From: Pseudomonadota bacterium | GTDB lineage: Bacteria > Pseudomonadota > Alphaproteobacteria > CACIAM-22H2 | DNA length: 33,460 nucleotides | Reading direction: 5' to 3' | Assembly: GCA_016201015.1 (NCBI GenBank) | Contig: JACQDQ010000333.1 | Coordinates: forward strand, 1-33,460 | Part shown: positions 1 to 33,460 of the stretch, one piece after another | How the letters are laid out: each line of letters begins with the position of its first letter | How positions within the stretch are numbered: position 1 is the stretch's first letter | Notes under the pieces: model-generated | Told to the model about the DNA's origin: nothing | Database searches by the model: none | Seen by the model: the letters and a program-made list of their open reading frames with translations, nothing else | Program-made: the position numbers and the translations under genes

Positions 1-594
1 CGGGTCGACATCGTGGTGACCCTGCAGAATGTCTCGACAGCGATCACGGCGTCGATGCTTGTCGGGGTGGTGTTGGGCACGGCTTTGCAAAGCGCCCCGG
101 CCGTCCGGCGGATATTCGATCCGTTATTGGCGACCTACTACGCCATTCCGATCTATGCCTTCTATCCGCTGCTGATCGTGCTGTTCGGCCTCGGCGATCT
201 GCCGCAGATCAGCATCGGGTTCCTCCTGGCGGTCATGGCGGTCGTCATCAACACGTTGAACGGGCTCGACCGCGTTCCCTGGGTCCTGCTCAAGGCCGCA
301 CGCGTCCATCGGCTGGGTCCGCTGACGACGGTGCTCAAGGTCCGACTGCCGTTCGCCGTCCCCTATATCTTCACGGGCTTCAAGCTGGCGGTCGCCTACT
401 CGTTCATCGGCGTCATCGGCGCCGAGTTCATCACCTCGAGCCGCGGCATCGGCTATGAGATTTCGTATGCCTACAACAATTTCGATAACGCCGCGATGTA
501 CGCGCTGATCCTGTTCATTCTGATCATCGTCATCACGATCAACATGTCGCTGCATCTCTGGGAGAGTAGGTTGATGACGCGCCGGCGTCGCTAG
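1..594 (+). CDS. ABC transporter permease, NitT/TauT (SsuC/TauC) type, 5' partial
   Basis: Inner-membrane permease of an ABC importer of the nitrate/sulfonate/taurine class. The frame is open to base 1, so the gene begins upstream of the window; the GTG at 13 lies inside the coding frame and need not be the start. About 197 residues are present, against roughly 250 for the family, so the first transmembrane segment is probably missing. Several hydrophobic segments are visible. The cytoplasmic EAA loop that contacts the ATPase is seen around LLKAARVHRLGPLTTVLKVR, followed by LPFAVPYIFTG. The stop is 8 bases before a second permease of the same class, so the two probably form a heterodimeric channel. 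No ATPase or binding protein is adjacent in the window; a binding protein of the matching class lies at 16151-17182. The substrate cannot be read from the sequence. Confidence 0.85.
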   Translation, partial: RVDIVVTLQNVSTAITASMLVGVVLGTALQSAPAVRRIFDPLLATYYAIPIYAFYPLLIVLFGLGDLPQISIGFLLAVMAVVINTLNGLDRVPWVLLKAARVHRLGPLTTVLKVRLPFAVPYIFTGFKLAVAYSFIGVIGAEFITSSRGIGYEISYAYNNFDNAAMYALILFILIIVITINMSLHLWESRLMTRRRR

Positions 595-602
595 GCGGCA
601 GG

Positions 603-1334
603 ATGAAGGGACGCGATCCATTCCTCCTGGTCATCATCCTGGTGGCGGCGTGGCAAGTTCTCTACGCGGCCGTCGGCGGCATTGCCTTGCGCTCGCCGGC
701 GGCGACGTTGCAAAGCGCGGTCGCGATGCTCGGCGACGTACGATTCCTGCCGCATCTGAGGGAAACGCTGCAGGCCTTCGCGGAGGGGTTTGCCATCGCG
801 GTGGCGACCGGTCTCTTCGTCGGCGTCGCGCTCGGCGCCAACCGCTTTGCCGGAGAGGTCGCCGAGCCGATCCTGGTCGCGCTCTATTCGATTCCGAAGG
901 TCACTCTCTATCCAGTGGTGCTGCTGATCTTCGGCATCGGCATGCCGGCCAAAATCGCCTTCGGCGCCATTCACGGCATCGTGCCGATCTCGATCTTCGC
1001 CATGAACGCGATCCGCAACATCAACCCCGTCTACGTGCGGACCGGCAGGGTGTTGCGGCTGTCGCCCTTCGCCGCCGCACGAAGTATCTTAATACCCGCC
1101 GCGTTGCCCGAGGTCGTGACCGGAATTCGCGTCGGCTTTTCCCTGACCTTGATCGGCACGCTGATCGGCGAGATGTTCGGCTCTCAGCGCGGGCTCGGGC
1201 ATCTACTTATGCAGGCGATGAGCCGGCACAACATGGATACCATCATGGCCCTGACGCTGCTGCTGGTGGTGTTTGCCGCCTGCGTAAACGGTGGCCTGCT
1301 CGCCCTGGATCGCCGGCTGCATCAGCGCGCTTAG
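603..1334 (+). CDS. ABC transporter permease, NitT/TauT (SsuC/TauC) type
   Basis: Second permease subunit, 243 residues, complete. It has a hydrophobic N-terminus (FLLVIILVAAWQVLYAAVGG), about six predicted membrane segments, and the BPD_transp_1 EAA loop near residues 145-175 (VYVRTGRVLRLSPFAAARSI then LIPAALPEVVTGI). The ATG lies 8 bases after the stop of the preceding permease, which suggests translational coupling. The gene ends 21 bases before the convergent fhs gene. Its likely partner ATPase must lie upstream of the window. It is a paralogue-like partner of the first permease rather than a duplicate, since the two differ throughout. Confidence 0.88.
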   Translation: MKGRDPFLLVIILVAAWQVLYAAVGGIALRSPAATLQSAVAMLGDVRFLPHLRETLQAFAEGFAIAVATGLFVGVALGANRFAGEVAEPILVALYSIPKVTLYPVVLLIFGIGMPAKIAFGAIHGIVPISIFAMNAIRNINPVYVRTGRVLRLSPFAAARSILIPAALPEVVTGIRVGFSLTLIGTLIGEMFGSQRGLGHLLMQAMSRHNMDTIMALTLLLVVFAACVNGGLLALDRRLHQRA

Positions 1335-1355
1335 GCGCGCTGACAGACCCTGAAG

Positions 1356-3092
1356 CTAGAACAGCCCCTCGATCTTCCCCTCGGCATTGACCTTGATGTT
1401 GTTGGCCGCCGGCACCCTGGGCAGGCCGGGCATGGTCATGATCTCGCCGCAGACGATGACGAGAAATTCGGCGCCGGCCGAGACCCGCACCTCGCGGATC
1501 GGCACCACGTGGTTGGCCGGCGCGCCCTTGAGGTTGGGATCGGTCGAGAAGCTGTACTGGGTCTTGGCGATGCACACCGGGTAGTGGCCGAAGCCGCCGG
1601 CCTGCAGCTCCTTGATCTGGTCGCGCACCTTGCTGTCGGCGACGATGTCGCTGGCGCCGTAGAGCTGCGTGGCGATGGTTTTGATTTTGTCCCACAGCGG
1701 CATCTCGTCGGGGTAAAGCGGCTTGAACTTCGACGTGCCCTTGTCGCAGATGCGCACCACGGCGCGGGCCACCTCGGCCGCACCGGCGGCGCCGGCCGCC
1801 CAGTGATCGGCGATGAACGCCTCGACGCCGAGATCGGCGCAGGCCTGCTTCACCAGATCGATCTCGGCCGGCGTGTCGTTGCTGAAGCGGTTGAACGACA
1901 CGACCAGCGGCACGCCGAATTTCTGCACGTTGGTGACGTGGCGCTGCAGATTGGCCAGGCCTTTCTTGAGGGCGTCGAGATTCTCGTTCTTCAGCGCGTC
2001 CTTGGCGACGCCCCCGTGCATCTTGAGCGCGCGGATGGTAGCGACCAGCACGGCGCAGTCGGGCTTCAAGCCGGCCTTGCGGCACTTGATGTCGAAGAAC
2101 TTCTCGGCGCCGAGATCGGCGCCGAACCCGGCCTCTGTCACCACGTAGTCGGCAAGCTTGAGCGCCGTCGTGGTGGCGAGCACTGAGTTGCAGCCATGCG
2201 CGATGTTGGCGAACGGGCCGCCGTGGATGAAGGCGGGGTTGTTCTCCAATGTCTGGACGAGATTCGGCGCCAGCGCGTCCTTGAGCAGCGCCGTCATTGG
2301 GCCCTGCGCCTTGAGGTCGGCGGCGCGCACCGCCTTGCGGTCGCGCGTATAGCCGACGATGATGTTGCCGAGCCGGCGCTGCAGATCGTCGAGGCTGGTC
2401 GACAGGCAAAAGATCGCCATCACCTCGGAGGCGACGACGATGTCGAACCCGTCCTCGCGCGGGAAGCCGTTGGCCACGCCGCCCAGAGACGAGACGATCG
2501 AGCGCAGCGCGCGGTCGTTCATGTCGAGGGCGCGGCGCCAGGCGACGCGGCGTGGATCGATGCCGAGGGTGTTGCCCCAGTAGACATGGTTGTCGATGAG
2601 CGCGGCGAGCAGGTTGTTGGCGGCGCCGATCGCGTGGAAGTCGCCGGTGAAATGGAGGTTGATGTCCTCCATCGGCACGACCTGGGCGAAGCCGCCGCCG
2701 GCGGCGCCGCCCTTGACGCCGAAGCACGGGCCGAGGCTCGGCTCGCGCAGGCAGAGAATCGCCTTCTTGCCGATGTGGTTGAGCGCGTCGCCTAGGCCGA
2801 CTGTCGTCGTCGTCTTGCCCTCGCCGGCCGGCGTCGGCGTGATGGCGCTGACCAGGACGAGCCTGCCGTTGGGCCGGCTCTGCAAGGTCTTGATGTAGTC
2901 GATCGAAATCTTGGCCTTGTAGTGGCCGTAGGGCTCGAGGTTCTTGGCATCGATGCCGAGCTTGTCGCGCGCCACCTCGACGATCGGCCGCATCGTCGCC
3001 GCCTGCGAGATGGCGATGTCGGATTTGGGGCTGCGGTGCTGCTCGGCGGGGTCGCGCATGCCTCGCTCCTGCGGTATCCGTGACTCGTGCAT
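1356..3092 (-). CDS. fhs: formate--tetrahydrofolate ligase
   Basis: Catalyses formate + ATP + tetrahydrofolate to 10-formyl-tetrahydrofolate, the entry of formate into folate C1 metabolism; it can run in reverse and make ATP. The product is 578 residues, slightly above the usual 555-560. The family landmarks are present: the ATP loop [15 protein letters not shown] near residue 88, [18 protein letters not shown], and a C-terminus ending [17 protein letters not shown]. Two starts are plausible. The ATG at 3092 has GGGAG at good spacing and sits 4 bases after the upstream stop. The ATG at 3059 has AGGAG 7 bases upstream and gives 567 residues, nearer the family length. It is the last gene of the minus-strand gntR-lyase-frc-formyltransferase-fhs operon, so it is placed to handle formate or formyl groups released by that pathway. 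Confidence 0.96.
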
Positions 3093-3096
3093 GTTC

Positions 3097-4032
3097 TTAG
3101 CTCCCTAGACGATCTCCGGCCTTGAGGCCGGCGGTGTTTGCAAACTCCGCGGCGGCCAATTTGGCGCCGCCCTCTTGTCGTACCCGCATCACCTGAATGC
3201 GCCCATCGGCGCAGACCACGGTGAAGCCCTGGTCGTCGACTTCCATCACTTGGCCCATGGCGCCGCCGATGCCTGACGGGGTGCGGGCCGGGACCTTCCT
3301 CGTCTCGAAGATGGTGAGCTTCTTGCCGTTGAGCGTCGTCCACGCGCCGGGCTGCGGGTTGCATCCGCGCACCAGATTGTGGATGTGGAAGCCCTGGCGG
3401 CCCCAGTCGATGCGCGCGTTGTCGCTCGTGCACCAGCCCTCGTAGGTCGCCTTCGCTTCCTCCTGGGGAATCTTTGGCGCCTTGCCGGTCTTGACCAGGT
3501 CGACCGCCTCCATCATCGCCGCAACGCCCATCGGGAACAGCCGATCGAAGTACACCGAGGCCAGAGAATCGTCGTCGGAGACCGGCGTCTTCATTTGCAG
3601 CAGGATCGGGCCGGTATCGAGGCCGTCGTCCGGCCAAAAAATCGACAGGCCGGTTTCGGTGCGGCCTTGGATGATCGGCCAGTTGATCGAGCTCGGACCG
3701 CGGTGCAGCGGCAGCAGCGAGGGGTGGTACTGGATCGAGCCGTGGGTCGGGATATTCAGAAAGCCGGATGGCACGAACAGCGTGACATAGGCCATCACAC
3801 AGAGATCGGGCTCGAGCGCCTTGAACTGGTCCCACACCTCGCCCGGCTTGCGGTAGGACTTGGGCTGATGGAGTGGCAGGCCGGCGGCCACGGCCGCCTC
3901 CTTGAGCGGGTCGGTCTTCTGCCCCTCCTTGTCGGGCGCGACATAGACGGCGGCGACGTTCTCGCCGCGCTTGAGCAGCGCCTCGAGCACGGCCTTGCCG
4001 AAGGCCTGTTGTCCGTGAACGACGATACGCAT
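3097..4032 (-). CDS. formyltransferase / 10-formyl-THF hydrolase-like protein (ALDH1L N-domain type)
   Basis: A 311-residue protein with an N-terminal Rossmann-type formyl_trans_N domain (about 1-180) and a C-terminal formyl_trans_C domain (about 205-300). The catalytic signature [11 protein letters not shown] gives His103, and [10 protein letters not shown] gives Asp139. These correspond to His106 and Asp142 of the hydrolase domain of mammalian 10-formyl-THF dehydrogenase (ALDH1L1). Several stretches ([42 protein letters not shown]) look closer by eye to ALDH1L1 than to methionyl-tRNA formyltransferase; this comparison is from memory. The phosphopantetheine carrier and aldehyde dehydrogenase domains of ALDH1L1 are absent. 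It sits 20 bases downstream of frc and 4 bases before fhs, so a job in formyl transfer for this pathway is likely. Alternatives are a housekeeping-like Fmt paralogue or a simple 10-formyl-THF hydrolase. Confidence 0.82.
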
Positions 4033-4052
4033 GAGCCTTTGTCCCCCTGTGC

Positions 4053-5498
4053 TCAGACGGCGCCTTCGGCTCGCAGAGCGGCGACCTGGTCCTTCGAGTA
4101 GCCGAGTTCCTTCATCAGGACCTCGTCGGTGTGCTCCCCCAGCAGCGGCGAGGTCTTCACTTCGACACGCGTGTCCGACAGGTTGAGCGGGCAGCCGATG
4201 GTGAAGAACGTGCCGCGCTGCTTGTGCGGCACCTCGACGATCACGCCGCGCTCGCGCAGGGACTTGTCATCGATTAGATCCTTCATCGACATGATCGGAC
4301 CGCACGGCACGTCGATGTCGTTGAGCTTCGTCATCACCTCCATTTTGGTAAATTTCTGCGTCCACTCTTCGATGATCGCCCAGACCCGATCGAGGCGCGG
4401 CAAGCGGGCCTGCGGCGTGGCGAAATTGGGATCGACGGCGAGCTCCGGCCGGCCCATGAGCTTGACCAGAGGCTCCCACACATGCGGCTGGATGATGACA
4501 TAGCAATAGTCATTGGCGCCGCCTGGAGCGCATTTGACGGCGTTGCCCGGCTGGCCGCCGCCTGAGGCATTGCCGGCGCGCGGCGCGAAGTCGACGATTT
4601 CCTTGTTCGGGTATTCCGGCAGCGCCTTGTCACCCCATTTCGGATTGCCGTTCTTGCGTGCCCATTCGACGCGCTGCTGATCGCGCATCTTGACGCGGCA
4701 AAGGTTAAGCACCGCGTCCTGCATGAACAGCTCTACGCGCTGGCCGCGGCCAGTGCTCTGCCGTTGGATCAGCGCCGCCAGCATGGCGGCTACGCAGTGT
4801 ATGCCGGTGCCCGAATCGCCGATCTGCGCGCCCGAGACGGTCGGCGGGCCATCTTCCCAGCCGGTGGTGCTGGAGTTGCCGCCCATGCATTGGGCGACGT
4901 TTTCATACGCCTTGTAGTCATAAAATGGGCCCGGGCCGAAGCCTTTGATCGAGGCGTAGATGACTCGCGGGTTGATCTTGTGGATCGTCTCCCAGGTGAA
5001 GCCCATGCGATCGAGCACGCCCGGGCCGAAATTCTCGATCAACAGGTCGGATGTCTTGAGCAGCTCGGTGAAGATTTTCTTCCCGTTCTCCGACTTCATG
5101 TTGATGGTAATGCCCCGCTTGTTGCAGTTGAGCATCGTGAAATAAAGGCTGTCGGCGTCGGGCATGTCGCGGAGTTGTCCGCGCGTGATGTCGCCGCGCC
5201 CGGGCGGCTCCACCTTGATCACGTCGGCGCCCAGCCAGCCGAGAATCTGCGTCGCCGATGGGCCGGCTTGGACGTGGCTCATGTCGAGCACGCGGATGCC
5301 GGCCAGCGCCTTGCCGGCCTGGCCCCACGGTTTCGTCGACGGCTTGGGCAGTCCGTGGCCTGCAGTCTTCGCTGCCGGTCGCGTCGATGCCTTCCGCGCC
5401 ACCTTCGCCTTGCGGGCGACCTTCTTCGCCGCCGCCTTCCCCTTGGTCCGTGCCTTCGGCTTGCTCTTGTTCGGTGCTTTCTTATTGACCTTCGCCAT
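4053..5498 (-). CDS. frc: formyl-CoA transferase (class III CoA-transferase) with basic N-terminal tail
   Basis: Transfers CoA from formyl-CoA to an acid acceptor (oxalate in Oxalobacter), releasing formate. The 481 residues resemble Oxalobacter Frc from about residue 62 to the end. Motifs: HVQAGPSATQ with Gln77 (Frc Gln17), GDSGTG with catalytic Asp228 (Frc Asp169), the glycine loop SGGGQPG at about 312-318, and LLGEHTDEVL near the C-terminus. The position I align with Frc Trp48 is Gln108 here (TRGQLRD versus TRGWLQD). Residues 2-57 are an added lysine/alanine-rich tail that resembles a histone H1 tail; there is no internal Met before residue 73 to shorten it, and a G-rich ribosome site precedes the ATG. 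The gene lies 16 bases after the lyase stop. The CoA-transferase assignment is firm; oxalate as the acceptor is likely but not certain. Confidence 0.93.
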   Translation of the reverse strand: MAKVNKKAPNKSKPKARTKGKAAAKKVARKAKVARKASTRPAAKTAGHGLPKPSTKPWGQAGKALAGIRVLDMSHVQAGPSATQILGWLGADVIKVEPPGRGDITRGQLRDMPDADSLYFTMLNCNKRGITINMKSENGKKIFTELLKTSDLLIENFGPGVLDRMGFTWETIHKINPRVIYASIKGFGPGPFYDYKAYENVAQCMGGNSSTTGWEDGPPTVSGAQIGDSGTGIHCVAAMLAALIQRQSTGRGQRVELFMQDAVLNLCRVKMRDQQRVEWARKNGNPKWGDKALPEYPNKEIVDFAPRAGNASGGGQPGNAVKCAPGGANDYCYVIIQPHVWEPLVKLMGRPELAVDPNFATPQARLPRLDRVWAIIEEWTQKFTKMEVMTKLNDIDVPCGPIMSMKDLIDDKSLRERGVIVEVPHKQRGTFFTIGCPLNLSDTRVEVKTSPLLGEHTDEVLMKELGYSKDQVAALRAEGAV

Positions 5499-5514
5499 CG
5501 CTGCCCCCGCTAGT

Positions 5515-7278
5515 TCACTTGTACATGGTCTGATTCTTGGTGCCCGGCGCGTACTCGTTCGGGTCGACCCAGATATTGATCACCGCCGATTTGCCTGATT
5601 TGGCGACTTGCTCGCGCGCCTGGCGCAGCGCTGGTGCAATCTTTGAGGCCTCGCGCACCTCTTCGCCGTAGCCGCCCCACATCTGCGGAAAAACGGAGAA
5701 ATTCATGTCGCCGAGCTTGTTGCCGACATTGCCGCGCTGCTCGCCGTATTTGGCGATCTGTCCGTAGCGGATCTGGTTCATCGCCGAGTTGTTGCCGATG
5801 ACCGCGATATAGGGGGCGCCGAAGCGATCGGCGGTCTCCATATCGAAGGCGGTCATGCCGAAGGCGCCGTCGCCGTAGTAGCAGAGCACCTCCTTCTTCG
5901 GATGGGCGAGCTTGGCGGCCATCGCGAAGCCAGTGCCGACACCGAGCGAGCCGAGCGCACCGGGATCCATCCAGTTGCCGGGCCCGCGGGGACGCACGGC
6001 CTGTGCCGAGATCGTCACGACGTCGCCGCCGTCGCCGATATAGATCGTGTCGTCGGTCAGGAACTCGTTGATCTCATAGGCCACCCGATAGGGGTGGATC
6101 GGCGTCTGCTCCGACTTGAACATCGGCATCAGCTTCTCTGTGGCTACGTCCTCCGCCTCTGAAAGCTGCTTCATCCACTGCCGGCGCGCCTGGCGCTTGT
6201 CGTTCTTCAGGCGGCCGGAAGCCGCCTGCAGCACCGCCTTGAGCACCGCGCCGGGATCGCCGACGATTCCGAACGAGACATCGCGGTTCTTGCCGACGGT
6301 GCGGTAATCGAGGTCGATCTGCACCAGCGTGGGCACGCTGATGCGCTTGCCATAGCCCATGCGGAAATCGAATGGTGTGCCGACGATGACGATGACGTCG
6401 GCCTTGCCGAAGGCAAGCGACCGGGTGCGGTCGAAATGATGCGGATCGCCGGGCGGCAGCAGGCCGCGGCTTGCACCGTTGAAGTAGCCGGGAATGTCGA
6501 GACCGCGCAGCAGCGCGATCGCTTCCTGATGTCCGCGCGCGGCCCATACTTGCTGACCGAACAGGATTGCCGGACGCTCGGAGTTCACCAGGATGTCGGC
6601 AAGCTTCTCGACGTCGTTCGGATCGCCGGCTGACTTGGTTGAGGCGCGGTATTTGCCGGGCTTCGGCAGCACGGCCTTCGCAATGTCGACTTCGCGATCG
6701 AGAACGTCGCGTGGGATTTCGAGATAGCTCGGCCCATATGCGCCGGCAAAACATTCGCGCGCTGCCATGGCGATCATGTCGGCGACGCGCTCGGTCGACA
6801 TTACGGTCGAGGCGAACTTGGTGATCGGCCGCATGATGTCGACATGCGGCAGATCCTGCAGCCCGCCCATCCGCCATTGCGTGAGCGCGCTCTGTCCGCC
6901 GATATGGAGCACGGGGCTTTCGGAGCGGAACGCCGTGGCGATTCCGGTGATTGCATTGGTGCAGCCGGGCCCGGCGGTCGTCACCACGCAGCCGAGCCTG
7001 CCCGTCTGGCGCGCATAGCCATCGGCCGCGTGCGCAGCGGTCTGCTCGTGGCGCACGTCGACGATACGGATGCCCTCGTCGAGGCAGCCGTCATAAATGT
7101 CGATGATGTGGCCGCCGCACAGCGTGAAGATCGTGTCGACGCCCTCGGCCTTCAGCGCCTTGGCGACGAGATGACCGCCCGAGATGATGTTCGGGTCGGC
7201 GCTTTTGCGTTTAAGGGTGTCTTCCGCCGTGCTGGCGGCAGGCTTGGCTGTCTTTGTCGCAGTTGTGGCTTCAGCCAT
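5515..7278 (-). CDS. ThDP-dependent 2-hydroxyacyl-CoA lyase / oxalyl-CoA decarboxylase-like enzyme
   Basis: Thiamine-diphosphate enzyme of the acetolactate synthase/oxalyl-CoA decarboxylase/HACL superfamily, 587 residues from the chosen start. The ATG at 7278 follows GGAGAGGGAGAGAAAC, whereas a longer frame to 7332 lacks a ribosome site and would overlap gntR. Seen: the ThDP-activating glutamate in DVRHEQTAAHAADGYAR (Glu78), a central domain (about 190-330), and a ThDP/metal motif GDGAFG...GNN at about 469-497. By remembered sequences the enzyme follows human ILVBL (HACL2) closely at GGHI, TAGPGCTNAITG, GTPFDFRMGYG, VRPRGPGNWMDPGALGSLGVG and QIRYGQ. It lacks the NNGGIYKG stretch of Oxalobacter Oxc. 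Oxc makes formyl-CoA by decarboxylation; HACLs make formyl-CoA plus an aldehyde or ketone. Either product feeds the adjacent Frc. Residues 2-29 are a low-complexity Ala/Lys/Thr tail. Confidence 0.85.
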   Translation of the reverse strand: MAEATTATKTAKPAASTAEDTLKRKSADPNIISGGHLVAKALKAEGVDTIFTLCGGHIIDIYDGCLDEGIRIVDVRHEQTAAHAADGYARQTGRLGCVVTTAGPGCTNAITGIATAFRSESPVLHIGGQSALTQWRMGGLQDLPHVDIMRPITKFASTVMSTERVADMIAMAARECFAGAYGPSYLEIPRDVLDREVDIAKAVLPKPGKYRASTKSAGDPNDVEKLADILVNSERPAILFGQQVWAARGHQEAIALLRGLDIPGYFNGASRGLLPPGDPHHFDRTRSLAFGKADVIVIVGTPFDFRMGYGKRISVPTLVQIDLDYRTVGKNRDVSFGIVGDPGAVLKAVLQAASGRLKNDKRQARRQWMKQLSEAEDVATEKLMPMFKSEQTPIHPYRVAYEINEFLTDDTIYIGDGGDVVTISAQAVRPRGPGNWMDPGALGSLGVGTGFAMAAKLAHPKKEVLCYYGDGAFGMTAFDMETADRFGAPYIAVIGNNSAMNQIRYGQIAKYGEQRGNVGNKLGDMNFSVFPQMWGGYGEEVREASKIAPALRQAREQVAKSGKSAVINIWVDPNEYAPGTKNQTMYK

Positions 7279-7324
7279 GTTTCTCTCCCTCTCCAAATTC
7301 GTGCGCCGGCATTCCGGCGGTTTC

Positions 7325-8014
7325 TCATTCAAGGTAGGTGACGTGCTTTTCGATGTGCTTGGCCAGATCCAGGCTGTGCTGGCGCACGAGCCGCTCCGCG
7401 CGGTCCGTCTCGCGCCGCTCCAGCGCCTCGATAATGTTCATGTGGTCGATGATCGAGCGCGTCACCCGATCGTCCTCGGAGATCGTCCGCCGTCGGATCG
7501 AGCGCATATGGATGAACAGGTTGTCCATGGTGTCGATCAGCGCGTGGTTGCGGCTCAGATTGACGATGCTCTGATGGAAGCGGATATTCGCCTCGGAGTA
7601 TTCGTCGATACGCAAGCGCGGCTCGTGCGTCTCGAAGTCGGTGAACAACGCGCGCAGCGAAGCGATCTCGGCGTCGCTCGCTTGGAGCGTGATGAGCCGC
7701 GCGGCCATGCTTTCGAGCGCCGCCCAGACGGTGATGATCTCGAGGATTTCCTTCTTCGTCTTGCGGACGACGAACATGCCGCGCCGCGGCACGGAGCGCA
7801 CCAACCCCTCTTGCTCCAGCCGGATGAGGGCCTCGCGGATCGGCGTGCGGCTGATCCCGAGATCGGCCGATAGCTGACGCTCGTCGAGGCGCAACTCCTG
7901 ATTGGAGTCATAGATGTTCATCGACGTGATGGCCCGCTTCAGCGCGTCATGGGCCATCGACTTGAAGCTGAGACTGGCTTCAATCGGCCGCACGTCGAGT
8001 TTGACCGCCGTCAC
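7325..8014 (-). CDS. GntR-family transcriptional regulator (FadR/FCD subfamily)
   Basis: A 229-residue regulator. The N-terminal winged helix-turn-helix (about 20-85) includes LDERQLSADLGISRTPIREALIRLEQEG split over the recognition helix, followed by GLVRSVPRRGMFV, the family wing. The C-terminal all-helical FCD ligand domain (about 95-220) carries acidic and histidine residues (EYSEANIRFHQ, RNHALIDTM, DHMNIIEALE) expected to bind a metal and a carboxylate effector. The GTG start has GGGAGG 9 bases upstream. It is first in the minus-strand operon, 46 bases before the lyase, and diverges from tctA, so it probably controls both its own operon and the transporter and is relieved by the imported acid or its CoA ester. 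A candidate operator lies at 8134-8152. Confidence 0.93.
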   Translation of the reverse strand: MTAVKLDVRPIEASLSFKSMAHDALKRAITSMNIYDSNQELRLDERQLSADLGISRTPIREALIRLEQEGLVRSVPRRGMFVVRKTKKEILEIITVWAALESMAARLITLQASDAEIASLRALFTDFETHEPRLRIDEYSEANIRFHQSIVNLSRNHALIDTMDNLFIHMRSIRRRTISEDDRVTRSIIDHMNIIEALERRETDRAERLVRQHSLDLAKHIEKHVTYLE

Positions 8015-8086
8015 GCCACTTGCCTCCCGACCCTACCCGCATCGCCCTGTCCGCTTGCTCCGGCCAAATGGCGCGGTCCGTCGCGG

Positions 8087-8114
8087 ACTATTCTTTGCAC
8101 TGGCCGCTTTACAA
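8087..8114 (-). promoter_or_regulatory. predicted sigma-70 promoter for the gntR-lyase-frc operon
   Basis: Reading the minus strand, TTGTAA (8114-8109) and AATAGT (8092-8087) are separated by 16 bases. The start point would fall near 8080, about 65 bases before the GTG of gntR. The -35 box overlaps, on the opposite strand, that of the predicted tctA promoter, so the two polymerases could not occupy the region together. This is a motif-based prediction only. Confidence 0.4.
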
Positions 8115-8135
8115 CCTTTTCCAGTCGAGTATTAT
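8108..8135 (+). promoter_or_regulatory. predicted sigma-70 promoter for tctA-tctC-tctB
   Basis: TTTACA (8108-8113) and TATTAT (8130-8135) with a 16-base spacer, in a local AT-rich dip of an otherwise GC-rich sequence. Each box differs from consensus at one position. The start point would be near 8142, giving a leader of about 140 bases before the GTG of tctA. The match is the best sigma-70-like promoter noticed in the window. Confidence 0.55.
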
Positions 8136-8152
8136 GTATACCAGATACCAGA
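8134..8152. promoter_or_regulatory. candidate GntR-family operator
   Basis: The palindromic core GTATAC (8136-8141), within ATGTATACCA, is followed by a tandem direct repeat ATACCAG (8138-8144 and 8145-8151). On the other strand this reads TGGTATC-TGGTATA, close to the TGGTATACCA type of site bound by FCD-class GntR proteins. It begins right after the predicted tctA -10 box and covers the expected start point, a standard repressor position. The neighbouring GntR gene is the natural candidate to bind it; binding is inferred. Confidence 0.45.
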
Positions 8153-8285
8153 CTCGCGCAAGACTCCCAAACGGCAAAGGAGCAGCCGGGTCAGCGACAA
8201 AGGGATGGCAGCTCGCTCGCCGACCTGAACGACGGAATGCTGTCGAGCAGGCAGTGGGTTGCGGCGAGCCGGGGGGAGACGCGTA

Positions 8286-9800
8286 GTGGAAGAAATCCAG
8301 GCGTTGTTTCACGGCTTTGCTGTCGTGCTGCAGCCGTTCAACCTCGTTTTGATGGTGATCGGAATCGTGCTGGGCGTGATCATCGGGGTCTTGCCCGGCC
8401 TTGGCGGCGCCAACGGCGTGGCGATCCTGCTGCCGCTCACCTTCTCGATGCCGCCCACCTCCGCCATCATCATGCTGTCGTGCATTTACTGGGGGGCTTT
8501 GTTCGGCGGCGCGATCACCTCGATTCTATTCAATATTCCGGGCGAGCCGTGGTCGGTAGCGACGACCTTCGACGGGCATCCGATGGCGCAGAAGGGCCAG
8601 GCCGGCGAGGCGCTGACCGGCGCCTTCACCTCGTCATTCGTCGGCGCCTTGGTCGCCGTCGTTCTCATCACCTTTCTTGCGCCGCTGGTCGCCAGATTCG
8701 CCCTGCGCTTCGGGCCGCCGGAGTTCTTCGCGGTTCAGTTCCTCACCTTCTGCAGCTTCATCGGCATGGGCAGAGGTTCGCCGTTCAAGACCATGGCATC
8801 GATGATGCTGGGATTTGCGATGGCGGCGGTCGGGCTCGACACGGTCACCGGCACGCTGCGCATGACCTTCGGCTGGAGCGAGCTGCTGCGCGGCTTCGAC
8901 TTTCTGATCGCCGTCATCGGGCTGTTCGGCATCGGCGAGATTCTGCTCACGATGGAGGAGGGGCTGGCCTTCAAGGGCATGTCGGCCAAGCTCAATCTCA
9001 AGGTCGTGCTGCAAACTTGGCGGCAGCTGCCGGCTTATTGGCTTACATCGCTGCGCGCGTCGACAATCGGCTGCTGGATGGGCATCACGCCCGGTGGCGC
9101 GACGCCGGCCTCGTTCATGAGCTACGGCATCGCCAAGCGCTTTTCGAAGAACGGCGACAAGTTCGGCACCGGCGAACTGGAGGGCGTGATCGCGCCCGAG
9201 ACCGCCGCGCACGCCGCTGGAACAAGCGCCTTGCTGCCGATGCTCACGCTCGGCATTCCCGGCTCGCCGACCGCGGCCGTCTTGCTCGGTGGTCTGCTGA
9301 TCTGGGGGCTGCAGCCTGGGCCGCTGCTGTTCATCGAGCAGAAGGAGTTCGTGTGGGGCCTCATCGCCAGCATGTATCTCGGCAACATCGTCGGCCTTAT
9401 CATCGTCCTCACTTGCGTTCCGTTCTTTGCCGCGATTCTGCGCGTCCCCTTCAGCATCATCGCCCCGATCATCCTCGTCATCTGCGCGGTGGGCGCCTAC
9501 ACGGTGCACAACGCCATGCTCGACATCTGGCTGATGGTGCTGTTCGGCGTCATCGGCTACGTGTTCAAGAAGCTCGACTACCCGCTGCCGCCGATGGTGT
9601 TGGCTCTCGTTCTCGGCGATATGGCCGAGAGCTCGTTCCGCCAATCAATGCTCAGCTCGCAGGGCAGCCTGTCGATATTCTGGTCGAATCCGCTGGTGGC
9701 GACGATTTTCGGGCTCGGCCTCATACTTCTGTTTTGGCCGTTAATCTCTTGGATCATGCAGTTGGCAAAACGGCGGGCTGTAGTATCATCAGGATCATGA
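8286..9800 (+). CDS. tctA: tripartite tricarboxylate transporter, large membrane subunit TctA
   Basis: Large permease of a TTT secondary carboxylate importer, 504 residues, the usual TctA length. The family signature GVLPGLGGANGVAILLPLTF lies near residue 35, with its second-half counterpart GITPGGATPAS and the conserved PETAAHAAGTSALLPMLTLGIPGS near 300-330. About 12 membrane segments are visible. The GTG at 8286 is chosen because GGGGGGAG precedes it by 7 bases and the protein then starts EEIQALFHGF, as in relatives; a TTG at 8259 has no such site. First gene of a plus-strand operon with tctC and tctB and divergent from gntR. Substrate likely a small carboxylate; the neighbouring Frc and lyase suggest it is the acid they act on. 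Confidence 0.95.
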   Translation: MEEIQALFHGFAVVLQPFNLVLMVIGIVLGVIIGVLPGLGGANGVAILLPLTFSMPPTSAIIMLSCIYWGALFGGAITSILFNIPGEPWSVATTFDGHPMAQKGQAGEALTGAFTSSFVGALVAVVLITFLAPLVARFALRFGPPEFFAVQFLTFCSFIGMGRGSPFKTMASMMLGFAMAAVGLDTVTGTLRMTFGWSELLRGFDFLIAVIGLFGIGEILLTMEEGLAFKGMSAKLNLKVVLQTWRQLPAYWLTSLRASTIGCWMGITPGGATPASFMSYGIAKRFSKNGDKFGTGELEGVIAPETAAHAAGTSALLPMLTLGIPGSPTAAVLLGGLLIWGLQPGPLLFIEQKEFVWGLIASMYLGNIVGLIIVLTCVPFFAAILRVPFSIIAPIILVICAVGAYTVHNAMLDIWLMVLFGVIGYVFKKLDYPLPPMVLALVLGDMAESSFRQSMLSSQGSLSIFWSNPLVATIFGLGLILLFWPLISWIMQLAKRRAVVSSGS

Positions 9801-9854
9801 GAGAATGCGCAGAAGTAAATGCCAATAGAGGCGATCTAATGAGGAGACGCTCAC

Positions 9855-10868
9855 ATGGTTAATCTTAGGGCCAAGTACATATTCGCCGGTGCGGCTTTTG
9901 CCGCGGCAGCGACGCTCGCACCGACGGCATTTGCGCAATGGCAGCCGACCAAGCCGGTGACTTTCGTCATTCCCGCTGGAACCGGCGGCGGGGCCGACCA
10001 GATGGCGCGCATGATCCAAGGGATCGCCGCCAAGTACAATCTGACGAGTCAGCCAATAGTCGTGGTTAACAAGGCAGGTGGAGCGGGTGCCGAGGGATTC
10101 CTCGACGTCAAGCAGAGCAACGGCGATCCTCACAAAATCATCATCACGCTGTCCAATCTGTTCACCACGCCGTTGGCAACCGGCGTGCCATTCAATTGGA
10201 AGGACATGACGCCGGTGGCGATGCTGGCCCTCGACCAATTCGTGCTGTGGGTCAATGCCGAAACGCCGTACAAGACCCCGAAAGATTACCTCGATGCGGT
10301 CAAGGCGGGCGGCCCGAATAAGTTCAAGATGGGCGGCACCGGCTCCAAGCAGGAAGACCAGATCATCACGGTCGCCATCGAGAAGCTGACCGGCGCCAAG
10401 TTCACCTATATTCCGTACAAGGGCGGCGGCGACGTCGCCGTGCAGCTCGTCGGCAAGCACGTCGATTCGACGGTCAACAATCCGATCGAAGCCGTCGCGC
10501 AATGGCGTGCCGGCAGCCTGCGGCCGCTCTGCGTGCTCGACAGCAAGCGGATGCCTTACAAGGAGAAGATGACGTCGGACATGTCGTGGAACGATATCCC
10601 GACTTGCAAGGAGACGGGGTTCGACGTCGAGTATCTCATGCTGCGCGGCATCTTCATGTCGCCGGGCGTGCAGCAGCAGCACGTCGACTACTATGTCGGC
10701 GTGTTCAAGAAGGTGATGGAGACGCCCGAGTGGAAGGACTTCATGGAGAAGGGCGCTTTCAACACCACCTTCATGACCGGCAAGGAGTATAGCGACTGGG
10801 TCGCGAACGCCGAGAAGGCACATCTCGAGCTGATGAAGGAAGCGGGCTTCCTCGCCAAGACCAATTGA
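9855..10868 (+). CDS. tctC: TTT substrate-binding protein TctC (Bug family)
   Basis: Periplasmic solute receptor that captures a carboxylate and delivers it to TctA/TctB. The 337 residues start with a signal peptide (FAGAAFAAAATLAPTAFA, cleavage near residue 27), followed by the Bug-fold opening WQPTKPVTFVIPAGTGGGAD. Other family features are VVVNKAGGAGAEGFL, the VAMLALDQFVLWVN strand, GTGSKQEDQI and YIPYKGGGDVAVQLVGKHVD. A strong ribosome site GAGGAG stands 8 bases before the ATG. It is 54 bases downstream of tctA, so the gene order is A-C-B rather than the more usual C-B-A. A stable hairpin follows the stop. The ligand cannot be deduced from sequence. Confidence 0.95.
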   Translation: MVNLRAKYIFAGAAFAAAATLAPTAFAQWQPTKPVTFVIPAGTGGGADQMARMIQGIAAKYNLTSQPIVVVNKAGGAGAEGFLDVKQSNGDPHKIIITLSNLFTTPLATGVPFNWKDMTPVAMLALDQFVLWVNAETPYKTPKDYLDAVKAGGPNKFKMGGTGSKQEDQIITVAIEKLTGAKFTYIPYKGGGDVAVQLVGKHVDSTVNNPIEAVAQWRAGSLRPLCVLDSKRMPYKEKMTSDMSWNDIPTCKETGFDVEYLMLRGIFMSPGVQQQHVDYYVGVFKKVMETPEWKDFMEKGAFNTTFMTGKEYSDWVANAEKAHLELMKEAGFLAKTN

Positions 10869-10884
10869 AGTCGTGACGGATCGT

Positions 10885-10917
10885 GGGACCGGGATGGCGT
10901 GCGGCGATCCCGGTCCC
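10885..10917 (+). other. intercistronic RNA hairpin between tctC and tctB
   Basis: GGGACCGGGAT (10885-10895) and ATCCCGGTCCC (10907-10917) form a perfect 11-base stem with an 11-base loop, beginning 16 bases after the tctC stop. No U-run follows, so it is not a classical terminator. A hairpin here would protect the 3' end of the tctA-tctC transcript and raise binding-protein output over the small subunit TctB, a known arrangement in binding-protein operons. Confidence 0.6.
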
Positions 10918-10955
10918 GCCAATGATGCGGCGCCGGGGACAAGTGGGGTACGCGC

Positions 10956-11474
10956 GTGATGCGGGAACGTGAAGGGGCGGCGGATCAGAGCAAAGCGATG
11001 ACCACGCGGTCGGTGGAAATCGTCGTCGCGGTGGTGTTTCTGGTCATCGGCGCGGTCGTAATCATTGATTCGCTGCGCGTCGGCGCCGGTTGGGACAGCG
11101 ATGCGCCGGGGGCCGGGTACTTTCCGTTCTACATCGGCCTCATGATGACCGCCGCAAGCATCATCATTCTCATTCAGGCGCTCGTCTCCAAGTCGTCGGA
11201 ACTCGCCAAGACGTTCGTCGACCCGGTCGCCTTCAGGCCGGTCTTGCTGGTTCTCGCGCCGACCCTGGTCTACGTGCTGGTTATCGAATTCCTGGGGATC
11301 TACGTGGCGTCGGCGATTTTCATCGGCGCATTCATGGTCTATTTCGGAAGTTATGGCTGGACGAAGACGATCGCCGTCAGCATCCTCGTGCCGGCCGCCA
11401 TGTTCATGATGTTCGAGATCTGGTTCCTCGTGCCGCTGCCCAAGGGACCACTCGAAGCCTTGTTCGGTTATTGA
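10956..11474 (+). CDS. tctB: TTT small membrane subunit TctB
   Basis: Small membrane subunit of the TTT transporter, 172 residues, with four hydrophobic segments: VEIVVAVVFLVIGAVVII, FPFYIGLMMTAASIIILI, FRPVLLVLAPTLVYVLVIEF and SILVPAAMFMMFEIWFLVPL. The segment GAGYFPFYIG matches the TctB pattern. The GTG at 10956 is directly followed by an ATG at 10959; either could be used, with a weak GTGGGG upstream. An internal ATG at 10998 is also possible. It completes the tctA-tctC-tctB set. The C-terminal PLPKGPLEALFGY is typical for the family. Confidence 0.9.
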   Translation: MMREREGAADQSKAMTTRSVEIVVAVVFLVIGAVVIIDSLRVGAGWDSDAPGAGYFPFYIGLMMTAASIIILIQALVSKSSELAKTFVDPVAFRPVLLVLAPTLVYVLVIEFLGIYVASAIFIGAFMVYFGSYGWTKTIAVSILVPAAMFMMFEIWFLVPLPKGPLEALFGY

Positions 11475-11478
11475 CGAC

Positions 11479-11523
11479 GGCACCAAGACGTGCCGAATAA
11501 CGAACTGACGCGCAATTCGGCAC
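11479..11523 (+). promoter_or_regulatory. two mutually exclusive inverted repeats upstream of the formate dehydrogenase genes
   Basis: GTGCCGAAT (11490-11498) pairs perfectly with ATTCGGCAC (11515-11523) across a 16-base loop. The same strand segment GTGCC (11490-11494) can instead pair with GGCAC at 11479-11483. The two hairpins exclude each other. The larger dyad also overlaps the -35 and spacer of a predicted promoter, so it may work as a DNA operator rather than as RNA. No U-run follows, which argues against a simple terminator for the tct operon. Confidence 0.45.
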
Positions 11524-11532
11524 TGATACAAT
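11505..11532 (+). promoter_or_regulatory. predicted promoter for the formate dehydrogenase genes
   Basis: CTGACG (11505-11510) and TACAAT (11527-11532), 16 bases apart. The -10 differs from consensus at one position; the -35 is weak, as expected for a regulated promoter. The start point would fall at about 11539, which makes the ATG at 11536 an unlikely start and supports 11620 for the beta-subunit gene. Prediction only. Confidence 0.4.
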
Positions 11533-11619
11533 CCGATGCAACGTGACGCGCGGCAGACCGCCTCGGTTGCCGGAGAGCGTCCCGACGCGACGACACGAGA
11601 TACAGACAGGTTCCACGCG

Positions 11620-13329
11620 ATGGCACATTCGACGCACGACGCAAAGCAACGCAGCCGTTCCGGGCAGGGCGGTCGCCGGGCCAGGTCGCAGCCGAAGGGC
11701 CGGCAGGTCGACCCTGCGGCGCTAGCCGAGGTTCAGGCATTGCTTGGCGAGCGGCCGCGTCGCCGCGACTTACTCATTGAGCATTTGCACCTCATCCAGG
11801 ACCGCCATCATTGCCTTTCGGCGGCGCATCTCGCCGCGCTCGCACACGAGATGAAGCTGGCGCTCACCGAGGTTTACGAGGTGGCGACGTTCTACGCCCA
11901 TTTCGACGTCGTGTGCGAGGGCGAAGCGCCGCCGGCCCCGGTCACCATCCGCGTGTGCGACAGCCTGAGCTGCGAGCTCTTCGGCGCCGACAGGCTGCTT
12001 GCCGAGCTGACGTCGAAATATGCCGAGGGCCGAAAAGTTCGCGTGGTGCGCGCGCCATGCATGGGCGCCTGCGACCGGGCGCCCGTCAGCGCCGTCGGCC
12101 ACGATCAGGTCATGCGCGCGACGGTGCCGAGAGTCGCCGCCGCAATCGCTGCATCACATGACGGGCCGGCGCTCAAGCCGGCTACGGACTATGCCGCCTA
12201 TATCGCCGCGGGGGGCTACAAGCTGCTGCGCGACGGTCTCGACGGGCGGCGGACGCGCGACGACCTGATCAAGGCGGTCGACGACGCCGGGTTGCGCGGG
12301 CTCGGCGGCGCCGGTTTCCCCACCGGGCGTAAATGGCAGCTCGTGCGCAAGGAGGCAGCGCCGCGCCTGATGACGGTCAACGCCGACGAAGGCGAGCCCG
12401 GCACCTTCAAGGACCGCCACTATCTCGAGACCGATCCGCACCGTTTCCTCGAAGGCATGCTGATCGCGGCATGGGTCGTGGAGGCCGGCGACGTCTACAT
12501 CTATTTGCGCGACGAATATCCGGCCATCCGCCACATGCTGCTCGCGGAAATTGCCGAGATCGAGGCGGCGGGGCTGGCGCGCGATACCCGCGTTCATCTT
12601 CGCCGCGGCGCCGGCGCTTATATCTGCGGCGAAGAGTCGGCGATGATCGAAAGCATCGAGGGCAAGCGCGGCCTGCCGCGCCATCGGCCGCCTTACGTGG
12701 CCCAGGTCGGGTTGTTCGGCCGGCCGACGCTGGTGCAGAACGTCGAGACGCTTTTTTGGGTGCGCGATATCGCGGAGCGCGGCGCTGCCTGGTTTGCGGG
12801 CCACGGACGGCGTGGGCGCAAGGGCTTGCGCTCATTCTCCGTTTCCGGCCGTGTCAAGGATCCTGGCGTCAAGCTGGCGCCGGCCGGCATTACCATGCGC
12901 GAGTTGATCGACGAATATTGCGGCGGCATGGCCGACGGCCAGAGCTTCAAGGGCTATCTGCCGGGCGGTGCGTCGGGTGGAATTCTGCCGGCGTCGATGG
13001 GCGATCTGCCGCTCGATTTCGGCACGCTCGAACCGCATGGCTGCTTCGTCGGCTCGCATGCCGTTGTCATCCTGTCGGACAAAGACGATATGAAGGCGGT
13101 GGCCCTGAACCTCATCCGCTTCTTCGAGGACGAAAGCTGCGGTCAATGCACGCCGTGCCGCGTCGGCACCGAAAAGGCGGCGAAGTTGATGGCCGGCGGC
13201 AGATGGGACCAGGCGCTGCTCGACGATCTCGGCCGGGTCATGACCGATGCCTCGATCTGCGGCCTGGGCCAGGCGGCGTACAATCCGGTCAGAAGCGTGT
13301 TCAAGTATTTCCGCGAGGACCTGGCATGA
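11620..13329 (+). CDS. NAD-dependent formate dehydrogenase, fused NuoE/NuoF-like beta subunit
   Basis: NADH-forming subunit of a soluble molybdenum or tungsten formate dehydrogenase. The 569 residues fuse a NuoE-like [2Fe-2S] domain (about 30-170; RVCDSLSCELFG and APCMGACDRAP give the four cysteines) to a NuoF-like flavin domain (about 210-560). The latter has the NADH-site GLRGLGGAGFPTGRKW, the FMN-site GAGAYICGEESAMIESIEGK and the [4Fe-4S] motif ESCGQCTPCRVG with a fourth Cys in SICGLGQ. Methylobacterium FDH1 beta has the same fusion and a closely similar sequence. The start at 11620 gives 24 residues before PKGRQVDP, matching that relative; a frame extension to 11536 lacks a ribosome site. 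The stop overlaps the alpha-subunit ATG by 4 bases. Confidence 0.95.
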   Translation: MAHSTHDAKQRSRSGQGGRRARSQPKGRQVDPAALAEVQALLGERPRRRDLLIEHLHLIQDRHHCLSAAHLAALAHEMKLALTEVYEVATFYAHFDVVCEGEAPPAPVTIRVCDSLSCELFGADRLLAELTSKYAEGRKVRVVRAPCMGACDRAPVSAVGHDQVMRATVPRVAAAIAASHDGPALKPATDYAAYIAAGGYKLLRDGLDGRRTRDDLIKAVDDAGLRGLGGAGFPTGRKWQLVRKEAAPRLMTVNADEGEPGTFKDRHYLETDPHRFLEGMLIAAWVVEAGDVYIYLRDEYPAIRHMLLAEIAEIEAAGLARDTRVHLRRGAGAYICGEESAMIESIEGKRGLPRHRPPYVAQVGLFGRPTLVQNVETLFWVRDIAERGAAWFAGHGRRGRKGLRSFSVSGRVKDPGVKLAPAGITMRELIDEYCGGMADGQSFKGYLPGGASGGILPASMGDLPLDFGTLEPHGCFVGSHAVVILSDKDDMKAVALNLIRFFEDESCGQCTPCRVGTEKAAKLMAGGRWDQALLDDLGRVMTDASICGLGQAAYNPVRSVFKYFREDLA

Positions 13330-16100
13330 GCGACAGGCTCAGTTTCGAGCTCGACGGCAAGACGGTCGAGGCGGGTGCCGGCGAAACCATCTGGCAGGTC
13401 GCCAACCGGCTTGGCACGACGATCCCGCATCTCTGCTATTCGCCGGCCCCCGGCTACCGCGCCGACGGCAATTGCCGGGCCTGCATGGTGGAGGTGAAGG
13501 GCGAGCGCGTGCTGGCGGCTTCGTGCATCCGCAAGCCGACGCCGGGCATGGTGGTGACGACGGCAAGCGAGCGCGCGAAGACCGCGCGGCGCATGGTGAT
13601 GGAATTGCTGCTCGCCGACCAGCCGCCGCGTGCCGACGCGCATGATCCGGGCTCGCGGCTGTGGCATTGGGCCGACCATCAGGCGATCGCTGCCAGCCGC
13701 TATCCGGCGCGCGAATCACCGGCGCCCGATCCCAGCCATCCGGCGATGCGGGTCAATCTCGACGCCTGCATCCATTGCAATCTGTGCGTCCGTGCCTGCC
13801 GCGAAGTGCAGGTGAACGACGTCATCGGCATGGCCGGCCGTGGCCATCACGCCAAGATCGTTTTCGATTTCGACGATCCGATGGGGCAAAGCACCTGCGT
13901 CGCTTGCGGCGAGTGCGTGCAGGCCTGCCCGACCGGCGCACTGATGCCCGCCACATTGGTTGATACCCAGGGCGTCTTCGCGGCGGAGCCGGACCGCAAG
14001 GTCGATAGCGTGTGTCCGTATTGCGGCGTTGGCTGCCAGCTCACCTATAATATCAAGGATGACAAGCTGCTCTACGTGCAGGTGCGCGATGGCCCGGCCA
14101 ATGAGAATCGCCTTTGCGTCAAGGGCCGCTTCGGCTTCGACTACGTCCAGCATCCGCACCGTCTGACCGAACCGTTGATCCGCAAGACCGGCGTGACGAA
14201 GAGCGCCGATGACACGGTCGACCCGGCTAATCCATGGACCCATTTCCGCAGGGCAACATGGGATGAGGCATTGGCGCTGGCCGCCGGCGGCCTCAAGCAT
14301 ATCCGCGACCAGCATGGCGGCAACGCGCTGGCCGGCTTCGGCTCGGCCAAGGGCTCGAACGAGGAAGCCTATCTGTTCCAGAAGCTGGTCCGCACCGGCT
14401 TCGCCACCAACAACGTCGACCATTGCACGCGGCTGTGCCACGCCTCGTCGGTGTCGGCGCTGTTCGAGGGCATTGGCACCGCGGCCGTGACCGCGCCGTT
14501 CACTGCGGCCAAGGACGCCGAGGTCATCATCGTCATCGGCGCCAACCCGACCGACAACCATCCGGTCGCCGCCACCTACTTCAAGCAGGCCGCCAAGCGC
14601 GGCGCCAAGCTGATCGTCATGGACCCGCGCGGCACCGCAATGAAGCGCCACGCCACGCATATGTTGCAGTTCAAGCCCAACAAGGACGTCGCGCTGCTCA
14701 ACGCCATGCTCAACGTCATCGTCACCGAGGAGCTTTACGACCGCCAATACGTCCAGGCGCATACCAGCGACTTCGAGAAGCTCAAGGCGCATATCGTCGA
14801 TTACACGCCGGAGAAGATGGAGCCGGAATGCGGCATCGCGGCGGGAACCATCCGCCAGGTCGCGCGGCTATACGCGCGGTCCGAAGCGTCGATCATCTTC
14901 TGGGGCATGGGCATCTCGCAGAGCATTCACGGGACCAACAATGCGCGCTGTTTGATCGCGCTGGCGCTCACCACCGGTCAGGTCGGCCGTCCCGGCACCG
15001 GACTGCATCCGCTGCGTGGCCAGAACAACGTGCAGGGCGCCTCGGATGCCGGGTTGATCCCGATGTTCCTGCCCGACTACCAGTCGGTGGAGAATGCCGA
15101 GATTCGCGCCAGATACGAGAAGCTGTGGGACGCGCCGATCCCGCCCAAGCGCGGACTGACCGTCGTCGAGATCGTCAACGCGATTCTCAACGATCAGATC
15201 CGCGGCATGTATGTGATGGGCGAGAATCCGGCGATGTCGGATCCCGACGCGCATCACGCGCGCGCGGCGCTGGCCAAGCTTGAGCATCTGGTGGTGCAGG
15301 ATATCTTCCTCACCGAGACGGCCTACTACGCCGACGTCGTTCTGCCTGCCTCGGCCTGGCCGGAGAAGACCGGCACCGTCACCAACACCAACCGTCAGGT
15401 GCAGATGGGCCGGATCGCCTTGCCACTGCCCGGCCAAGCGCGGCAGGACTGGGAGCTGATCCAACAGATCGCCCACGGCGCCGGGTGGAAATGGACCTAC
15501 ACGCATCCGCGCGAGGTGTTCGCCGAGATGGCGCTGGCGATGCCGTCGCTCGCCAACATCACCTGGGAGCGGCTCGAGCGCGAGAGCGCCGTCACCTATC
15601 CCTGCCCAGCGCCCGACAAGCCGGGCGAGGACATCGTATTCGGCGACGGGCTGTTCCCAACCCCTGCCAAGCGCGGCAAGCTGGTGCCGGCCGAATACAC
15701 GGCTCCCGGTGAGCCAGTCGACGCCGAATACCCGATGGTCCTCACCACCGGACGCCAGCTCGAGCACTGGCACACCGGCGCGATGACGCGCCGTGCCAGC
15801 GTGCTCGACACCATCGAGCCCTCGGCCATCGCTTGCCTGTCGCCGAAGGACATGCGCGCGCTCGACGTACGCGGGGGCGACATCATCCGCGTGGCGACGC
15901 GCCGTGGCACGATCGAGCTTTCAGTGCGCATCGACGAGGCGGTGCCGAGTGGCATGGTGTTCATCCCATTCTGCTACGCCGAGGCGGCGGCCAATATCCT
16001 GACCAGCCCGCAGCTCGATCCGTTCGGCAAGATCCCCGAGTTCAAATACTGCGCCGCCCGCATCGAGAAGGCTGGCGCCGCGACAAGAGCGGCGGAGTAG
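13326..16100 (+). CDS. NAD-dependent formate dehydrogenase, catalytic alpha subunit
   Basis: Oxidises formate to CO2 at a bis-pyranopterin Mo/W site and passes electrons to the beta subunit. The 924 residues comprise an NuoG-like N-terminus (LCYSPAPGYRADGNCRACMVEV, a [2Fe-2S] site), a His/Cys cluster region, two ferredoxin-type motifs (CIHCNLCVRAC and CVACGECVQACP, about 155-205), a [4Fe-4S] motif CPYCGVGCQ near 235, and the molybdopterin oxidoreductase domain from about 290. The metal ligand is a cysteine, not selenocysteine: HCTRLCHASS gives Cys371-His372. The C-terminal molybdopterin dinucleotide-binding domain includes LTTGRQLEHWHTGAMTRR. The ATG overlaps the beta-subunit stop (ATGA). No FdhD/FdsC sulfurtransferase or delta subunit is present nearby. 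It would oxidise the formate released by Frc. Confidence 0.96.
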   Translation: MSDRLSFELDGKTVEAGAGETIWQVANRLGTTIPHLCYSPAPGYRADGNCRACMVEVKGERVLAASCIRKPTPGMVVTTASERAKTARRMVMELLLADQPPRADAHDPGSRLWHWADHQAIAASRYPARESPAPDPSHPAMRVNLDACIHCNLCVRACREVQVNDVIGMAGRGHHAKIVFDFDDPMGQSTCVACGECVQACPTGALMPATLVDTQGVFAAEPDRKVDSVCPYCGVGCQLTYNIKDDKLLYVQVRDGPANENRLCVKGRFGFDYVQHPHRLTEPLIRKTGVTKSADDTVDPANPWTHFRRATWDEALALAAGGLKHIRDQHGGNALAGFGSAKGSNEEAYLFQKLVRTGFATNNVDHCTRLCHASSVSALFEGIGTAAVTAPFTAAKDAEVIIVIGANPTDNHPVAATYFKQAAKRGAKLIVMDPRGTAMKRHATHMLQFKPNKDVALLNAMLNVIVTEELYDRQYVQAHTSDFEKLKAHIVDYTPEKMEPECGIAAGTIRQVARLYARSEASIIFWGMGISQSIHGTNNARCLIALALTTGQVGRPGTGLHPLRGQNNVQGASDAGLIPMFLPDYQSVENAEIRARYEKLWDAPIPPKRGLTVVEIVNAILNDQIRGMYVMGENPAMSDPDAHHARAALAKLEHLVVQDIFLTETAYYADVVLPASAWPEKTGTVTNTNRQVQMGRIALPLPGQARQDWELIQQIAHGAGWKWTYTHPREVFAEMALAMPSLANITWERLERESAVTYPCPAPDKPGEDIVFGDGLFPTPAKRGKLVPAEYTAPGEPVDAEYPMVLTTGRQLEHWHTGAMTRRASVLDTIEPSAIACLSPKDMRALDVRGGDIIRVATRRGTIELSVRIDEAVPSGMVFIPFCYAEAAANILTSPQLDPFGKIPEFKYCAARIEKAGAATRAAE

Positions 16101-16114
16101 GCGCGACCGCAGCC

Positions 16115-16134
16115 GAGACAAGGCGAGACAAGGA
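16115..16134 (+). repeat. short tandem repeat, two 10-base units
   Basis: GAGACAAGGC (16115-16124) is followed directly by GAGACAAGGA (16125-16134), in the 50-base gap between the formate dehydrogenase alpha gene and the binding-protein gene. The second copy lies just upstream of the ribosome site region of the downstream gene. It may be no more than a small local duplication. Confidence 0.5.
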
Positions 16135-16150
16135 TGGGAAGGGCTCACTG

Positions 16151-17182
16151 ATGACGGCCTTCAAGCGTCGCGCGCAGCAGTCGCGGAGAGCTTCGACCAT
16201 CATCGGCGGCATAGCCATGTTTGGTCTTGCCGCCAACGTGGCCGCGGCCGAGGTCAAGGAGGTTCGTTTCGCGCGCCAGCTTGGCCTCGGCTACCTCCAG
16301 CTCTATGTCATGGAGGAGCACAGGCTCGTCGAGAAATATGCGGCGGCGGAGGGGCTCGGCCAAATCGAGGCGAAATACATACCGGTCGGCAGTCCGTCCG
16401 CGATCAACGACATGCTGCTAAGCGGCAACGCGGACTACGGCGCGGCCGGCGTGCCGCCGTTCCTCTTCCTGTGGGACAAGACGCGCGGCAACGTCAATGT
16501 GCGTGGCGTATCCGCCCTCAACTCGCAACCGGCCTATCTCAACACCAACAATCCGAACATCAAGTCGCTGCGCGATTTCGTCGATAAGGACAAGATCGCG
16601 CTGCCGTCGATCAAGGTGTCGTTCCAGGCGATTACGCTGCAGATGGCCGCGGAGCAGGTCTTCGGGCGCGGCAAGCATGACGCGCTCGACAAGCTAACGG
16701 TCCAGCTCGCCCATCCGGAAGGGACGGTGGCGCTGCTCACCGGCCGCATGGAGATCACCGGCCACTTCACCAGCCCACCCTTCCAGTACCAGCAACTCGA
16801 GGATATCAAGATTCACCGCGTGCTCAGCTCCTACGAGATCACCGGGCCGGCGAGCTTCAGCGCATTGTCGACGACGGCCAAGTTCCGCGAGGCGAATCCG
16901 AAGACCTACGCCGCCGTGCTCACGGCGCTGAACGAGGCGGTCGCGCGCATCAAGCGCGATCCGGGCGATGCGGCGCGGGCTTATATCAAGATCGACAACT
17001 CCAAACTGTCGCCCGACTTCGTGACGAGGATGATCACGAATCCGGAGTTCGACTATGCGCTGGCGCCGCAAAACATCATGAAGTTCGCGGAGTTCATGCA
17101 TCGCACCGGCTCGCTGCGCGCCGAGGCGACGAGCTGGAAAGACATGTTCTTTCCCGAGATCCATAACCTGCCGGGAAGCTGA
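16151..17182 (+). CDS. ABC transporter substrate-binding protein, NitT/TauT (NMT1/SsuA-like) type
   Basis: Periplasmic receptor of 343 residues. A basic N-terminus (MTAFKRRAQQSRRAST) and hydrophobic stretch form a signal peptide with likely cleavage after NVAAA near residue 33. The body has the NMT1/SsuA pattern: LGLGYLQLYVMEEHRLVEKYAA, IPVGSPSAINDMLLSGNADYGAAGVPPFLFLWDKT, and SLRDFVDKDKIALPS. The start at 16151 has GGGAAGGG about 9 bases upstream. It follows the formate dehydrogenase alpha gene by 50 bases on the same strand, so it is probably co-transcribed. No permease or ATPase is adjacent; the permease pair at 1-1334 is the same transporter class and could be its partner. The ligand is not identifiable. 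Confidence 0.88.
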   Translation: MTAFKRRAQQSRRASTIIGGIAMFGLAANVAAAEVKEVRFARQLGLGYLQLYVMEEHRLVEKYAAAEGLGQIEAKYIPVGSPSAINDMLLSGNADYGAAGVPPFLFLWDKTRGNVNVRGVSALNSQPAYLNTNNPNIKSLRDFVDKDKIALPSIKVSFQAITLQMAAEQVFGRGKHDALDKLTVQLAHPEGTVALLTGRMEITGHFTSPPFQYQQLEDIKIHRVLSSYEITGPASFSALSTTAKFREANPKTYAAVLTALNEAVARIKRDPGDAARAYIKIDNSKLSPDFVTRMITNPEFDYALAPQNIMKFAEFMHRTGSLRAEATSWKDMFFPEIHNLPGS

Positions 17183-17211
17183 GCGCCAAGCCCCGGCCGA
17201 TCGCTGCGTCG

Positions 17212-17604
17212 CTAGACCAGAAGCGAGACTGTCGGCCCGCCCGGCGCTCCGGCCGGACCGTCGTGGCGACGGGCGAGATCATAGGCGCTCACAGCCGGGC
17301 GGTAGTCGTCAAACGAAAGTCCCGGCGAAAGGACCTCCTGCGCGATGTATTGGGCAAAAAATGTCGAGGAGAATTCGGGAAACAAGTCCCGGGAAGGCCG
17401 CGCCTGGGCATAGGTATCGGCGAAGTCCCTCGACGACCGCCGATAGGTGAGCAATGCCGGCGACCTCTCCGGCGATGCGCGATCCGCCGCGGTCCCGATC
17501 TCGTCGCCGCGTTCAGCCGGCAGCTCGACCGCGACGAACGAATCGCCGCGGACCGATCGCTGCGGATCGGCCGGGCGCCAAGAGATGTCGAGAACTTCAA
17601 TCAT
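17212..17604 (-). CDS. small hypothetical protein
   Basis: 130-residue predicted soluble protein starting MIEVLDISWRPADPQ. I cannot assign a function. The C-terminal half contains an aromatic stretch (DLFPEFSSTFFAQYIAQEVL) followed by a Tyr/Ala-containing tail (DDYRPAVSAYDLARR). This layout is reminiscent of short uncharacterised proteins frequent in Hyphomicrobiales. It is convergent with the binding-protein gene (29-base gap) and diverges from the GGDEF-EAL gene across an AT-rich region that could hold its promoter. No obvious ribosome site was found. An overlapping plus-strand frame of similar length exists, so this is a moderate-confidence call. Confidence 0.5.
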   Translation of the reverse strand: MIEVLDISWRPADPQRSVRGDSFVAVELPAERGDEIGTAADRASPERSPALLTYRRSSRDFADTYAQARPSRDLFPEFSSTFFAQYIAQEVLSPGLSFDDYRPAVSAYDLARRHDGPAGAPGGPTVSLLV

Positions 17605-17900
17605 TGATTTCCTGCGCAGCGTGTCGCTCTAAATATAAGGGATTTGTTCTAAAAATAAATAGAAGAAGACGAATAATTTTAGACAAATGAAACACTACGA
17701 TAGATGTCGATTAACCTTAACAGGATATTGAATAGTGCTGCCGTGGCGGGGTTGCCGCTGCGGTCGGGGCGGCCCCGCGCCGGTGAATTTCAAACTTTGT
17801 TAAGTTTTGAGGCGTTACCTTGGCGGGCATCACCAGAACGTCTGATGTCGCATCGCGTGCCGCGGGGCTGTGCCCCGGGGCGAACCGGGAAAATGGCACA
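17605..17900. other. AT-rich divergent intergenic region with GC-rich inverted repeats
   Basis: About 296 bases without a gene. The first 130 bases (to about 17740) are clearly AT-rich compared with the rest of the window and contain many TAAA/AAAT steps, as expected for promoters in both directions. Further on are two compact GC dyads: CGGGGC and GCCCCG around one base at 17765-17777, and the same arms around TGT at 17863-17877, the latter ending 23 bases before the ATG at 17901, where it could hinder ribosome access. No firm -10/-35 pair was chosen. Confidence 0.5.
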
Positions 17901-19625
17901 ATGTCGGAGCAAAACGACGAACTGGTGCGCCTGAAATCGGCCATCGCTGCATCCGGGGACGTCGTCTACGATTGGGATCTCGTGACCAACAAGATCACGT
18001 GGTCGGGGCCTGCCGGCCGGCTATTCGGCACGGCGTGGAGCGACCCGCCGACCGGTGATGCCTTCCTCCGCCGGATCGTCGAAGACGATCTGCCCAAGCG
18101 CTCCGTCGCCTTGTCGATCCACTGTGCCACGCGCGAGGCCTTCGATTGCGAGTATCGGGTACGCGGCCAAGGGGACAGACACGTATGGGTCCACGAGCGC
18201 GGCGCAGTCCGTCTGTCGCCGCAGGGCCATCCGACGCGGATGGCCGGCACCCTGCGTAACATCACGTCGCGCAAGGGTAAAGAGCACAGGCTCGAATACC
18301 TCGCCAACTATGACGACCTCACCGGGCACTACAATCGTGGCCGGCTCAAGCATGCCCTGGAGCACGCACTCACCTTCAGCAGCCGCTATCGCGTGCCCGG
18401 CGCCTATCTTCTGATTGGCATAGATCACCTCAGCGAGGTCAATGCGACCCATGGATACCAAGCCGCCGACGCAGTGATCATCGGCGTCGGTCAGCGGCTC
18501 GACCGTTGTTTGCGGGCCGCCGACGTGATCGGCCGCATCGGCGGCGATTGCTTCGGCGTCGTCCTCGGCAACTGCCCGGAAACCGATCTTTCCGCTGCCG
18601 CGGAGAAGTTGCTGCGGTCGGTGCGCGAGGCGGCGATCGATACGCCGGCCGGACCGATCCGGGTGACGATTTCAATCGGCGGCGTCGCCTTCCTCGATCA
18701 CGGGCCGATCGTCCACGACGCGATGGCCCAGGCCGAAACCGCGCTTCGCGAGGCGAAGGCGGCCGGCCGCGACCGCTTCGCGCAGTTCTCCGTGTCGGAG
18801 GAGCAGCGCGAGCAGCGCCGGCGCACGGTGGCGATGGCGGAGGAGGTGCAGCTCGCGGTCAAGGAGGACCGCCTGTTGTTTGCCTTCCAGCCGATCGTCG
18901 ACGCGCAGGAGCACAAGGTCGACCACTACGAATGTCTGCTGCGGCTGCGCCGCCGCGATGGTTCGCTGATCGTGGCCGGCGAGTTCGTGCCGGTCGTCGA
19001 GCAGTGCGGCCTGATGCGGCTTATCGATCGCCGCGCATTGGAGCTGGCGATCGATGAGCTCACGCGCTATCCCAACGTGCGTCTTGCCATCAACATCTCG
19101 GGTCATACCGCGTCGGATCGTTCCTGGTTGCGCGCCCTCAATGCGATGGTGCGGCCGCGGCCGGAATTTGCCAAGCGGCTGATCATCGAGATCACCGAGA
19201 CGGTGGCGTTGCAGGACATCGACGAGACGGCGCGCTTCGTCGCCGCCATTCGAGATCTCGGCTGCAGCGTGGCACTCGACGATTTCGGCGCCGGCTACAC
19301 CTCGTTTCGCACCCTGAAGGCGCTGACCGTCGACTGCGTGAAGATCGACGGATCCTACGTCAAGGGCCTGTCGGAGAACGTCGACAACCAGCTGTTCATC
19401 CGCACGCTGCTTGGGCTGGCACAGGGGTTCGGGCTGGCTACGGTCGCCGAATGCGTCGAAACAGCGGCCGACGCCCAGCACCTGACGCGCCGCGGCGTGC
19501 GCTTTCTGCAAGGCCACTATTTTGGTCGGCCGACCACGGAGCGTCCGTGGCTGTCGACGGCGCCGGCGCACGCCTTCGACGATCTGGACTCGACGCTGCT
19601 AGTCCCCGAGGCGTCGGGCGCTTAG
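17901..19625 (+). CDS. PAS-GGDEF-EAL signalling protein, probable c-di-GMP phosphodiesterase
   Basis: 574 residues, cytoplasmic, no membrane segment. Order: a PAS domain (about 15-130, IAASGDVVYDWDLVTNKITWSG, ending in a PAC-like GTLRNITSRK), a GGDEF domain (about 140-300) and an EAL domain (about 320-560). The GGDEF signature is GGDCF (214-218), so the glutamate needed for catalysis is cysteine, and cyclase activity is unlikely. The EAL domain keeps its catalytic set: Glu344 in ECL, NISGH, EITET, LDDFGAGY, KIDGSYV, AECVE and the Gln of FLQGHYFGRP. It therefore probably degrades c-di-GMP, with PAS and GGDEF as sensors. The ATG at 17901 is chosen over an in-frame TTG at 17820; neither has a strong ribosome site. 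No link to the flanking metabolic genes is evident. Confidence 0.93.
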   Translation: MSEQNDELVRLKSAIAASGDVVYDWDLVTNKITWSGPAGRLFGTAWSDPPTGDAFLRRIVEDDLPKRSVALSIHCATREAFDCEYRVRGQGDRHVWVHERGAVRLSPQGHPTRMAGTLRNITSRKGKEHRLEYLANYDDLTGHYNRGRLKHALEHALTFSSRYRVPGAYLLIGIDHLSEVNATHGYQAADAVIIGVGQRLDRCLRAADVIGRIGGDCFGVVLGNCPETDLSAAAEKLLRSVREAAIDTPAGPIRVTISIGGVAFLDHGPIVHDAMAQAETALREAKAAGRDRFAQFSVSEEQREQRRRTVAMAEEVQLAVKEDRLLFAFQPIVDAQEHKVDHYECLLRLRRRDGSLIVAGEFVPVVEQCGLMRLIDRRALELAIDELTRYPNVRLAINISGHTASDRSWLRALNAMVRPRPEFAKRLIIEITETVALQDIDETARFVAAIRDLGCSVALDDFGAGYTSFRTLKALTVDCVKIDGSYVKGLSENVDNQLFIRTLLGLAQGFGLATVAECVETAADAQHLTRRGVRFLQGHYFGRPTTERPWLSTAPAHAFDDLDSTLLVPEASGA

Positions 19626-19654
19626 GCCGGCCGCTATGCCTTGGCGCGCCCGCG

Positions 19655-20278
19655 TCAGGCCTTTTTCTTCGACAGGTCTTCGAGCCGCTTGTGCATCGCT
19701 TCGAGTTCGGCCTTGATCTGTTCGAGGTCCGACTCGGTCGCCGGCGCGCGCGGCGGGTTCTCGTTCTTGTCATCGGCGGCGCCGCGATCAGAGGCCGACT
19801 TGTCGGCTTCGAACTTGAACGGCGAGAACATCTTCATGGCGTTCTGGAACAGCGCCATGTTGTGCTTGCTCATCTCCTCGAATTGCTGGGTGAAGGGGAA
19901 CAGACCGCCGAACGATTCCTTCATATATTGGCGCATCTGCTCCTGGTTGCCCGCGAACAGGCCCAGCGAATGCTCGAGGTAGCGCGGCACCAGGGCCTGC
20001 AGATTGTCGCCGTAGAACGAGATGAGCTGGCGCAGGAAGTTCACCGGCAGCAGGTTCTGGCCCTTGCCCTCCTCCTCGACGATGATCTGGGTGAGGACCT
20101 GTCGCGTGATGTCCTCGCCGGTCTTGGCGTCGTGGACGATGAAATCCGTCCCTTCCTTGACCATCCGGCAGAGATTGTCGAGGGTGACGTAGCTGCTGGT
20201 TGACGTATTGTACAACCGCCGATTGGCGTATTTCTTGATCTTGACCGGCGCTGTCGGGGATCCTGCGTCTTCGCTCAT
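19655..20278 (-). CDS. phaR: polyhydroxyalkanoate synthesis repressor PhaR
   Basis: DNA- and granule-binding repressor of PHA genes. The 207 residues carry the PHB/PHA accumulation regulator DNA-binding domain (about 12-75: IKKYANRRLYNTSTSSYVTL, then a DFIVHDAKTGEDITR region) and PHB_acc repeats (about 75-160: PVNFLRQLISFYGDNLQALV, YMKESFG), with a C-terminal coiled coil (DLEQIKAELEAMHKRLEDL). The start at 20278 has GGAG 5 bases upstream; a longer frame to 20299 lacks a site. It diverges from the PHA synthase genes with about 110 bases between, the usual setting for control of both directions. An inverted repeat at 20312-20327 is a possible site of action. Confidence 0.95.
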   Translation of the reverse strand: MSEDAGSPTAPVKIKKYANRRLYNTSTSSYVTLDNLCRMVKEGTDFIVHDAKTGEDITRQVLTQIIVEEEGKGQNLLPVNFLRQLISFYGDNLQALVPRYLEHSLGLFAGNQEQMRQYMKESFGGLFPFTQQFEEMSKHNMALFQNAMKMFSPFKFEADKSASDRGAADDKNENPPRAPATESDLEQIKAELEAMHKRLEDLSKKKA

Positions 20279-20311
20279 GCGCACTCCAGCGTTGCCCATT
20301 ACCGGAAAAGA

Positions 20312-20327
20312 TAAGAAGGCGATCTTA
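20312..20327. promoter_or_regulatory. inverted repeat in the phaR-PHA synthase intergenic region
   Basis: TAAGA (20312-20316) and TCTTA (20323-20327) around a 6-base spacer, in the short divergent region between phaR and the PHA synthase genes. It could be an operator for PhaR or for another regulator. It does not match the TGC-type PhaR motif known from Paracoccus, so the assignment is weak. Confidence 0.3.
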
Positions 20328-20391
20328 CCATGATGTTGCCTTGTACGCGGCGCCCTGGCAAGGGCCGCGGCGCCGGGATATAGTTCGGGCC

Positions 20392-20889
20392 ATGGCCGAC
20401 CCGCCCGATCTCGACGCCTTGGCGCGGCGCTACGTCGATCTCTGGCAAGAGCAGATCAACGCGATGGCGACCGACCCGGCGTTGACCGAAACATTGGGGC
20501 GGCTGCTCAGCATGACCGCCGCGCTCGGACCGGCCGGCTGGGCGGCGCCCTGGGCTGCGGCCGCTGGTGAGGCACGACGAGACGATCATGGCGCGCGCGA
20601 GACCAAATCGGCCGGATCCGCAGGCGGTCGCGAGGCGACCGCGCCTGGGGCCGCGACCGCTGCCGCTCCATCTGGCGACGGCGGCCTTGACTTGGCTCAA
20701 CTCATTGGCCGCCTTGGCGCCATCGAAAAGCGGCTCGCCCGGCTGGAAGCAAGCGCCGAGTCCGCTCGGCCTGCCGTGGCAGCCGATGCTGGAGGTGCAG
20801 GCAACGCCGCTGATGGCCGAACTCGCCGGCGTCGATCCCGTGGCCCTGGCGGCGGCGGTCGGTCGCGAGGTTCGCCGGCGTCTGGATGA
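20392..20889 (+). CDS. PhaE-like PHA synthase partner protein
   Basis: 165-residue protein encoded directly before phaC and overlapping it by 104 bases. Its N-terminus (DLDALARRYVDLWQEQINAM) is amphipathic, with the Trp-rich helix style of class III PhaE and class IV PhaR synthase subunits. A hydrophobic Ala/Trp stretch follows (AALGPAGWAAPWAAAAG), then a low-complexity linker and a short coiled coil (DLAQLIGRLGAIEKRLARLE). The last 35 or so residues are Gly/Arg-rich and lie over the phaC start; they look like a by-product of the overlap. No conserved enzyme motif is visible. Position and composition suggest it activates or stabilises the short PhaC, but this is inference. The ribosome site is weak. 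Confidence 0.6.
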   Translation: MADPPDLDALARRYVDLWQEQINAMATDPALTETLGRLLSMTAALGPAGWAAPWAAAAGEARRDDHGARETKSAGSAGGREATAPGAATAAAPSGDGGLDLAQLIGRLGAIEKRLARLEASAESARPAVAADAGGAGNAADGRTRRRRSRGPGGGGRSRGSPASG

Positions 20890-21907
20890 GCTTGAGCGGG
20901 GCATTCGGCGTTACCGGCAGCATCCCTATCGTCGCGACCTCGACGAGCCGCCGGCAATTTGGCAGGACGGCACGACGCGTCTGCGTGACTACGGCGCGCT
21001 CTCCTCACCGGGCACACGCGGGAAGCCGTTGCTGGTCGTGCCGTCCCTGATCAATCGCGCGTATATCCTCGACTTATCGTCCAATCACAGCCTGCTGCGC
21101 TTTCTCGCCGCCGCGGGGTTCCGTCCGTTTCTCGTCGACTGGGGCGCGCCGGGCGAGGCCGAGCAGCGATTCGACCTCAGCGAGTACATACTGGGCCGGC
21201 TCGGCGCGGCGCTCGATCGCGTCATCGCGATTGCCGGGGAGAGGCCGGCGATCATCGGCTATTGCATGGGCGGTCTACTGGCGCTCGCCCTTGCCGATGC
21301 GCGTGCGGCGGACATTTGCGGTCTGGCGCTGCTCGCCACGCCGTGGGATTTCCATGCCGAGCGCGGCGATCTTGGGCGCGCGCTGGCCAAGGCCTTGGCG
21401 CCGTGGTTGCCGATGATTGATCGCCTGGGCGGGCTGCCAGTCGATGCCCTGCAGGCGATGTTCTTCGGCCTCGATCCCTTCCTCGTGGCGCGCAAGTTCC
21501 GCGCCTTTGCTCGCCTCGATACCGGCGATCCGCGTGCGACGGAATTCGTGGCATTGGAGGATTGGCTGAATGACGGCGTGCCGTTGGCCGGGCCGGTCGC
21601 GCGCGAATGCCTGCTCGGCTGGTACGGCGACAACACGCCGGCCAGGGGTGCGTGGCGCGTCGGCGGCAAGGCCGTCCGGCCGCAGGCGGTCGGCGTGCCG
21701 AGCCTTGTCGTGCTGCCCGAGCAGGACCGCATTGTGCCGCCGGCGTCGGCCGCAGCCCTTGCCCGGACGATCCCGGGCGCGCGGTCGCTGTCGTTGCCAC
21801 TCGGTCATATCGGCATGATGGCGGGAAGCCGGGCCCGCACCGCCATGTGGCTGCCGCTCGCGGCCTGGCTTGCAAGCGGGGAATTGGCTGCCTATAAACC
21901 AAGATAG
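20786..21907 (+). CDS. phaC: short polyhydroxyalkanoate synthase (class III-like PhaC)
   Basis: Polymerises hydroxyacyl-CoA into PHA. About 373 residues with an alpha/beta-hydrolase fold and the PHA-synthase nucleophile box GYCMGG (catalytic Cys), the acid in LPEQDRIVP and the histidine in LGHIGMM. The segments [17 protein letters not shown] and [21 protein letters not shown] resemble the corresponding parts of Allochromatium class III PhaC. Class I synthases are about 580 residues, so the large N-terminal domain is absent. The start is uncertain: the ATG at 20786 and one at 20813 are candidates, neither with a good ribosome site, so initiation is probably coupled to the overlapping upstream gene. 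The frame is open up to 20567, but that part is a shadow of the upstream gene. Confidence 0.85.
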
Positions 21908-21968
21908 CCGAACGACGGTGTCGTTCTGCCAGGCATTCGCAATCCGTTCCGCAAAGGAGATTAGTGTG

Positions 21969-23144
21969 ATGACTGAGGTCGTTATCGCCTCTGCCGCGCG
22001 CACGCCAATCGGCTCCTTCAACGGCACCTTGAGCGCCGTGCCGGCCCACTACCTGGGCACGACGGCGATCGTCGAGGCGATGAAGCGCGCCAAGGTCGAG
22101 CCGGGCGACGTGACCGAGATCATCCTGGGCCAAATTCTCGCCGCCGGCGCAGGACAGAACCCGGCGCGGCAGGCGGCAATCGCCGCCGGCATTCCGGTCG
22201 AGAAGACGGCCTACGGCATCAATCAGCTTTGCGGCTCCGGCCTGCGCGCCGTGGCCCTCGGCTTCCAGGCCGTCCGGCTCGGCGACAGCGACATCGTCGT
22301 AGCGGGCGGCCAGGAGAGCATGAGCCAGGCGCCGCATTGCCTGCATCTGCGCAACGGTACGCGCATGGGCGATGCGCAGCTCGTCGACACGATGATCAAG
22401 GACGGGCTGTGGGACGCTTTCAACGGCTACCACATGGGCAATACCGCTGAAAATGTGGCGCAGCGCTGGCAGATCACGCGCGAGGAGCAAGACAAGCTGG
22501 CGGCCGCCTCGCAGAACAAGGCCGAGGCGGCGCAGAAATCCGGCAGGTTCAAAGACGAGATCATCGCGGTGAAGATCGCTTCGCGCAAAGGCGATGTCAT
22601 CGTCGATGCCGACGAATATCCGAAGCACGGTACGACGCTGGATAGCCTGGGCAAATTGCGGCCGGCCTTTGACAAGAACGGCACGGTGACGGCCGGCAAC
22701 GCCTCCGGCATCAACGATGGCGCCGCCGCGGTCGTCCTCATGACCGACAAGGAGGCGGCGAAGCGCGGCATCAAGCCGCTGGCACGGATCGTTTCCTGGG
22801 CGACCGCCGGCGTCGATCCGAAAGTTATGGGCAGCGGGCCGATTCCGGCCTCGCGCGCCGCGCTCAAGAAGGCCGGCTGGTCGGCCGCCGATCTCGACCT
22901 CATCGAGGCGAACGAGGCCTTCGCCGCCCAGGCCTGCGCTGTGAACAAGGACCTCGGCTGGGACGTGAGCAAGGTCAATGTCAATGGCGGGGCGATCGCA
23001 CTCGGTCATCCGATCGGCGCTTCCGGCGCCCGCGTGTTGACAACGCTGCTCTATGAGATGCAGCGGCGCGGCGTGCGCAAGGGCCTGGCCACGCTCTGCA
23101 TTGGCGGCGGCATGGGCATCGCGATGTGCGTCGAGCGCGGATAG
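21969..23144 (+). CDS. phaA: acetyl-CoA C-acetyltransferase (beta-ketothiolase)
   Basis: Condenses two acetyl-CoA to acetoacetyl-CoA, the first step of PHB synthesis. The 391 residues are the standard length. The thiolase nucleophile is Cys in [11 protein letters not shown] (near residue 88), the base pair of the active site is in [17 protein letters not shown] (near 348) and the second Cys in [11 protein letters not shown] (near 378). EANEAFAAQ is also present. AAAGGAG precedes the start; GTG at 21966 is an equally well-spaced alternative to the ATG. The gene lies 61 bases after phaC and 98 bases before phaB, in the same direction, which supports one PHA operon. Confidence 0.96.
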
Positions 23145-23242
23145 AGGCGCCGCGAAGAGTTGCCGGTGAGCGGGGGCGGCGCGGCGCCACTGCCGACAGG
23201 TTGGATCAATGAAAGAGCAACAGCAACGGGCAGGGGGAAACG

Positions 23243-23968
23243 ATGGCGGGACGTGTAGCGGTCGTGACGGGCGGGACGCGCGGGATCGGCGCGGCGATTT
23301 CGCTGGCGCTGAAGAACGCAGGTTATCGGGTGGCGGCCATCTACGCCGGCAACGATGAAGTCGCCAAGAAATTCACCGCCGAGTCGGGCATCGCCGCCTA
23401 CAAGTGGGACGTCGCCGACTTCACGGCGTGCGAGGCGGGCGTGAAGCAGGTGGTGGCCGCGCTCGGACCGGTCGACGTGCTGGTCAACAACGCCGGCATC
23501 ACCCGCGACGCGACACTGCACCGCATGAGCTTCGAGCAATGGAACGCGGTGATCCAGACCAACCTCGCCTCATGCTTCAACATGTGCCGCTGCGTCATCG
23601 ACAGCATGCGCGATCGGAATTTCGGGCGCATCGTCAATATCGGCTCGATCAATGGCCAAGCCGGCCAATACGGCCAGGTGAACTACGCCGCGGCGAAGTC
23701 CGGCATCCACGGCTTCACCAAGGCGTTGGCGCAAGAGGGCGCCGGCAAAGGCATCACCGTCAATGCCATTGCGCCGGGCTATATCGACACCGACATGGTC
23801 CGCGCCGTGCCGCCCAACGTGCTCGAAAAGATCGTCGCGCGCATTCCTGTCGGCCGCCTCGGCAAGGCTGAGGAGATTGCGCGCGGCGTCCTGTTCCTGG
23901 TCGCCGACGATGGCGGCTTCATCACCGGCTCGACGCTGTCGATCAACGGCGGCCAGCACATGTACTAG
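23243..23968 (+). CDS. phaB: acetoacetyl-CoA reductase
   Basis: NADPH-dependent short-chain dehydrogenase that reduces acetoacetyl-CoA to (R)-3-hydroxybutyryl-CoA. The 241 residues carry the cofactor motif TGGTRGIG (residues 9-16), NNAGITRD, the catalytic Ser in IVNIGSINGQAGQ, the YAAAK catalytic Tyr/Lys and APGYIDTDMV. The pattern GQYGQVNYAAAKSGIHGFTKALAQE is that of PhaB rather than of FabG. AGGGGGAAACG precedes the ATG. It completes the phaCAB set. A methyltransferase gene follows after 11 bases. Confidence 0.94.
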   Translation: MAGRVAVVTGGTRGIGAAISLALKNAGYRVAAIYAGNDEVAKKFTAESGIAAYKWDVADFTACEAGVKQVVAALGPVDVLVNNAGITRDATLHRMSFEQWNAVIQTNLASCFNMCRCVIDSMRDRNFGRIVNIGSINGQAGQYGQVNYAAAKSGIHGFTKALAQEGAGKGITVNAIAPGYIDTDMVRAVPPNVLEKIVARIPVGRLGKAEEIARGVLFLVADDGGFITGSTLSINGGQHMY

Positions 23969-23979
23969 GACGGGGGGCG

Positions 23980-24792
23980 ATGCCGACAATAGCGACGATC
24001 GACAAGGGCAAGGCCTTCGATTGGGGCCGCACCTCCTCGGACTACGCCACGCATCGCCCGGGCCCGCCGCCGAGCTTCTATGAGCGCCTCCACGCGCTCG
24101 GCGTCGGGCGCGCCGGCCAGCGCATTCTCGATCTCGGCACCGGCACCGGCCTGCTGGCGCGCCAGCTTGCGCGCCAGGGTGCCGATGTCGTCGGTGTCGA
24201 CATCGCGCCGGAGCAGATTGCGGCGGCTACTCGGCTTGCCCAGGAAGAGGGGTTGAGCGCACGCTTCGCCGTGGCGCCGGCGGAAACCACCGGCCAGCAA
24301 GATGCCTCGTTTGACGCAATCATCGCCAATCAGTGCTGGCTCTATTTCGACAAGGCGCGCGTGATTGCGGAGGTGCGACGGCTGCTTGCGCCCGACGGCG
24401 TGCTGGTGACCTCGCATTTCTCGTGGATGCCGCGCCTCAATGCGATCGCGCGGCAGTCGGAGGAAATGGTGCTGCGTTTCAGCCCGGATTGGGGCGGCGC
24501 GGACTGGCACGGCATTGTGCTGCCGATGCCAAAATGGGCCGAACAGGATTTCGATCTCGTCGCCATGTTCTGGTACGACGAGGCGATTCCATTCACGCGC
24601 GACTCCTGGCGCGGCCGCATGCGCGCCTGCCGCGGCATCGGTGCGTCCCTGCCGCCGGAAGACGTCGAGCGCTTCGATCGCGAACACGATGCACTCTTGC
24701 GCCGCATCGCGCCCGACGATTTCACCATACTCCACCGCCTCGACGCCCATGTGTTGCGGCCGAAGTCAGGAGGCGGCGAATGCCAAGCGTAA
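23980..24792 (+). CDS. class I SAM-dependent methyltransferase
   Basis: 270 residues with a Methyltransf_11-type Rossmann domain: motif I ILDLGTGTGLLARQLA (about 49-64), motif II VVGVDIAPEQI, and the acidic motif DASFDAIIANQCWLYF. The opening AFDWGRTSSDYATHRPGPP is common in uncharacterised methyltransferases of this type. The substrate is unknown. GGGGGGCG precedes the ATG, 11 bases after phaB, so it may be read from the PHA operon. The gene overlaps the following AhpD-like gene by 13 bases. The C-terminal half (about 150-260) lacks recognisable motifs. Confidence 0.88.
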   Translation: MPTIATIDKGKAFDWGRTSSDYATHRPGPPPSFYERLHALGVGRAGQRILDLGTGTGLLARQLARQGADVVGVDIAPEQIAAATRLAQEEGLSARFAVAPAETTGQQDASFDAIIANQCWLYFDKARVIAEVRRLLAPDGVLVTSHFSWMPRLNAIARQSEEMVLRFSPDWGGADWHGIVLPMPKWAEQDFDLVAMFWYDEAIPFTRDSWRGRMRACRGIGASLPPEDVERFDREHDALLRRIAPDDFTILHRLDAHVLRPKSGGGECQA

Positions 24793-25181
24793 AGCTGATT
24801 GAGTACGCCGAATCTTCGCCCGAGGTGCGCGCGGTCTACGACGACATCATGGCGACCCGCAAGATCGACTGGATCAACAATTTCTGGAAGGCGCTGGCGC
24901 ATCAGCCGTCGGCGTTGCGGCGCATCTGGCAGAACGTGAAAGAGGTAATGGCGCCGGGCGCCCTCGATCCCCTGACCAAGGAGATGGTCTATCTGGCGGT
25001 CAGTGCGACCAATGGCTGCGCCTACTGCATCGCCTCGCATACGGCTTCCGCCCGCAAGGCCGGCATGTCCGACGCGCAATTGGCGGAACTCATGGCGGTC
25101 GTTGGCCTTGCCAACGAGACCAACCGCCTCGCCAACGGCTACCAGATCGAGATCGACGAGCGATTCAAGCCGAAATTCTGA
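24780..25181 (+). CDS. carboxymuconolactone decarboxylase / AhpD-like protein
   Basis: 133 residues. The AhpD core motif is intact: a glutamate in LTKEMVYLAVSATNG and then CAYCIASHT, i.e. CxxC with the downstream His. Such proteins are thiol peroxidases or disulfide reductants, often of unknown partner. An excellent AGGAGG ribosome site lies 7 bases before the ATG, inside the end of the methyltransferase gene, so the two are translationally linked. It is convergent with the GST gene with a 7-base gap. A longer open frame upstream is a shadow of the methyltransferase. Confidence 0.9.
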   Translation: MPSVKLIEYAESSPEVRAVYDDIMATRKIDWINNFWKALAHQPSALRRIWQNVKEVMAPGALDPLTKEMVYLAVSATNGCAYCIASHTASARKAGMSDAQLAELMAVVGLANETNRLANGYQIEIDERFKPKF

Positions 25182-25188
25182 CTGGGCC

Positions 25189-25800
25189 TCACCCCTTCGG
25201 CACCGTCGTCTGCATCGACGGGCGCCGGCTGATTTTTTCATACCACTTGAACAGCTTCGGCCGGCCGGAGCGGATGTCGCCGGCGGGTTTGCGGAACTCG
25301 AGCCAGCCGATGGCGCAGGCGATGGCGATCTGGCCGATATCGAGTTGGCTGTCGAAAGCGTCGGCCTCCTGCTCGGCCGCATCGAGGCCCTGCGTCACCT
25401 TGCGGAGCTGGCCCTGGATCCAGTCGGGCCACCGCTTCTCTTCCGGCCGCAGGAAGGTCTCATAGCGGGTAAGGATGCCGGCATCGAGTATGCCGTCACC
25501 GAGTGCCTGCAGGCGCAGCGCGCGCCAACGCTCGCCGCCGCTGATTGGGATCAGCTTGCGACCGGTGTGCAGCGAGTCGAGATATTCACAGATGACCCGC
25601 GAGTCGTAGAGCACCTCGCCGCCGTCGGTGACGAACGTCGGCACCTTCATCAACGGGTTGTCGCGGGCGACGTCGGCATTGGGCTTGGTCGGCGTCACGA
25701 CGGTCGGCACCGCCTCTATCTTCTTGTCGAGGCCGGCCTCGATTGCCGTCATCATCACCTTGCGCACATAGGGCGAGGCGGCCGAATAGTAGAGCTTCAT
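25189..25800 (-). CDS. glutathione S-transferase family protein
   Basis: 203 residues. N-terminal thioredoxin-like domain (1-78) with the opening MKLYYSAASPYVRKV, cis-proline in LMKVPTFVTDGGE and the glutathione-contact motif LYDSRVICEYLD. The all-helical C-terminal domain spans about 85-195. Ser residues near position 9 could be catalytic. GGAGG stands 10 bases before the ATG. It follows gloB by 19 bases on the same strand, forming a glutathione-dependent detoxification pair. Substrate unknown; bacterial GSTs of this short type conjugate or reduce electrophiles. Confidence 0.92.
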   Translation of the reverse strand: MKLYYSAASPYVRKVMMTAIEAGLDKKIEAVPTVVTPTKPNADVARDNPLMKVPTFVTDGGEVLYDSRVICEYLDSLHTGRKLIPISGGERWRALRLQALGDGILDAGILTRYETFLRPEEKRWPDWIQGQLRKVTQGLDAAEQEADAFDSQLDIGQIAIACAIGWLEFRKPAGDIRSGRPKLFKWYEKISRRPSMQTTVPKG

Positions 25801-25819
25801 CAGGCTGTTTCCTCCGTTA

Positions 25820-26584
25820 TCAGAATCGATCTTTGAGGGCGCGGATCACGCCGAAGGTGGCGACGGGGTCGTCGGCCCGGGTCTTGGCAGCGCGGGCCAG
25901 CGCCGGATCGTCGGCGCGCAGGAACGGGTTCGTCGCTCGCTCCTCGCCCATCGTCGCCGGCACGGTGCGCTCGCCGCGGGCGCGTGCCGCATCGACGCGC
26001 GCGGCGCGGGCCCGCAAGTCCGCGTTGTCGGGGTCGACGGTGACGGCAAAACGGGCGTTCGCTTGCGTGTACTCATGCCCGCAATAGACGCGCGTCGCAT
26101 CGGGGAGGCGCCGAAGCTTGCCGAGCGAGGTCCACATCTGCGCCGGCGTGCCTTCGAACAACCGGCCGCAGCCCATCAGGAACAGCGTGTCGCCGCAGAA
26201 CAGGGCATCCGAGTCCTTGAACCAGAACGCGATGTGGCCACGCGTGTGGCCGGGCACGTCGAACACGCGAGCGACTTCGCCGCCGAAATCGTAGGTCTCG
26301 CCGTCCTTGAGCGCGATATCGATGCCGGGAATGCGGTCGCGGTCGGCCTGCGGGCCGACGATGATGGCGCCGGTCCACTGCTTGAGCTCGAGATTGCCGC
26401 CGGTATGGTCGGGGTGATGGTGGGTATTGAGGATATGGGTCAGCTTCCAGCCGAGGGCGTCGAGTTTGGCCTTCACCGGCTCGGCCTGCGACGGGTCGAC
26501 GACGGCGACGGCGCCGCTGCTGGCGCGCAACAGCCAGACATAGTTGTCCCTGAGGCAGAGCTGACAGTCGATTTGCAGGGTCAT
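25820..26584 (-). CDS. gloB: hydroxyacylglutathione hydrolase (glyoxalase II)
   Basis: Hydrolyses S-lactoylglutathione to lactate and glutathione, the second step of methylglyoxal detoxification. The 254 residues match the usual GloB length. Metallo-beta-lactamase motifs: THHHPDHTGG (binuclear metal site, about 55-64), the His in VPGHTRGH (about 111), the bridging Asp in LFCGDTLF (about 130) and the His in YCGHEYT (about 169), with the C-terminal HAGH_C part ending NPFLRADDP. The ATG at 26584 gives MTLQIDCQLCLRDNY, the family N-terminus; a longer frame to 26731 is not credible. First gene of a two-gene operon with the GST. Confidence 0.94.
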   Translation of the reverse strand: MTLQIDCQLCLRDNYVWLLRASSGAVAVVDPSQAEPVKAKLDALGWKLTHILNTHHHPDHTGGNLELKQWTGAIIVGPQADRDRIPGIDIALKDGETYDFGGEVARVFDVPGHTRGHIAFWFKDSDALFCGDTLFLMGCGRLFEGTPAQMWTSLGKLRRLPDATRVYCGHEYTQANARFAVTVDPDNADLRARAARVDAARARGERTVPATMGEERATNPFLRADDPALARAAKTRADDPVATFGVIRALKDRF

Positions 26585-26688
26585 CGGCCGCTTTTGTACA
26601 CAACTGGCGCCGCGGCGCAACCGCTCATGCGTTCCCGCCCGCTCGGGTCCCCGTCGTGCCGGAAAAGGCGAGCCGATGCGGACGCTTG

Positions 26689-26713
26689 CACGAAATCGTG
26701 TTGCGTCTGCAAC
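26689..26713. promoter_or_regulatory. two adjacent palindromes upstream of the acyl-CoA synthetase promoter
   Basis: CACGA-AA-TCGTG (26689-26700) is directly followed by GTTGC-GTCT-GCAAC (26700-26713), which ends one base before the predicted -35 box at 26714. Two abutting dyads in a divergent intergenic region look like paired operators for a dimeric regulator such as a TetR-type fatty-acid repressor, or for one regulator on each side. No regulator gene lies next to them. Confidence 0.45.
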
Positions 26714-26743
26714 TTGACCTCGTTTCGCCAATCGGGGTACCTA
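26714..26743 (+). promoter_or_regulatory. predicted promoter of the acyl-CoA synthetase-livGHM operon
   Basis: TTGACC (26714-26719) and TACCTA (26738-26743) with an 18-base spacer. The -35 has five of six consensus bases, the -10 four. The start point near 26750 leaves a leader of about 130 bases before the chosen GTG. The region 26585-26878 contains no other credible gene. Confidence 0.4.
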
Positions 26744-26878
26744 AGGTGAGGCGTGCGCATCCCGCGAGGGACAACAAGACGCGCGGCCTGGGCCGTGGAC
26801 AGGGACGGTACCGTTGAACATGTCTGGGAGATCGCACATGCCTCGCGTCGGACCCCGCCGACCGGTGGGACGATAGCC

Positions 26879-28861
26879 GTGGCTGAAGGAAGTTCCAGCG
26901 CCGGCATGCGCATGGCCGCCGACACTTTCCCCAAGCTGCTGCTTGCCAACGCCGTCAATCGCGGTACCCGGCCGGCGATTCGCGAGAAGGATTATGGCAT
27001 CTGGCAGACCTGGACCTGGGCGCAGGTTCTCGTCCAGGTGCGTGAGATCGCGGCCGGGCTCGCGGCGGTCGGCTTGAAACGCGGCGACAAGCTGGCCGTC
27101 GTCGGCGACAATCGGCCGCAGCTTTATTGGGCCATGGCCGCGGGGCAGTGCGTCGGCGCCATACCCGTCCCCGTCTATCAAGACGCGGTCGCCGATGAGA
27201 TGGCATTCGTCATCGACCATGCCGAGACCCGCATCGCCGTCGCCGAAGACCAGGAACAGGTCGACAAGCTACTCGTCATCCGTCGGAAATATCCGACGCT
27301 GGCGACCATTATCTTCAAGGACCCGCGCGGCATGCGGCACTACGCCGACTCCGGCCTGCTGAGCCTCGAAGATCTGCAGGCCAGGGGGCGCGAATTTCTG
27401 GCAAGCCATCCAGGATTCTTCGAGGAGGAGATCGGCAAGAGCAAGGGCGGCGACGTTTCTGTCATGCTCTACACCTCGGGCACGACCGGACAACCGAAGG
27501 GCGTGATGCTGACCTATGACAACGTGGTTGTCTCCGCGCGCAACGCCATCGCCTTCGATCGGGTCACCGCGGACGAGGAAGTGCTGGCCTATCTGCCGAT
27601 GGCTTGGGTCGGCGACCATATGTATTCCTACGCCGAATCCTACGTCGCCGGCTTTTGTCTTTCGTGCCCGGAGAGTGGGGCGACCGTCCTCGCCGACCTG
27701 CGCGAAATCGGTCCGACGTTCTTCTTTGCGCCGCCGCGGATATACGAAAATATTCTGACCAGCGTGTCGATCCGCATGGAGGATGCGGGCTGGCTCAAGC
27801 GCAAGATGTATCACGTCTTCATGGACGTGGCGCGCCGCGCCGGTATCCGTATCCTCGACGGCAAGACCGTTTCGCTCGGCGATCGCTTCCTCTATTGGCT
27901 CGGCGAATTCCTGGTCTACGGCCCGCTCAAGAACATGCTCGGCCTGTCGCGCATGCGACTCGGCTATACCGCCGGCGAGGCGATCGGGCCCGACATTTTC
28001 GACTTCTACCGCTCGCTCGGGCTCAATCTGAAGCAGCTCTACGGCATGACCGAGACCAGCGTGTTCATCTGCATGCAGCCGGACGGACAGATCAAGCCCG
28101 ATACGGTCGGCGTGCCGGCGCCCGAGGTGCAGATCAACATCGCCGACAATGGCGAGGTTTTGGTCAAAAGCCCCGGCGTGTTCGTTACCTACTACAAGAA
28201 CGAGAAGGCCACTGCCGAGGCGAAGACCGCGGATGGTTGGGTGCATACCGGCGACGCCGGCTTCTTCGACGCCGACGGCCACCTCAAGATCATCGACCGC
28301 GCCAAGGATGTGGGCCGGCTCAATGAAGGCACGCTGTTCGCGCCGAAATACATCGAGAACAAGCTGAAGTTTTTCTCCTACATCAAGGAGGCCGTCGCCT
28401 TCGGCGACGGGCGTGACTACGCTGCCGCCTTCATCAACATCGATCTCGCCGCGGTCGGCAATTGGGCGGAGCGCAACGGGCTCGCCTATGCGAGCTACCA
28501 GGAGCTCGCGGCGAAAGCGGAGGTCTACGATCTGCTTCAAGAGTGCGTCGAGAAGGTGAACCGCGATCTTGCCGCCGACCCCAGGCTCGCCGGCTCGCAG
28601 ATCAAGCGCTTTCTGCTCCTGCACAAGGAACTCGACGCCGCCGATGGCGAGCTCACCCGCACGCGCAAGGTGCGGCGGCGCTTTGTCGCCGATCGCTACA
28701 CTTCATTGATCGACGGCCTCTACGGTGACGCCGACCACGCGCATATCGAGACGTCCGTGACCTTCGAGGATGGCCGCAAGGGGATAGTCAAGGCCGAGCT
28801 CGCGATCCGCGACGCTGCGCGCATGGCGCCGGCGGCCGAACCGTTGCGCAAGGCGAGCTGA
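26879..28861 (+). CDS. AMP-binding long-chain acyl-CoA synthetase
   Basis: Activates a carboxylic acid to its CoA thioester through an acyl-AMP. The 660 residues carry the AMP-binding P-loop LYTSGTTGQPKGVMLTYDN (about 200), the GYTAGEAIGPDIFDFYR and YGMTETS region (about 400-430) and the hinge motif WVHTGDAGFFDADGHLKIIDRAKD (about 490). It resembles FAA1/ACSL-type ligases that are found next to livGHM genes. The GTG at 26879 is chosen because GGTGGGA precedes it and the upstream residues look non-coding; the frame is open to 26753. The livG gene follows after 9 bases. The genetic link implies that the transported compound, or a product of it, is the substrate; a medium- to long-chain or aromatic acid is more likely than oxalate. 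Confidence 0.93.
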   Translation: MAEGSSSAGMRMAADTFPKLLLANAVNRGTRPAIREKDYGIWQTWTWAQVLVQVREIAAGLAAVGLKRGDKLAVVGDNRPQLYWAMAAGQCVGAIPVPVYQDAVADEMAFVIDHAETRIAVAEDQEQVDKLLVIRRKYPTLATIIFKDPRGMRHYADSGLLSLEDLQARGREFLASHPGFFEEEIGKSKGGDVSVMLYTSGTTGQPKGVMLTYDNVVVSARNAIAFDRVTADEEVLAYLPMAWVGDHMYSYAESYVAGFCLSCPESGATVLADLREIGPTFFFAPPRIYENILTSVSIRMEDAGWLKRKMYHVFMDVARRAGIRILDGKTVSLGDRFLYWLGEFLVYGPLKNMLGLSRMRLGYTAGEAIGPDIFDFYRSLGLNLKQLYGMTETSVFICMQPDGQIKPDTVGVPAPEVQINIADNGEVLVKSPGVFVTYYKNEKATAEAKTADGWVHTGDAGFFDADGHLKIIDRAKDVGRLNEGTLFAPKYIENKLKFFSYIKEAVAFGDGRDYAAAFINIDLAAVGNWAERNGLAYASYQELAAKAEVYDLLQECVEKVNRDLAADPRLAGSQIKRFLLLHKELDAADGELTRTRKVRRRFVADRYTSLIDGLYGDADHAHIETSVTFEDGRKGIVKAELAIRDAARMAPAAEPLRKAS

Positions 28862-28870
28862 GCCGATGCG

Positions 28871-29662
28871 ATGACGTCGTCAGGTCGGGTTATCGGCGAC
28901 GTTCTGCTGCAGGTCGACAATATCAGCCTGTCATTCGGCGGGGTGAGGGCCCTGACCGATGTCTCATTCGACATCAGGCAGCATGAGATCGGCGCCATCA
29001 TCGGGCCCAACGGCGCCGGCAAATCGTCGATGCTCAACTGCATCAACGGCTTCTACCATCCGCAGGCGGGCACGATCACCTACAAGGGGATGGCGCGCAA
29101 GCAGATGCGCCCGCACGAGGCGGCGGCCCAGGGTGTCGCACGCACGTTTCAGAACATTGCGCTGTTCAAGGGCATGACGGTGCTCGACAACATCATGACC
29201 GGCCGTCTGCTCAAGATGCGGCAGAACTTCTTCATGCAGGCGCTCTACTGGGGTCCGGCCCAACGCGAAGAGATCAAGCACCGCGAGCATGTCGAGCGGA
29301 TCATCGATTTTCTCGAAATCCAGGCGATCCGCAAGATGCCGGCGGGTCGGCTACCCTACGGGCTGCAAAAGCGCGTCGAGCTCGGACGTGCCCTGGCAGC
29401 CGAACCGGATCTCTTGCTGCTGGACGAGCCGATGGCCGGCATGAACGTGGAGGAAAAGGAGGACATGTGCCGCTTCATCCTCGACGTCAACGACGAGTTC
29501 GGTACGACGATCGTGCTGATCGAGCACGATATGGGCGTGGTGATGGATATCTCCGACCGCGTCGTCGTTCTCGATTACGGCCGCAAGATCGCCGATGGCA
29601 AGCCGGATGATGTCCGCAGCGACCAACGCGTGATCGACGCCTATCTCGGGGTGAGCCACTGA
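28871..29662 (+). CDS. livG: branched-chain amino acid-type ABC transporter ATPase LivG
   Basis: ATP-binding subunit of a HAAT-class importer, 263 residues. Walker A GPNGAGKSS (about 46-54), Q-loop in ARTFQNIALFKGMTV, the signature in the LivG form LPYGLQKRVELGRAL (in place of LSGGQ), Walker B LLLLDEPMAG and the switch histidine in IVLIEHDMGVV. The C-terminal BCA_ABC tail is present. The stop TGA shares its A with the ATG of livH. The ribosome site is weak; translation is probably coupled to the preceding synthetase gene. Confidence 0.94.
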   Translation: MTSSGRVIGDVLLQVDNISLSFGGVRALTDVSFDIRQHEIGAIIGPNGAGKSSMLNCINGFYHPQAGTITYKGMARKQMRPHEAAAQGVARTFQNIALFKGMTVLDNIMTGRLLKMRQNFFMQALYWGPAQREEIKHREHVERIIDFLEIQAIRKMPAGRLPYGLQKRVELGRALAAEPDLLLLDEPMAGMNVEEKEDMCRFILDVNDEFGTTIVLIEHDMGVVMDISDRVVVLDYGRKIADGKPDDVRSDQRVIDAYLGVSH

Positions 29663-30744
29663 TGGATTGGCTGTTCTTCACCAAGGTGCTGATCGGCGGC
29701 CTGCTCTCGGGAGTGATGTACTCGCTCGTGGCGCTGGGCTACGTCCTCATCTTCAAGGCCTCGGGGGTATTCAATTTCGCCCAGGGCGCGCTGGTGCTGT
29801 TCGCCGCCCTCACTTTCGTCAGCATCGTCGAGGGCTTCGGCTCGAAGGCACCCGGGGATCTGGTGTTCTGGATCGCCATGGTGTTGACGCTCGTGGCCAT
29901 GGTCGCGGTTGCCATCGGCACCGAACGCTTCGTGCTGCGCCCGCTGGTCAACCAGCCGTTGATCGTGCTGTTCATGGCGACGCTCGGTCTCAACAATTTC
30001 CTCGAAGGCGCGGCGCAGGGCATCTGGGGCAACGACGTGCACCGGCTTGAGATCGGCATCTCCGAACGGCCGATCGACGTATTGGCGGCGTTGGGGTTGT
30101 CCGCGACTCCGTCCCGGGCCGCGTCGACAAGTGGCCCGCCGGCCGCTTCTGCCCCGACCGCAGCGACGGCAGCGGCGCCAGCCGAGGAGGGCACGTCCCC
30201 CGACGACGAGGAGATCAAGATCGAGGTCGTCGAAACCGGCCCCGTGGTCGCGCAAAGCGGCCTGCTGGTCAGCCAATTCGATCTGTTCGCTGCGGCCACC
30301 GCTGGTTTGCTGGTGACGTCGCTTGCCCTGTTCTTCAATTACACGCGCATCGGCCGGGCGCTGCGCGCCGTCGCCGACGACCATCAGGCAGCATTGTCGG
30401 TGGGCATTCCGTTGCAGCATGTCTGGGCGATCGTGTGGGCGGCGGCAGGGCTCGTCGCCCTCGTCGCGGGGCTGCTCTGGGGCTCGCGGCTTGGCGTCCA
30501 GTTTTCGCTGTCGCTGGTCGTGCTGAAAGCGCTGCCGGTGCTCATCGTCGGCGGCTTCACCTCGATCGCCGGCGCCATCGTCGGCGGCCTCGTCATCGGC
30601 GCCACGGAAAAGCTCGCCGAGGTCTATGTCGGTCCGCTGATCGGCGGCGCGATCGAGAACTGGTTTCCTTACGCCGTCGCGACGCTTTTCCTGCTCTATC
30701 GGCCGCAGGGATTGTTCGGCGAAAAGATCATCGAACGGGTCTAA
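29662..30744 (+). CDS. livH: branched-chain amino acid-type ABC permease LivH with a periplasmic insertion
   Basis: Membrane subunit of the importer, 360 residues against about 290-310 for LivH. The core matches: GGLLSGVMYSLVALGYVLIFKASGVFNFAQGAL at the N-terminus (in two stretches), TRIGRALRAVADDHQAALSVGIP as the cytoplasmic coupling loop, and GGFTSIAGAIVGGLVIG. Between about residues 144 and 192 lies an extra segment: an Ala/Ser/Pro/Thr-rich stretch followed by the acidic SPDDEEIKIEVVE. By comparison with E. coli LivH this falls in an external loop between membrane segments. The frame runs through it without a break, so it is a real in-frame insertion. Confidence 0.93.
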   Translation: MDWLFFTKVLIGGLLSGVMYSLVALGYVLIFKASGVFNFAQGALVLFAALTFVSIVEGFGSKAPGDLVFWIAMVLTLVAMVAVAIGTERFVLRPLVNQPLIVLFMATLGLNNFLEGAAQGIWGNDVHRLEIGISERPIDVLAALGLSATPSRAASTSGPPAASAPTAATAAAPAEEGTSPDDEEIKIEVVETGPVVAQSGLLVSQFDLFAAATAGLLVTSLALFFNYTRIGRALRAVADDHQAALSVGIPLQHVWAIVWAAAGLVALVAGLLWGSRLGVQFSLSLVVLKALPVLIVGGFTSIAGAIVGGLVIGATEKLAEVYVGPLIGGAIENWFPYAVATLFLLYRPQGLFGEKIIERV

Positions 30745-30750
30745 GGCGCC

Positions 30751-31812
30751 ATGCTTTACCGCGAAGCCGGGCAATACAAGAGCACCTACCGCGGCGATCA
30801 GGCGATCTTCCCGATCGCCCAGGACCGCTTCGGCTTGTTCGTGCTGCTGGCCGTCGCCTTCGTCGCCGTGCCGCTCGTCGCCAATGAATATTGGTTGCGC
30901 TCGATCCTGGTGCCGTTCCTGGTCTATTCGCTTGCCGCGCTCGGCCTCAATATCCTCACCGGCTACGCCGGCCAGGTTTCGCTCGGTTCCGCCGGCTTCA
31001 TGGCAGTCGGCGCGTTCGCCGCATATAACCTCGCCATCCGCCTCGACCTGCCGTTCTACGTCTATCTGCCGCTCGCCGGGCTCATCACCGCCGCGGTCGG
31101 CATCGTGTTCGGACTGCCGAGCCTGCGTATCAAGGGCTTCTACCTCGTCGTCACGACGCTTGCGGCGCATTTCTTCATCGAATGGATCTTCACCAAGGTA
31201 CCGTGGTTTACCAACTACACGCCGTCCGGCGTCATTTCGGCGCCGACGATGGTGCTGGCGGGCATTGTGCTCGACTCGCCGATGGAGCGCTATCTGGTCA
31301 CACTCGTCATCGTGGCGCTGCTGACGCTCGCTGCAAAGAACATGGTGCGCAGCGCCATCGGCCGCGCCTGGATGGCGGTGCGCGACATGGACGTGGCCGC
31401 CGAGATCATCGGCATACCCATGCTGAAGACGAAATTGCTCGCCTTCGCCATCAGCTCGTTCTATCTCGGTATTGCCGGCGCGTTGTGGGCCTTCGTCTAT
31501 CTCGGCGCCGTCGACGCCCAGGCCTTCGATCTCGCCCGCGCCTTCCAGATCCTGTTCATGATCATCATCGGCGGCCTCGGCAGCATCCTGGGGTCGTTCC
31601 TGGGGGCCGGGTTCATCGTCCTGCTGCCGATTGCCATCACCAATCTCGCCGCGCTGTTCGGCGGCGCCATCCACGCCAACACGCTGGCCAATCTCGAGCA
31701 CGTCGTCTTCGGCTCGCTGATCGTCATCTTCCTCATTGTCGAGCCGTACGGCCTGGCGCGGCTATGGCAGATCGGCAAGGAGAAGCTGCGCCTCTGGCCG
31801 TTCCCGCATTGA
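30751..31812 (+). CDS. livM: branched-chain amino acid-type ABC permease LivM
   Basis: Second membrane subunit, 353 residues. The N-terminal extension MLYREAGQYKSTYRGDQAIF is typical of LivM relatives found with acyl-CoA synthetases. Core motifs: LNILTGYAGQVSLGSAGFMAVGAF, LRIKGFYLVVTTLAAHF, the coupling loop AIGRAWMAVRDMDVAAEIIGI, and IIIGGLGSILGSFLGAGFIV. The ATG is 6 bases after livH. The operon stops here in this window: no livF ATPase or binding-protein gene follows, and the next gene is convergent. The missing parts must be elsewhere. Confidence 0.94.
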   Translation: MLYREAGQYKSTYRGDQAIFPIAQDRFGLFVLLAVAFVAVPLVANEYWLRSILVPFLVYSLAALGLNILTGYAGQVSLGSAGFMAVGAFAAYNLAIRLDLPFYVYLPLAGLITAAVGIVFGLPSLRIKGFYLVVTTLAAHFFIEWIFTKVPWFTNYTPSGVISAPTMVLAGIVLDSPMERYLVTLVIVALLTLAAKNMVRSAIGRAWMAVRDMDVAAEIIGIPMLKTKLLAFAISSFYLGIAGALWAFVYLGAVDAQAFDLARAFQILFMIIIGGLGSILGSFLGAGFIVLLPIAITNLAALFGGAIHANTLANLEHVVFGSLIVIFLIVEPYGLARLWQIGKEKLRLWPFPH

Positions 31813-31866
31813 GCGGGCAAGCGGTGGACGGCCGCATTGCGGCGGACGGTCGGCGCTGCGCGATCG

Positions 31867-33294
31867 TCAGGCGACGCGGATCGTCGCCATCATGCCGGCT
31901 TCCTGATGCTCCAGAATATGGCAGTGGAACATCCAATCGCCGGGATTGTCGGCGACAAAGGCGATCTCGACCCGCTCCCCCGGCGCCATCAGCACGGTGT
32001 CGCGCCATTCCGGACGAGGCACCGGCGCACCGTCGCGGCGCAGCACGCGGAACACCATGCCGTGCAGATGGATCGGATGATGCCAGGCGGTGTCGTTGAC
32101 CATGGCGAATAGATACGAGCGGCCGGTCCGCAGGGAAAGCATGGGCTCGTGCAGATGGCCCGATGCCGAGCGGCCGTTTATTGTCCACGCCATGCCGCCG
32201 CCCATGCGATCCATCATGCCCATCATTCCGCCCATGCCACCGCGCATCATCTTGGGATCCATCATGCCGCCGCCGAACTCGATCGCGTGCCGCTCGGTGC
32301 GCTCGAGGTCGGGTTCGGCGAGGGCATTCGGTGGTAGGCTCGGCACTGATCCCCGCGTGCCGCTTCGCGGCGCCGCCCCCGGCTCGTAAGCGAGATCGAC
32401 GAGCCTGTAGGCTTGCCGCGCGTAGAATCCGTCGACGACCGCGTAGGCGCGGCCGGGCTCGCCGGCCATGTCGAGGATGACATCGACGCGCTGCGCGGGG
32501 CCGAGCACGATGCGGCCATCCGCCGGCTGGTGCGGAGCGATCGGCTGGCCGTCGAGCGCGACGATCCAGGGCCGGTGGCCGGTGAAGTCGAGGCCGAAGA
32601 TGCGCGCATTCGCGGCGTTGATGAGGCGCAGCCGCAAGCGCTCGCCGGCCCGCACGGCAAATTTCTCCGGCACCTGGCCGTTGAGCGTCACCGTGTTGCC
32701 GAGGCGGCCGGCATGGCTCGCATCCATCATGTTGCCGAAGTCGTCTTGATCTTGCGCATCGCGGCCCAAACGCCAATCGTGCAGCACCCAGACGACATCG
32801 CGATCGACCGCTACGGCCTCGCGCTCCGCGACGATGATCGCACCGAACAGGCCGCGGCCGACCTGCGCCGCGCTGCGATAATGCGGGTGGTACCAATAGG
32901 TTCCGGCATCGGGCAGGTCGAACACGTAGCTGAAGGATTGACCCGGCGCGATGGCCGGCTGGGTGACGTCCGGAACGCCGTCCATGGCGTTGGGGGTGCG
33001 GATGCCGTGCCAGTGGACCGTGGTCGGTTCGGGCAAGCCGTTGATCACGTCGACGCGGACACGCTCGCCCTGCGGCAAGCGCAGTTCCGGCCCCGGCACG
33101 CGGCCATCGTAGCACCACACCGCGGTTTCGGGCGCCCCACCGACCAGCCGCACGCGCGCCGGCGCGGCGGTCAGGCGAAGCGCCGGACTGCTGTTCGCCC
33201 CTCGCGCCGAGGCCGCCGGCAGGGTGGCAGTTGCCGCCAGGCCAGCCGCGCCGATGAGCACAGTTCGCCGCGACACGCTATAGGGTTTGGCCAT
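31867..33294 (-). CDS. Tat-exported multicopper oxidase (CueO/laccase-like)
   Basis: 475 residues. A twin-arginine signal (SVSRRTVLIGAAGLAATATL) sends the folded enzyme to the periplasm. All copper motifs are present: HWHG (94-97), HPHYR (136-140), HPIHLHG and HCHILEHQEAGM, which supply the trinuclear cluster and the type 1 site with axial Met. Three cupredoxin domains are implied. A Met/Gly-rich segment at about 345-375 (GGGMMDPKMMRGGMGG and following) resembles the Met-rich insert of CueO that binds Cu(I), so cuprous oxidase and copper-tolerance activity is likely; laccase activity on phenols is possible. GAGGAGGG lies 7 bases before the ATG. It is convergent with livM (54-base gap) and has no copper regulator nearby. 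Confidence 0.94.
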   Translation of the reverse strand: MAKPYSVSRRTVLIGAAGLAATATLPAASARGANSSPALRLTAAPARVRLVGGAPETAVWCYDGRVPGPELRLPQGERVRVDVINGLPEPTTVHWHGIRTPNAMDGVPDVTQPAIAPGQSFSYVFDLPDAGTYWYHPHYRSAAQVGRGLFGAIIVAEREAVAVDRDVVWVLHDWRLGRDAQDQDDFGNMMDASHAGRLGNTVTLNGQVPEKFAVRAGERLRLRLINAANARIFGLDFTGHRPWIVALDGQPIAPHQPADGRIVLGPAQRVDVILDMAGEPGRAYAVVDGFYARQAYRLVDLAYEPGAAPRSGTRGSVPSLPPNALAEPDLERTERHAIEFGGGMMDPKMMRGGMGGMMGMMDRMGGGMAWTINGRSASGHLHEPMLSLRTGRSYLFAMVNDTAWHHPIHLHGMVFRVLRRDGAPVPRPEWRDTVLMAPGERVEIAFVADNPGDWMFHCHILEHQEAGMMATIRVA

Positions 33295-33460
33295 ACGATA
33301 CCCTCCTCGATTGTGAGCCGGGCGTCGCCGCGGCTTTGTAGACCAACCGGGATTACCGCAACCGTTGACCCTCTTGCGGCGGCAAGGTCAATAGAGGCTG
33401 CATCGCCGGACGAGCCGCGCAGGGCGCGACCGCGAACAGGAACCAATGACGCGTATCCGA
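33295..33460. other. non-coding end of window
   Basis: About 166 bases upstream of the multicopper oxidase gene. The part next to the gene holds its ribosome site and should hold its promoter, but no clear -10/-35 pair or copper-regulator (CueR-type) dyad was recognised. No gene is supported here. Confidence 0.5.

Follow-up and report, generated by a model that had tools for sequence, protein, structure and literature searches.

Formyl-CoA and 10-formyltetrahydrofolate (10-formyl-THF) are two activated formates of aerobic bacteria, and they are normally drawn as joined only via free formate. To date, a formyl link between CoA and folate is known only in enzyme-bound form, from the hydrogenase-assembly protein HypX. 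HypX (HoxX) is reported to convert 10-formyl-THF and CoA to enzyme-bound formyl-CoA (Lenz group, cited in PMC12134894), and a structural case has been made for this reaction (PMC6802093). A related transfer is known from ALDH1L1, whose N-terminal hydrolase domain moves the formyl group from 10-formyl-THF onto a phosphopantetheine thiol; a thiol is considered a cofactor of this domain, a small one where the domain is isolated (PMC4388273). Methionyl-tRNA formyltransferase (Fmt) and ArnA have amine acceptors and a catalytic Asn. This Asn is crucial to amine-formylating enzymes, and exchange of Ile104 of ALDH1L1 for Asn leaves <10% of its hydrolase activity (PMC4388273). On the formyl-CoA side, a need for priming has been published: E. 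coli YfdE, an acetyl-CoA:oxalate CoA-transferase, is proposed to prime the OXC/Frc cycle from acetyl-CoA, and formyl-CoA has a half-life of 1.9 h (PMC3720670).

The window analyzed here is the whole 33,460-nucleotide stretch of contig JACQDQ010000333.1 from a Pseudomonadota bacterium. At 3097..4032 (-) it encodes a stand-alone ALDH1L1-type formyltransferase (FT) of 311 aa with Gln101, His103, Ser105, Asp139, and Tyr197. The gene starts with ATG, 5' of which lies AGGGGGA. Pfam finds Formyl_trans_N (PF00551, 103 bits) and Formyl_trans_C (PF02911, 81 bits) and nothing further; carrier and ALDH domains are absent from the 311 aa, and fhs begins within a few bases. FT belongs to a tightly spaced operon in the order GntR, ThDP lyase, Frc, FT, Fhs, in which FT starts ~20 bases past the end of Frc and Fhs starts just past FT. 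At the operon head is a GntR/FCD regulator (7325..8014, -). It is followed by a ThDP-dependent lyase (5515..7332, -), probably formyl-CoA-forming, which is 2-hydroxyacyl-CoA lyase-like, not OXC, and likely starts at an internal ATG, residue 19. Frc, of the formyl-CoA:oxalate CoA-transferase type (4053..5498, -), scores 612 bits on TIGR03253 (cut-off 504), and Fhs, formate--tetrahydrofolate ligase (1356..3092, -; PF01268, 895 bits), is the sole copy in the genome. An earlier note on this DNA had described a stand-alone ALDH1L1-type protein within an operon of formyl-CoA genes, and both points hold, with the reading frame exact and His103 and Asp139 aligned as stated. The CoA-transferase domain of Frc is preceded by ~55 N-terminal residues that form a Lys/Ala-rich, histone-H1-like extension. 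Divergent from the operon lie TctA, the large membrane subunit of a tripartite carboxylate transporter (8259..9800, +), probably for substrate import, and the substrate-binding protein TctC (9855..10868, +). Further on are a NuoE/NuoF-like diaphorase subunit of an NAD-dependent formate dehydrogenase (11536..13329, +) and a molybdenum formate dehydrogenase catalytic subunit (13330..16100, +; start approximate, open frame from 12333).

Among solved chains, ALDH1L1 hydrolase domains come closest to FT in sequence (209-219 bits), with Fmt reaching up to 151 bits; FT is 44-45% identical to human/zebrafish ALDH1L1 and 29-35% identical to Fmt. The likeness to the ALDH1L1 hydrolase domain extends to the fold, the YHPSLLP and ATYE motifs, and the His-Ser-Asp triad. 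ALDH1L1 His106-Ser108-Asp142 is present as H103, S105, and D139, with His103 and Asp139 aligned to His106 and Asp142. In an alignment of 108 FT homologues, His103, Ser105, Asp139, Arg111, and Tyr197 are invariant. The best structural match of an AlphaFold model of FT (pLDDT 91) is 4qpd, followed by Fmt and ArnA, with HypX lower. The N-terminal domain of HypX/HoxX has the fold in common with FT (18% identity in the model match). However, HypX keeps its CoA constitutively bound and has a fused enoyl-CoA hydratase-like domain which decarbonylates the bound formyl-CoA to CO; this C-terminal domain was not found in FT by Pfam. FT also departs from ALDH1L1, as it has no carrier or aldehyde dehydrogenase domain, is bacterial, and lies in Frc operons. 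Moreover, column 101, which is Ile (Ile104) in ALDH1L1, is Gln in 103/108 FT homologues, Cys in 5/108, and never Ile, while it is Asn in 24/24 Fmt and in both ArnA-like rows. Since Gln or Cys replaces Ile here, the chemistry of FT may differ from that of ALDH1L1. Judged by these residues, FT is not built as an amine formyltransferase, yet it also differs from ALDH1L1. A tree of 136 rows, made by a quick method and with several long branches and ALDH1L1 rows truncated at ~250 aa, separates FT plus ALDH1L1 from Fmt and ArnA-like proteins (the latter taken from L186-L187) at an SH-aLRT of 96. Three tree candidates (L183-L185) were checked for HypX; none was HypX, two being PurN and one another formyltransferase.

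Fmt and the N-terminal domain of ArnA share with FT the Formyl_trans_N + C architecture and the folate site, but the RPAGRG loop of Fmt is missing from FT in the alignment. On the curated fmt model TIGR00460, FT scores 164 bits, under the cut-off of 201.5, whereas the true Fmt of the genome (G000:C322) scores 292 bits and adjoins def (peptide deformylase). The genome holds three PF00551 genes: PurN (G000:C417), Fmt, and FT. No PurU is found among them, and FT itself matches no PurU profile (NCBIfam) and has no ACT domain (Pfam). The earlier note had asked whether FT might be the only fmt of its genome, and the gene next to def answers this in the negative. FT as a second Fmt or as the sole fmt was rejected on account of the separate Fmt, the score below cut-off, Gln101, and the missing loop. 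In one plasmid record (CP031587.1) FT is annotated as fmt_2, and it is an enzyme that usually bears the label of a tRNA formyltransferase. A similarity scan gave at least 503 FT relatives among the matches listed.

Genome surveys revealed that FT is a conserved partner of bacterial formyl-CoA genes, mostly those of oxalate breakdown. Two samples were used, 289 Alphaproteobacteria and 397 Pseudomonadota. Among the former, FT is found in 24 genomes, Frc in 27, and both in 21; among the latter, Frc is found in 34 genomes, including 10/10 of those with FT. The earlier note had proposed such a survey for co-occurrence with frc and the lyase. In the alphaproteobacterial sample FT is spread over 16 family labels, and in 15 of these it shares a genome with Frc. 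Even where FT is unlinked, Frc occurs elsewhere in 7/10 genomes, compared with 6/265 genomes without FT. Co-occurrence of FT and Frc is far above chance, although Fisher p-values overstate it, as the genomes share ancestry and are not independent. Some of the genomes surveyed are drafts. Where FT is linked to Frc, it lies directly downstream on the same strand in 85/85 loci (a biased sample). This adjacency is conserved across distant genomes, and in a small-genome genus outside Alphaproteobacteria the two genes are 3-5 bases apart. Order-level searches of Frc neighbours covered only three genomes each. Among 80 loci fetched by FT similarity, Frc is present in 75, Fhs in 70, OXC in 62, and a window-type lyase in 7, of which one is a distant 24% match and 6 are true. 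That the FT gene order recurs across many families is far beyond chance.

FT occurs without Frc in three genomes (G265, G272, and G283), and some FT genes adjoin unrelated genes such as those for gamma-glutamyltranspeptidase, amidase, and oxoprolinase; FT may therefore have a wider role. In L101, L113, and L119, the gene just ahead of the FT orthologue (67-68%) encodes a gamma-glutamyltranspeptidase and not Frc, and in L113 an SHMT-like gene follows FT. In L129, FT adjoins Fhs, class-I amidotransferase-like, and isochorismatase-like genes, and Frc is elsewhere in the genome.

The lyase upstream of Frc is exchangeable. The window lyase has GLQDLPH where OXC has its DYEE motif, and among solved structures it comes closest to the actinobacterial 2-hydroxyisobutyryl-CoA lyase. 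It may decarboxylate oxalyl-CoA without being an OXC orthologue, or it may act as a 2-hydroxyacyl-CoA lyase. OXC occupies its place in most relatives (1027 bits, cut-off 739, for a true OXC). Of the Frc genomes in the 289 Alphaproteobacteria, 12 have OXC and nearly all others a window-type ThDP lyase, and no genome in this sample was seen to have both. Linked FT is accompanied by OXC in 70 loci and by a window-type lyase in 11. Since FT stays with either lyase, its substrate is likely the formyl-CoA that both would yield, or a product of Frc acting on formyl-CoA. Only 10/24 alphaproteobacterial FT genomes contain OXC, versus 21/24 with Frc, so it is Frc, not oxalate decarboxylation, that FT tracks. 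A tie of FT to OXC alone was ruled out, as FT also lies beside the window-type lyase. Outside the class, one genome (G556; L161, L162) has both lyases, each with its own Frc.

Fhs appears to be an optional partner. It is present in 28/29 alphaproteobacterial FT genomes versus 15/26 genomes without FT or Frc. However, five genomes outside the class (G438, G469, G529, G594, and G608; three are single-contig assemblies) have FT but no Fhs, as does G288, and obligate FT-Fhs coupling is thereby ruled out. In four of the five, FT directly follows Frc, and the two Fhs-less loci viewed (L163 and L168) have the order OXC-Frc-Frc-FT. The retention of FT without Fhs points to Frc as its partner and to Fhs as an optional supplier. 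Some Frc loci without linked FT have a different companion. An ADP-forming acyl-CoA synthetase is found in 7 of them, directly behind Frc in three (L147:4313-6466, L148:3435-5900, and L152:1156-3294) and divergent beside the operon in four (L158, L159, L160, and L182). Two further clusters without linked FT (L155 and L146) have AMP-forming ligases close to Frc. In none of 117 Frc loci do FT and the ADP-forming synthetase occur together near Frc. This would fit, though not prove, related work by FT (with Fhs) and the synthetase, namely interconversion of formate and formyl-CoA in which ATP is spent or gained. As 25/117 Frc loci have neither, priming by FT or by an ADP-forming synthetase is not universal.

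With ALDH1L1 passing formyl to a phosphopantetheine thiol and HypX to CoA, CoA clearly suggests itself as the partner of a stand-alone domain encoded in a formyl-CoA operon. By this analogy FT is probably, though not strongly so, a reversible 10-formyl-THF:CoA formyltransferase acting on free CoA, which primes and balances the Frc cycle. Asp139, His103, and Ser105 would activate the CoA thiol as in ALDH1L1 and HypX. Formyl-CoA would form as this thiol accepts formyl from 10-formyl-THF, and in reverse the group would go back to THF, which would connect the Frc/lyase cycle with the pool of folates. Frc can activate its acid only with formyl-CoA, a labile catalyst which the cycle regenerates one for one but which is lost by hydrolysis or acyl-CoA withdrawal. 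Refilling would start from formate and ATP via Fhs, giving 10-formyl-THF, from which FT would make formyl-CoA; excess formyl-CoA would be drained by FT into 10-formyl-THF. In its priming role the proposed enzyme would resemble YfdE. YfdE, however, is a class III CoA-transferase acting on acetyl-CoA, uses no folate, and is unrelated in sequence.

The earlier note had proposed a CoA-folate bridge running from formyl-CoA to THF, with a saving of ATP. The link to formyl-CoA is upheld by the co-occurrence with Frc, even where unlinked. The direction is doubtful and probably the opposite, because in the known relatives the formyl group moves from 10-formyl-THF onto a thiol. Nor would ATP be saved unless formyl-CoA had another source: diverting it to THF spares the ATP of Fhs but forces a new activation elsewhere, with no net gain. 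We therefore infer that the main task is formation of formyl-CoA from 10-formyl-THF, reversed when formyl-CoA builds up. The same note knew of no described enzyme with this activity. HypX, as reported, is a precedent for the chemistry, with its CoA bound, and no precedent for the transfer with free CoA was found in the literature searched. In the same search, which covered few subscription journals, neither a formyl-CoA:THF enzyme nor an oxc/frc/fmt operon was found.

One alternative to the priming role has the same enzyme working with opposite net flux, as a formyl-CoA:THF formyltransferase that feeds 10-formyl-THF into assimilation, with Fhs making ATP or being unneeded. Judging by the hydrolysis energies of thioesters and 10-formyl-THF, passing formyl from a thioester on to THF should be energetically favourable, and in the Fhs-less genomes with FT behind Frc, FT could be the sole entry of formyl groups into folate. 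Serine-cycle-like genes beside the operon on plasmid CP031587 also speak for this flux. It would be sensible if oxalyl-CoA arose from glyoxylate oxidation, which would leave a surplus of formyl-CoA; such a source has been discussed for C. necator (PMC7486775). Barring another such route to oxalyl-CoA, replacing the drained formyl-CoA would cost as much ATP as Fhs does, and Fhs, needless for a bypass, adjoins FT in 70/80 loci. We consider this net direction rather unlikely.

Less likely still is a plain 10-formyl-THF hydrolase, a substitute for PurU or the ALDH1L1 hydrolase which would release THF together with formate, either to keep the C1 pool in balance or to supply formate dehydrogenase. 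The nearest relative of FT is indeed a hydrolase domain in vitro, the genome lacks PurU, and FT genes occur outside the operon among unrelated genes. Beside Fhs, however, a hydrolase would set up a futile, ATP-wasting cycle, it would leave the tie to Frc unexplained, also where Fhs is absent, and the ALDH1L1 domain itself acts via a thiol. A second methionyl-tRNA formyltransferase, or an amine or sugar formyltransferase, is suggested by the fmt_2 label and the common fold; the model scores, the residue at column 101, the missing loop, and the tree split make it very improbable. A formyl-CoA thioesterase or salvage enzyme that merely frees CoA would explain the link to Frc without folate. It is hardly credible, as the folate-site residues (Tyr197, Asp139, and others) are kept, Fhs is the usual neighbour, and such an activity would defeat the conservation of CoA by Frc.

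Taken more broadly, we lean slightly towards the view that a widespread, misannotated enzyme carries formyl groups to and fro between folate and free CoA. With Fhs as its partner, it would serve as a folate-mediated formate:CoA ligase that initiates and replenishes the breakdown of acids via formyl-CoA; run backwards, it would pass the carbon of formyl-CoA to folate. If true, this would explain the start and recovery of Frc-dependent oxalate breakdown in these bacteria, a need that YfdE meets in E. coli, and would correct the annotation "methionyl-tRNA formyltransferase" in soil and aquatic Proteobacteria. It would also offer a single-step folate link for synthetic one-carbon pathways built on formyl-CoA.

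Several loci show further variation. Outside the class, tandem Frc copies, each above the Frc cut-off, are found in L163, L168, L173, and L174, and in the first two FT comes after the second copy. On plasmid CP031587.1 (64036-84950; L157), oxc-frc-FT-fhs adjoins genes for PEP carboxylase, a succinyl-CoA-ligase-like pair, a ketopantoate-reductase-like gene, and glyA; this serine-cycle-like neighbourhood is compatible with either direction of FT. Operons of alphaproteobacterial type are also found in MAGs labelled Cyanobacteria and Acidobacteria (L060 and L063). Their FT rows nest among alphaproteobacterial ones, which points to mislabelled bins or transfer.
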